DNA of 42,954 nt. Origin: Solirubrobacterales bacterium. Lineage in GTDB: Bacteria > Actinomycetota > Thermoleophilia > Solirubrobacterales > Solirubrobacteraceae. Location: contig JAOPZS010000119.1 of NCBI GenBank assembly GCA_025963965.1, positions 1 to 42,954 of the forward strand, in the 5' to 3' direction. The position numbers and the translations under genes are program-made. Positions 1-42,954 of the stretch are shown in pieces. The notes under the pieces are model-generated. The model made no database searches and was not told the DNA's origin. It saw only the letters and a program-made list of their open reading frames with translations. Positions within the stretch are counted from its first letter, which is position 1, and each line of letters opens with the position of its first letter.

Positions 1-2
1 TC

Positions 3-2738
3 GGCTTCTGGCTTGATCTCGAGCATGCATACCGCACCCTCGACGAGCCCTACATCGAGTCGGTCTGGTGGGCGCTCGCGGAGATCGCGGGTCGCGGGCT
101 GCTGTATGAGGGAAACAAGGTCGTCCCCTACTGCCCGCGCTGCGAGACGACGCTGTCCTCTCACGAGGTCGCGCAGGGGTACCGCGACGTGGTCGACCCG
201 AGCGTCTTCTTGAAGCTGGCTGTGAAGGGCGGCGAGGAGCGACTGCTGGTCTGGACGACGACGCCGTGGACGCTGCCGGGAAACGTCGCCGTTGCCGTCT
301 CGCCGCGTGCGCTGTATGCCCGTGCGCGCGTCGGCGAGGAGACGTTCCTGCTGGCCGACGCGCGCGTCGCGGCGGTGCTGGGCGAGGACGCCGAGGTGCT
401 GGAGCGGATGTCCGGGGCCGAGCTGGCTGAGCGCTATGAGTCCTACGCTGGCCCGATCTTCGACGTCGGGCCGCCCGCGGAGCTCCCGATCCTCACGGAC
501 GAGTTCGTTACGACCGACGACGGCACGGGGATCGTGCACCTGGCGCCGGCGTTCGGCGAGGACGACTACCGGGTCGCCGGAGCCTCCGAGCGGGTCGCCT
601 TCGACCCGAGCAGGTCGGGCACGCTGCCGCGCCCTGTGCGACCCGACGGCACATTCGACGAGACGGTTCGCAACCGGGCCGGCAAGTCCTATGAGGGACG
701 CCAGGTGAAGGACGCCGACGTCACACGGGAGCTGATCGAGGACCTGCGCGAGCAGGGGCTGCTGCTGAAGGTGCAGGACTACGAGCACGCCTACCCGCAC
801 TGCTGGCGCTCGGGCAACGCGCTGATCTACTACGCCAAACCGTCGTGGTACATCGCCACGTCGAAGCTCCGCGACGAGCTGCTGGCGGCCAACGAGACGG
901 TCGCCTGGCACCCGCCGCACGTCAAGCACGGACGCTTCGGCGACTGGCTTCAGAACAACGTCGACTGGGCGCTCTCACGGGAGCGCTACTGGGGCACGCC
1001 GCTGCCAGTCTGGCGCTGCGGGGAGGGGCACACGCACCTGATCGGGTCGTTCGGGGAGCTCGAGGAGCGCGCCGGAGTGGCGCTGGCAGACCACCACCGC
1101 CCGTTCGTCGACGAGCTCACGTTCCAGTGCGTGGAGGAGGGCTGCGGGGAGCCGATGCGGCGCGTGCCGGAGGTGATCGACGTGTGGTTCGACTCGGGGG
1201 CGATGCCGTTCGCGCAGCACCACTTCCCGTTCGAGGGCCAGAGCGAGATGACACAGTTCCCGGCCGATTTCATCTGCGAGGCGCAGGACCAGACGCGCGG
1301 CTGGTTCTACTCGCTGCTTGCAATCTCGACGCTGCTGGGAAAAGGCGCGCCGTACCGGAACGTCGTGTGCCTCGGGCTGATCCTCGACGAGCAGGGACAG
1401 AAGATGTCGAAGTCCAGGGGCAACACGGTCGAGCCGTGGCAGGTGCTCGACACCTACGGCGCCGATGCCTTCCGCTGGTACTTCTTCACCTCCAAGCAGC
1501 CGTGGGACGGGTACCGCTTCTCGGCCGAGACGATCGGCGAGGGGGTGCGGCTGTTCCTCAAGCAGCTGTGGTCGACGTACTACTTCTACGCGCTCTACGC
1601 GCGGGCGGCCGCCGGGCAGCTCGCGGGAGCGGACGCGGGTCAGGAGCAGGACCTCGACCGGTGGGCGCTGTCACGCACGGCCGGCACGGTCGCGCTGGTC
1701 ACCGAGCGCCTGGACGCGTACGACGCCACGACCGCGGGCCGCGCGATCGCAGAGCTTCTGGACGACCTCTCCAACTGGTACGTGCGGCGTTCGCGCCGTC
1801 GCTTCTGGGACGCCGATCCGGCGGCGTTCAGGACGCTGCGCACATGCCTGCTGGCCGTCGTGAAGATGCTCGCCCCGTTCTGTCCGTTCGTGGCGGATGA
1901 GATCTACGACAACCTCGACGGGGAGCACCCCAGCGTGCACCTTTGCGACTTTCCCGCCCCCGAGCAGATCGGCAGGCGCGAGGAGGAGCTCGAGCAGGCG
2001 ATGGCGCTTGCTCGTGAGACGGTGCGGCTTGGGCTGGCGGCGCGCGGCAAGGCGAAGATCAAGATCCGCCAGCCGCTTCGCGAGGCGGCCGTCGTGGCCG
2101 ACGGCCGCGAGCGCGAGGCGATCGAGCGGCTCGTGGACGTCGTGCGGGAGGAGCTGAACGTCGAGCAGGTGCGCTTCGTGGCCGGCGCCGAGGAGCTCGG
2201 CAGCTACGAGATCAAGGCGAACTACCGCACGCTCGGACCTGAGTTCGGCAAGGAGATGCCGCGTGCGGCCGAGGCGATCGCCGCGCTCGATCCGGCGCAT
2301 GTCGCCGCGACGCTGCGCGAGGGCGGCGAGATCGGCATCCTCGTCGGCGGCCGCGACCACACGCTCTCGGCAGAGGACCTGATCCTGACGATGCGAGCGC
2401 CGCAGGGCTACAGCGTCGAGCGCGAGGGCGCCCACGCGGTCGCCCTGGATCTCGAGATCGACGATCACCTGCGAGATGCCGGCCGCGCGCGCGAGGTCGT
2501 CCACGCCGTGCAGAACGCCCGCAAGGCGGCAGGGCTCGCCGTCGAGGACCGGATCGCGCTGGCGCTCGCCGGCGACCCTGCCCTGCTGTCCGCCGCCGAG
2601 GCGCACCGCGACTACCTCGCCGGTGAGACACTCGCCGTCGAGCTGTCGCTGGGCGATGGCGCCGGGGGGTTCGACTACACCGAGACGGCGACGGTCGAGG
2701 GGCTCGATCTCGAGATCGCGCTGAGCCGGACCGGCTGA
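3..2738 (+). CDS. ileS: isoleucyl-tRNA synthetase, 5'-truncated by the window edge
   Basis: Class I aminoacyl-tRNA synthetase that attaches isoleucine to tRNA-Ile. The open frame runs in from the window edge (GFWLDLEHAYRTLDEPYIES...), so the N-terminus and HIGH motif lie outside. Visible parts are the CP1 editing domain (TTPWTLPGN, GTGIVHLAPAFGEDD), the WALSRERYWGTPLPVW segment, the KMSKS loop at 1401-1415 and the anticodon-binding helical domain (SNWYVRRSRRRFW). The C-terminus has no paired-Cys zinc finger of the E. coli type, which fits the eukaryote-like (type 2) IleRS common in Actinobacteria. The frame is intact to the TGA stop. The next gene, trxA, has its own promoter-like box and is probably not cotranscribed. 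Confidence 0.96.
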   Translation, partial: GFWLDLEHAYRTLDEPYIESVWWALAEIAGRGLLYEGNKVVPYCPRCETTLSSHEVAQGYRDVVDPSVFLKLAVKGGEERLLVWTTTPWTLPGNVAVAVSPRALYARARVGEETFLLADARVAAVLGEDAEVLERMSGAELAERYESYAGPIFDVGPPAELPILTDEFVTTDDGTGIVHLAPAFGEDDYRVAGASERVAFDPSRSGTLPRPVRPDGTFDETVRNRAGKSYEGRQVKDADVTRELIEDLREQGLLLKVQDYEHAYPHCWRSGNALIYYAKPSWYIATSKLRDELLAANETVAWHPPHVKHGRFGDWLQNNVDWALSRERYWGTPLPVWRCGEGHTHLIGSFGELEERAGVALADHHRPFVDELTFQCVEEGCGEPMRRVPEVIDVWFDSGAMPFAQHHFPFEGQSEMTQFPADFICEAQDQTRGWFYSLLAISTLLGKGAPYRNVVCLGLILDEQGQKMSKSRGNTVEPWQVLDTYGADAFRWYFFTSKQPWDGYRFSAETIGEGVRLFLKQLWSTYYFYALYARAAAGQLAGADAGQEQDLDRWALSRTAGTVALVTERLDAYDATTAGRAIAELLDDLSNWYVRRSRRRFWDADPAAFRTLRTCLLAVVKMLAPFCPFVADEIYDNLDGEHPSVHLCDFPAPEQIGRREEELEQAMALARETVRLGLAARGKAKIKIRQPLREAAVVADGREREAIERLVDVVREELNVEQVRFVAGAEELGSYEIKANYRTLGPEFGKEMPRAAEAIAALDPAHVAATLREGGEIGILVGGRDHTLSAEDLILTMRAPQGYSVEREGAHAVALDLEIDDHLRDAGRAREVVHAVQNARKAAGLAVEDRIALALAGDPALLSAAEAHRDYLAGETLAVELSLGDGAGGFDYTETATVEGLDLEIALSRTG

Positions 2739-2768
2739 TCGAACCCGGAGCGATCCCGCTTCATTTTG

Positions 2769-2774
2769 TATAGT
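2769..2774 (+). promoter_or_regulatory. -10 box (TATAGT) upstream of trxA
   Basis: TATAGT sits in a short T-rich patch 33 nt before the trxA start. No convincing -35 is present. A transcript from here would carry a leader of about 27 nt with a GAGGAGA ribosome-binding site at about 2794-2800. Confidence 0.45.
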
Positions 2775-2807
2775 GTGTCCTAACCGAACGACCGAGGAGA
2801 CCCCCAA

Positions 2808-3140
2808 ATGGCAGGCACGCTTCCGCAGATCACGGACAACAACTTCGACGCCGAGGTGCTCGAGGCCGAGAAGCCGGTGCTGGTCGACTTCTGGGCGCCG
2901 TGGTGCGGTCCGTGCCGCGTGGTCGCTCCGGTCCTCGAGGAGATCCAGTCCGAGCGGGAGGACATCAAGATCGTCAAGCTCGACATCGACGAGAACCCGC
3001 AGACGGCGGCGCGCTTCCAGGTCCTTTCGATCCCGACGATGATCCTCTTCAAGGGCGGCCAGCCGGTCCACACGGTCATCGGGGCCTACCCCAAGAAGAA
3101 GCTTGAGCAGGAGCTCGAGCCGTCGCTGACCGCGGCGTAG
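2808..3140 (+). CDS. trxA: thioredoxin
   Basis: Cytosolic dithiol-disulfide oxidoreductase that reduces protein disulfides and is re-reduced by thioredoxin reductase. The 110-residue protein is normal thioredoxin length. The WCGPC redox motif places the catalytic cysteines at residues 33 and 36, after the buried Asp of VDFWAPW. The cis-Pro loop is SIPT and the C-terminal FKGGQ strand is typical. The ATG is preceded by a good Shine-Dalgarno sequence (GAGGAGA), so the start is secure. It is convergent with the SpoIIM-like gene. No thioredoxin reductase gene is present in the window. Confidence 0.96.
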   Translation: MAGTLPQITDNNFDAEVLEAEKPVLVDFWAPWCGPCRVVAPVLEEIQSEREDIKIVKLDIDENPQTAARFQVLSIPTMILFKGGQPVHTVIGAYPKKKLEQELEPSLTAA

Positions 3141-3149
3141 GGCCAAGCG

Positions 3150-3175
3150 CTCCGCGCCGAGTGCCGACCGCGGAG
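3150..3175. terminator. inverted repeat between convergent trxA and SpoIIM-like gene
   Basis: CTCCGCG at 3150-3156 pairs with CGCGGAG at 3169-3175 across a 12-nt loop. No T-tract follows. Its place between two convergent genes makes a bidirectional terminator plausible but weak. Confidence 0.3.
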
Positions 3176-3215
3176 TAGAGCCCGGCGCCTCGGCGCTGAG
3201 CCTCGTCGTATGCCG

Positions 3216-3965
3216 TCAGCGGATGATCACGGTCCAACCTTCCGAGTGGCGCACGATCGGCGGATGCAGGTGGGTGACGGCTTCGAACAGGTGCGGCGAG
3301 ACGTACACCTCGATGAACGCTGCGACCACGAGTACAGGTACGGCGATCGCCACCGTCACGAGCGTCGCAGCCAGCAGCTGCTCCCACTCGCCGTTGCGGC
3401 TCGCCAGGATCCAGGCGGCCAGCGGCAGGAAAAGCGCGATCAGCTCGGGGATGGCGTGTGGGAGCACACACAGCAGCAGCAGCGCCGGTGAGACCTGCAG
3501 GAAGTTCGAGATGCCGGCGAGCGTGTGGCCGATCAGGTAGGCCTGAGCGCTCAGCGAGAACGTCGTCGCCAACACGACGAAGCCGATCGCCAGGCGTCCG
3601 CCGTGCTCGTGCAGCCAGCGTGAGACGCCCTTGTGGTGCTCGGCCTGCATCGGCAGCGAGCTGCCGGCGATGAACCCTGCCACGCACGCCATCCCGTGGA
3701 GCGCGAGCACGAGCAGGTTCGAGCGCAGCACGTGCAGCACGTCGCCGATGTCGCCGACGGCGAACGGCGGCTGCAGCTGGAGAAAACGCGAATAGCGATT
3801 GTCGAGGGACGCGACGACCCAGACCGCCGCAAGGAGGCCCCCCGCCGCAGCGGCCGACCCGGTGACCCATCGCCCGACCACGGCTCCCGGGTTGCGTTGC
3901 CAGCCGTCCAGCGTCTCCCGGGTGTGCCGCACGCCGTGGGCGAACGCATAGGCGGAGGTGTCCAT
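3216..3965 (-). CDS. SpoIIM-like (DUF95) integral membrane protein
   Basis: A 249-residue multipass membrane protein resembling the stage II sporulation protein M family. It has about five hydrophobic segments (roughly residues 33-53, 83-105, 124-145, 155-178, 190-215). The PHAIPELIALFLPLAAW segment near residue 170 matches the family's conserved PHGxxEL signature. In Bacillus, SpoIIM acts in a peptidoglycan-remodelling engulfment complex, but relatives are widespread in non-sporulating bacteria with unknown roles. No other sporulation genes are seen, so a sporulation role should not be assumed. The ATG at 3965 follows a GAGGTGA ribosome-binding site. It lies 81 nt downstream of the glycosyltransferase gene on the same strand. 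Confidence 0.8.
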   Translation of the reverse strand: MDTSAYAFAHGVRHTRETLDGWQRNPGAVVGRWVTGSAAAAGGLLAAVWVVASLDNRYSRFLQLQPPFAVGDIGDVLHVLRSNLLVLALHGMACVAGFIAGSSLPMQAEHHKGVSRWLHEHGGRLAIGFVVLATTFSLSAQAYLIGHTLAGISNFLQVSPALLLLCVLPHAIPELIALFLPLAAWILASRNGEWEQLLAATLVTVAIAVPVLVVAAFIEVYVSPHLFEAVTHLHPPIVRHSEGWTVIIR

Positions 3966-4046
3966 TCACCTCGTCATCGGCGCCGGGCAGGCGCGACATA
4001 AGAGCTCGCCGCCACGGCCGGGCGAATTTCCAGGGACCGGGCCGGG

Positions 4047-4766
4047 TCAGCCGAAGCGCAGCAGCGGCACCAGCCACATCGCCTCGGCGGCGATCTTCCA
4101 CGACATCTTGCTCTGGCCGTGCTGGCGGTCGCGGAACGTGATCGGCACCTCGACGACGTTGAAGCCCCTCTGCACGGCCCGATAGGTGAGCTCGACCTGG
4201 AAGGCGTACCCGCGCGAGCGCACCGTCGCGAAGTCGATCGCTTCGAGCACCTCACGGCGAAAGCACTTGAATCCGCCCGTCAGGTCGCGGATCTTCAGCC
4301 CGAGCACGATCCGCGCGTACATCGAGCCCCCCTCGCTGATGAAGCGCCGCAGCATCCCCCAGTCCGTGACGCCGCCGCCGGCGACGTAGCGGGAGCCGAG
4401 CGCCAGGTCGGCGCCGCCGCGTACCGCCTCGAGCAGCCGCCCGAGGTCCGCCGGGTCGTGCGAGAAGTCCGAGTCCATCTCCATCACGTAGCCGGCGCCC
4501 TCGCCGAGCGCATGCGCGAAGCCCGCGAGGTACGCCGGACCGATGCCGGCCTTCTCGGTGCGGTGCAGGACGCGCACCCACTCGTGGCGCTCGGCCATCG
4601 CGTCGGCCAGCCGGCCCGTTCCGTCTGGGGAGCCGTCGTCGACCACGAGGATCCGAAAGCCCTCGGGAGCCGCCTTGGCCAGCACGTCGCCGGCAGCCGT
4701 CAGGACCGCCTCGACGTTGGCCGCCTCGTTGTATGTCGGCAGTATCAGCCAGGGCTCGCCGGGCAT
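4047..4766 (-). CDS. polyprenol (dolichyl)-phosphate hexose synthase, GT2 family
   Basis: Probable GT-A glycosyltransferase that moves a hexose, typically mannose, from a nucleotide sugar to polyprenyl phosphate at the inner membrane face. The 239-residue protein has LPTYNEAANV at residues 9-18, VVDDGSPDGT with Asp43-Asp44, a metal-binding DSD at 98-100 and the family segments DLTGGFKCF, SRGYAFQVELTY and QSKMSW. There is no C-terminal membrane extension, so it is the soluble Dpm1 type. The frame stays open far upstream across polX on the other strand. I place the start at the ATG at 4766 because family homology begins there. A TAGGGT box lies 11 nt before it, and it diverges from polX. Confidence 0.88.
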   Translation of the reverse strand: MPGEPWLILPTYNEAANVEAVLTAAGDVLAKAAPEGFRILVVDDGSPDGTGRLADAMAERHEWVRVLHRTEKAGIGPAYLAGFAHALGEGAGYVMEMDSDFSHDPADLGRLLEAVRGGADLALGSRYVAGGGVTDWGMLRRFISEGGSMYARIVLGLKIRDLTGGFKCFRREVLEAIDFATVRSRGYAFQVELTYRAVQRGFNVVEVPITFRDRQHGQSKMSWKIAAEAMWLVPLLRFG

Positions 4767-4838
4767 CGGTGCGGCGTACCCTAGAGCGTGGTGGCGATGC
4801 TCGCCCCGGGAGTGGACGGTGTGGCACGTCGCTGCCCC

Positions 4839-4844
4839 TAGGCT
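4839..4844 (+). promoter_or_regulatory. leaderless -10 box TAGGCT, 6 nt before polX GTG
   Basis: TAGGCT is followed by exactly 6 nt and the GTG start of polX. No Shine-Dalgarno sequence is present. This is the spacing expected when transcription begins on the start codon, and it recurs at several genes here. Confidence 0.5.
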
Positions 4845-4850
4845 GGTGCC

Positions 4851-6605
4851 GTGGCCGCCGACCCGAGCAACGCCCAGATCGCAGATGCGCTGCAGGAACT
4901 CGGCGACCTCTACGAGCTCGACGGAGCGATCGTCCACCGGGTCGTGGCCTACCGCTCGGCCGCCAAGGCCGTGCGCGAGGCCTCCGTGTCGGTCGCCGCG
5001 CGAGCCCGTGAGGGCCGCGCCAGCGAGCTGCCCGGGATCGGCAAGACGCTGCAGGAGAAGATCCTGGCGCTGGCCGAGACGGGCACGATCCCCGCGGCCG
5101 AGCGGCTGCGCGCCAAGTTCCCCCCCGGGCTGATCGCGCTCACGCGCCTGCCGGGCCTCGGTCCCAAGCGCGCCAGGCTGCTCTACTCGGAGCTCGGCGT
5201 CGACTCCCCGGAGGCGCTGCGCGAGGCCGCCGAGGGACAGCGGCTCCGCTCCGTCAAGGGACTCGGCCCGAAGTTCGAGCAGAGCATGCTCGCCGCTCTC
5301 GAGCGGGCCGGGCAGCAGCCGCCGGACGGGGGCGGCCGTGTGCTGCTGCCGCGCGCCATGCAGATCGGCGAGGCGCTCGTCGCGGGGCTGCTGGACGGCG
5401 CCGGTGAGGACGCCAGGGTGGAGCTGGCCGGATCGATACGCCGGCGGGCCGACAGCGTCAAGGACATCGACATCGTCGCCGTGACCGACGATCCCGCCGC
5501 GCTGCTGGAGCGCCTCGGCGGGCTCGAGGAGATCGAGCGCGTGAGCTCCTCGGGCAGCGCCGGAGCGCGCGCCCGAACCCACGCCGGCGTGGGGGTCGAC
5601 CTGCGCATCGCCGCGCCCGGCGCGCTCGGCTCGCTGCTGCAGCACTTCACCGGCTCCGGCGCACACAACACGGCGCTGCGCGAGGCCGCAGTCAGGCGCG
5701 GGCTGCACGTCTCCGAGTACGGGATCCTCGACGACGCGACCGGCGAGACCGAGCCGTTCGCGACCGAGCGCGATGTCTACGCGCGCCTCGGCCTCGCCTA
5801 CATCGAGCCCGAGCTGCGCGAGAATCGAGGCGAGCTCGCCGCCGCGGCCGACGGCACGCTGCCACGGCTGATCGAGCTGGCCGACATCAGGGGCGATTTG
5901 CACAGCCACACGATCGCCTCGGACGGGCACTACACGATCGAGGAGATGGGCCGCGCAGCTCGCGAGCTCGGCCACGAGTACCTGGCGATCACCGATCATT
6001 CCGCCAGCCACGGCTTCGGGAACGCCGTCTCCGCCGAGCAGCTCGAACGGCAGATCGAGCTCGTCGCCGAGGCCAACGAGCGGGTGGACGGCATCGAGCT
6101 GCTGGCCGGCAGCGAGGTCAACATCCTGCCGGACGGCTCGCTCGACTACGACGACGAGCTGCTCGCCCGGCTCGACTGGGTGATCGCGAGCGTCCACACC
6201 TCCTTCGGCGCCTCCGAGCAGGCGATGACCGAGCGGATGATCACAGCCATCGAGCACCCGCTCGTGCGGGCGATCGGCCATCCGACGGGACGCAAGATCG
6301 AGCAGCGCGACCCCTACGCGCTCGACCTCGAGGCGGTCTTCGCCGCTGCCGCCCGCGCCGGGACGATGCTCGAGATCAACGCGAATCCCGACCGCCGCGA
6401 CCTCTCCGACGTGCATGCCAGGGCCGCCGCGCGCGCCGGCGTGCAGATCCTGATCGACTCCGACGCCCACCGCACGGACACGCTCGGCAACATGCGCTGG
6501 GGCATCGCCACGGCCCGGCGCGCGTGGCTGAGCGCCGATCAGGTCGCCAACACGCGGCCGTGGTCGAAGCTACGCCGCAAGCGCCGGCCGCGCCCCGCGA
6601 AGTAG
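4851..6605 (+). CDS. polX: DNA polymerase X family protein with C-terminal PHP domain
   Basis: Repair polymerase of the bacterial/archaeal PolX type. The N-terminal part fills small gaps, and the PHP domain provides metal-dependent 3'-5' exonuclease or phosphodiesterase activity in characterised homologues. The 584-residue protein has helix-hairpin-helix segments (LPGIGKTLQEKI near 60, LPGLGPKRARLL near 103, VKGLGPKFEQ near 139). The polymerase palm has GSIRRR followed by Asp205 and Asp207 (KDIDIVAV), with the third Asp at 250 (GVDLRI). The PHP metal site begins at Asp349-His351-His353 (DLHSHT), with later LAITDHS and IDSDAH motifs. All expected catalytic residues appear present. The GTG start is supported by a leaderless box. 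The last 36 nt overlap the antiparallel glycosyltransferase gene. Confidence 0.94.
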   Translation: MAADPSNAQIADALQELGDLYELDGAIVHRVVAYRSAAKAVREASVSVAARAREGRASELPGIGKTLQEKILALAETGTIPAAERLRAKFPPGLIALTRLPGLGPKRARLLYSELGVDSPEALREAAEGQRLRSVKGLGPKFEQSMLAALERAGQQPPDGGGRVLLPRAMQIGEALVAGLLDGAGEDARVELAGSIRRRADSVKDIDIVAVTDDPAALLERLGGLEEIERVSSSGSAGARARTHAGVGVDLRIAAPGALGSLLQHFTGSGAHNTALREAAVRRGLHVSEYGILDDATGETEPFATERDVYARLGLAYIEPELRENRGELAAAADGTLPRLIELADIRGDLHSHTIASDGHYTIEEMGRAARELGHEYLAITDHSASHGFGNAVSAEQLERQIELVAEANERVDGIELLAGSEVNILPDGSLDYDDELLARLDWVIASVHTSFGASEQAMTERMITAIEHPLVRAIGHPTGRKIEQRDPYALDLEAVFAAAARAGTMLEINANPDRRDLSDVHARAAARAGVQILIDSDAHRTDTLGNMRWGIATARRAWLSADQVANTRPWSKLRRKRRPRPAK

Positions 6606-7628
6606 CCGCGGAAGCAGCTGCTGCGCGACCAGCGCGTCGAGCGCCGCCGTTCGCAGCGGCGCAAGCTCGGCCAGTGCGCGCGCCGCGTATCCCTGCCGGT
6701 CCGGGTGCGCCAGCGCGCGCGACAGCGCCGCCGCCAGGTCCTCCTCGACGAGTCCCGCCTCCAGCCGGCGGGCGATCGGCAGCGCCGCGTACGGGCCCGG
6801 CGCGGGCGTGGTCGCCAGCAGGCACCCGTCGGCCAGCGCCTCGAGTTGCGCCTGCCCGTAGTCCTCCCGGCGCGGCGCCGTGACGAACACGCGCGCCCGG
6901 CGCAGCAGCGCGCGGTACTCCGGCGCGGCGAGCCTGCCCACGTCGCGCACGCCGGGCTCTGCGGCGAGGTCGATCCCTGCGCCTCGCAGCTCCTCCGGCG
7001 AGGCGCCCGCCACGATCAGCTCCGCCCCCTCCTCCGCCGCCGGCCGCGCCTGGCGCCAAGCCGCCAGCACCCGGTCGAGACCCTTCTTCACGGGATTGCC
7101 GGCATAGGTGATCGCGGCCAGATCGCGCGCAGCGGGATCTCCCGACGGCTCGACCGGGAGCGGCACGATCAGCGTCCGCGCGGCCGAATCCGGGCCGAGG
7201 CCCGTCTCGGCCAGGCCGCCGGCGCTGAGCGGCAGGAGCAGCGGCGCCCGCTCCAGGCGACGACGCTCTGCCGGACGCTGCCAGAGGCCGTGGCGGCCCG
7301 GCCGGTTGCCCGCCGCCGGCGCGTCGAAGCGGATCGCTCCCGGCACCGGCCAGAGCAGCGCTGCGGTCGTCGTCGAGTAGACGATCGAGCGCGGCGCACA
7401 GGCCTGCAGCGCCTCCGTCGCTGCTGCGCGGGCGGCACGTGCCCAGGCGAGGTCGGTGAGCATCAGCGTGCGCCTCGCCCCCGGCCGCGCGGCGCCGGCC
7501 AGCGCGACGCTCGCCCCGGCGCGGCGCAGCGACGCGGCCAGCTCCTCGTCGGCGGCCCGCAGCCCTGTCGTCGAGCCCAGCGAGACGATCAGCACGTCGA
7601 CCGCGCCGGTCGCGGCGGACGGGCTCAT
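6570..7628 (-). CDS. GT-B (GT4-like) glycosyltransferase
   Basis: A 352-residue protein with the two-domain layout of GT-B glycosyltransferases. An N-terminal Rossmann-like strand (VDVLIVSLGSTTG) is followed by a donor-binding half with ITYAGNPVKKGLDRVL, a PGVRDVGRL segment and the acidic EDYGQAQLEALADG stretch, which matches the E-x7-E donor-phosphate motif of GT4 enzymes. Donor and acceptor cannot be read from sequence. It is the last gene of a three-gene operon: the preceding stop and this ATG are one nucleotide apart (TGAGATG), implying coupled translation. Neighbouring otsB hints at a trehalose or surface-glycan role, but that is context only. Its 3' end overlaps polX by 36 nt. Confidence 0.75.
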   Translation of the reverse strand: MSPSAATGAVDVLIVSLGSTTGLRAADEELAASLRRAGASVALAGAARPGARRTLMLTDLAWARAARAAATEALQACAPRSIVYSTTTAALLWPVPGAIRFDAPAAGNRPGRHGLWQRPAERRRLERAPLLLPLSAGGLAETGLGPDSAARTLIVPLPVEPSGDPAARDLAAITYAGNPVKKGLDRVLAAWRQARPAAEEGAELIVAGASPEELRGAGIDLAAEPGVRDVGRLAAPEYRALLRRARVFVTAPRREDYGQAQLEALADGCLLATTPAPGPYAALPIARRLEAGLVEEDLAAALSRALAHPDRQGYAARALAELAPLRTAALDALVAQQLLPRLLRGARPALAA

Positions 7629-7629
7629 C

Positions 7630-8160
7630 TCAGGTGACTGCCCCGTTGACGCTCTCCGCGCGGATCGCTTTGAAGCCCGGCGTACGCAGCAGCGCGATCG
7701 GTCGCAGGGGTGACGTCCGGCGGACGTAGAAGCTGGCCCCATCGCGCTCCTCGATCGCCGCAACGGCGGCGTCCTGCCGGCGCCAGGCGAGCGCCCAGAT
7801 GATCGCGAAGCCCGCCGCGATGCCAGGGACCTGTGGCGCCAGGAACGCCAGGCCGCCTGCGAGCAGGGTGAAGATGAGCAGTGGCCACAACCGGTTCAGG
7901 AGGATCGCGCTGGGGTGCTGCTCGGGCAGCGTCGTGCTCGACTTGGCGTCCGCCAGCAGGCGCGCGATCGGCGGGCTCGTCGCGGCGCGACGGCCCATCC
8001 GCAGACCGACCACGCTCGCCACCACCCACCAGCCGACCGACACCTCGACGAGCAGCTGGTTGGAGTCGGCCGCCGCCGCCAGCACGGTGATGACGCCGAG
8101 CGCCGTGGCCGCCCCGGCGCTTAGCAGCACAGTGGTGCGGAGGAAGTCGACGAACCGCAC
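7630..8160 (-). CDS. small integral membrane protein, function unknown
   Basis: A 176-residue protein with two hydrophobic pairs: about residues 8-50 (TVLLSAGAATALGVITVLAA, VGWWVVASVVGL) and about 90-125 (LWPLLIFTLLAGGLAFL, AGFAIIWALAW). A basic cytosolic C-terminus with VRRTSPLRPIALLRTPGFK follows. I do not recognise a family. The GTG start at 8160 lies 4 nt after the otsB stop, and its stop is 1 nt from the glycosyltransferase ATG. It is therefore the middle gene of a coupled operon and may anchor or assist the glycosyltransferase. Confidence 0.7.
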   Translation of the reverse strand: MRFVDFLRTTVLLSAGAATALGVITVLAAAADSNQLLVEVSVGWWVVASVVGLRMGRRAATSPPIARLLADAKSSTTLPEQHPSAILLNRLWPLLIFTLLAGGLAFLAPQVPGIAAGFAIIWALAWRRQDAAVAAIEERDGASFYVRRTSPLRPIALLRTPGFKAIRAESVNGAVT

Positions 8161-8164
8161 GGCG

Positions 8165-8965
8165 CTACAGCAGCGCCTCGAGCAGCCCCCGCACGCCTCC
8201 CGGGCCATCGACCGTGAGATCCGCCTCCCGCGCCAGGTCCGGCGGCGCTTCGTCGGAGCGCACGGCGACGCAGAGGGCCGTCTCGAGCTCGCCTGCGGCG
8301 ACCAGCGAGCGCAACCCGCGGAACGCGTCGAGGTCGGTTGTGTCGTCGCCGACGTAGACGGCCGCCGAGACCTCGGCGCCGCGCACCAGCGCGGCGATGC
8401 CCAGCCCCTTGTCGAACTCGACCGGCGGGCGTACCTCGAGCACCTTGCGGCCCCAGTGCACGGCGAAGCCCTCCTGCTCGGCACGCTCCGCGATCACCCG
8501 CACGGCCCGCTCGGCGGCGTGCTCGTCGGGAGCCCCGCGCCAGTGGAACGCCGCGATCACGCCCTTGTCCTCGTAGCGCACGCGCAGCCGCTGGTTCTCG
8601 GTCGTGTCGGCCCGCCCGGCGAACTGTCGGATGCGCTCGCTCCACGCCGCCAGCCTGGGGTCCACCTCGGCCGAGGTGGACCCGGGGCGCAGCAGCTCGC
8701 CACCGTGATTGCCCACGTACGCGATCGTGCCGATCGCGACGATGGCCCGGGCGGTGGCGGCACGGCGGCCGCTGACGCAGCCCACCACGCCGTAGCGTCG
8801 TGACACCTCGATCAGGACGGCGCGCGTCGCCTCCGGCACATGCGCGTCACCGGCGTGCCTGACGATCGGCGCAAGGGTGCCGTCGATGTCGAGCAGGACG
8901 GCCGAGCGGGCCGGCTCGGAGCGGATCGGCCCGAGCGCCTCCACGAGCGTTGCGGCGGGCGACAC
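8165..8965 (-). CDS. otsB: trehalose-6-phosphate phosphatase (HAD superfamily)
   Basis: Predicted to dephosphorylate trehalose 6-phosphate in the cytosol. The 266-residue protein has HAD motif I DIDGTLAP with Asp26 as nucleophile and Asp28 as acid/base, motif II VSGRR, a NHGGEL substrate-loop segment, and motif IV YVGDDTTDLDAF near residues 207-218, all typical of OtsB. No trehalose-6-phosphate synthase gene is present in the window. A longer frame to 9064 is open, but I start at the GTG at 8965: homology begins there and a CATACT box lies 6 nt upstream. It heads the operon with the membrane protein and the glycosyltransferase and diverges from the TauE/SafE pair. Confidence 0.88.
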   Translation of the reverse strand: MSPAATLVEALGPIRSEPARSAVLLDIDGTLAPIVRHAGDAHVPEATRAVLIEVSRRYGVVGCVSGRRAATARAIVAIGTIAYVGNHGGELLRPGSTSAEVDPRLAAWSERIRQFAGRADTTENQRLRVRYEDKGVIAAFHWRGAPDEHAAERAVRVIAERAEQEGFAVHWGRKVLEVRPPVEFDKGLGIAALVRGAEVSAAVYVGDDTTDLDAFRGLRSLVAAGELETALCVAVRSDEAPPDLAREADLTVDGPGGVRGLLEALL

Positions 8966-8970
8966 GCGTC

Positions 8971-8977
8971 TAGTATG
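8971..8977. promoter_or_regulatory. shared -10 region of divergent otsB and TauE/SafE transcripts
   Basis: One 7-bp tract reads TAGTAT on the plus strand (8971-8976), with ATG 7 nt later at 8984. On the minus strand it reads CATACT (8977-8972), with the otsB GTG 6 nt later. Both directions fit leaderless initiation, so the two polymerase sites would overlap almost completely. Confidence 0.4.
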
Positions 8978-8983
8978 CCGCGC

Positions 8984-9022
8984 ATGGTGGCCCGGCACCG
9001 CCCTGATGCAAGCGGTCGCTGA
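8984..9022 (+). CDS. possible leaderless 12-codon upstream ORF overlapping TauE/SafE half 1
   Basis: ATG at 8984, 7 nt after the TAGTAT box, opens a frame for MVARHRPDASGR that ends at the TGA at 9020-9022. It overlaps, in another frame, the start of the transporter half-gene at 9006. It could set translation of that gene by overlap or reinitiation, or be chance. There is no protein-level evidence. Confidence 0.25.
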   Translation: MVARHRPDASGR

Positions 9023-9386
9023 GAGCCGCGCCGGGCGCACGCGCAGGCTGGCCCTGATCGGCACGCTGGCAGGCCTCTTCAGCGGGCTGTTCGGCGTCGG
9101 CGGGGGCAGCGTGATCGTCCCCCTGCTGATCCTCTGGCTCGGCTACGAAGAGCGCACGGCGACCGCCACGTCGCTGGCCGCGATCATCTTCGTCGCCGCG
9201 TTCGCCGCCGCCACGCAGGGCCTCTACGGCAACGTCGACGTGCGAGACGCGGCCGCCGTCGGCGTCCCGGCGGTCGCCGGCGTGCTCGGCGGCGCCTGGC
9301 TCGCGCAGCGCCTGCCCCGGCGTGCGATCGCGCTGCTGTTCGCGGTCGTGCTCCTCGCCAGCGCGGTGGAGCTGGTGCTGCGGTGA
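9006..9386 (+). CDS. TauE/SafE family permease, first half
   Basis: A 126-residue membrane protein equal to one repeat unit of the TauE/SafE (DUF81) sulfite/organosulfonate exporter family, whose usual members are about 250 residues with two such units. It contains the family glycine-rich motif GLFSGLFGVGGGSVIVPLL near residues 22-40, followed by AAIIFVAAFAAATQG and two further hydrophobic segments. The ATG at 9006 is the first in-frame start after the promoter box. The stop overlaps the next start (GTGA at 9383-9386), so the halves are translationally coupled. The substrate is unknown. Confidence 0.85.
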   Translation: MQAVAESRAGRTRRLALIGTLAGLFSGLFGVGGGSVIVPLLILWLGYEERTATATSLAAIIFVAAFAAATQGLYGNVDVRDAAAVGVPAVAGVLGGAWLAQRLPRRAIALLFAVVLLASAVELVLR

Positions 9387-9835
9387 CCGGCGCGATCCTG
9401 ATCGGCCTCGCCGGCGGCGTGATCGCAGGGCTGCTCGGAGTCGGCGGCGGCGTGCTGTTCGTTCCCGGCCTCGTCTTCTTCCTGGGTCTCGACCAGCATC
9501 ATGCCGAGGCCACGTCGCTGCTGGCGATCGTGCCTGTGGCAATCGCCGGAACGCTGCGCCACGACAGTTACGGCAACGTCCGCCGTGACGACGCGCTGCT
9601 CCTGGGGCTGCTGTCGCTGGCCGGCGCGGCCAGCGGCGTCGCGCTCGCCAACGTCCTGAGCGGCCAGATCCTGCGCGACGGCTTCGCAGCGCTGATGGTG
9701 CTGGTCGCGTTCCAGCTCGTGCGCCGGTCGCTCGCGGTCGACGAGCACGGCGGTGCGGCCGGGCGAGAGCCGGCGCCGGCGCCGGCCGCGGCTGGAGGCG
9801 ATACGGCAAATGCCTCCCCCTCGCCCCGCGAATGA
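9383..9835 (+). CDS. TauE/SafE family permease, second half
   Basis: A 150-residue partner of the preceding half-transporter. It repeats the same signature (GLLGVGGGVLFVPGLVFFLGL near residues 17-37), then LLAIVPVAIAGTLRHDSYGNV, GLLSLAGAASGVALANVL and a fourth hydrophobic segment. A hydrophilic Ala/Pro-rich tail of about 30 residues ends the protein. GTG start with a 4-nt overlap. Together the two proteins supply the two repeats normally fused in one chain, so a heterodimeric transporter is the simplest reading. Both frames look intact, and the junction is a clean stop/start rather than a frameshift. Confidence 0.84.
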   Translation: MTGAILIGLAGGVIAGLLGVGGGVLFVPGLVFFLGLDQHHAEATSLLAIVPVAIAGTLRHDSYGNVRRDDALLLGLLSLAGAASGVALANVLSGQILRDGFAALMVLVAFQLVRRSLAVDEHGGAAGREPAPAPAAAGGDTANASPSPRE

Positions 9836-9837
9836 CC

Positions 9838-9843
9838 TAGACT
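9838..9843 (+). promoter_or_regulatory. leaderless -10 box TAGACT before tatA
   Basis: TAGACT is followed by 7 nt and the ATG at 9851, which is the second of two in-frame ATGs. The box supports 9851 rather than 9845 as the tatA start. Confidence 0.5.
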
Positions 9844-9850
9844 GATGGCA

Positions 9851-10090
9851 ATGGGACTCGATAACCCACTGCACATCGCCTTTCTTGTGGTGATCCTGCT
9901 GTTGGTCTTCGGCGCCAGGCGCCTGCCCGAGATCGGCCGATCGCTCGGCTCGGGCATGAGGGAGTTCAAGGACTCGATCAGCGGTGAGTCCAAACAGCCC
10001 GCCCTCAGCCAGAGCACCGAGCAGCAGCCTCCCGCGCCGCAGCAGGCGCCGGTCGCCCAGGCGCCTGCAGAGCCGACGCGCCAGGCCTAG
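9851..10090 (+). CDS. tatA: Sec-independent translocase subunit TatA
   Basis: Forms the protein-conducting part of the twin-arginine translocation system for folded proteins. The 79-residue protein has one N-terminal transmembrane helix (IAFLVVILLLVFGARRLPE), the FG-x-x-RLPEIGRSLG hinge, an amphipathic helix (MREFKDSI) and a Gln/Pro/Ala-rich polar tail, as in TatA. The start MGLDNP matches actinobacterial TatA and is preceded by a leaderless box. An ATG 6 nt upstream would add two residues. tatB and tatC are not in the window. Confidence 0.93.
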   Translation: MGLDNPLHIAFLVVILLLVFGARRLPEIGRSLGSGMREFKDSISGESKQPALSQSTEQQPPAPQQAPVAQAPAEPTRQA

Positions 10091-10114
10091 GTCGCACGAC
10101 CCCGCCCTGGACGG

Positions 10115-10131
10115 GCGCCCCTCGCGGGCGC
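10115..10131. terminator. GC hairpin between convergent tatA and secreted-protein gene
   Basis: GCGCCC at 10115-10120 pairs with GGGCGC at 10126-10131 over a 5-nt loop, extended by neighbouring G/C bases. It has no clear T-tract. Its position between convergent stops suggests a weak bidirectional terminator. Confidence 0.35.
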
Positions 10132-10174
10132 GTGGGTTATACGCGCCGCGGTGAGCGGCACGCTGTAGGCGCAG

Positions 10175-11179
10175 CTACCGGATGATCGGGCCGGTGTCGA
10201 GCGCTTCGAAGGCCGAGCCCGGGACCTGCTTGAGCTGCTCGAGGCTCGCTTCGTTCCAGCCCGCTGAAGGCGCTCCCGTGATGTACCAGGGAGAGCCGTT
10301 GTCGGCGACGATCAGGCCGTAGCGCTTGAGCGCTACGAGGATGATCAGCGCCTGGCCGCTGAAGCCGGCCAGGCTGTACCCGGCCTTCAGCCGCAGCCGC
10401 AGTCCCATCGGCGGCAGCGCCGTGTCGGCGCTCGAGGAGGCGAAGTGCGTCGCCGGGTGGATGTAGGCCTTCTGCGTGCGCGGCACGGTGACCCGCAGCG
10501 CATGGTCGATCGCGCCGGCGCCGACCTCCTGATAGCGCGCAAGCAGCGGCAGGATCGGCAGCCCTGCCGCGTCGGCGGAGGTCCAGCGTTCGGGCCGCAG
10601 CGCGTTGCTGCGCAGGTTGAAGACGGCGCCCGAGGATGCCTTCCAGCCTGCGCCCCGGCTGTTGCGGGAGGCTTTGTAGAGCTCGTAGTCGATGCAGCTG
10701 CCTTCCTGCATGACCAGCACGTGCTTGTCGCCCCTGCCCTTCCTGCCGCCACCCTCGATCGCCGCGTCGGCTGGGATCGGGTACGGGCCCGGATCGGATT
10801 CGCTGCGGTATGCGCCGAACTTGACCGGCACCTTCGGCTGATCGGAGGCGACGACCTCGTAGGGGATCCCATAGGCGGGGTTGTTGCCGAAGTCCGGGTG
10901 CACGTGCGCGGTCAGCCCGATGCTTTCGATGTACGCCTGCGAGTTGGGGCTCGCCGGCAGCGTCGCGACTTCCTGGTTCAGCGCGTTGTCGGCCGGAAAC
11001 AGCGGGCAGCCGCCTTCGGCTGCGCTGCGGATCGCGTGACGCGAGTGGCGGTGGCGGGCTGCGTCGGCGATGCGCGCGCCCGCCGGGACGGCGCCCACAC
11101 AGCAGGCGAGCACGGCGGCGAGCGCGGCGGCGATCTGCAGCGCGCGGAACATGCCTTGGCTGCAAAGCGGTGCTCTCAC
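10175..11179 (-). CDS. secreted protein of unknown function
   Basis: A 334-residue predicted exported protein. Its N-terminal signal peptide (ALQIAAALAAVLACCVGAVPAGA) has an Ala-x-Ala-type cleavage region near residue 35. The mature part contains ADNALNQEV, AYGIPYEVV, DYELYKASR and, near the C-terminus, a well-formed GLIVADNGSPWYITGAP segment followed by LEQLKQVPGSAFEALD. I recall this C-terminal pattern from conserved secreted proteins in soil bacteria whose function is unassigned. Two conserved-looking Cys (mature start and SCIDYE) could form a disulfide. The GTG start at 11179 lies 8 nt after a TACAGT box; an ATG at 11152 is an alternative. Confidence 0.75.
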   Translation of the reverse strand: MRAPLCSQGMFRALQIAAALAAVLACCVGAVPAGARIADAARHRHSRHAIRSAAEGGCPLFPADNALNQEVATLPASPNSQAYIESIGLTAHVHPDFGNNPAYGIPYEVVASDQPKVPVKFGAYRSESDPGPYPIPADAAIEGGGRKGRGDKHVLVMQEGSCIDYELYKASRNSRGAGWKASSGAVFNLRSNALRPERWTSADAAGLPILPLLARYQEVGAGAIDHALRVTVPRTQKAYIHPATHFASSSADTALPPMGLRLRLKAGYSLAGFSGQALIILVALKRYGLIVADNGSPWYITGAPSAGWNEASLEQLKQVPGSAFEALDTGPIIR

Positions 11180-11187
11180 CGCGGGCC

Positions 11188-11193
11188 ACTGTA
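11188..11193 (-). promoter_or_regulatory. -10 box TACAGT, 8 nt before the GTG of the secreted-protein gene
   Basis: Reading on the minus strand, TACAGT is followed by 8 nt and the GTG at 11179, with no Shine-Dalgarno sequence. This is consistent with leaderless initiation. Confidence 0.35.
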
Positions 11194-11231
11194 GTCAGGG
11201 GCCGCGACGGCTTCGCAGCCTCTGGACGAAG

Positions 11232-11657
11232 CTACGGGCGCTCTTGCAGGGAGGCCGGGCGGGCCTCCTCGAGCAGCGAGTGCCCGCAATGCCAGCAGAA
11301 GGCGGCACCGCGACTGTGCACCGCGCCGCACGAGCGGCACTGCCCGTGGATCCCCGCCTCGGCGCCGGCGAGCAGGCGCTGGACCTCGTCGAGCTCGGCG
11401 TCGGCCTGCTGCAGTTCGGCAGCTTTGCGCGCGATCACGTCGAGCCGGTAGTGATCGCGGATCGCCATCTCGTAGGCGAGCCCACCGAGGTCCCACGTGA
11501 GCTCGGCGACGCGCTGAGCAAGCGCACGGCGGCGGTTTCGCAGCTCGCGCATCGAGCCGCCCGGTCCTTCCTCGGCGGCGAGGCCCCCGACGGGCAGCAC
11601 CGCCGCGCTCGCCCCGGAGCCCTGCTGTGGCGCGTGGCTGTCCTCGCTCGTCGCCAC
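11232..11657 (-). CDS. small zinc-ribbon protein with helical N-terminal region
   Basis: A 141-residue protein. A predicted helical, possibly coiled-coil stretch (MRELRNRRRALAQRVAEL through ADAELDEVQRLLAG, about residues 32-100) is followed by a zinc ribbon, CRSCG-x8-CWHCG, near residues 108-124. No enzyme motif is visible. The GTG start is 2 nt after the stop of the other zinc-ribbon gene. That gene starts 10 nt after the pstB stop, so both belong to the pst transcription unit. Paired zinc ribbons often mediate protein contacts, but no partner can be named. Confidence 0.7.
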   Translation of the reverse strand: MATSEDSHAPQQGSGASAAVLPVGGLAAEEGPGGSMRELRNRRRALAQRVAELTWDLGGLAYEMAIRDHYRLDVIARKAAELQQADAELDEVQRLLAGAEAGIHGQCRSCGAVHSRGAAFCWHCGHSLLEEARPASLQERP

Positions 11658-11659
11658 GG

Positions 11660-12328
11660 CTAGCCGGTTTCGATCGGTTCGGCGCCGAGCGCGTTGATTT
11701 CTTCCTGGTGCTTTTTGCCCTTGCTCTGCGTCAGTTTCTGGAGCGTCCCGGAGCTGACCTTTTTCGGCGCCTTCGGCGGGGCTTTTTCGGCTTTCGTTTC
11801 GTGCGCGCCTTCGGCGGCTTCCTTTGCTTCCTGTTTCGAGGACGATTTCGCGGCGGCAGGCGTCGAGCTGCCGGATTCGGCCGGGGTCGTGCTCGCGGCG
11901 GCGCCGCCGCCGGACCCGGCCGCGGCGAGACCGCCGAGGCCTTCGATCTTCACCGTCGTGTTGGCAGGCGACTTGCTCTGGCTGACCCAGTGCCCGACCA
12001 GCAGGCCGGCCAGCAGGAAAAGGCCGAGGATCGCCAGCAGCCCGAGCAGCCCCGAGTTGCGACGAAGCCAGGCGTTGGGCCCCTGCTGGGGCTGGTAGGT
12101 GACGAAGCCCGCCGGAGCCGCCTCGATCGTGGCCGGGCCGGCCCATGCCGCGGGAGCGCTTCCCGTGGGAGCCGGGCTCGACGGGGCGAGCACGTCGAGG
12201 AACGCGAGGCGCACGGGCGAGACGGGCTGGCCACAGCTCAGGCAGTAGCGCTGGTCGGCGACCACCGCGGCGCCGCAGTTGGCGCAGGTCGCGTCGGGCT
12301 GCTCGGAGGGCACTGGCGCGAGCGTCAT
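11660..12328 (-). CDS. membrane-anchored zinc-ribbon protein
   Basis: A 222-residue protein. An N-terminal zinc ribbon CANCG-x8-CLSCG (about residues 15-32) is followed by a Pro/Ala linker, one transmembrane helix (SGLLGLLAILGLFLLAGLLVGHW, about 92-114) and a low-complexity Ala/Ser/Lys/Glu-rich tail, probably extracytoplasmic. The layout resembles zinc-ribbon membrane proteins that may act as sensors or scaffolds. The ATG lies 10 nt after the pstB stop, which puts it in the pst operon. A link to phosphate uptake or its signalling is inferred from position only. Confidence 0.72.
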   Translation of the reverse strand: MTLAPVPSEQPDATCANCGAAVVADQRYCLSCGQPVSPVRLAFLDVLAPSSPAPTGSAPAAWAGPATIEAAPAGFVTYQPQQGPNAWLRRNSGLLGLLAILGLFLLAGLLVGHWVSQSKSPANTTVKIEGLGGLAAAGSGGGAAASTTPAESGSSTPAAAKSSSKQEAKEAAEGAHETKAEKAPPKAPKKVSSGTLQKLTQSKGKKHQEEINALGAEPIETG

Positions 12329-12338
12329 CGGCCGCGGA

Positions 12339-13307
12339 TCATCCGAAGGCGCCGCCGACGTAGTCGCGCGTGCGGGTCGCGCGCGGCTCGTCGAAGACCT
12401 GCGCGGTGCTGCCGTACTCGATCAGATCGCCGAGGTACATGAAGGCGACCTTGTCGGCGATGCGGTGCGCCTGGGCGAGGTTGTGTGTCACGACGACGAC
12501 GGCCAGGTCGCGGCGCAGCTCGCCGATCAGCTTCTCGATTGTTTTCGTCGAGATCGGATCGAGCGCGCTGCACGGCTCGTCCATCAAGAGCACCTCTGGG
12601 CGCGGCGCGATCGCGCGGGCGATGCACAGGCGCTGCTGCTGGCCGCCGGACAGCCGCAGCGCAGGGCCGTCGAGGTTGTCCCTGACCTCCTCGTAGAGAC
12701 CCGCCCGGCGCAGCGCTTCGATCACCTGCGGCTCGAGCTCGCGCCGGCGCGGGCGCTTGCGCGACTGTTCGCGCAGCGCGAAGGCGACGTTGTCGAAGAT
12801 CGACATCGGAAAAGGGTTGGGCTGCTGGAAGACCATCGCCACGCGCCCGCGGAGCGTCGTATCGGGCAGCTCGTGGATGTCCTCCCCGTCGAGCATGATG
12901 CGCCCGGCGCGTGAGGCGCTCGGCGTCAGCTCGGTGAGGCGGTTCAGCGTCCGCAACAGCGTCGTCTTGCCGCAGCCGGAGGGGCCGATCAGCGCCAGCA
13001 CCTCGCCCTGGTGGATCGACAGCGAGACCGACTTGACAGCCTGCTTGGGGCCGTAGTCGATGCTGACCTCCTCGAGTCGCAGCCGCTCCGGTCCGGCGCC
13101 GGCAAGCTGGGTTCTCACGGATGCCCGCTCGCTCGGCGGAGGCGCGGGGAGCGGCGCGCGGTCGAGCACGATCGTGCGCACAGGCGGCACGACAGGACCC
13201 TGCCCCGGCTGCTCGGCGGCGTGGATCCGCCGCTGCGGCTGGATCCGCTCCGGCTCAGCCTCCGCGGCCAGGCGCAGCGGGTCGAGCAGCATCTCCTCAG
13301 GGCTCAT
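12339..13307 (-). CDS. pstB: phosphate ABC transporter ATP-binding protein PstB, N-terminally extended
   Basis: Cytosolic ATPase that powers PstSCA phosphate import. From the chosen ATG, the ABC domain begins near residue 76 (LRLEEVSIDYGPKQAV). Walker A is GPSGCGKTT, the Q-loop MVFQQPNPFPMS (the NPFPMS run is characteristic of PstB), the signature LSGGQQQR and Walker B VLLMDEPCSALDP, followed by TIEKLI and a His-switch TH. About 75 extra Pro/Arg-rich N-terminal residues precede the domain. GGAGGA at 13314-13319 is 6 nt from the ATG at 13307 and only 3 nt from a GTG at 13310, so I prefer the ATG. A short upstream ORF ends by TGATG overlap with this start. Confidence 0.93.
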   Translation of the reverse strand: MSPEEMLLDPLRLAAEAEPERIQPQRRIHAAEQPGQGPVVPPVRTIVLDRAPLPAPPPSERASVRTQLAGAGPERLRLEEVSIDYGPKQAVKSVSLSIHQGEVLALIGPSGCGKTTLLRTLNRLTELTPSASRAGRIMLDGEDIHELPDTTLRGRVAMVFQQPNPFPMSIFDNVAFALREQSRKRPRRRELEPQVIEALRRAGLYEEVRDNLDGPALRLSGGQQQRLCIARAIAPRPEVLLMDEPCSALDPISTKTIEKLIGELRRDLAVVVVTHNLAQAHRIADKVAFMYLGDLIEYGSTAQVFDEPRATRTRDYVGGAFG

Positions 13308-13366
13308 CACGAGTCCTCCCCCTCGAGCGTTTCAAACATCTTGTTCATCGGCTTAATCATGTTCAT
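13307..13366 (-). CDS. possible 19-residue leader/minicistron coupled to pstB
   Basis: In the 126-nt gap between pstA and pstB, an ATG at 13366 opens a frame for MNMIKPMNKMFETLEGEDS. Its TGA overlaps the pstB ATG (TGATG). The tract is AT-rich compared with its surroundings, and its 5' half is an 18-bp tandem repeat that encodes the repeated Met-Asn pattern. In-frame stops lie just upstream. It could be a real leader coupled to pstB or a by-product of a regulator-binding direct repeat. Confidence 0.3.
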   Translation of the reverse strand: MNMIKPMNKMFETLEGEDS

Positions 13367-13368
13367 CG
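13343..13368. repeat. 18-bp-spaced direct repeat GTTCATCG in the pstA-pstB gap
   Basis: GTTCATCG occurs at 13343-13350 and again at 13361-13368. On the pst coding strand this forms two copies of an imperfect 18-bp unit (AAGYCGATGAACAWGATK). The core resembles the GTTCAYC half-site of actinobacterial PHO boxes, but those usually repeat every 11 bp. It may be a response-regulator site for internal pstB transcription. Confidence 0.4.
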
Positions 13369-13433
13369 ACTTACTGACCTATCACGGTAGCGGTTGCACG
13401 GCGGCTTGTAAAGCAGCCGTCTGGGGCGTCCGG

Positions 13434-14438
13434 CTATACGACCGCCCCGGCGACGTTGAGGCCGTTGGCATCTGCGTGCGAGCGCCCGATCCTGTCGACC
13501 AGCAGGTTCAGGCCGAGCACGAAGACGATCAGCACGAAGGCCGCCGCGTAGGCCTTCTGCGGGGCACCCCCTTCGCCGGCGGGCGAGTTGTCGAACACAT
13601 AGCTCGTCAGTGTCGAGCCGGTGCCACGGAGCAGGCCCGTTACGGGGGCTGAGCCCTGCGGTTCCAGCCGCGGCGTGTCGCCGAGCAGGAACACGACGAT
13701 CGCCGTGTCGCCGATGATCCGGCTGATGCCGAGCGTGACGCCCGTCGCGATGTTCGAGCGGACGCTCGGCAGCAGCACCGCTCGGATCGTCGCGATTTTT
13801 GTCTTGCCCAGCGCGAAGGCCGCCTCGCGCATGTGGTCGGGCACCGCCTGCAGGCCGTCTCGGGTGGCGGTGAACAGCGGCGGCAACGCGATCAGCGACA
13901 TCATCGAGCCGGCGGCCAGGAACGAACGGCCGAACACGCCGCCTCCGGATGCAGTGAAGGAGAACGGCGCGAGCAGCGGCAGCTGGAAGATCGCCAGTCC
14001 GAACAGCGCGATCACGATGTCGGGCGTCCCGGCGACGACCTCGATGCTCGACTCGACGATCCTGGCAAGCCAGGTCGGACGGCCGTACTCGGCGATCCAC
14101 AGAGCGCTGCCGATCGCCAGCGGCGCCGCCAGGACGATCCCGATCGCCGTCAGCATCAGCGTGCCGAGCACCGGGTCCAGGAACCCGCCCGAGCCGCTTT
14201 GGGAGAGGCTCACCTCGGGACGGCTGACGAGCAGCGACGGCCGCAGGTACTGGACCCCGCGGTAGCCCATGTAGAGCACGATCGCCGCAGCGATCGCGCA
14301 GAGCCCGAGCCCGGCGATCCAAGCGAAGGCGAGCGCCAGACGGTCGGTCCAACGCCAGTGCAGAGGCGAGGAGCGCCTGCCCGGCCCGCTCTTCATCGGC
14401 GGCCGCAGCCTGATCCCGTACGGACTCGAGACGCTCAT
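13434..14438 (-). CDS. pstA: phosphate ABC transporter permease PstA
   Basis: Inner-membrane permease that pairs with PstC to form the phosphate channel. The 334-residue protein has a cytosolic N-terminus of about 30 residues, a first helix (LALAFAWIAGLGLCAIAAAIVLYMG) and the ABC permease core from about residue 90 (GTLMLTAIGIVLAAPLAIGSALWIAEYG). The EAA-type loop is EAAFALGKTKIATIRAVLLPS, followed by ISRIIGDTAIVVFLLGD, typical of PstA. The ATG is overlapped by the stop of a 12-codon minicistron that bridges from pstC. The downstream gap to pstB is unusually long for this operon. Confidence 0.94.
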   Translation of the reverse strand: MSVSSPYGIRLRPPMKSGPGRRSSPLHWRWTDRLALAFAWIAGLGLCAIAAAIVLYMGYRGVQYLRPSLLVSRPEVSLSQSGSGGFLDPVLGTLMLTAIGIVLAAPLAIGSALWIAEYGRPTWLARIVESSIEVVAGTPDIVIALFGLAIFQLPLLAPFSFTASGGGVFGRSFLAAGSMMSLIALPPLFTATRDGLQAVPDHMREAAFALGKTKIATIRAVLLPSVRSNIATGVTLGISRIIGDTAIVVFLLGDTPRLEPQGSAPVTGLLRGTGSTLTSYVFDNSPAGEGGAPQKAYAAAFVLIVFVLGLNLLVDRIGRSHADANGLNVAGAVV

Positions 14439-14473
14439 CCGCGCACCTCGTTGCGGAGGCGCGAAGCGCTCAT
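14435..14473 (-). CDS. possible 12-codon minicistron bridging pstC and pstA
   Basis: ATG at 14473 overlaps the pstC stop (ATGA) and opens MSASRLRNEVRG, whose TGA overlaps the pstA ATG (ATGA). It arises from a duplicated 17-bp gene junction (AGGTNCGCGGATGAGCG, copies 35 bp apart), so the minicistron ends with the same VRG-stop as pstC. Ribosomes could pass from pstC to pstA by two successive termination-reinitiation steps. The peptide itself need not be functional. Confidence 0.35.
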   Translation of the reverse strand: MSASRLRNEVRG

Positions 14474-15453
14474 CCGCGGACCTGATACTTCCGCATCGGC
14501 AGCTTGATCAGGTAGCCGCCGACCGACAGCGCAAACGCCGAGAGCAGCATCAGCAGGGCGAAGGCGTAGAGGGTCGACTTCAGCGCCGGCGCGCCGATCC
14601 CGTCGTGGTAGTCGACGATCGCCGAGGCGAGCGTACGCAGCGGCTCGAACAGGAACGTGATGCCGTCGGACAGCCGTGGCGCGAAGTCACGCCCACCGTC
14701 GACCATCGAGATCATGATCGCCTCGCCGAGCGCCCTGGCCGTCGCCAGCACCGCGGCTGCGACGATCGCCGGCCGGGCGGCGCGCACCGTCACGGCGAGG
14801 ATCGCGCGCACCGGATTGACGCCCAGCGCGATCGCACCCTCGCGCCAGGCGTTCGGCACCGACGCCAGGGCCTCGCAGATCAGCGCGATCATGATCGGCG
14901 TGATCATCACGGTGAGGATCACGATCGCCACGCCGAGGCTCTTGCCCGTGAGCAGCACCGTGTCCTGCACCGAGGTCTTTTCGGCCGGGCTGATCACGTG
15001 GTTGCCGACGAACGGCACCAGCACGAGGATCCCGATCAGGCCGTAGACGACCGATGGGACCGATGCGAGCAGCCGGATCACGGGGATCGCGATGCGGCGC
15101 AACCGCGTGGGCGCGAGCTCCACGATGAAGATCGACGACAGGACCGCGATCGCCAGGCCCAGCACGACCGCCACGCCCGCCGTCAGGATCGTCCCCCAGA
15201 TCAGCGGCCACGCCCGCAGGTGGTAGGCGGACGCCGGCGGGTGCACGCTCGTTTCCTGCATCGCCGAGATCTGTTCTTCCAACTTGCCTCCCGAGCCCAG
15301 CCAGCTGAGCCCGTTGTGGCTGAACGTCGGCCACGCCTGGATCGTGACGAACACGACCATCGCCACGACGGCGAAGCCGATCAGCAACGACACCGCGCCG
15401 AGCGAGAGCTCGGCGCGGCGGTCAGACCATGGACTTCTCAGGCGTTCGAGCAC
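14470..15453 (-). CDS. pstC: phosphate ABC transporter permease PstC
   Basis: Second membrane permease of the phosphate importer. The 327-residue protein has an N-terminal helix (AVSLLIGFAVVAMVVFVTI), the motif LIWGTILTAGVAVVLGLAIAV and family signatures LLASVPSVVYGLIGILVLVPF and VPNAWREGAIALGVNPVRAI (the EAA loop), then ATARALGEAIMISMV, which is diagnostic for PstC. GTG start 6 nt after the pstS stop, with AGCGCAG as a possible weak ribosome-binding site. Its stop lies in the duplicated junction described for the pstC-pstA minicistron. Confidence 0.94.
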   Translation of the reverse strand: MLERLRSPWSDRRAELSLGAVSLLIGFAVVAMVVFVTIQAWPTFSHNGLSWLGSGGKLEEQISAMQETSVHPPASAYHLRAWPLIWGTILTAGVAVVLGLAIAVLSSIFIVELAPTRLRRIAIPVIRLLASVPSVVYGLIGILVLVPFVGNHVISPAEKTSVQDTVLLTGKSLGVAIVILTVMITPIMIALICEALASVPNAWREGAIALGVNPVRAILAVTVRAARPAIVAAAVLATARALGEAIMISMVDGGRDFAPRLSDGITFLFEPLRTLASAIVDYHDGIGAPALKSTLYAFALLMLLSAFALSVGGYLIKLPMRKYQVRG

Positions 15454-15459
15454 CTGCGC

Positions 15460-16278
15460 TCAGCCGATCGGGACCCACTGCGTCGCGATGATCTTCTTGG
15501 CGGCGGCCGAGTGGATGATCCAGCCGATGAACGCAGAGGCCGCGCCCGTCGCTTTGCCCTTCGTGACCTCATAGAACCGGGCCGTGCCCGTGTAGCTCCC
15601 GGAGGTGACGGTCGTGCGGTTGCACGCCGTGCCGTTCAGCGAGATCGCGTGGACCGTGCCTTTGTCGGCCTGGTAGTTCGACACGAAGCCGATCGCGGCC
15701 GGGTCGCTTTCGACCTGCTGGCGCATCAGACCCTCGGAGGGCTCTTCGGCGGCGATCGTCGAGACTTTCTTTCCTTCCAGCAGGATCGTCTGGAAGTTCG
15801 TGAGCACGCCCGCGACCGACGTGCGGCTGATCAGGTCGATCGTGCCGCTCTGCGTCGCGCCGGGGAGCCCCGCCCACGTGCGGGTCTTACCGGTGAATAT
15901 CGAGATCGCCTGAGCCGTCGTGAGGCTCGAGACGGGGTTGGCCTTGTTCGTGATCATGCAGATCCCGTAGCGGGCGATCGGGTAGAAGACCAGCCCGGCC
16001 GGGTCGGCCGCGATCGGGTCGCGCGAGACGTCACCGATCGTCACGCGGCCGGCGGCCACGTCGTTGACGCCGATCTGCGCGCCGCCCTGCGTGATCTTGA
16101 ACTTGACTTTGTGCGGATGCACTTTGTTGTACTTCGACGCCAGGAGCGAGACCAGCGGAAAGGAAGCTGTCGCCCCGCTGATCGTGATCGTGCTCAGCGC
16201 GGAGGCGGCCGCAGGCGCCGCGGCAACGAGCACGCCGGCCACCATCAGCGCAGCGGAGATACGGCGGAAGCGATTCAT
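15460..16278 (-). CDS. pstS: phosphate-binding protein PstS
   Basis: Extracytoplasmic phosphate receptor that delivers phosphate to PstCA. The 272-residue protein has a Sec signal peptide (ISAALMVAGVLVAAAPAAASA) and the PstS phosphate-binding start TISGATASFPLVSLLASKYN. Further on come QGGAQIGVNDVAAGRVTIGDVSRDP, an IFTGKTRTWAGLP segment and TSVAGVLTNFQ. The signal peptide ends in Ala-x-Ala with no lipobox Cys, whereas PstS of other Actinobacteria is usually a lipoprotein. It may be wall-held or released. First gene of the operon. The promoter region is shared with the divergent phosphoesterase-like gene. Confidence 0.93.
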   Translation of the reverse strand: MNRFRRISAALMVAGVLVAAAPAAASALSTITISGATASFPLVSLLASKYNKVHPHKVKFKITQGGAQIGVNDVAAGRVTIGDVSRDPIAADPAGLVFYPIARYGICMITNKANPVSSLTTAQAISIFTGKTRTWAGLPGATQSGTIDLISRTSVAGVLTNFQTILLEGKKVSTIAAEEPSEGLMRQQVESDPAAIGFVSNYQADKGTVHAISLNGTACNRTTVTSGSYTGTARFYEVTKGKATGAASAFIGWIIHSAAAKKIIATQWVPIG

Positions 16279-16303
16279 CTAAGAGGGACTCCGTTTCGGG
16301 TCG

Positions 16304-16332
16304 TTGACAACGGCGGGACCCGAACATATCAT
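16304..16332 (+). promoter_or_regulatory. sigma70-type promoter TTGACA-N17-TATCAT for the phosphoesterase-like gene
   Basis: TTGACA at 16304-16309 and TATCAT at 16327-16332 are separated by exactly 17 nt, the best consensus promoter I see in the window. Transcription would start near 16339, giving a leader of about 60 nt before the ATG at 16400. Confidence 0.6.
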
Positions 16333-16356
16333 AATCCCGATAGAATCGATCCACTT
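16328..16356 (-). promoter_or_regulatory. candidate pstS promoter, TATGAT -10 with weak -35
   Basis: On the minus strand, TATGAT (16333-16328) lies 17 nt from AAGTGG (16356-16351), which is a poor -35. A strong -10 with a poor -35 is typical of promoters activated by a PhoB/PhoP-like regulator. Its -10 overlaps the -10 of the opposite promoter. Confidence 0.35.
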
Positions 16357-16399
16357 ACCCTGTTTTGTGGGGAACGAAACAAATCTCGTCAACTCTGCG

Positions 16400-17380
16400 A
16401 TGGAACCGACCACCGACAACTTGCCACCCGACGGCAGCGCCGAGCCTCCGGGGCCCGTCCGGCTCGCGCCGGTGCGCATCCCCTCGCGACGCTGGACGGC
16501 GGCGCTGGCAGCGGCGATGCTCGGCATCGGTGTCGCCGCCGGCGCGGCGATCGGCCCGGCACCGGCGGCGTCGCTGGCCGGCGACATACCGAGCCTCGCC
16601 AAGGAGCTGCCGCTGCTGATCGCGGGGCTCGAGGCCAAACACCGCGCGAGCACGGCCACGGCCCCGGCGAAGGCCGCCACCCCCTCGCCTGCCGTCACGC
16701 CCGAACCTTCACCGGCTCCTACGCCGGTCAAAGCCGCGACGCCGGCAAGCGCCACGACGCCGGCGGCGAGCGAAGAAGCGAGCCCCACCGAAACGACGAC
16801 GAAGCCCGCTGCCACGAAAAAGCTGCCGGCGATCACGAACGTGTGGCTGATCGAGCTGGCGGGTCCGACGTTCACAGCCGCGCTCGCGCAGAAGGCAGCG
16901 GCGCCGTACATCAACGGCTCGCTCGTGCCCGCCGGGACGCTGCTCGGAAGCTGGTCGGCAGTCGACGCCACGGCGTTCGCGGCCGAGGCGACGCTCGCCG
17001 AACCGCCGGTCGCGGGCGCCGTGCCGCCGCTGCTGCACTCGATCGTCCAGCCGCCCTGCCCGGAAGGCGCCGCGGGGGCGGCGTGCGCGCCCGAAACGCC
17101 CTCCCAGCTCACCGCCGCTGACGAATTCCTGAAGACGACGCTGGCGAGCATCACGTCGCTTTCGACCTACAAGGAACACGGACTGATCGTGATCACCTTC
17201 GCCACCGTCGGCATCGCCACCCAGTCGGAACTGCCCGCCGGCGCCTCGACCTCGACGCTCGCCTACCAACCGCCGGCCGGCGTGGCACTGCTCTCGCCGT
17301 TCGCCAAGGCCGGCGCGCACCCGTCGAGCGCCTTCAACCCCACTTCCCCCAGGCAGAGCCTCGAAAAGCTCCTGCACTGA
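16400..17380 (+). CDS. membrane-anchored phosphoesterase-like protein, catalytically degenerate
   Basis: A 326-residue protein with a cytosolic N-terminus, one transmembrane or signal-anchor helix (ALAAAMLGIGVAAGAAIG, about residues 37-55), an Ala/Pro/Thr-rich linker to about residue 145 and a domain of about 180 residues. That domain resembles the phosphoesterase (acid phosphatase/phospholipase C-like) family: NVWLIELAG, APYINGSLVPAGTLLGSWSA, YKEHGLIVITFATV, GVALLSPFAKAGAHPS and a final LEKLLH all fall in family order. The expected catalytic and metal residues are replaced: the ENHS region reads ELAG and the ITFDE Asp is Ala. It is therefore probably a non-catalytic relative. It diverges from pstS and precedes a secreted-protein gene by 34 nt. 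Confidence 0.7.
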   Translation: MEPTTDNLPPDGSAEPPGPVRLAPVRIPSRRWTAALAAAMLGIGVAAGAAIGPAPAASLAGDIPSLAKELPLLIAGLEAKHRASTATAPAKAATPSPAVTPEPSPAPTPVKAATPASATTPAASEEASPTETTTKPAATKKLPAITNVWLIELAGPTFTAALAQKAAAPYINGSLVPAGTLLGSWSAVDATAFAAEATLAEPPVAGAVPPLLHSIVQPPCPEGAAGAACAPETPSQLTAADEFLKTTLASITSLSTYKEHGLIVITFATVGIATQSELPAGASTSTLAYQPPAGVALLSPFAKAGAHPSSAFNPTSPRQSLEKLLH

Positions 17381-17414
17381 GGAAGAACAGCCAACGAACG
17401 AACGGAGACTCCCG

Positions 17415-18089
17415 TTGCACGCACCACTCACAGCCCACCGTAAGTCCAGCCTGTGGCTGCTCGCGCTCGTGGGCTGCATTGCCATGCTGCTCGCGGCGCC
17501 GGCGCTCAGTCAGGCCGACGAATCAAATCCCAACAACCTCTCCTGCCTGGGCACCATCGGCAAGGGCGAGCCGGAAGAAGGAAGCGAAGAACAGCAGGTC
17601 GCCTACGGCTTCTACTGCAACGGGCCGATCACGGGGTACCAGCTGCAGGCCCAGGTGCCCGTCTCGGGCATCGGCAGCGCGCCGCTCGTCAGCGCGCTGG
17701 CTCCGGCCCTCACGGCCGGACCGGCCCTGAAGGACACGTTCTCCTGCTCGGGTGAAATCCCCGGCTACGCAGTGAACTGCGTCGGCGCGGCGAAGGCCGG
17801 CTACGAGCTGATCGCCGGGCAGTTCGCGGTCGAAAAGGGGCTGTGCGTCGAGCCGCGCGTCGATCCGCTGCTGAGCGTCACCTACGCCTACCTCGAAAAA
17901 GGCGTCGTCACCCAGGCGATCTCCGGTCCGTTCGACCTCGGCCGGCCGAAGGGCTGCAAACCGGACGCCTTCTCCGGCGGCACCCGGCTGAACCCGAAGC
18001 CGACCCCGGCTCACAAGAAGAAGTCCGCGAAGAAGCACAAGAAGTCGACGAAGAAGAAGTCGGCGAAGAAGTCCGCGCACAGGGCGTAG
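17415..18089 (+). CDS. secreted protein with Lys/Ser-rich basic tail
   Basis: A 224-residue predicted exported protein. The signal peptide covers about residues 13-35 (LLALVGCIAMLLAAPALSQA). A domain of about 150 residues has six or more Cys (NNLSCLG, YGFYCNG, FSCSGEIPGYAVNCVG, GLCVEPR, GCKPD), consistent with disulfides. A C-terminal tail of about 30 residues is almost entirely Lys/Ser/Ala (HKKKSAKKHKK type) and could bind acidic wall polymers or DNA. I do not recognise the domain. The TTG start at 17415 is preceded by GGAG 8 nt upstream. It lies 34 nt after the phosphoesterase-like gene, probably in the same transcript. Confidence 0.72.
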   Translation: MHAPLTAHRKSSLWLLALVGCIAMLLAAPALSQADESNPNNLSCLGTIGKGEPEEGSEEQQVAYGFYCNGPITGYQLQAQVPVSGIGSAPLVSALAPALTAGPALKDTFSCSGEIPGYAVNCVGAAKAGYELIAGQFAVEKGLCVEPRVDPLLSVTYAYLEKGVVTQAISGPFDLGRPKGCKPDAFSGGTRLNPKPTPAHKKKSAKKHKKSTKKKSAKKSAHRA

Positions 18090-18149
18090 GCCACGGCCCA
18101 CAAGGCCGTGCGCAGCCAGCGCCGGCGCGCGACGAGGGGTCCTCACCCG

Positions 18150-18184
18150 CGGGCCGCCTGCTCCGAAGGGGAGCGGGCGGCCCG
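18150..18184 (+). terminator. strong 15-bp hairpin after the secreted basic-tail gene
   Basis: 18150-18164 pairs with 18170-18184 across a 5-nt loop, with a single G-T wobble. It lies 60 nt after the stop and before the next gene's promoter box. It lacks a long T-tract, as is common in very GC-rich genomes. Confidence 0.6.
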
Positions 18185-18203
18185 TCTCGCGTGAGCGGAG
18201 CCG

Positions 18204-18209
18204 TAGGCT
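18204..18209 (+). promoter_or_regulatory. leaderless -10 box TAGGCT, 7 nt before the lipoprotein GTG
   Basis: TAGGCT, the same hexamer as at polX and at 41210, is followed by 7 nt and the GTG at 18217. No Shine-Dalgarno pairing is apparent. Confidence 0.5.
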
Positions 18210-18216
18210 TTCAGGG

Positions 18217-19527
18217 GTGAGTGCCGGCACCCCGCATCGCCGTCGCCGTCGTCGCGGCCTCTGCGCGGCGGCTCTCGGCGCCTACGCGCTGCTCGGCTGC
18301 GCGGCCTGCGGCGCGGCCCCGGCAGGGCGCGACGCCGGCAGCGCCCGGACCCCGGCCTTCACGGCGGCCACGGCGCCGGCGAGTGCTGCCCAGCCGAGCG
18401 CGGCGGCTCCCGGCGGCACCCCTTCGACGTGTGCGGAGACGGTCGCTGCGACGCTCGGCGAGATCGCTGGGCGGATCTACCACGCCGCCGCGACGGGCAG
18501 CAACGTCGGGCAGGCCGTGAAACGGGTCCGCGGCTCCGCCGCCCTGGCCCGTGCGGTGTCGGCGGGCGATGCCGCGGCCGCGCGCTCCGCGCTCAACTCG
18601 CTGCTGGCGGGACAGATCGCGCGCGTGGAAGTGCTGCGCGGCGGGCGCCAGCTTGCGGCGGCCGGGACAGGCGCGGCGATAGCGCCCGTGACCGGGACGA
18701 TCCCGGGCACGGGCGGTGGGCGCTTCGTCCTGTCGGTCCAGTCCGACCGCACCTACCTGCAGGTCACCCACCAGGTGACCGGAGCCGAGGTGCTGCTGCT
18801 CACCGGCAGCCACGTGGTGGCGGGCACGATCACGCCGCCGGCGAATCTGACGGTCCCCGCCGCCGGGCCCCTGAAGGCCGGCTCGCGCGATTACCAGGTC
18901 GCCTCGGTGACCGGCGCGGCGTTTCCCTCGGGTGCGCTGCGAATCGCGTTGCTCGTCCCCGGCAGCGAGATCTCCTGTCCCGCCGTGGCCGGGCAGACGC
19001 GCGCCGCGGTGCTGGGACGGGTCGGTGAACGAATCTATGAAGAGGAGGAGCACAGCCCGTACGTCGTGGCGACCGTACGCAAGATGGAAGCGACGGGGGC
19101 TTTCCGCTCGGCCGTCGCGGCGCGCGACGCCGCCGCCACGCGCCAGGCGATCCTCGGCTTCTTCGCGGCGCACATCCACGTCGTGCGCGTGCGGGTGGCG
19201 GTCGCCGGGAAGCTGCTGATCGATGTCGGCGGGCCTTACGCGCTGGCGCCTGTCGCGGGCACGCTGCGCAGCGGCGGGCGCGTGATCGGCACGTTCCTGA
19301 TGGCGATCCAGGACGATGCCGGATATCTGCGGCTCGCGCGTCTGTTCACCGGCGCGCAGGTGCTGATGCGCGTCGGCTCCAAGCAGGTGATGGGCACGCT
19401 CGCCCCCGGCCCGGCGAGCGTCCCGGATCGCGGCACGGTCGCCTACCGCGGACACAGCTACGAGGCCTACTCGTTCACCGGCACGGCGTTCCCGTCCGGG
19501 GCGCTGCGCATCTCGCTGCTGTTCTGA
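18217..19527 (+). CDS. lipoprotein with two copies of an unrecognised extracytoplasmic domain
   Basis: A 436-residue predicted lipoprotein. An Arg-rich n-region (residues 8-13) is followed by a hydrophobic stretch and the lipobox LLGC with Cys28, then an Ala/Pro linker to about 68. Two homologous domains follow, about 72-250 and 258-436. Shared landmarks include RIY after a helical start, a basic strand (VEVLRGG / VRVRVAVAG), a strand-rich core (FVLSVQSDRTYLQVTHQVTGAEVLL / FLMAIQDDAGYLRLARLFTGAQVLM) and a near-identical end (TGAAFPSGALRIALL / TGTAFPSGALRISLL). The fold could be Cache/PAS-like, but I cannot assign a family. No membrane signalling domain is attached. The GTG start is supported by a leaderless box. 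Confidence 0.75.
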   Translation: MSAGTPHRRRRRRGLCAAALGAYALLGCAACGAAPAGRDAGSARTPAFTAATAPASAAQPSAAAPGGTPSTCAETVAATLGEIAGRIYHAAATGSNVGQAVKRVRGSAALARAVSAGDAAAARSALNSLLAGQIARVEVLRGGRQLAAAGTGAAIAPVTGTIPGTGGGRFVLSVQSDRTYLQVTHQVTGAEVLLLTGSHVVAGTITPPANLTVPAAGPLKAGSRDYQVASVTGAAFPSGALRIALLVPGSEISCPAVAGQTRAAVLGRVGERIYEEEEHSPYVVATVRKMEATGAFRSAVAARDAAATRQAILGFFAAHIHVVRVRVAVAGKLLIDVGGPYALAPVAGTLRSGGRVIGTFLMAIQDDAGYLRLARLFTGAQVLMRVGSKQVMGTLAPGPASVPDRGTVAYRGHSYEAYSFTGTAFPSGALRISLLF

Positions 19528-19543
19528 GCCCGGCCCTCTCCAG

Positions 19544-21436
19544 CTAGAGCAGGCTGGTCGTCATGCGTTCGACCTCGGCGATCGAGGTCGAGCCTTCGCG
19601 CACCTTCTGCATGCCGTCGTCGCGCAGCCGCTGCATGCCTTCGTCGAGCGCGACGGCGACCATGTCGTCGACCGACGCGTGCTCGAGGATCAGAGTGCGG
19701 ATCCTTTCGCTGACGGTCATCACCTCGTAGAGGCCGACGCGTCCGCGATAGCCCGAACCGGAGCAGCGTGAGCAGCCGACGGGCTCGTACGGTTCGGCGC
19801 CCTGCAGCCCGTACTCGGCGAGCACCGACTCCGGCACGCTCTGCGGCTGCTTGCAGTGCTGGCAGAGCGCGCGCACGAGACGCTGGGCGACTATGCAGTC
19901 GACGGCAGAGGAGACGAGGAACGGCTCGATGCCCATGTCGATCAGGCGTCCGAGTGCGCTGGGGGCGTCGCGGGTGTGAAGCGTGGAGAGCACGAGGTGA
20001 CCGGTCAGCGCCGCCTCGACGGCGATGTGGGCGGTCTCGCGATCGCGGATCTCGCCGACCATGATCACGTCGGGGTCGGCGCGCAGCATCGAGCGCAGCC
20101 CGACGTCGAACGTGATGCCCGCCTTGGGGGCGATCTGCATCTGCTTGACGCCTGGGATCCGCTGCTCGACGGGGTCCTCGATCGTGAGGATCGAGCGCTC
20201 GCCGTCGTTGACGACGTGCAGGGCGGCGTAGAGGGTCGTCGACTTCCCCGAGCCTGTCGGTCCGGTCACGAGCACGGCGCCGTTGGGACGCTGGATCGCC
20301 GCGCGGAAGCGGCTCAGCTCGGCGTGCTGCATGCCGAGTGACTCGAGCCCGTCCACGACGACGGACTTGTCGAGGATTCGCAGCACGGCTCCCTCGCCAT
20401 GAACCAGGGGCAGCGTCACCACGCGGATGTCCACGCGCCGGCCATCGACGGTCAGGGCGAAGCGGCCGTCCTGTGGGACGCGCCGCTCGGAGATGTCGAG
20501 GTCGGCGAGGATCTTGATGCGCGAGACGACGCCTGCAGCCATCTTGCGCTTGACGGTTGCGGCCGGAGTCAGCACGCCGTCGACGCGGAACAGCACGCGC
20601 GTGTCGCCTTCCTCGGGATTGACGTGGATGTCGGAGGCGCCCTGTTGAATCGCCTGCGCGACGATCGAGTGCACCAGCTTGATGATCGGCGCGTCGTTGT
20701 CGGCCTCGTCGACCAGCATCGAGGTCGCGTCGTCGCTGTCCTCGGCTTCATCATCGACGAGTTCTTCGATCGAGTCGTCCATGCTCGTCAGACGGGCGAG
20801 CAGCAGGTTGAGATCCTCGACGGAGGCGGCGGCCGGCCTGATCCTGCGGCCGGTCATCATGCCGATGTCGTCGATCGTCAGGACGTTCGTCGGGTTGGCC
20901 ATCGCCAGCACCAGCGAGCCGTCCTCGGCGTAGCCGACGGGCACGGCCTGGTAGCGCTTGGCGGCGTCGACGCTGACCAGGTTGACGGCGCCCATGTCGA
21001 GGTCATAGACCGACAGGTCCACGAAATCGAGGCCGAAGCGCTCGGCGACGACGCGTGCAAGCTGGTCGTGGCGCAGGATCCCGCGCTCGACCAGCACGAG
21101 GCCTGTCGGGCGTCCCTGTGCGCGGGCGGCGCCGACCGCCTCCTCGACGGTCTCGAGGTCGGCGAAGCCCAGGTCGACGGCGACCTCGCCGATCATCCGG
21201 GTCGAGCGACCCGAGTTCTTCGGCGCGTACAGGCCCGTGTCGCCGCGCTTCGACGGCCGCGGCGCGTCACGCCGCTCTGCCTCGGGCGCGCGAGCGGCGT
21301 CAGCCGCGCTGAGCGCGGCCTGCTGCTCGGCGTCGGACTCCTGGCCCGTCGGGGTGCCCTGCTCGCGTTCGTCCGTCGCGGCCGGCGTGTCGGCGCGCTG
21401 CGAGGGAATGGTTGGCATGGCGCTGTCGCCCATCAT
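19544..21436 (-). CDS. pilB: type IV pilus/type II secretion assembly ATPase (PilB/GspE)
   Basis: Hexameric cytosolic ATPase that drives pilin or pseudopilin assembly. The 630-residue protein has a disordered acidic N-terminus of about 75 residues and an MshEN-type domain (IGEVAVDLGFADLETVEEAV, RFGLDFVDLSVYDLD). The GspE core has ASDIHVNPEEG and Walker A GPTGSGKST at residues 392-400. The Asp box is LTIEDPVE, Walker B LRADPDVIMVGEIRD and the His box STLHTRDA. A CxxC...CxxC zinc site lies near the C-terminus (CQHCKQP, CSRCSGSGYRGR). All motifs are intact. No pilus genes adjoin it here. The ATG at 21436 has an AGAGG ribosome-binding site. Confidence 0.93.
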   Translation of the reverse strand: MMGDSAMPTIPSQRADTPAATDEREQGTPTGQESDAEQQAALSAADAARAPEAERRDAPRPSKRGDTGLYAPKNSGRSTRMIGEVAVDLGFADLETVEEAVGAARAQGRPTGLVLVERGILRHDQLARVVAERFGLDFVDLSVYDLDMGAVNLVSVDAAKRYQAVPVGYAEDGSLVLAMANPTNVLTIDDIGMMTGRRIRPAAASVEDLNLLLARLTSMDDSIEELVDDEAEDSDDATSMLVDEADNDAPIIKLVHSIVAQAIQQGASDIHVNPEEGDTRVLFRVDGVLTPAATVKRKMAAGVVSRIKILADLDISERRVPQDGRFALTVDGRRVDIRVVTLPLVHGEGAVLRILDKSVVVDGLESLGMQHAELSRFRAAIQRPNGAVLVTGPTGSGKSTTLYAALHVVNDGERSILTIEDPVEQRIPGVKQMQIAPKAGITFDVGLRSMLRADPDVIMVGEIRDRETAHIAVEAALTGHLVLSTLHTRDAPSALGRLIDMGIEPFLVSSAVDCIVAQRLVRALCQHCKQPQSVPESVLAEYGLQGAEPYEPVGCSRCSGSGYRGRVGLYEVMTVSERIRTLILEHASVDDMVAVALDEGMQRLRDDGMQKVREGSTSIAEVERMTTSLL

Positions 21437-21483
21437 TGACCTCTATCGGCATTCGCCGCGCCCGTCTTGACAGATAGACGATG

Positions 21484-22425
21484 TCAGCGCTGTGACTTGG
21501 CAAGCCCGTGCTCGACGGCGCCCTTGACCTGCGCGTCGAGCGCATTGAGCCTGTACAGGGCGATCGCCTCGACCGAGGCGAAGCGCTGGCCGGCCGTGTG
21601 CTCGCCGCCGTGGTGGGAGATCACGCAGTGCTCGAGCTCGAGCCGCCGCTCCGCCGCAAGCGACGCCGGCGCGTGTGCGGCGATCAGCCGCAGCCCCAGC
21701 TCGACGTGCCCGAGCAGAACGCCCTCGCGGCTGCGCTCGATCTCCGCGCCATAGCTGTACTCACGCGTCTTGCCGAGATCGTGGGTGATCGCTGCGCTCA
21801 GCAGCAGGTCGCGGTCGATCCGCGGATGCATCGTGCACAGCTCGATCGCCATCGTCGCGACGCCCACCGTGTGCTCGAGCAGGCCCCCCAGATAGGCGTG
21901 GTGGGAGCCCGGCGCAGGGCGGCCCCCCTGCGCGCCTGCCGGTAGCGAGCAGGGGGCACGGCGCAGCTCACTGCGAAGCGTCGCGTCGGCCATCAGGCGG
22001 TCGAGCAGAGCGCGCAGGCCGGGGTCGTAGACCTCGCGCACGAGGTGCTCGAGGAAGCCCTCGAGCTCGTCGAGGTCGCGGTAGGAGCTCGGGAGGAAGC
22101 GCGCCGGGTCGGCCTCCTCGCCCTCGGCCCGCGTGATCGAGTCGATCTCGATCTGCAACTGCTCGCGGAAGCGCTGCACGCGGCCGGCGACCCGCACCAG
22201 CTGGCCGCGCTCGAAGCGCCCGGCGAGCACGTCGGCGTCGCGGAACGCCCGACCCACGATCGAGCCCGTGCTGTCACGAAGCTCGAGGGTCAGAAACGGC
22301 GTGCCGCCACGTGAGATCTGGCGCTCCTTGCGCGTGCAGGCGTAGACGCCGTCTACCTCCTCGGACGCGCGCAGCGTCGCGACAGTCTGGGCGCGCTCGG
22401 GCGGAATCGAGGTGGCGGAGGCCAT
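21484..22425 (-). CDS. OB-fold plus HD-domain protein, YhaM-like 3'-5' exoribonuclease
   Basis: A 313-residue protein with the YhaM layout. An N-terminal OB-fold (VDGVYACTRKERQISRGGTPFLTLELRD through VRVAGRVQRFREQLQIEI, about residues 25-105) is followed by a linker (YRDLDELEGFLEHLV) and a metal-binding HD domain with GLLEHTVGVA, ITHDLGKTREY, LLGHVELG and CVISHHGGEH. Characterised YhaM proteins degrade RNA or single-stranded DNA 3' to 5'. The ATG at 22425 is favoured over an upstream ATG at 22464, which would overlap the divergent PAC2 gene. A CATCAT box lies 6 nt before 22425. Confidence 0.85.
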   Translation of the reverse strand: MASATSIPPERAQTVATLRASEEVDGVYACTRKERQISRGGTPFLTLELRDSTGSIVGRAFRDADVLAGRFERGQLVRVAGRVQRFREQLQIEIDSITRAEGEEADPARFLPSSYRDLDELEGFLEHLVREVYDPGLRALLDRLMADATLRSELRRAPCSLPAGAQGGRPAPGSHHAYLGGLLEHTVGVATMAIELCTMHPRIDRDLLLSAAITHDLGKTREYSYGAEIERSREGVLLGHVELGLRLIAAHAPASLAAERRLELEHCVISHHGGEHTAGQRFASVEAIALYRLNALDAQVKGAVEHGLAKSQR

Positions 22426-22437
22426 CGGCGCATGATG

Positions 22438-22443
22438 TACGGT
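22438..22443 (+). promoter_or_regulatory. leaderless -10 box TACGGT, 7 nt before PAC2 ATG
   Basis: TACGGT is followed by 7 nt and the ATG at 22451. A GTG at 22442 would lie inside the box, so the box favours the ATG start. Confidence 0.45.
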
Positions 22444-22450
22444 GATCCGG

Positions 22451-23320
22451 ATGCAACCGCTCATCTGGGACCGGCGCCCCGACGGCCTCCGCGCGCCCGC
22501 GATGGTGTGCGCGTTCGAGGGGTGGAACGACGCCGGTGACTCGGCCTCGAGCGCCGTCTCGTTCCTCGCCGGAGCGCTCGGCGCGAAGCGGTTCGCGCGG
22601 ATCGACTCCGAGGATTTCTACGACTTCCAGTCCAACCGCCCCACGATCAAGCTCGACGGACGCGAGCGCCGCGAGATCGTCTGGCCCGGGGTCGAGATCT
22701 TCGAAGCGACCGCGCCCCGTGCGCCGCGGGATGTCGTGCTCGTGCAGGGCGTCGAGCCCTCGATGCGCTGGAGCTCGTTCTGCGCGAACCTGGTCGATCT
22801 CGCCGAAGCGCTGGGTGTGCAGGTCGTCGTCTCGCTCGGCGCGCTGCTCGGCGACGTGCCGCACACGCGGCCCGTGGCGATGACCGGCCACGCCTCCGAC
22901 CCCGCGCTACTCGAGCGCCTCGGCATCGGCTCGTCGGCCTACGAGGGCCCGACGGGCATCGTCGGGGTGCTTCATGCCGCCTGCGCCGACGCCGGGCTCC
23001 CCGCGGCGAGCCTGTGGGCGGCCGTGCCTCACTATGTGGCTGCGGCGACCAACCCGAAGGCGGCGCTGGCGCTGGTGCGCCGCGTCGAAGTGCTGATCGG
23101 CGTGTCGGTCGACGTCTCGGAGCTCGAGTCGGCGGCGACCGACTACGAGCGCCAGGTCGGCCTGGCGGTGCAGAGCGACCCTGACATCCAGGCGTTCGTC
23201 GAGCGGCTCGAGCAGGCGGCCGAGACCGACGAGCAGTCCTCGCCCGCCGAGGTCCCCTCAGGCGACGCGATCGCCCGCGAATTCCAGCGGTTTCTGCGCC
23301 AGCGCGGCCGGGAGCGCTGA
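22451..23320 (+). CDS. PAC2 family protein
   Basis: A 289-residue member of the PAC2 (proteasome assembly chaperone 2-like) family. Its hallmark AFEGWNDAGDSAS lies near residues 21-33, followed by RIDSEDFYDFQSNRP and VQGVEPSMRW. Later come LGALLGDVPHTRPV, TGIVGVLHAACADAGLPAASLWAAVPHYVAAATNPKA and a helical C-terminus (FVERLEQAAE). Actinobacterial members are common and mostly uncharacterised. A role near the proteasome is suggested only by family name, and no proteasome genes are in the window. It is convergent with the nuclease gene, with a 4-nt gap between stops. Confidence 0.88.
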   Translation: MQPLIWDRRPDGLRAPAMVCAFEGWNDAGDSASSAVSFLAGALGAKRFARIDSEDFYDFQSNRPTIKLDGRERREIVWPGVEIFEATAPRAPRDVVLVQGVEPSMRWSSFCANLVDLAEALGVQVVVSLGALLGDVPHTRPVAMTGHASDPALLERLGIGSSAYEGPTGIVGVLHAACADAGLPAASLWAAVPHYVAAATNPKAALALVRRVEVLIGVSVDVSELESAATDYERQVGLAVQSDPDIQAFVERLEQAAETDEQSSPAEVPSGDAIAREFQRFLRQRGRER

Positions 23321-23324
23321 GGCG

Positions 23325-25001
23325 CTAGGCCTCGGCGGCCGGGCAGACGATCCGGTAGTCGCAGATCCTGCAGGCCGAAGGCGAGGGCGTCGGCTCGAAA
23401 TCCTGGGCGAGGATCCCCTCGCCCACCTCGAGCACGATCTCGCGCACGGCATCGGTGTCGCGCTCGTCGCGGGGTACGGGAACGCGGACGTCGTCGAGCA
23501 CGTAGTAGTAGGCCTGCCGCGAAGACTCCAGCTGCCAATCCTCACGCGCGGCCAGGGCGTAGAGGGAGAGCTGCACGTCGTCGCGCAGCTGCTCGGTGCT
23601 CTTCGGGCGCGAGGTCTTGTAGTCGATCAGCTCATACTCGGCCTCGCCGCCGGCGGCGAGGCGATCGACCCGGTCGACGCGGCCACGCAGGTGATGCGGT
23701 CCGAGGCGAAAGGAGAAGGCGCGCTCGAACCACACGGGCTCTGAGTCCTGCCCGTGCAGGCGGGCGTGATAGGTCGTCAGGGCGACACGGGCCTTCTCGA
23801 ACAGCTCGCCGTCCTCGCCGTCGCGGCCGAAGCCGGCCCGGCGCCATCCCGTGTCGAGCAGCTCGAGCAGCCCGGGCAGAGTCGTGCCGCCGTCTGAGTG
23901 GTAGCGCTCGAGCACCTGATGGACGACTATTCCGAAGCGCTGGTGGATGGTCTGCTCGCTCGGGATCCGCAGGACGCGTGCGAACTTGTAGCGCAGCGGG
24001 CAGCTGCGGTACGTCTCGATGTCAGAAGCGGACATCGCCAGGCCGCTGCCGCGGCGGGGCAGGAAGGCACGCAGCGAATGCTCTTCGCGAAAGCCGATCG
24101 GCGGCGCGTCGGCGCCTTCGGCGAGCAGCGACTCGTCGAGCGTCGAGGTCTGGAGGATCTCCCGCTGCAGCGGTGTGGCCGCAGCCAGCAGGCGCGCGTT
24201 GATGTCCGACAGCGCCTCGGCGAGGTCCTGGCCGGGCGGGCGCTGCATCAGCGCCGAGACCTTGAGCAGCTCGAGGTAGCGAACGACGCCGTGGGAGATG
24301 TCCAGGTCGGTGTCGAGGCGCAGCTCGCCGAGGCGCCCGCCGATCCTGGCGACGCCATCTGAGAGCTCCTCGCGCAGCAGGGCGAGGGCGGCCTCGACGT
24401 GATCCTGCACGGTCTCGCCGGCCGGTGGCTCCTCGCTCGCCTGCACGCCGCCGTCCGGCCCGGGCAGGGCGGTTGCGAGGTGGCGTGCCAGCTCGCGGGT
24501 GTCCGAGCCGCCGTCGCCGACGAACGCTCGCGCCATCCCGAGCAGCCGGCCCATGCTCTGCTGCTGCTCGGCGAGGTCCTCGGGTGCGAGCAGCGAGCGG
24601 CCGGGCATGCCGAGGCGCTCGATCAGGCGCTCGAGGAAGACGTCCGGCGCGACGGCGTCGAGGTCGGCCGAGGCGCGGCGATGCAGCTCGACGAACCGCT
24701 GGATCCGCTCGCGCGCCTCGGGCGGCACCTGCGGCGACTCTGTGGCGGCGGCGAGACCCACGACGAGGTCGAGCTTGCGACGCCGTGCCACCTGGATCAC
24801 GCGCGCGAGATCGACCTGGCGCAGGCCGATCGGCGGGCGAGCCAGCGCGCGCACGACGGCGGCCGCGTCCTGCGGCTCGAGGAGCAGTCGCAGCCAGGCG
24901 AGCACATCGCGAACCTCGGCACGCTTGAGGAAGCCTCCACCCGTCTGCTCGGCGCCGGTCGAGCCTGCGGGCGGCGGCACGGCGATTCTCGAGGCAGGCA
25001 C
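23325..25001 (-). CDS. UvrD/RecB-type protein reduced to 2B fragment plus PD-(D/E)XK nuclease, no helicase motifs
   Basis: A 558-residue protein. Residues about 22-130 match the 2B region of UvrD-like helicases (GGFLKRAEVRDVLAWLRLLLEP). From about 330 a RecB/AddB-type nuclease follows: SASDIETYRSCPLRYKF, GIVVHQVLERYH, RGRVDRVDRL, YELIDYKTSRPK and a CRICDYRIVC cluster (Cys544, 547, 553), which with the Cys of SCPLRY could ligate a 4Fe-4S cluster. Walker A, Walker B and helicase motifs V-VI (TIHxAKGLE, RRLxYVAxTRA) are all absent. The first 20 residues look unrelated to helicases. A TATCCT box precedes the GTG by 6 nt, so the shortened gene seems to have its own start signal. The divergent metalloprotease leaves no room for a lost 5' part. 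Confidence 0.78.
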   Translation of the reverse strand: MPASRIAVPPPAGSTGAEQTGGGFLKRAEVRDVLAWLRLLLEPQDAAAVVRALARPPIGLRQVDLARVIQVARRRKLDLVVGLAAATESPQVPPEARERIQRFVELHRRASADLDAVAPDVFLERLIERLGMPGRSLLAPEDLAEQQQSMGRLLGMARAFVGDGGSDTRELARHLATALPGPDGGVQASEEPPAGETVQDHVEAALALLREELSDGVARIGGRLGELRLDTDLDISHGVVRYLELLKVSALMQRPPGQDLAEALSDINARLLAAATPLQREILQTSTLDESLLAEGADAPPIGFREEHSLRAFLPRRGSGLAMSASDIETYRSCPLRYKFARVLRIPSEQTIHQRFGIVVHQVLERYHSDGGTTLPGLLELLDTGWRRAGFGRDGEDGELFEKARVALTTYHARLHGQDSEPVWFERAFSFRLGPHHLRGRVDRVDRLAAGGEAEYELIDYKTSRPKSTEQLRDDVQLSLYALAAREDWQLESSRQAYYYVLDDVRVPVPRDERDTDAVREIVLEVGEGILAQDFEPTPSPSACRICDYRIVCPAAEA

Positions 25002-25007
25002 ATTCCA

Positions 25008-25013
25008 AGGATA
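25008..25013 (-). promoter_or_regulatory. leaderless -10 box TATCCT, 6 nt before nuclease GTG
   Basis: On the minus strand TATCCT (25013-25008) is followed by 6 nt and the GTG at 25001. It lies about 26 nt from the opposite-facing TACGCT box. Confidence 0.45.
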
Positions 25014-25038
25014 CGCGGGCGCGCGAGCGGCGCATGGC

Positions 25039-25044
25039 TACGCT
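25039..25044 (+). promoter_or_regulatory. leaderless -10 box TACGCT, 6 nt before metalloprotease GTG
   Basis: TACGCT is followed by exactly 6 nt and the GTG at 25051. There is GAGG just before the GTG, but it is too close to act as a normal ribosome-binding site. Confidence 0.45.
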
Positions 25045-25050
25045 CTGAGG

Positions 25051-26127
25051 GTGGACGCGATCGATTGGCGAACGGCTCAGAGGATCGGCGAGCTGATCGC
25101 CGGGTCCCCTCCCTACGGTGGGCTCCGCGTCGACGCCGTCGAGCCGCTCGCGCGGGATTTCGCCGCTCGCGTCAGCGCCTACAGCCGGCTGCCGCTGGAT
25201 GGCGAGCTGCCGGCGCTCGAGATGGTCGACCGCCCGACCTGGATCGCGGCGAACCTGCAGACGATGCGCCCGCTGATGGCGCCGCTCAGCGAGCGTCTCG
25301 GCGAGTCGCGGGGCGGGCTCAGCGGCTCTCTCGGCTCGGTCTCCGGGCTGATGCTGGGCGCGCAGGTCGGCGCGCTGACGGGGATGCTCTCCCAGCGCGT
25401 CCTCGGCCAGTACGACCTGGCGCTGCTCGACGCGACGGTGCCGCCGCGCCTGCTGCTGCTGGCGCCGAACCTTGCGCAGGCCGCGGCGACCCTGCGGGTG
25501 GACCGTGACGAGCTGGTCCTGTGGGTGACGATCCACGAGATCACGCACGCCGTGCAGTTCACCGGCGCGCCGTGGCTGAGGGAGCACATCGGCGGGATGC
25601 TGAAGGAGCTGCTCGAGGGTCTGCAGGTCTCACTGACCCCCGACGGCAAGGGCGAGGGCAACGACGGGCCGTGGCCCCGGATGCCGAAGCTGCCGGATGT
25701 GACCGAGCTGAAGGAGATCGTCGAGCGGGCCCGCAGCGGGCAGCTGCTGCGCCTGACCCTTGGCGAGGACCGCTGGCGTCTGGTCGAGCGCATGCAGTCT
25801 GCGATGTCGTTGATCGAGGGACACGCCGAGCACACGATGGACGCTGTCGGCGCCGAGGTGCTGCCGTCGCTGCCGCGCCTGCGCGCCGCGATGACGCGGC
25901 GGCGCTCGCAGCGCGGCCTGCCGTGGCGCGTGCTCGAGAAGCTGCTCGGGCTGGAGTTGAAGATGCGCCAGTACGAGACGGGCAAGCGCTTCTGCGACTC
26001 GGTCGTGGCGGAAGGCGGACCGGAGCTGCTGGCCCGCGTGTGGTCCTCGCCGGCGGCATTGCCGAGCGCCGAGGAGCTCGAACAGCCGGCGCAGTGGACC
26101 GCCCGAATCGGCGCCGTAGCGGCCTGA
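25051..26127 (+). CDS. zinc-dependent metalloprotease-like protein (DUF2342 family)
   Basis: A 358-residue protein of the actinobacterial family annotated as zinc-dependent metalloprotease or coenzyme F420 biosynthesis-associated protein. It has WIAANLQTMRPLM, glycine-rich GSVSGLMLGAQVGALTGMLSQ, LDRDEL-like spacing and the zincin helix WVTIHEITHAVQF (HExxH, about residues 158-170). A second acidic motif, SLIEGHAEHTMD, probably supplies the third ligand. The C-terminus has LGLELKMRQYETGKRFCD, a family landmark. Proteolytic activity has not been shown for the family as far as I know, and no F420 gene is in the window. GTG start supported by the leaderless box. Confidence 0.85.
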   Translation: MDAIDWRTAQRIGELIAGSPPYGGLRVDAVEPLARDFAARVSAYSRLPLDGELPALEMVDRPTWIAANLQTMRPLMAPLSERLGESRGGLSGSLGSVSGLMLGAQVGALTGMLSQRVLGQYDLALLDATVPPRLLLLAPNLAQAAATLRVDRDELVLWVTIHEITHAVQFTGAPWLREHIGGMLKELLEGLQVSLTPDGKGEGNDGPWPRMPKLPDVTELKEIVERARSGQLLRLTLGEDRWRLVERMQSAMSLIEGHAEHTMDAVGAEVLPSLPRLRAAMTRRRSQRGLPWRVLEKLLGLELKMRQYETGKRFCDSVVAEGGPELLARVWSSPAALPSAEELEQPAQWTARIGAVAA

Positions 26128-26193
26128 CAGCGCCCCGTCGGACCGAACGCACGTTCCATGTGTTACAAGCTGCCGGGCCGGGATGCCCCGTGA

Positions 26194-26221
26194 TTACAGG
26201 CTCTTCACGGGATGGTAGGAT
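26194..26221 (+). promoter_or_regulatory. candidate promoter TTACAG-N16-TAGGAT for the histone-like gene
   Basis: TTACAG at 26194-26199 and TAGGAT at 26216-26221 are spaced 16 nt apart. Transcription would start near 26228, inside the downstream inverted repeat, leaving a leader of about 128 nt. Confidence 0.35.
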
Positions 26222-26226
26222 TGCGC

Positions 26227-26254
26227 TGTAACGATCTTTCACGAACGGGTTACA
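26227..26254. promoter_or_regulatory. TGTAAC-N16-GTTACA inverted repeat, candidate operator
   Basis: TGTAAC (26227-26232) and GTTACA (26249-26254) form perfect 6-bp arms around the predicted transcription start. Another GTTACA lies at 26162-26167 and a variant ATTACA at 26193-26198. Repetition in one short region suggests a dimeric DNA-binding regulator. The regulator is unknown. Confidence 0.4.
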
Positions 26255-26355
26255 AACAGGTGTTCGCCCCTCTGCAAAACGGGTACAGGCGAACAGACCG
26301 TCCCAGACCCGTACCTCGCGCTCGAGCGAGGAGGACATAGGAGATCGAACCAGAG

Positions 26356-26982
26356 ATGCCTACCGCCACCACCACTTCAAAACCCCGCGCTAAAGCCGCT
26401 CGTAAAACGGCTGCGCGCAAACCGGCCAAAGCCGCGACCCGTCGCACCGGCGCGAGCAAAGCCAGCGCCAGGAAAGCTCCCGTGCGCAAAGTCAGCGCGA
26501 GCAAAGCCAAAGTCACCGCGGCGAAGGCTGCCCGCACCCGCGCCGTCCACCAGGCCGAGGCCGCAGCTCGCTCGACCGAGACGGCCACCGCGCAGACCGC
26601 AGGCGTCGTCGGCGACTACGCCGAGCGCGCCGTGCTGATCCCCGTCGGTGCCGCGCTGACCGCCCGCGACAAAGTCGTCTCGTCGGTCAGCGACACGCTG
26701 TCCAACTACTCCTCGAGCAGCAAGGCCCAGGCCCAGCTGCGCAAATTCGAGCGCCGCGGCGAGACCGCTCGCAAAAGGCTCGAGCGCGAGGTTCGCAAAG
26801 CCCGCGTCCGCGTCGAGCGTGAACTGCGCCAGCGCCGCAAGACGATCGAGAGCTCGCTCAGCGACACCGTCAGCGAGATCGACGGCCGCCGCGAGAAAAT
26901 CGTAAAGAACGGCAGCGAGATCGCGAACCGCGTGCCGGAGCTCGCCTCGCAGGCCCAGGAGCGGATCCTGAGCCTGGTCTAG
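26356..26982 (+). CDS. histone H1-like Ala/Lys-rich protein with C-terminal helical domain
   Basis: A 208-residue protein. Residues 1-70 are built of Lys/Arg/Ala with repeated AARK, SASKA and RKAPVRK words, as in bacterial H1-like and HU-tail DNA-binding proteins. Residues 85-208 form a heptad-like charged region (LRKFERRGETARKRLEREVRKARVRVERELRQRRKTIESSL) resembling coiled-coil apolipoprotein or heparin-binding haemagglutinin-type proteins. A role in nucleoid compaction is likely for the tail, while the helical part could oligomerise. The start is preceded by GAGGAGGACATAGGAG. It is a single-gene transcript flanked by its own promoter region and a terminator. Codon use (AAA for Lys in the tail) differs from neighbours. 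Confidence 0.72.
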   Translation: MPTATTTSKPRAKAARKTAARKPAKAATRRTGASKASARKAPVRKVSASKAKVTAAKAARTRAVHQAEAAARSTETATAQTAGVVGDYAERAVLIPVGAALTARDKVVSSVSDTLSNYSSSSKAQAQLRKFERRGETARKRLEREVRKARVRVERELRQRRKTIESSLSDTVSEIDGRREKIVKNGSEIANRVPELASQAQERILSLV

Positions 26983-27027
26983 GCAACCGTTTACCCCGTC
27001 CGGTCGGAGAGGCCGTGTCGGGAGAGT

Positions 27028-27053
27028 CTGCCGGCCTCATATCCCGCCGGCAG
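27028..27053 (+). terminator. 8-bp perfect hairpin downstream of the histone-like gene
   Basis: CTGCCGGC at 27028-27035 pairs with GCCGGCAG at 27046-27053 around a 10-nt loop. It lies 46 nt after the stop and before the stronger terminator, and may protect the 3' end. Confidence 0.4.
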
Positions 27054-27075
27054 TAGTAGCACCCTCTCCTCCCTC

Positions 27076-27115
27076 GACCCCCGGGCGGCCCCCACTGCCC
27101 GGGGGTCACTTTTTT
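27076..27115 (+). terminator. canonical intrinsic terminator of the histone-like gene
   Basis: GACCCCCGGGC at 27076-27086 pairs perfectly with GCCCGGGGGTC at 27097-27107, followed by ACTTTTTT. The stem-plus-T-tract form is the clearest Rho-independent terminator in the window. Confidence 0.9.
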
Positions 27116-27174
27116 GTGGGGCACCGACCCGCGCCCACGTGGAGCACCAAGCCGGGCCCTGGAGGCCGAGCCCC

Positions 27175-27180
27175 TAGAAT
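27175..27180 (+). promoter_or_regulatory. leaderless -10 box TAGAAT, 6 nt before mrp GTG
   Basis: TAGAAT is followed by exactly 6 nt and the GTG at 27187, which is itself followed by ATG. It supports the GTG as the first translated codon. Confidence 0.5.
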
Positions 27181-27186
27181 GCAGCC

Positions 27187-28353
27187 GTGATGGTCGGAAA
27201 CGACGAGATACGCAAGGCCCTCGAGGTCGTGATCGACCCGGAGCTGCACCGCTCGATCGTCGAGCTCGACATGGTGCGCTCGATCGACGCGAGCCCCAAC
27301 GGCGTGGTCGATGTGACGGTCTCGCTGACGACGCCGGGCTGCCCGATCAAGGGCCACTTCCAGACCTCCGTCGCCGACGCCGTCGCGAAGCTCGACGGCG
27401 TCACCCACGTCAACGTCTTCTTCGACGTCCTCTCGGACGAGCAGAAGTCGGCCCTACAGCAGAAGCTCGGGCGCGGCGCGCTGCCGGAGGGCTCGCTCGC
27501 GCAGGTCGCAAACGTGATCTGCGTCGGCTCGGGCAAGGGCGGCGTCTGCAAGTCCACCCTCACTGCGAACGTGGCCGCCGCGCTGTCGGCCGAGGGCAAG
27601 CGCGTCGGCGTGCTCGATGCGGATGTGTGGGGCTACTCGATCCCGCGGATGTACGGGCTCGGCGCGACGAGGCCGGCGGTCTCCCCGCAGCGAAAGATCA
27701 TCCCGCTCGAGTCGCACGGCGTGAAGGTCATGTCGATCGGCTTCTTCGTGGAGGAGGACGCCGCCGTCGTATGGCGCGGCCCGATGCTCCACAAGGCACT
27801 CACCCAGTTCCTGCAGGACGTCGAATGGGGCGTCCTGGACTACCTGCTCGTCGACCTGCCGCCCGGCACCGGCGACGTCTCGATGACGCTCGCGCAGCTG
27901 CTTCCCCAGGCACGCTTCCTGATCGTCACGACGCCCCAGCAGACGGCCCAGAAGGTCGCGCGCCGCGCCGCTCAGATGGCCGAGAAGGTCGACCTCCAGA
28001 TCTGCGGCGTGGTTGAGAACATGGCCGGCTTCACGACCCCCTCGGGGGAGCGCTTCGCGATCTTCGGCGAGGGCGGCGGCGTCGAGCTCGCCGACGAACT
28101 CGACGTGCCGCTGCTCGGTCGCGTGCCGCTGACGATGCCGCTGCGCGCCCAGGCCGACGCGGGCACGCCGCTCACGATCGAGGACCCCGACGACCCGGCC
28201 GCCCAGGCGATCCGCCAGACCGCCCGGGGCCTGATCGCGATCGCCCCGGTGCAGCTGCCCACGCTGCCCCTGGTCGAGGTCGTGCCGCCGGCTGCGCCGG
28301 CCGCTCCGGACGAGAGCCGGAAACCCGTGGGCATGTCGCTGCCGATGGCCTGA
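27187..28353 (+). CDS. mrp: Mrp/ApbC-type P-loop ATPase, iron-sulfur carrier, with altered Walker A
   Basis: A 388-residue Mrp/NBP35-family ATPase implicated in Fe-S cluster carriage. An N-terminal MIP18 (DUF59) domain (IRKALEVVIDPELHRSIVELDMV, TTPGCPIK) covers about residues 1-95. The SIMIBI ATPase follows with a deviant Walker A, GKGGV-Cys121-KST (normal GKGGVGKST), then VLDADVWGYSIPRM, LLVDLPPGTGDV and the IFGEGGG loop. The C-terminal CPxC pair that bridges clusters in ApbC/Nbp35 is absent (GVVENMAGFTTPSGERF), as I recall for other actinobacterial Mrp. The Gly-to-Cys change comes from TGC at 27547-27549. The frame is otherwise intact. Confidence 0.88.
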   Translation: MMVGNDEIRKALEVVIDPELHRSIVELDMVRSIDASPNGVVDVTVSLTTPGCPIKGHFQTSVADAVAKLDGVTHVNVFFDVLSDEQKSALQQKLGRGALPEGSLAQVANVICVGSGKGGVCKSTLTANVAAALSAEGKRVGVLDADVWGYSIPRMYGLGATRPAVSPQRKIIPLESHGVKVMSIGFFVEEDAAVVWRGPMLHKALTQFLQDVEWGVLDYLLVDLPPGTGDVSMTLAQLLPQARFLIVTTPQQTAQKVARRAAQMAEKVDLQICGVVENMAGFTTPSGERFAIFGEGGGVELADELDVPLLGRVPLTMPLRAQADAGTPLTIEDPDDPAAQAIRQTARGLIAIAPVQLPTLPLVEVVPPAAPAAPDESRKPVGMSLPMA

Positions 28354-28465
28354 CCCCAGGCCGGCGCCTCACGACATGCCCGTTTCCGACCGCCGGACCT
28401 GACGGTCCGCGCGCCCACGCCCGCGTGAACGGCCTGCGCGGCCGCTTGACAAGAACCCGCCAACT

Positions 28466-28480
28466 AAAGGATCGTCCTTT
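28466..28480. promoter_or_regulatory. 15-bp palindrome AAAGGA-TCG-TCCTTT before the lysS-like operon
   Basis: Perfect 6-bp arms lie 4 nt before the ATG at 28485. A TTGACA at 28446-28451 would place a -10 inside the palindrome, although no good -10 hexamer is visible. The element could be an operator, or a hairpin hiding a purine-rich ribosome-binding site. Confidence 0.4.
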
Positions 28481-28484
28481 CGTC

Positions 28485-30047
28485 ATGTCGACATCGGAGC
28501 AGGAGCACCCCATCAAGGGAGACGAGCAGGAGGACTCGTCCAAGCAGGCTGCCGCAGAGGCCGCCGAGGGCGGCGATGGCGTCGTCGAATTCGACGAACG
28601 CCGCGCGAAGATGGAACGGCTGCGGGCCGAGGGGATCGATCCCTATCCGGCCGTGTCGCTGTGGGGCAGACGCACCCGAGTCAGCGAGATCCTCGCGGCG
28701 CACGACCCGAGCGAGCTCGAGCCCGGCGCGCATCCGGAGATGCGCTACCTGATCGCCGGGCGGCTCGTCTCGCGACGTGGCCACGGCAAGACGGCGTTCC
28801 TGGACCTGCGCGACCTGTCCGGCTCGATCCAGGTCGTGCTGCGCGTCGACTCGCTCGGGCAGGAGACCTACGACCGGATCCTTGGACTCGACATCGGCGA
28901 CATCGTCTCGGTAGAGGGCTGCGTGTACGTGACCCAGCGCGGTCAGCTGGCGCTGGAGGCGGTCGAGTGCACGCTGTTGACCAAGACGCTGCGCCCGCCG
29001 CCCGACAAGCACCACGGGCTCGGCGACACGGGCACGCGCTACCGCTACCGCGAGCTCGACCTGATCGCAAACCAGGAGACGCGCGAGCTGTTCATCACGC
29101 GCAACAAGATCATCCTCTCGATCCGCGAATGGCTTGCCGAGCGCAACTTCACCGAGATCGAAACGCCGGCCCTGCAGTCACTCGCGGGCGGCGCCGGGTC
29201 GCGCCCGTTCACGACGCACCACAACGCGCTCGATCGCGATCTCTACCTGCGCATCTCCGTCGAGCTGTTTCTGAACCGCTGCATCGTCGGCGGCATGGAG
29301 AACGTCTACGACATGGGCAAGGTGTTCCGCAACGAGGGCATCTCGCCGAAGCACTCCCCCGAGTTCACGATCATCGAGTTCATGTGCGCGTACTCGGACT
29401 ACAACGACGTCGCCACGGTCACCGAAGAGATGTTCCGGGACGTCGCCCAGAAGGCGCTCGGGCGCACGGTCGTCAAACGAAACGGCGAAGAGATCGACCT
29501 GGCCAAGCCCTGGCGGCGCGTGACGATGCGGGAGCTGATCTTCGAGCGCTTCGGCCTGGACTTCATGGAGTCCACACGCGAGCAGCTCGCCGAGGTGCTC
29601 GACTCGCCGATCGACCCGAGCGCCACGTGGGCGGAGGTCGTCGCCGACATCTACTCCGAGAAAATCGAGTCGACGATCAACCAGCCGACGCACGTCTTCG
29701 ACTTCCCGCTGGAGCCGTTCCCGATCACCAAGCGCCACGCCGTGCACCCCGAGCTGGGTGAGCACTTCGATGCGGTCATCGGCGGCATCGAGCTGGTCAG
29801 CGGCGACACGGAGCTCAACGACCCGGTCGACCAGTGGCAGCGCTTCGTCGACCAGCGCAAGCGGCGCATGATCGACGACGAGGATGTGCCACATCCCAAC
29901 GACGAGGAGTACGCGCGCGCGATCGAGTACGGCTACGCGCCGACGGCCGGCGGCGGCATGGGTGTCGATCGCCTGGTGATGATCCTGACCGAACGCGACA
30001 CGCTCCGCGAGGTGATCCCGTTCCCGATCGTCAGAGACCTGCGATGA
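28485..30047 (+). CDS. class II lysyl-tRNA synthetase-like protein with altered lysine pocket
   Basis: A 520-residue protein with the full LysRS layout: an N-terminal OB-fold for the anticodon (about 70-175) and a class II catalytic core (about 180-520). Motif 2 is FRNEG at 281-285 and motif 3 is GMGVDRL at 491-497. The lysine-binding Glu residues are kept (Glu260, 298, 443 for E. coli 240, 278, 428). Met300, Ser439 and Asp441 replace E. coli Tyr280, Asn424 and Phe426, and nearby signatures differ (ELFLNRCIVGG, TAGGGMGVDR). It may be the normal LysRS of a divergent lineage, or a paralogue for another substrate. Its TGA overlaps the kamD ATG. I start at the ATG at 28485; an in-frame ATG at 28425 would add a basic extension. 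Confidence 0.85.
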   Translation: MSTSEQEHPIKGDEQEDSSKQAAAEAAEGGDGVVEFDERRAKMERLRAEGIDPYPAVSLWGRRTRVSEILAAHDPSELEPGAHPEMRYLIAGRLVSRRGHGKTAFLDLRDLSGSIQVVLRVDSLGQETYDRILGLDIGDIVSVEGCVYVTQRGQLALEAVECTLLTKTLRPPPDKHHGLGDTGTRYRYRELDLIANQETRELFITRNKIILSIREWLAERNFTEIETPALQSLAGGAGSRPFTTHHNALDRDLYLRISVELFLNRCIVGGMENVYDMGKVFRNEGISPKHSPEFTIIEFMCAYSDYNDVATVTEEMFRDVAQKALGRTVVKRNGEEIDLAKPWRRVTMRELIFERFGLDFMESTREQLAEVLDSPIDPSATWAEVVADIYSEKIESTINQPTHVFDFPLEPFPITKRHAVHPELGEHFDAVIGGIELVSGDTELNDPVDQWQRFVDQRKRRMIDDEDVPHPNDEEYARAIEYGYAPTAGGGMGVDRLVMILTERDTLREVIPFPIVRDLR

Positions 30048-31612
30048 GCACGCCCGGCTCGAAGCTCGGCCTCGACACGGGCGTGATCGCCGCCTGCCGC
30101 CAGGCGGCGCGCCGCATCGCCGACGACGTCGCCGAGCACATCTCCGGGCGCACGACCGTCTCGGTCGAGCGCAGCGTCACCCGGCTGCTCGGCGTCGACG
30201 GCGCCGACCAGCTCGAAGTGCCGCTGCCGAACGTGCTCGTCGACCACGTCCACGAGCGCGGCGGCCTCGACCGGGGCATCGCCCACTGGCTGGGCAACGC
30301 GATGCTCGCCGAAGGGCGCTCCCCGCAGCAGATCGCCGAGGCGGTCAGCGCCGGCGAGCTCGACCTGATGGCCCTCGAGCAGGCCGAGGAGGAGGCGATC
30401 CGCGAGCGCGTGCTTGCCGAGACGCGCACGCGCCTCACCGAGATCTCTCGCAAGTTCGACGAGCGGGCGGCAATTCGCGAGCGCCTCGGCGACTCCGGAG
30501 GGACGCTGCGCTACGTGCTGACTGCGACCGGTGACGTCTACGAGGACGTCGTGCACGCCAAGGCCGTCGCGCAGGCGGGCGGTGACATCGTCGCCGTGAT
30601 CCGCTCGACGGCGCAGAGCCTGCTCGACTACGTCCCGTACGGACCGACGACCGAGGGCTACGGGGGCACGTTCGCCACGCAGGCGAACTTCCGGATCATG
30701 CGCGAGGCGATGGACGAGTGGTCTGAGCAGCACGGCCGCTACATCCGCCTGTCGAGCTTCTGCTCCGGGCTGTGCATGTCGGAGATCGCCGCGATGGGCG
30801 CCTGGGAGGGGTTCGACAACATGGTCAACGACGCCCTCTACGGGATCCTCTACCGCGACATCAACATCGTCCGCGGCCTGATCGACCAGCGCGTCTCGCG
30901 GATGATCAACGGGCACTTCGGCGTCACGATCAACACGGGCGAGGACAACTACCTGCGCACCGCCGACGGGGTGGAGGCCGCGCCGTCCGTGACGGCGTCG
31001 CAGTTCATCAACCACCAGCTCGCTCGCGACTCGGGCGTGCCCGATGCGCAGATCGGCCTTGGCGACGCGTTCGAGATCGACGTTCCCGTGACCAACGGCT
31101 TCCTGTTCGAGCTAGCCCAGGCGCAGCTGACGCGCGAGCTGTTTCCCGACTGCCCCGTCAAGTACATGCCGCCGACGCGACACATGGACGGCAACCTGTT
31201 CCGGACGCACGCGGCCGACACGATGTTCAATCTCGTCACGATCGCCACGGGACAGGGGATCCAGACGATCGGCGTGCCGACCGAGGGGATCTTCACGCCG
31301 CACCTCCACGACCGCGTGCTCGGCCTGCAGAACGTCGACTACGTGTTCAACTCCGCGCGCGACCTCGGCGAGGAGATCGAGTTCAAGCAGGGAGGGATCA
31401 TCCAGACGCGCGCTCAGGACGTGCTGGGCGCAGCGCAGGAGCTGCTCGAGCGGATCGCCGAGCAGGGACTGTTCGCGGCGATCGAGCAGGCGACGTTCGG
31501 TGACGTCAGCCGCCGCGCCGACGAGGGTCGAGGCCTGGAGGGGATCGTGAGGACCGCCGACGGCTACCTGAATCCGCTCGTCGAGCTGATGGGGCAGGCC
31601 AGCTATGCCTAG
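30044..31612 (+). CDS. kamD: lysine 5,6-aminomutase alpha subunit
   Basis: Large subunit of the adenosylcobalamin- and PLP-dependent D-lysine/beta-lysine 5,6-aminomutase, which moves the terminal amino group from C6 to C5. The 522-residue protein has an N-terminal helical part (LDLMALEQAEEEAIRERVL), a TIM-barrel core (SLLDYVPYGPTTEGYGGTFATQANFRIMREAMDEW, SSFCSGLCMSEIAAMGAWEGFDNMVNDALYGILYRDIN) and a conserved C-terminal half (PVKYMPPTRHMDGNLFRTHAADTMFNLVTIATGQGIQ). Family length is about 515. ATG overlaps the LysRS-like stop by 4 nt (ATGA), and the 3' end overlaps kamE by 8 nt. The pathway genes of lysine fermentation are not nearby. Confidence 0.9.
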   Translation: MSTPGSKLGLDTGVIAACRQAARRIADDVAEHISGRTTVSVERSVTRLLGVDGADQLEVPLPNVLVDHVHERGGLDRGIAHWLGNAMLAEGRSPQQIAEAVSAGELDLMALEQAEEEAIRERVLAETRTRLTEISRKFDERAAIRERLGDSGGTLRYVLTATGDVYEDVVHAKAVAQAGGDIVAVIRSTAQSLLDYVPYGPTTEGYGGTFATQANFRIMREAMDEWSEQHGRYIRLSSFCSGLCMSEIAAMGAWEGFDNMVNDALYGILYRDINIVRGLIDQRVSRMINGHFGVTINTGEDNYLRTADGVEAAPSVTASQFINHQLARDSGVPDAQIGLGDAFEIDVPVTNGFLFELAQAQLTRELFPDCPVKYMPPTRHMDGNLFRTHAADTMFNLVTIATGQGIQTIGVPTEGIFTPHLHDRVLGLQNVDYVFNSARDLGEEIEFKQGGIIQTRAQDVLGAAQELLERIAEQGLFAAIEQATFGDVSRRADEGRGLEGIVRTADGYLNPLVELMGQASYA

Positions 31613-32378
31613 AGAGGTCGATCTCAGCGCGGTTCGCCCGTACGCCGACCACCTCGGCGACGGGCTCGTGCAGATGAGCTTCACGCTGCCCGTCCCGCAC
31701 TCGCTGGCGGCGCGCAAGGCCGCGCTCGAACTGGCCGCGAGCATGGGCTTCGAGGAGCCCGAGGTCGTGCACTACGAGGAGCTGACCGAGGGCTACACGT
31801 ACTTCGTGATGTACGGGCGCTGCGTGCGCACCGTCGACTTCGCCTCGCTGCAGGGCGAGGGCTTCGACATCGAGTACATGAGCGAGGACGAGATCGAGCG
31901 CTTCGCCGAGCGAAACCTCGGGCGCAGGATCATCGTCGTCGGGGCCAGCACCGGCTCGGACACGCACAGCGTCGGCATCGACGCGATGCTGAACCTGAAG
32001 GGCTACCACGGCCACCACGGGCTCGAGGGCTACCACTCCTTCGAGACCCACAACCTCGGCAGCCAGGTGCCCAACAGCGTGCTGCTGAGCAAGGCGATCG
32101 AGGTCAACGCCGACGCGATCCTCGTCTCCCAGACGGTCACCCAGCAGAACCTGCACGTGCACAACCTGACCGAGCTGGTCGAGATGGTCGAGGCGGAGGG
32201 GCGCCGCCACCAGCTGATCCTGGCCTGCGGCGGCCCGCGTGTGTCCAACGAGCTTGCCAAGGAGCTCGGCTACGACGCCGGCTTCTCCAAGGGCACGTAC
32301 CCGCACCACCTCGCGACGTTCATCGTCCGCGAGCTGGTCGCCCGGGAATCGGGCGACCGCGTCCCTGCGGCCGGCTGA
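31605..32378 (+). CDS. kamE: lysine 5,6-aminomutase beta subunit, B12-binding
   Basis: Small subunit that carries adenosylcobalamin and PLP. The 257-residue protein has an N-terminal dimerisation part (VQMSFTLPVP, EGYTYFVMYG) and a Rossmann-like B12 domain with VVGASTGSDTHSVGIDAMLNLKGYHG. The cobalt-ligand His is His121 in DTHSVG and the PLP Schiff-base Lys should be Lys132. Their spacing of 11 equals that of His133 and Lys144 in the Clostridium sticklandii enzyme. Further B12-domain motifs are ILVSQTVTQQNLHVHNLTE and ILACGGPRVSNELAKELGYDAGFSKGT. Active residues appear intact. Start overlaps kamD; the next gene begins 4 nt after the stop. Confidence 0.9.
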   Translation: MPREVDLSAVRPYADHLGDGLVQMSFTLPVPHSLAARKAALELAASMGFEEPEVVHYEELTEGYTYFVMYGRCVRTVDFASLQGEGFDIEYMSEDEIERFAERNLGRRIIVVGASTGSDTHSVGIDAMLNLKGYHGHHGLEGYHSFETHNLGSQVPNSVLLSKAIEVNADAILVSQTVTQQNLHVHNLTELVEMVEAEGRRHQLILACGGPRVSNELAKELGYDAGFSKGTYPHHLATFIVRELVARESGDRVPAAG

Positions 32379-32382
32379 GCCG

Positions 32383-33501
32383 TTGGCGACGCTCGCCGAG
32401 CTGACCGCACCTGCTCGCCGCCTCGCGCTCGTCGGGCTCGCCAAGAACACCGGCAAGACCGTCACGTTGGCGGCGCTCCTGGCCGAGCTGGCGCAGGCCG
32501 GCAGGACGGTCGGCGTGACGTCGGTCGGGCGCGACGGGGAGGAGCACGACGTGATCGACTTTCGCATCGACAAGCCGCCCGTGCAGCTCGGCGCCGGCGC
32601 GTTCGTCGCGACCACGGACGGGCTGCTGCGGGCGAGCGGCGTGCCCCACGAGCTGCTCGAGCGGACCGCGATTCGCACGCCGCTCGGTGAAGTGCTGATC
32701 GCGCGCCTGAAGGGCGCGGGCACGATCGAGGTCGCAGGGCCCTCGGCCGCCGTCGACGCGCGCCGCGTCGCCGACGCGATGCTCGGACACGGCGCCGAGC
32801 AGGTCCTGATCGACGGTGCGATCGACCGCCGCGCGGCGTCCTCGCCGGACGTCGCCGACGGGCTCGTGATGTCGACCGGCGCGATCCTCAGCGAGGACCT
32901 CGGCGAGATCGTGCAGCGCACCGCCGATGCCGTCGCTCTTGTGCAGCTCGACGCCCTCGACGTGAGCACCGGGGAGGGCCGGCGCGTGCGGGAACTGGCC
33001 GAGAAGCTCGAGCCGAGCGTCAGCCTGATGCTCGACGAGGACCTGGTCGAGCACGCGCTGCCGCCGCGCTTCGCGCTGACCGCCGAGCCGCCCGCGATCG
33101 CCGATCTCCTGCGCCGCGTCGGCTCACCGCGCTGGCTGCTGATCTCAGGCGCGCTGCCCGAGGCGTTCCTCGAGGGGCTGATCCCGCTGGCGCGCCGCCG
33201 CAGGGAGCCGCTGAAAGTGCTCGCCTCGGACCCCACGAGGGTGTTCGTCTCCAAGCACGGGCCTTCCCACTACCTGAAGGCCGGCATCGAGTTGCGCGTG
33301 CTGAGGCCGATTGGCCTGCTCGCCCTGACCGTCAACCCGGTGGCGCCGCAGTCGCACTCCTTCGACTCGGCGCGGATGCGCGCGCTGCTCGGCGAGGTCA
33401 TCCACGACGTGCCGATCTTCGACGTGATGCATCCCTCCTACACGGGCTCGCCGCCGTCGATGCCGCGCGCGCCGGCCGGCCTCCCGGGAGCCCCCGGCTA
33501 G
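32383..33501 (+). CDS. P-loop protein resembling aminomutase reactivase subunit KamB
   Basis: A 372-residue protein with Walker A GLAKNTGKT at residues 18-26, followed by TVGVTSVGRDGEEHD, IRTPLGEVLIARL and EVAGPSAAVDARRVADAMLGHGAEQVLIDGAIDR. The IGxxKNxGKT...TSxGRDGE pattern is the one I recall for KamB, a proposed ATP-dependent reactivation partner of lysine 5,6-aminomutase; recall only, not searched. Position directly after kamE supports this, since B12 radical mutases commonly need chaperones. The usual MutS-like partner KamC is not adjacent. TTG start 4 nt after the kamE stop. It ends convergent with a small gene, sharing stop bases. Confidence 0.65.
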   Translation: MATLAELTAPARRLALVGLAKNTGKTVTLAALLAELAQAGRTVGVTSVGRDGEEHDVIDFRIDKPPVQLGAGAFVATTDGLLRASGVPHELLERTAIRTPLGEVLIARLKGAGTIEVAGPSAAVDARRVADAMLGHGAEQVLIDGAIDRRAASSPDVADGLVMSTGAILSEDLGEIVQRTADAVALVQLDALDVSTGEGRRVRELAEKLEPSVSLMLDEDLVEHALPPRFALTAEPPAIADLLRRVGSPRWLLISGALPEAFLEGLIPLARRRREPLKVLASDPTRVFVSKHGPSHYLKAGIELRVLRPIGLLALTVNPVAPQSHSFDSARMRALLGEVIHDVPIFDVMHPSYTGSPPSMPRAPAGLPGAPG

Positions 33502-33827
33502 CAGACGGGCCGCTCGGGCACGCGCGCGACAGGCTCGAGCGCCGGGGCGACGTGCGCGGGCACGCCGCTTGGGCTCCCACCGCGTCGCACGCGCAGCTCG
33601 CCGGAGGCGGCGAGCGCCGGGCGGCCCTCGATCGGCGCGCGAGCGGGGACCGGCCCCGGGACCTCGCCGGAGGCGGGGCGCGCCGGAGGGACCGGCTCTG
33701 GCTCAGACGCGCCGCGAGCGAACAGGGCTGGCAGACGCCCACCCGGGCGAGAGGATGCCCGCAGATCACGCTGGTGCTCGGCGACGAGCTGTGCGGCTAT
33801 GTGGTGGCTTCTGATCATGAATCCCAT
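33498..33827 (-). CDS. small hypothetical protein
   Basis: A 109-residue frame beginning MGFMIRSHHIAAQLVAEHQRDLR, a plausible amphipathic helix, followed by a Pro/Ala/Arg-rich low-complexity tail. GGAG lies 8 nt before the ATG at 33827; an ATG at 33818 and a GTG at 33857 are alternatives. It faces away from the ArsR-type regulator gene, so it could be that regulator's target. No domain is recognised, and the tail composition could also be chance in GC-rich DNA. Its stop overlaps that of the P-loop gene by 3 nt. Confidence 0.42.
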   Translation of the reverse strand: MGFMIRSHHIAAQLVAEHQRDLRASSRPGGRLPALFARGASEPEPVPPARPASGEVPGPVPARAPIEGRPALAASGELRVRRGGSPSGVPAHVAPALEPVARVPERPVC

Positions 33828-33856
33828 TCTGCGGGCTCCGAGTTCAGGCACTAACA

Positions 33857-33876
33857 CATTTAGACTGAGCTAAATG
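33857..33876. promoter_or_regulatory. operator-like palindrome CATTTAG-N6-CTAAATG at the DUF5937/ArsR promoter
   Basis: Perfect 7-bp arms sit at 33857-33863 and 33870-33876. A TAGACT -10 box (33861-33866) lies inside, so a bound repressor would block the promoter. It lies between the divergent small gene and the regulator gene, as expected for an autoregulated ArsR-type system. Confidence 0.55.
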
Positions 33877-33922
33877 GATGGCGGGCGCCGGGGCGGGGCC
33901 CGATGATGCGAAGCGAGCCGAG

Positions 33923-34972
33923 ATGATCCTTGCCAGATTCCACACCGAGGCCCTCACGCGGGTGCGCTTTGCGATCTCGCCGATGTTCGAGATGATCCGC
34001 AGCGTCCGCACGCTGCATGACCCGGCGGGCGCAGCGCTGCACCTGCCGTGGGTCGAGCAGGCCGCCCCGCTTGTCGGCGACCTCGACCTGACGCCGCTCG
34101 TCGCGCTGCAGAGCGCCCCCGTCTACAACCCCGACTTCGTCAACCCGCCGCCGAGCGGGCCGCTCGTCGAGTTCGAGGACGAGCTGGCAGTGATGGTCGC
34201 CACGCCGGCCAGACAGATCGCCGCCGAGGTCCGCTACGCCTACGGCGACGCCCCCCTGCCCGCCGTGCTCGAGCCGTTCGTCGAGAGCCCGCGCAAGGCG
34301 ATCGAAGGTCTCGCGGAGCTGATGCGCGAGTACTGGCAGCGCAGCCTCGCCGCCCACTGGCCGCGCGTACGCTCCCTGCTCGAGCACGACGTCCTCTACC
34401 GCTCCCGCCAGATCGCCGACGGCGGAACGGCACGGCTGTTCTGCGACCTGGACCCGAGTGTCAGCTGGAGCGACGGCGTGCTGACGATCGAGTGCGGGGA
34501 GTGCGAGTCGGATCTCGATCTCGACGAGCGCGGGCTCTTGCTCGTGCCTAGCGCGTTCGTATGGCCGATCGTCACGATTCTCACGCTCGAGCCGTGGCAG
34601 CCGACGCTCGCCTATCCGGCGCGGGGCATCGGCATGCTGTGGAGCCCCGAGGAGCCCTCGGCGCCGGACGCGCTCGAGCGGCTGGTGGGCCGCACCCGGG
34701 CGACCCTGCTGAGCGCGCTCGACTCGCCGCGCTCGACGACCGAGCTCGCCGGCACGCTCGGCATGACCGCCGGAGGGGTCTCCCAGCACCTGACGGTCCT
34801 GCGCGACGCCGGCCTCGTCTGCGGCAGGCGGGTGGCGCGGTCCGTGCTCTACCTGCGCTCCGCCGAGGGCGACGCGCTGCTCGACGCGTCGCACACCCCC
34901 GAGGCGCTCGACGAGCGCGCTACGGACGCGGCGGCGCTTGCGAGCGGCGCCTCGGCCGCCGTGCGAGGCTAG
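33923..34972 (+). CDS. ArsR-family transcriptional regulator with DUF5937 N-terminal domain
   Basis: A 349-residue protein. Residues 1-240 resemble DUF5937 (begins MILARFHTEALTRVRFAISPMFEM; contains WPRVRSLLEHDVLYRSRQIADGG and LVPSAFVWP). A C-terminal winged helix-turn-helix follows at about 250-325 (RATLLSALDSPRSTTELAGTLGMTAGGVSQHLTVLRDAGLV, VLYLRS). Such actinobacterial regulators usually repress a nearby gene, often an efflux pump. No pump is adjacent; only the small divergent gene is. No metal-binding CxC typical of ArsR/SmtB is seen, so the ligand is unknown. The ATG at 33923 matches the family start; an ATG at 33878 would add 15 residues. Confidence 0.82.
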   Translation: MILARFHTEALTRVRFAISPMFEMIRSVRTLHDPAGAALHLPWVEQAAPLVGDLDLTPLVALQSAPVYNPDFVNPPPSGPLVEFEDELAVMVATPARQIAAEVRYAYGDAPLPAVLEPFVESPRKAIEGLAELMREYWQRSLAAHWPRVRSLLEHDVLYRSRQIADGGTARLFCDLDPSVSWSDGVLTIECGECESDLDLDERGLLLVPSAFVWPIVTILTLEPWQPTLAYPARGIGMLWSPEEPSAPDALERLVGRTRATLLSALDSPRSTTELAGTLGMTAGGVSQHLTVLRDAGLVCGRRVARSVLYLRSAEGDALLDASHTPEALDERATDAAALASGASAAVRG

Positions 34973-34982
34973 ACCCGGCGGC

Positions 34983-35270
34983 TCAGCCGGTGGCGGCGGC
35001 GCCGCCGCCGCCGGAGGCGAAGTAGTCGGCGTTGATCTGCGTGTACCTCTGCCACTCGTCCGGGAGCTGGTCCTCGGCAAAGCAGGCGTCCACCGGGCAC
35101 GCCTCGACGCAGGCATCGCAGTCGATGCACTCCTCCGGGTCGATGTAGAGCATCTCGGCCGCGTCGTATCCGGGCTCGTCGGGCGTCGGGTGGATGCAAT
35201 CCACGGGGCACACCTCGACACAGGAGTTGTCCTTGGTGCCAATGCACGGCTCGGCGATTACGTAGGCCAT
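34983..35270 (-). CDS. fdxA: 7Fe ferredoxin ([3Fe-4S][4Fe-4S])
   Basis: Small electron carrier of the actinobacterial FdxA type. The 95-residue protein has Cys9-x7-Cys17-x3-Cys21-x3-Cys25 and Cys48-x2-Cys51-x2-Cys54-x3-Cys58-Pro. The spacing equals that of Azotobacter ferredoxin I, where the wider first motif gives a 3Fe-4S cluster. The acidic middle region and the DEWQRYTQINADYF tail are typical. An extra Cys63 follows the second cluster. A Gly/Ala tail ends the protein. The ribosome-binding site is A-rich and weak. It is a single gene, divergent from the epimerase gene. Confidence 0.94.
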   Translation of the reverse strand: MAYVIAEPCIGTKDNSCVEVCPVDCIHPTPDEPGYDAAEMLYIDPEECIDCDACVEACPVDACFAEDQLPDEWQRYTQINADYFASGGGGAAATG

Positions 35271-35319
35271 TCGCTTCTTTCTAAGTCGTTTGCGGTGGGC
35301 TCGCTGGCAGCGAGGGGCC

Positions 35320-35325
35320 TATTGT
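35320..35325 (+). promoter_or_regulatory. leaderless -10 box TATTGT, 7 nt before the epimerase ATG
   Basis: TATTGT is followed by 7 nt and the ATG at 35333, with no ribosome-binding site between them. Confidence 0.45.
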
Positions 35326-35332
35326 ACGAATC

Positions 35333-36214
35333 ATGCTGCTGCTAACCGGCGCGACCGGCCTGGTGGGCTCGAACCTGCTCAGCCGCCTGCTCGCGGAAGG
35401 GAGGCAGGTGCGCTGCCTGGTACGCGATCCCCGGCGCCTGGGCACGCAGCGCGTGCGGGTGCAGATCGCCCTCGGCGACCTGACCGACCCCCCCTCGTTT
35501 CGGAACGCCCTGCGCGGCGTCGACACGGTCGTGCACCTCGCGGCGGCGATCCGCGACCAGCCCCGCGGCTCGATCGAGGAGCTCGACGGGATCGCCACGT
35601 GGCGGATGGTCGAGGCGGCCGAGCGCCAGGGCGTCGAGCGGTTCGTGTTCTTCTCGGCGCTGGGAGCCTCCACGCACAACCGCACTCGCTGCCTGCGTGC
35701 GAAGGCGCTGGCCGAGCAGGCGGTCGCCGAGGCTGACCTGCACTCGATCGTGTTCGCGCCGTCGCTCGTCTACGCGCCCGGTGACCAGTGGCTGACGCTG
35801 CTCGAACGCCTGGCGCTGCTGCCCGTGATGCCCGTCTCGGGACGCGGTCGAGCCCGCTTTCAGCCGATCTGGGCGGAGGACGCGGCCGACTGCGTCGTGG
35901 CGAGCCTGCGCGACAGCGACGGAGAGCGGCGCCGCCGCTATGAGCTGGCCGGCCCGGAGACGCTCAGCCACACCGAGATCGTCCGCACCGTGCTGCGCGC
36001 CCTGCGCCGCAACCGGCCGCTGCTGCACGTCCCGACGCCGCTCGTCTCACGCGGCCTGCGGCTGCTCGAGGCGGCGATGGGGCCGCGCGCGCCCGCGACC
36101 TGGGACGAGGCGGAGCTGATGGAGGTCTCGATGCTCTCCAGGCATGGCAGCGCGGACGTCGAGGCGCTCGGCGTGGTGCCCCAGCGGATGTCTGCGGTGC
36201 TCGAGGCGGCCTGA
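35333..36214 (+). CDS. NAD(P)-binding epimerase/NDUFA9-like SDR protein
   Basis: A 293-residue atypical or extended short-chain dehydrogenase/reductase. The cofactor motif TGATGLVGSNLL is at residues 5-16, an Arg-rich second strand (VRCLVRDPRRL) suggests NADP preference, and GDLTDP, VDTVVHLAAAI and FVFFSALGAS follow in family order. The usual YxxxK catalytic pair is not evident (CLRAKALAEQ lacks the Tyr), which is common in NDUFA9-like and NmrA-like members that act as sensors or assembly factors. The substrate is unknown. The gene stands alone between ferredoxin and the convergent amidase gene, with a 2-nt gap between stops. Confidence 0.8.
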   Translation: MLLLTGATGLVGSNLLSRLLAEGRQVRCLVRDPRRLGTQRVRVQIALGDLTDPPSFRNALRGVDTVVHLAAAIRDQPRGSIEELDGIATWRMVEAAERQGVERFVFFSALGASTHNRTRCLRAKALAEQAVAEADLHSIVFAPSLVYAPGDQWLTLLERLALLPVMPVSGRGRARFQPIWAEDAADCVVASLRDSDGERRRRYELAGPETLSHTEIVRTVLRALRRNRPLLHVPTPLVSRGLRLLEAAMGPRAPATWDEAELMEVSMLSRHGSADVEALGVVPQRMSAVLEAA

Positions 36215-36216
36215 GC

Positions 36217-37659
36217 TCAGCCGGAGACGGCTTCGCCGACCGTCGGGCGCCGCTCAGCCCACGGCTGCGCGGCTTCGAGCTGGGAGGCGAGCGCCAGCAG
36301 CCGCTCCTCGCCGGCCGGAGCGCCGACGATCTGCACGGCCAGCGGCAGGCCGTCCTCGCCCTCGTACAGCGGCACGGAGATACCGGGCTGGCCGGTGGCG
36401 TTGAAGACGGGCGTGTACGGCGTGAACAGGCCGGAGCGGCGGAACGTCGACATCGGATCCTCGGCGGCCGTGTCGAGCGTGCCGAGCGCCAGCGGGCGCT
36501 CGGCCAGCGCAGGCGTGAGCAGCGCGTCGTACTGCGAGAGCCATGCGACGAGGCGCCGCGCGTAGGCCTGCAGCCGCACGACGGCCGCCTGGGCCTCGAG
36601 CGTGCCGAGCTTTCCGATCATCGAGAAGATCGCCCAGCTCATCGGCTCCATGTCCTCGGCCGTGGGCATCTTGCCCGCGACGAGCCCGGAGTAGCCGATC
36701 GACAGCGCGATCTGCGAGGAGAAGACCATCCCGAACAGCTCAGAGAGCCCGTCCTCCCGCCATGGCGGATCGGCCTCGACGACCTCGTGGCCGAGCGATC
36801 GCAGCAGCTCGGCCGCCTCCTCGGCGCCGCGCGCGGCGATCGGATCGAGTTGCGCGTCGGGCGTCGGAGTCAGCGTGCTGAAGGCGATCCGCATGCGGCC
36901 GGGCTCGGCGGCGGCCGCCTCGGCGAACGGCCGCGACGGCGGCGGCGCCCAGGTCGCGTCGCCGGGCTCATAGCCGGCGAGCACGTCGAGGATCGCGGCC
37001 GTGTCGGCGACGGTGCGCGTCAGCATCCCGTCGATCCCCAGCGAGGAGTCGCCGAGTTCGGGAGCGGCGGAGATCCGCCCGCGGGCCGGCTTCAGGCCGA
37101 CGAGCCCGCAGCACGCCGCCGGGATGCGGATCGAGCCGCCGCCGTCGTTGCCGTGAGCCACCGGGACGAGTCCTGCCGCGACGGCCGCCGCGGAGCCGCC
37201 GGAGGAGCCGCCGGGCGTGCGCTGCAAATCCCACGGGTTGCGCGTGGGACCGAAGATGCGTGCCTCGGAGACGGGCAGGATGCCGTACTCGGGCAGGGTG
37301 GTCGTCCCGACGATCACGAACCCGGCGTCGCGCAGGCGCCGCGTGATGTTGTGGTCGTAGTCGCACATGTTGTTCTCCATCAGCGGGCACCCGTAGGTCA
37401 GCCGCAGCCCGGAGACGGGACGGTTGTTCTTGATCGCCACGGGCACTCCGGCGAACGGGCGCTCGTCGCCGGCACCGATCTGCGACGCGCTCTGCAGGGC
37501 GCGCTCGCCGTCGACGTCGACGAACGCGTTCAGCTCTGGGTTCAGCTCCTCGATGCGCCCGAGCGAGATCTCGGTCAGCTCACGGGCCGAGATCTCGCCG
37601 GAGCGCACCATCGCCGCCAGCTCGACGGCCCCACGGAACATCAGATCGGTGTCGGACAT
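36217..37659 (-). CDS. amidase (amidase signature family)
   Basis: A 480-residue serine hydrolase that cleaves amide bonds. The Ser-cisSer-Lys triad is readable: Lys77 in GVPVAIKNN, cis-Ser152 in TPGGSSGGSAAA and nucleophile Ser176 in NDGGGSIRIPA. The N-terminal helix-rich start (ELAAMVRSGEISARELTEISLGRIEELNPELNAFV) and the C-terminal FNATGQPGISVPLY and GLPLAVQIVG segments are typical. The loop says AIKNN where GatA and many relatives have AIKDN. No gatB or gatC adjoins, so this is not obviously a GatA. Substrate unknown. The ATG is preceded by GAGGAGGGACG, a strong ribosome-binding site. Confidence 0.9.
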   Translation of the reverse strand: MSDTDLMFRGAVELAAMVRSGEISARELTEISLGRIEELNPELNAFVDVDGERALQSASQIGAGDERPFAGVPVAIKNNRPVSGLRLTYGCPLMENNMCDYDHNITRRLRDAGFVIVGTTTLPEYGILPVSEARIFGPTRNPWDLQRTPGGSSGGSAAAVAAGLVPVAHGNDGGGSIRIPAACCGLVGLKPARGRISAAPELGDSSLGIDGMLTRTVADTAAILDVLAGYEPGDATWAPPPSRPFAEAAAAEPGRMRIAFSTLTPTPDAQLDPIAARGAEEAAELLRSLGHEVVEADPPWREDGLSELFGMVFSSQIALSIGYSGLVAGKMPTAEDMEPMSWAIFSMIGKLGTLEAQAAVVRLQAYARRLVAWLSQYDALLTPALAERPLALGTLDTAAEDPMSTFRRSGLFTPYTPVFNATGQPGISVPLYEGEDGLPLAVQIVGAPAGEERLLALASQLEAAQPWAERRPTVGEAVSG

Positions 37660-37756
37660 CGTCCCTCCTCAAGGGGTTTCGGCGCCACGCTCCGGTCAGC
37701 CGGGCAGGACGGCCGGGTCGCACTGCAGCCTACTCGCGCGCGGATTCCTGCGACGA

Positions 37757-37772
37757 TGTGGGTCTGCCCACA
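37757..37772 (+). other. 6-bp inverted repeat TGTGGG-TCTG-CCCACA upstream of citrate synthase
   Basis: Perfect arms at 37757-37762 and 37767-37772, 45 nt before the citrate synthase start, in the 157-nt gap between it and the divergent amidase gene. It could be an operator or a leader hairpin. No clear promoter hexamers were found. Confidence 0.3.
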
Positions 37773-37816
37773 AGGCAGCAACCCCCGTCGAGCATCCAGC
37801 CCAGAAAGCGAGTGCA

Positions 37817-38911
37817 ATGAGCGCGGTTCAGTCACCTGAGGTCCAGTCGGGCCTGGAAGGCGTCGTCGCCTTCGCCACCGAGATCGCCGAGCCCGACAGA
37901 GAGGGTGGCGCGCTGCGCTACCGCGGCGTCGACATCGAGAGCCTGGTCGGCGCGATCCCGTATGAGCAGGTGTGGGGCCTGCTGGTCGACGGCAAGCTCC
38001 GCCCCGGCCTGCCGCCGGCCGAACCGCACGCGCTGACGGTCCGTTCGGGCGATCACCGCGTCGATGTGCAGTCGGCGCTGGCGATGCTCGCGCCAGAGTG
38101 GGGCTTCGGGCAGCTGATCGACATCTCAGACGAGGAGGCGCGCGACAACCTCGCCCGTGCCTCCGTGATGGCGCTGTCGTTCGTCGCGCAGTCGGCGCGC
38201 GGCGCCGGGCAGCCGCCTGTGCCGCAGGGCGAGATCGACGAGGGCCGCACGATCCCCGAGCGCTTCCTGATCCGCTGGCGCGGCGAGGCCAACCCGGATC
38301 ACGTCAAGGCGATCGACGCCTACTGGATCTCGGCGGCCGAGCACGGCATGAACGCCTCGACCTTCACGGCCCGTGTGATCGCCTCGACCGGCGCGGACTG
38401 CGCGGCCGCGATGTCGGGCGCCGTCGGCGCCCTGTCCGGCCCGCTGCACGGCGGCGCGCCCTCGCGCGTGCTGAAGATGCTCGAGGAAGTCGAAGCGATG
38501 GGCGACGCCGAGAAGTGGGTCTCCGACGCGCTCGACCGCGGCGAGCGGCTGATGGGCTTCGGCCACCGCGTCTACCGTGCCGAAGACCCGCGGGCACGCG
38601 TCCTGCGGCGAACCTGCCGCGAACTCGGCTCGCCTCGCTTCGAGGCAGCCGAGGCGCTCGAGAAAGCGGCCCTGGCCGAGCTGCAGGCGCGCCGCCCTGA
38701 CCGTGTGCTGGCCACGAACGTCGAGTTCTGGTCGGCCGTCGTGCTGGACCTCGCCGAAGTCCCGGCGGACCTGTTCACGCCGATGTTCACGTGCGCCCGT
38801 GTCGCCGGCTGGTCGGCGCACATCCTCGAGCAGAAGCGCGAGGCGAAGCTGATCCGCCCGACGGCGAAGTACGTCGGCGAGGGACCAAGGGAGATCGGCA
38901 CGGTCGACTAG
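37817..38911 (+). CDS. citrate synthase
   Basis: Condenses acetyl-CoA with oxaloacetate to citrate at the entry of the TCA cycle. The 364-residue protein is of the short, Gram-positive/archaeal class. It has GALRYRGVDIESLV near residues 34-48, the active-site AEHGMNASTFTARVIAST, SGPLHGGAP (substrate His), GFGHRVYRAEDPRA (His-Arg) and VEFWSAVVLD (catalytic Asp region), ending with GWSAHILEQK. Actinobacteria often encode two such enzymes, and a 2-methylcitrate synthase role cannot be excluded. It is a single gene, convergent with groEL, followed by several hairpins. Confidence 0.92.
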   Translation: MSAVQSPEVQSGLEGVVAFATEIAEPDREGGALRYRGVDIESLVGAIPYEQVWGLLVDGKLRPGLPPAEPHALTVRSGDHRVDVQSALAMLAPEWGFGQLIDISDEEARDNLARASVMALSFVAQSARGAGQPPVPQGEIDEGRTIPERFLIRWRGEANPDHVKAIDAYWISAAEHGMNASTFTARVIASTGADCAAAMSGAVGALSGPLHGGAPSRVLKMLEEVEAMGDAEKWVSDALDRGERLMGFGHRVYRAEDPRARVLRRTCRELGSPRFEAAEALEKAALAELQARRPDRVLATNVEFWSAVVLDLAEVPADLFTPMFTCARVAGWSAHILEQKREAKLIRPTAKYVGEGPREIGTVD

Positions 38912-38916
38912 GCAGG

Positions 38917-38933
38917 CCGGGGGCTGTCCCCGG
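38917..38933 (+). terminator. 6-bp hairpin just after citrate synthase stop
   Basis: CCGGGG at 38917-38922 pairs with CCCCGG at 38928-38933 around a 5-nt loop. It lies 5 nt after the stop codon. No T-tract. Confidence 0.4.
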
Positions 38934-39000
38934 TCGCATGACGAAGTCCGTCCTACGCGGCCCGCCAGGCCAGGGTCGGTTCCGCCTAACCGAGGCCCGG

Positions 39001-39019
39001 GCGGGGTGTCCCACCCCGC
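39001..39019. terminator. 8-bp hairpin in the citrate synthase-groEL convergent gap
   Basis: GCGGGGTG at 39001-39008 pairs with CACCCCGC at 39012-39019 around a 3-nt loop. It is the middle of three hairpins in this gap. Confidence 0.45.
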
Positions 39020-39053
39020 GGCCACCTTGGACGCAAGAAGTCCCGGCACGGAC

Positions 39054-39080
39054 GAGGGCCCGGCGCGATGCCGGGCCCTC
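39054..39080. terminator. 11-bp perfect hairpin, probable bidirectional terminator
   Basis: GAGGGCCCGGC at 39054-39064 pairs perfectly with GCCGGGCCCTC at 39070-39080 around GCGAT. It lies 45 nt from the groEL stop and 143 nt from the citrate synthase stop, and could serve both transcripts. Confidence 0.65.
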
Positions 39081-39125
39081 GGTCCTACTGCTGCGGGTCT
39101 CGACGGCCGAAGCCGGCGAGGCTCC

Positions 39126-40772
39126 CTACATCATCCCGCTCATGTCAGGCATGCCGCCGCCACCGGCGCCGGCGCCGTCCTTCTCGGGCACCTCGGCGAC
39201 GATCGCCTCGGTGGTGAGGATGTTCTTGGCGATCGAGGCGGCGTTCTGCAGGGCAGAGCGCGTCACCATCGCCGGGTCGATGATGCCTTCGGCGACGAGG
39301 TCGACGATCTCGTTCGTGGCGGCGTTCAGGCCGTGGCCTTTCTTCGCCTTGCGAACGTCGTTGACCACGACAGAGCCCTCCAGGCCGGCGTTCTCAGCCA
39401 GCTGACGGAGGGGCTCCTCGAGAGCGCGCAGGACGATCCTCGCCCCCGTGCGCTCATCGTCTGAGCCGTCGACCGAGGCGCCGTTCTCGCTGACCGTGAC
39501 GGCCGAGGAGGCCTGCAGCAGCGCTACGCCACCGCCGGGGACGATGCCCTCCTCGAGCGCCGCACGGGTCGCCTGAAGGGCGTCCTCGACACGGTGCTTC
39601 TTCTCCTTCATCTCGGTCTCGGTGGCTGCGCCGACCTTGACCACTGCGACACCGCCGGACAGCTTCGCGAGGCGCTCCTGCAGCTTCTCGCGATCGAAGT
39701 CCGAGTCGGTGCTCTCGATTTCGGCTTTGATCTGGTTGATCCGGCCTTTGATCGCGGCCGGGTCGCCCGCGCCGTCGACGATCGTGCTCGTGTCCTTCGT
39801 GACCACGACGCGGCGTGCACGGCCGAGCTGGGAGAGCTGGGTGTTCTCCAGCTTCAGCCCCATCTCCTCGGTGATCACCTCGCCACCGGTGAGGATCGCG
39901 ATGTCCTCGAGCATCCGCTTGCGACGGTCGCCGAAGCCAGGGGCCTTGACGGCCACGCCGGTGAACGTCCCGCGGAGCTTGTTGACGACCAGCGTCGCCA
40001 GCGTCTCACCCTCGACGTCCTCGGCGATGATCAGGATCGGCTTACCCGACTGGATCACCTGCTCGAGCACCGGCAGGATGTCCCTGACGGAGCCGATCTT
40101 CTGGTTTGCGATCAGGATGTACGGGTCCTCGAGCACCGCCTCCATGCGGTCCTGGTCGGTGACCATGTAGGGCGAGATGTAGCCCTTGTCGAACTGCATG
40201 CCCTCGGTGAACTCGAGGTCCATGCCGAACGTCTGGCCCTCCTCGACGTTGACGACGCCGTCCTTGCCGACCTTCTCGATGGCGTCGGCGATGACGTCGC
40301 CGATCTCCTCGTCGCCGGCCGAGATGGTGGCGACGCGAGCGATCTGCTCACGGTCGTTGACCACGACCGACTGCTTCTTGATGTTGTCGACGACCTGATC
40401 GACGGCCTTCTCGATGCCGCGCTTCAGGCTGAGCGGGTTGGCACCAGCGGCCACGTTCTTCAGACCCTCGCGAACGATGGCCTGGGCCAGGACGGTCGCC
40501 GTCGTGGTGCCGTCGCCGGCCACGTCGTTGGTCGCCGTCGCGACCTCGCGGACGAGCTGCGCGCCCTGGTTGGCGAAGACGTCCTCGACCTCGATCTCAC
40601 GAGCGATGGTCACGCCGTCGTTCGTGATCGTGGGGGCGCCGAACTTCTTGTCGAGCACGACGTAGCGACCCTTCGGGCCGAGCGTGACCTTGACCGCGTT
40701 GGCCACGGCATCCACGCCCGCCTGAAGCGCGTTGCGCGCGTCGACGTCGAACTTCAGTTCCTTGTGAGCCAT
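39126..40772 (-). CDS. groL: 60-kDa chaperonin GroEL
   Basis: Forms the double-ring folding chamber that works with GroES. The 548-residue protein has the canonical start ([40 protein letters not shown]), the ATP-site [18 protein letters not shown] with catalytic Asp, and an intact apical domain ([32 protein letters not shown]). The equatorial motif [13 protein letters not shown] and a GGM-type tail ([12 protein letters not shown]) complete it. The Gly-Gly-Met tail marks the housekeeping folding-type chaperonin rather than the His-rich paralogue of some Actinobacteria. Cotranscribed with groES, 23 nt apart, under CIRCE control. Confidence 0.97.
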
Positions 40773-40795
40773 GTTTCTCGGTTTCTCCTAGCGCT

Positions 40796-41095
40796 CTAGT
40801 TCTCGACCTTGGCCAGGACGTCGGACTCGCGGAGGACGAGGAGATCCTCGCCGTCGACCACGATCTCGGTCCCGCCGTACTTCGAGTAGAGGACCTCGTC
40901 GCCCACGGCGACGTCGAGCGGGATCCGCTTGTCGCCGTCCTCGTCGTACTTGCCCTCGCCAACGGCGAGGACCTTGCCCTTCTGCGGCTTCTCCTTGGCA
41001 GTGTCGGGGAGGACGATGCCGCTCGCGGTCGTCGCCTCTTCCTCGATCGCCTGCACGATCAGTCGATCGCCCAGGGGCTTGAGCTTCAAGCTCAT
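40796..41095 (-). CDS. groS: 10-kDa co-chaperonin GroES
   Basis: Heptameric lid of the GroEL chamber. The 99-residue protein has [36 protein letters not shown] (including the mobile loop TTASGIVLP), [15 protein letters not shown], the [17 protein letters not shown] segment and the [14 protein letters not shown] end, as expected. The ATG at 41095 follows GGAGGTTCATCAC, a strong ribosome-binding site. First gene of the groES-groEL operon, transcribed from a promoter overlapped by CIRCE operators. Confidence 0.97.
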
Positions 41096-41117
41096 GTGAT
41101 GAACCTCCGTCGGACAG

Positions 41118-41144
41118 TTGGCACTCGACCTTGGAGAGTGCCAA
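41118..41144. promoter_or_regulatory. CIRCE operator, groES-proximal copy
   Basis: TTGGCACTC-N9-GAGTGCCAA with perfect 9-bp arms, matching the CIRCE consensus (TTAGCACTC-N9-GAGTGCTAA) in form. It is the binding site of the heat-shock repressor HrcA, 22 nt upstream of groES. Confidence 0.92.
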
Positions 41145-41154
41145 TCTCAGTGCG

Positions 41155-41184
41155 ATCGTAGCAACGTTGGCACTCTCGCCTCAA
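41155..41184 (-). promoter_or_regulatory. candidate groES promoter TTGAGG-N18-TACGAT
   Basis: On the minus strand, TTGAGG (41184-41179) lies in the spacer of the distal CIRCE copy, and TACGAT (41160-41155) lies between the two operators. HrcA at either site would block polymerase or its escape. Confidence 0.45.
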
Positions 41185-41193
41185 GAGTGCCAA
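41167..41193. promoter_or_regulatory. CIRCE operator, distal copy
   Basis: TTGGCACTC-N9-GAGTGCCAA, again with perfect 9-bp arms, 49 bp from the proximal copy. Two identical-arm CIRCE sites before groES suggest tight HrcA repression. hrcA is not in the window. Confidence 0.92.
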
Positions 41194-41209
41194 CGACTTC
41201 TTCACCCGC

Positions 41210-41215
41210 TAGGCT
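41210..41215 (+). promoter_or_regulatory. leaderless -10 box TAGGCT, 7 nt before the membrane protein GTG
   Basis: TAGGCT followed by 7 nt and the GTG at 41223. It lies 17 bp beyond the distal CIRCE element, which may therefore also affect this divergent promoter. Confidence 0.5.
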
Positions 41216-41222
41216 CGCGCCC

Positions 41223-42326
41223 GTGACGTTCCGCCTCGTGCGCCACCCGACGCGCGACGCCGACTTCGGGTCGCTGCTGGAGACGCTGCTCGTCTCCGCC
41301 TGCGCGACCGTGCTGGTCATCCGCACCCAGCTGTGGGCCACGAACTACCCGCAGCTCGGCGGCGGCGGGATCCACATCGCCCACCTGCTCTACGGCGGGC
41401 TGTTCATGGTGATCGCCATCGGCCTGCTGCTGATCCTGCTCAACCGCTCGATCCGGCGGCCGGCGGCCGTGCTCGGCGGCGTGGGCTTCGGCTTCTTCAT
41501 CGACGAGCTGGGCAAGTTCATCACCTCCGACAACAACTACTTCTTCAAGCCCGCCGCCGCGCTCATCTACCTGGTCTTCGTCGCGATGTACCTGACCATC
41601 CGCGCGCTCGAGCGCCGCCGCGGGCTGACCCAGCTCGAGCTGCTGGCCAACGCGCTGGACCTCACCGCCGAGGCGGCCCGCCACGACCTCGACGTGCGCG
41701 AGAAGCGCCGCGCGCTGGCCATGCTCGACCAGGTCGACCCCGCCAACCCGATGCTCGCGCCGGTGCGCACGATGCTCGTCTCGCTGAACGCGATCGAGCC
41801 GGGCCCGCCCGCCTGGCCGTCCCGCGCGGCGCTGCGCTGCCGCGACGCGTACCTCGACTTCGCCGAGCAGCCGCGCTTCAACCCCCTCGTCACCGTGGTG
41901 ATCGCGGTGTGGGCCGTGGTCTCGATGTTCCTCACCTTCGAGCTCGTGCTGTCGATCGGACTGCACCTCGGCGGCGCCGCGCACGGCGCGGTCTCCGACG
42001 ACCTCGACCAGCTCTCGGTGCTCAACTGGGCCAGCCTGGCCTCGAGCACGACCTCGGGCGTCCTCGTGGTGGTCGGGCTCGTGCGGCTGCGCGCCGGCGA
42101 GCGCCTGGACGCCTACCGCTGGTTCGAGCGCGCGCTGCTGGTCTCGATCTTCGTCACGCGCACGTTCTCGTTCGTCGAGTCGCAGTTCGGCGCGGTCTTC
42201 GGGCTCTCGATCGACCTGCTCCTGCTCATCAGCGTGGGGCTGATGACCAAGGGCGAGCGCCAGCGCGAGAGCTCAGTTCTGCGCCCCGCCGATGCCCAGC
42301 TTCCGATCGGTGAACTCGCTCGGTGA
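41223..42326 (+). CDS. multipass membrane protein of unknown function
   Basis: A 367-residue protein with about seven hydrophobic segments. The first is LLETLLVSACATVLVI (residues 18-33), followed by IAHLLYGGLFMVIAIGLLLILL, AAVLGGVGFGFFIDELGKFI, PAAALIYLVFVAMYLTI and, after a soluble stretch of about 100 residues (145-220) rich in Arg/Asp/Leu, LVTVVIAVWAVVSMFLTFELVLSI plus two more. GFFIDELGKFITSDNNYFFKPA is a distinctive conserved-looking loop. I do not recognise the family by function. GTG start with a leaderless box. The 3' end overlaps the convergent ASCH gene by 54 nt, an unusually long overlap. Confidence 0.75.
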   Translation: MTFRLVRHPTRDADFGSLLETLLVSACATVLVIRTQLWATNYPQLGGGGIHIAHLLYGGLFMVIAIGLLLILLNRSIRRPAAVLGGVGFGFFIDELGKFITSDNNYFFKPAAALIYLVFVAMYLTIRALERRRGLTQLELLANALDLTAEAARHDLDVREKRRALAMLDQVDPANPMLAPVRTMLVSLNAIEPGPPAWPSRAALRCRDAYLDFAEQPRFNPLVTVVIAVWAVVSMFLTFELVLSIGLHLGGAAHGAVSDDLDQLSVLNWASLASSTTSGVLVVVGLVRLRAGERLDAYRWFERALLVSIFVTRTFSFVESQFGAVFGLSIDLLLLISVGLMTKGERQRESSVLRPADAQLPIGELAR

Positions 42327-42671
42327 GTCCACGATCTGGCTGAAGCGCACGACGGTCACCACGTCCTCCATCGACACCTCGCGCCCGTAGATCTGCTCGA
42401 GGAAGTGGATCATCTCCTCGTGGCGGCGGAACTCGGGGTTGTCGTGCTCGATGTCGCGCGGCGAGAGCTCCTTGACGCGCTTGACCTCGACCTGGTCGAT
42501 GACCGCCTCGAAGATCCGCTCGCGCGGCGAGTACTGGTAGCCGATCGTGACCAGGACCAGCTGGTTCTTGCGGTACTTGTGGGACTTGTCGCCCAGCCGG
42601 ATGGTGGCGGTCTTGCGGCCGCGCTTGAGCTGGTCCGCGAAGATCCGCGAGTAGAAGTTGAGCACCTGCAT
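42273..42671 (-). CDS. ASCH-domain protein
   Basis: A 132-residue protein with the ASCH fold pattern: an N-terminal VLNFYSRIFADQLKRGRKTATIRLGDKSHKY segment (the GxKxxTIR motif that faces the RNA-binding cleft), a central strand pair (QLVLVTIGYQYSPRERIFEAVIDQVEV) and a helical C-terminus. ASCH proteins relate to PUA domains and include RNA-binding and N4-acetylcytidine amidohydrolase members. This one is not assignable further. It begins 16 nt after the NUDIX stop, so the two probably share a transcript. The start ATG lacks a clear ribosome-binding site. Its 3' end runs 54 nt into the opposite membrane-protein gene. Confidence 0.75.
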   Translation of the reverse strand: MQVLNFYSRIFADQLKRGRKTATIRLGDKSHKYRKNQLVLVTIGYQYSPRERIFEAVIDQVEVKRVKELSPRDIEHDNPEFRRHEEMIHFLEQIYGREVSMEDVVTVVRFSQIVDSPSEFTDRKLGIGGAQN

Positions 42672-42687
42672 GGGAAGGGCCGGGACT

Positions 42688-42954
42688 CTAGCGACGGACG
42701 CGTTCCAGCGCCCGCTGCGCCATCTCGCGCTCCCCGCGGTAGCTGAGCTCGCGCGCGGCCTGCTCGAGCGGCATCCACCGCGCGACCTCGACCTCGGCGT
42801 CGTGATCGGCCACGTCGCCGGAGCGGTAGTCGAACAGGAAGAACGACACGACCTTGGCGATCCGGCGCCCCTCGCGCTGGTACCAGTAGCGCACGTCGCC
42901 GAGCTTCTCGAGCAGCTCGGCCTCGACCCCGGCCTCCTCGCGAACCTCGCGCGC
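42688..42954 (-). CDS. NUDIX hydrolase, 5'-truncated by window edge
   Basis: The frame runs in from the right edge, so the N-terminus is missing. The visible 88 residues begin with the second half of a Nudix box (AREVREEAGVEAELLEKLGDV), where the REVxEExGV core coordinates metal for hydrolysis of nucleoside-diphosphate-linked substrates. They continue with YWYQREGRRIAKVVSFFLFDY, EVEVARWMPLEQAARELSY and a basic end. The YWY...KVVSFFLF pattern resembles MutT-like or diadenosine polyphosphate hydrolase-like members. The substrate is not predictable. Precedes the ASCH gene on the same strand. Confidence 0.85.
   Translation of the reverse strand, partial: AREVREEAGVEAELLEKLGDVRYWYQREGRRIAKVVSFFLFDYRSGDVADHDAEVEVARWMPLEQAARELSYRGEREMAQRALERVRR

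What the first reader, a model, noticed from the sequence alone, without database searches (positions are those of the whole stretch)
28485..33501. LysRS-like enzyme translationally fused to a lysine 5,6-aminomutase operon
Seen: the class II LysRS-like gene, kamD, kamE and a KamB-like P-loop gene are joined by a 4-nt overlap (ATGA), an 8-nt overlap and a 4-nt gap. Known: lysine 5,6-aminomutase (adenosylcobalamin/PLP) acts on D-lysine or L-beta-lysine in anaerobic lysine fermentation. Here none of the other fermentation genes (kamA, kdd, kce, kal) is nearby. Inference: the mutase product, or its substrate, may be activated by the synthetase-like protein, giving a modified tRNA, a lipid or peptide aminoacylation, or a small metabolite. 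A housekeeping alternative is simple lysine-linked co-regulation.
Basis: partly seen in the sequence, partly recalled or inferred. Interest (0 to 1): 0.85.

Follow-up and report, generated by a model that had tools for sequence, protein, structure and literature searches.

The report
Second lysine-tRNA synthetase with rebuilt pocket
A bacterium carries, beside its normal lysine-loading enzyme, a second one whose lysine pocket has been rebuilt and whose gene is joined to those of a vitamin B12 enzyme that turns lysine into an isomer, so it probably activates that unusual amino acid and perhaps loads it onto tRNA.

Summary
The genome has a separate ordinary LysRS. In the LysRS-like protein ("LysP") both aromatic residues that sandwich lysine in solved LysRS (E. 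coli Y280, F426) are Met and Asp, while ATP-site and catalytic residues and the anticodon domain are kept. All 14 copies linked to kamDE, from 12 genomes, have Met280/Asp426. A sister subtype with Leu280/Asp426 (7 copies) occurs only in genomes with a diaminobutyrate-aminotransferase-like gene, next to it in 6. Of 24 genus genomes, 12 have kamD, each with the Met280 type; 8 have the aminotransferase: 7 with Leu280, one (G092) with Glu280. In three genomes of two other genera kamDEB stands beside an ArgRS paralog. Best reading: LysP activates the diamino acid its partner makes (here 2,5-diaminohexanoate, an isomer of lysine) and probably charges tRNA(Lys). Its use is unknown; MprF and FemAB were not found. 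Activity is inferred, not shown.

The parts
28485..30047 (+). LysP: full-length class II LysRS paralog (OB-fold anticodon domain + catalytic domain) with rebuilt lysine pocket (LysU positions A238S, Y280M, S397F, N424S, F426D)
30044..31612 (+). kamD, lysine 5,6-aminomutase alpha subunit; in a clade with ArgX-linked and Micromonospora copies, apart from the 18 other KamDs compared
31605..32378 (+). kamE, lysine 5,6-aminomutase beta subunit; cobalamin motif DxHxxG (D119, H121, G124) and K132 (PLP lysine, role recalled) kept
32383..33501 (+). kamB, P-loop reactivase subunit of 5,6-aminomutase, TTG start
30044..30047 (+). ATGA stop/start overlap LysP-kamD; the same 4-nt overlap in 10 of 12 kamD-bearing genus genomes (own included)
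27187..28353 (+). Mrp/ApbC-type Fe-S carrier; also upstream of LysP in four genomes where the aminotransferase follows LysP; probably only a syntenic neighbour
34983..35270 (-). 4Fe-4S ferredoxin; conserved downstream neighbour, probably only syntenic

Best explanation
The four genes are a unit that makes and activates a non-canonical diamino acid. KamDE (AdoCbl + PLP), kept active by KamB, moves the terminal amino group of lysine from C6 to C5, giving 2,5-diaminohexanoate, an isomer of lysine with the same mass. LysP, a duplicated LysRS, adenylates this product instead of lysine: the aromatic clamp on the lysine side chain is replaced by Met280 (next to the new C6 methyl) and Asp426 (a new carboxylate for the amino group now on C5), while the acids that hold the alpha-amino group and the ATP site stay. 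Because the anticodon domain and most of its U35/U36-reading residues are kept, LysP most likely passes the amino acid to tRNA(Lys). Shown: gene structure, families, conservation, pocket residues, co-occurrence and change of partner. Inferred: substrate identity, stereochemistry, tRNA transfer. Unknown: what consumes the product.
For: (1) An ordinary LysRS is present in addition in the 8 LysP-bearing genus genomes examined for it. (2) 20 of 20 ordinary LysRS rows have A238, Y280, S397, N424, F426; 12 of 12 kam-linked LysP rows have S, M, F, S, D; G216, E240, R262, E264, E278, E428, R480 are kept. Published structures place these: lysine's chain stacks between human Y341 and Y499, epsilon-amino on E501, alpha-amino on E339/E301 (PMC11878792, passages); the same five-residue clamp with Glu301 and Glu501 at the epsilon-amino group in PMC11789599 (passages). 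PMC8251883 (passages) equates its Glu529 with E. coli Glu428 and its Arg581 with Arg480; that these are E501 and R553 of the shorter numbering is my inference from the constant difference of 28, which makes Y499 = F426; Y341 = Y280 by constant offset from R323 = R262. (3) Position 280 goes with the partner: M in 14 of 14 kamDE-linked copies, L in 7 of 7 copies of the subtype found with the aminotransferase. (4) kamD in 12 of 24 genus genomes, all with the M280 type in the same cluster; the aminotransferase in 8 of 24, the 7 with L280 plus G092 (E280); G035 holds both pairs. (5) The change can be in place: Mrp stands upstream of LysP in G099, G570, G573 and G579 as in the window, with the aminotransferase after LysP; downstream synteny is fully shared only in G099. 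(6) kamDEB of G030, G045 and G054 stands beside another aaRS paralog, ArgRS-like (PF00750 over, TIGR00456 under cut-off in those scanned). (7) Anticodon-domain identity between kam-linked LysP and ordinary LysRS is 47%, catalytic domain 48%; R78, F85, Q96 kept in 19 of 19 LysP rows. [quoted passage not shown] no 2,3-aminomutase was found to supply beta-lysine.
Against: No activity is shown. TIGR00499 and NF001756 score LysP above the curated LysRS cut-off. No dedicated tRNA: 41 tRNA hits in the own draft genome include one tRNA-Lys(UUU) and one (CUU) only, so a wrongly charged tRNA(Lys) would threaten translation unless consumed. Glu135 of LysU, the probable equivalent of human E195 that helps read U35/U36, is Gln in 11 of 12 kam-linked rows and Gly in one, so tRNA reading may have changed. 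The match of residue and partner rests on few evolutionary events: the 12 main kam-linked rows are one clade, the 2 rows of the second kam clusters another, and their order relative to the L280 rows is unresolved (only 2 of the 7 L280 rows were in that tree). Position 280 is not the only fixed kam/L280 difference: six others were listed. In G035 and G092 the aminotransferase is on another contig. Three genomes (G030, G045, G054) have kamDEB without LysP. Most genomes are drafts in many contigs.
Confidence: 0.62

Rival explanations
1. tRNA-independent ligase: LysP (and ArgX) only adenylate the diamino acid and hand it to a small molecule, carrier or protein in a specialised-metabolite pathway.
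For: Several ArgX copies lie in biosynthetic-looking loci (aminodeoxychorismate/anthranilate synthase fusion, P450, ATP-grasp dapdiamide-synthase-like ligase, methyltransferases); the KamD clade also includes a Micromonospora copy in an NRPS neighbourhood.
Against: LysP's anticodon domain is hardly more diverged than its catalytic domain and keeps R78/F85/Q96; H270 and E264, offset equivalents of the human C75 and C74 contacts, are kept. None of the 20 window neighbours scanned is an NRPS or an ATP-grasp ligase.
Confidence: 0.2
2. Self-resistance or back-up LysRS: LysP still charges lysine but excludes a toxic lysine isomer made by KamDE.
For: Second aaRS copies that give resistance are common beside pathways for aaRS inhibitors (recalled); LysP passes LysRS family cut-offs.
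Against: Both aromatic clamps that hold lysine are gone, though invariant in 20 of 20 ordinary rows; the pocket differs with the kind of partner enzyme rather than keeping a lysine site.
Confidence: 0.12
3. Protein-modifying enzyme like EpmA: LysP attaches the amino acid to a protein such as EF-P.
For: EpmA/EpmB is a known LysRS-paralog plus lysine-aminomutase pair; LysP shares Ser at position 238 with EpmA.
Against: EpmA lacks the anticodon domain (PMC2821294, section 7) and LysP keeps it; EpmA scores are under cut-off (TIGR00462 167.6/286.9); E. coli EpmA keeps Y280 and F426; no EpmB relative over cut-off in 12 genomes. EF-P of this genome was not examined.
Confidence: 0.06

Closest known systems
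EpmA (PoxA/GenX) with EpmB: LysRS paralog plus lysine 2,3-aminomutase
   Same: A LysRS paralog is paired with a lysine aminomutase; Ser at position 238 in both.
   Different: The mutase is the B12/PLP 5,6 enzyme, not the 2,3 enzyme; LysP is full length with anticodon domain; pocket changes at 280, 424 and 426 are not in E. coli EpmA.
Class II lysyl-tRNA synthetase (LysS/LysU)
   Same: Domains, ATP site, catalytic residues, family score.
   Different: Both aromatic lysine clamps replaced; exists beside an ordinary LysRS; its own group in the tree (100/98 support).
PylRS with PylBCD (recalled)
   Same: Dedicated class II aaRS encoded with enzymes that make its amino acid from lysine.
   Different: No dedicated tRNA found in the draft genome; the aaRS is a LysRS duplicate of this bacterial order.
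LysX (LysRS fused to MprF)
   Same: Also a second LysRS-derived protein; long LysRS reading frames of about 1000-1200 aa in the same family look like it (fusion not checked by domain search).
   Different: No MprF domain in LysP; PF09924 absent from all 9 genus genomes examined.
Lysine fermentation kam operon
   Same: KamD, KamE, KamB and KamE's cobalamin and PLP residues.
   Different: No KamA found; KamD in a separate clade (100/100) with ArgX-linked and Micromonospora copies.

Membership tests
Class II LysRS (canonical) | OB-fold anticodon domain plus class II catalytic domain | tested here: met
   PF01336 and PF00152 over cut-off
Class II LysRS (canonical) | aromatic pair clamping the lysine side chain (LysU Y280, F426) | tested here: not met
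   Y280M, F426D; 20 of 20 ordinary rows keep Y and F
Class II LysRS (canonical) | activates L-lysine and charges tRNA(Lys) | not testable with these tools
   needs enzyme assay
EpmA | catalytic core only, no anticodon domain | tested here: not met
   OB fold present; TIGR00462 167.6 bits against cut-off 286.9
EpmA | partner lysine 2,3-aminomutase EpmB | tested here: not met
   TIGR00238 over cut-off in 0 of 12 genomes; no match at all in the own draft genome
LysX | fused MprF (LPG synthase) domain | tested here: not met
Lysine 5,6-aminomutase | alpha and beta subunits over curated cut-offs; cobalamin motif and PLP lysine | tested here: met
   (20 of 20 KamE rows share D119, H121, G124, K132; the role of K132 is recalled)
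Lysine 5,6-aminomutase reactivase | KamB over cut-off | tested here: met
Lysine 5,6-aminomutase reactivase | second subunit KamC (recalled) | not tested
   not seen among the scanned window proteins; not searched genome-wide
Orthogonal aaRS/tRNA pair (PylRS-like) | dedicated extra tRNA | tested here: inconclusive
   41 tRNA hits, no extra lysine-like or suppressor tRNA, but the draft is 89.7% complete and tRNA-Cys is also missing from the list

The most novel reading that the evidence does not exclude
LysP charges tRNA(Lys) with 2,5-diaminohexanoate and this isomer enters proteins at some lysine codons: a naturally encoded, B12-dependent substitution that ordinary mass spectrometry would miss because it is isobaric with lysine. 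Sister genomes would do the same with a second diamino acid made by the aminotransferase.
Probability: 0.12. Interest if true: 0.95.

Novelty: new variant of a known kind. Interest (0 to 1): 0.8.

Why it matters
Aminoacyl-tRNA synthetases dedicated to an amino acid outside the standard set are few. Here a LysRS duplicate appears to have been retuned more than once, with different enzymes that make diamino acids, which gives a natural series (Tyr, Met, Leu, Glu at one pocket position; Phe, Asp, Ser at the other) for testing how synthetase specificity evolves. If the product is loaded on tRNA, there is an unknown use of a non-canonical aminoacyl-tRNA in a genus of Solirubrobacteraceae. Because LysP passes the curated LysRS cut-offs, automatic annotation would call it plain lysS, so it is easy to overlook.

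Tried and rejected
Ordinary duplicate LysRS: weakened by the pocket. MprF/LPG route: PF09924 in 0 of 9 genus genomes and in 1 of 12 in all (G054). FemAB (peptidoglycan aminoacyl-tRNA route): PF02388 in 0 of 12; this model rang in only 3 of 14 control genomes, so it is a narrow test. EpmA/EpmB. Dedicated tRNA: none seen. Reassignment of AAA: in 12 window genes against G014, 7 of 9 AAA codons face Lys, AAG 75 of 86, so no sign of it, small sample. RNA elements: no Rfam hit at gathering score in the window. AlphaFold model of LysP with a 12-row alignment was poor (mean pLDDT 50.9; about 80-90 over most of the OB fold); I did not use it for fold searches. Phylum-wide KamD: 21 of 396 genomes, own included; the other 20 lie at 45-51% (full length or fragments) or are distant matches of 28-30%; whether a LysRS stands beside them was not examined. 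A class II hit beside KamD in Pseudothermotoga (L096) has a GAD domain, as AspRS has. A second LysRS in family f2 with another pocket was seen but not followed. Papers: ('6-aminomutase' with 'tRNA synthetase') found 0; one search used a phrase that cannot match the comma; the listings (15 of 25 shown) show none on this theme by title; nchembio.632 is not held, so a role of the A-to-S change in accepting beta-lysine is recalled only. Slip: the 'ordinary' list wrongly held G092_solo (21 rows), which touches the 47/48% identities; the residue counts quoted come (20 rows).

Full report
OBSERVATION. NCBIfam names them lysine--tRNA ligase, 5,6-aminomutase alpha, beta, and reactivase KamB, all over the curated cut-offs. 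No tRNA and no Rfam family at gathering score lie in the window.

ANOTHER LYSRS. The own genome (draft, 3.03 Mb in 147 contigs, 89.7% complete) has a second LysRS on another contig, 44% identical. In a sample of 101 genomes of the family, the 9 of the genus (own included) all have an ordinary LysRS; 8 of these 9 have a relative of the window protein, G050 has none. I call the window protein LysP. In a tree of 41 rows rooted on E. coli EpmA (a very long branch), LysP (12 rows from main kam clusters, 2 from second kam clusters with ArgX, G035's second copy, G099) is one group (100/98), with G092 and then G020 next to it (100/99 each), apart from ordinary LysRS; the 12 kam rows are one group (100/100), the 2 ArgX-side rows another (100/100), and the order of these and the L280 pair is unresolved.

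THE POCKET. Against E. coli LysU (numbering without the initiator Met, in which E428 and R480 fall on Glu and Arg as in the literature), 20 of 20 ordinary rows have A238, Y280, S397, N424 and F426. The 12 kam-linked rows all have S238, M280, F397, S424 and D426. G216, E240, R262, E264, H270, E278, E428 and R480 stay. Six kam-linked rows and three of the other subtype were re-read from separately fetched loci with the same result. In human LysRS the lysine chain stacks between Y341 and Y499, its epsilon-amino group meets E501, and E339/E301 hold the alpha-amino group (PMC11878792, passages); PMC11789599 (passages) puts Glu301 and Glu501 and the two tyrosines around the epsilon-amino group. PMC8251883 (passages) equates Glu529/Arg581 with E. 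coli Glu428/Arg480; read as E501/R553 in the shorter numbering (my inference, difference of 28), Y499 is F426. Y341 is Y280 by constant offset within motif 2. LysP has thus lost both aromatic clamps and gained a carboxylate, while keeping the acids.

CHANGE OF PARTNER. In G099 the locus Mrp-LysP-X-ferredoxin-epimerase-amidase is syntenic with the window, but kamDEB is gone and X is a class III aminotransferase close to diaminobutyrate--2-oxoglutarate transaminases, under their cut-offs (NF005393 483.4 bits, cut-off 671; TIGR00709 395.5, cut-off 401.6). The LysP-aminotransferase pair was also found in G569, G573 and G579, in G578 (75 nt apart) and, at a contig end, in G570. Mrp stands upstream in G099, G570, G573 and G579; downstream synteny is whole only in G099, partial in G573. 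All 7 copies of this subtype (these six and G035's second copy) have L280 with S424/D426.

CO-OCCURRENCE. In the 24 genomes of the genus, kamD is present in 12, always in one cluster with an M280-type LysP: 14 copies, since G083 and G571 have two. An aminotransferase of 69-100% identity is in 8: the 7 genomes with L280 LysP and G092, whose LysP has E280/S424/S426 (next to LysP in 6, on other contigs in G035 and G092). A match of 46% in G571 is not counted. G035 holds both pairs. The five genomes without a LysP match at E 1e-140, leaving G092 aside (G050, G568, G580, G581, G582), have neither gene; four of these are under 90% complete. Fisher tests give 7e-7 and 1e-6, but the genomes are related and the subtypes are few groups, so these are not independent events. 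Besides 280, six other positions differ in a fixed way between the kam and L280 rows.

OTHER GENERA. KamD is in 9 of 101 family genomes, own included. Three of them (G030, G045, G054; two genera) lack LysP; there kamDEB lies beside an ArgRS paralog, ArgX. In G083 and G571 the second kam cluster has both: ArgX divergent from kamD-kamE-LysP, with kamB before LysP in G571. ArgX keeps an HxGH signature in 9 of 11 aligned copies (HAGY in the other two, both kam-linked) and a degenerate KMSK region; other copies lie among biosynthetic-type genes. KamD linked to LysP, to ArgX, and a copy in Micromonospora matsumotoense beside an NRPS form one group (100/100) apart from 18 other KamDs. KamE keeps the cobalamin motif and K132 in 20 of 20 rows.

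tRNA. The anticodon domain is 47% identical between kam-linked LysP and ordinary LysRS, the catalytic domain 48% (one wrong row among the 21 ordinary ones); R78, F85 and Q96 are kept in 19 of 19 LysP rows, R77 in the 12 kam rows. Human R136, F144, Q155 and E195 read U35 and U36; by offset the first three are R77, F85 and Q96. The probable E195 equivalent is Gln in 11 of 12 kam rows and Gly in one. The own genome shows one tRNA-Lys(UUU), one (CUU) and no extra lysine-like tRNA among 41 hits; tRNA-Cys is missing, so the set is incomplete. A tRNA role is therefore likely but shared with translation, which needs a consumer or tolerance.

MECHANISM. [quoted passage not shown] no 2,3-aminomutase was found, so lysine itself is the likely substrate and 2,5-diaminohexanoate the product. 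It has a methyl at C6 and its amino group on C5, which fits Met280 and Asp426. The aminotransferase would make 2,4-diaminobutyrate or a similar diamino acid (inferred from family), again with the side-chain amine nearer the backbone than in lysine, and again with Asp426. What uses the activated amino acid is unknown; MprF is absent from the 9 genus genomes and FemAB from all 12 searched.

PRINT. In the held library no paper has both '6-aminomutase' and 'tRNA synthetase', though 20 papers have '6-aminomutase' with lysine and adenosylcobalamin. Most subscription papers are not held.

VERDICT. A LysRS paralog with a rebuilt pocket, tied to a lysine mutase in one subtype and to a diamino-acid aminotransferase in another. 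In principle it works like EpmA/EpmB but is not a member of that family.

Noticed in passing
L059:1501-1597 (G000:C119:24352-24447): A tRNA that ARAGORN could not name looks by eye like tRNA-Glu(TTC) with an extra hairpin of about 18 nt in the D-loop; no other Glu(TTC) among the 41 tRNA hits.
   Followed up: no
L200-L207 and L212: In family f2 a LysRS copy has yet another pocket (F280, W397, G424, G426, D428 in 9 of 9 rows). In L200 and L202 a PrmC-like methyltransferase stands beside it (Pfam); L201, L204 and L212 have the same gene by BLAST. A third possible specificity change.
   Followed up: partly
L131-L143: ArgRS-like paralogs (ArgX) recur in Solirubrobacteraceae; several lie beside aminodeoxychorismate/anthranilate synthase fusions, P450s, methyltransferases or ATP-grasp ligases, and five loci share a protein of about 210 aa without Pfam hit (L140:3852-4484).
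   Followed up: partly
L091:9917-13390: Micromonospora matsumotoense DSM 44100 has kamDEB (KamD 68%) near an NRPS, a P450 and a FkbM methyltransferase: perhaps a new amino-acid building block.
   Followed up: partly
L031:8875-10266: Reverse transcriptase with weak similarity to antiviral Drt4/Drt5 (38 and 28 bits, far under cut-off), near the second LysP copy of G035.
   Followed up: no
L034:9458-11110: G020 has a LysP-like LysRS with F280, S424, S426 and D428 and, besides, only a long LysRS reading frame (1190 aa, LysX-like, fusion not checked): which of them charges lysine is open.
   Followed up: no
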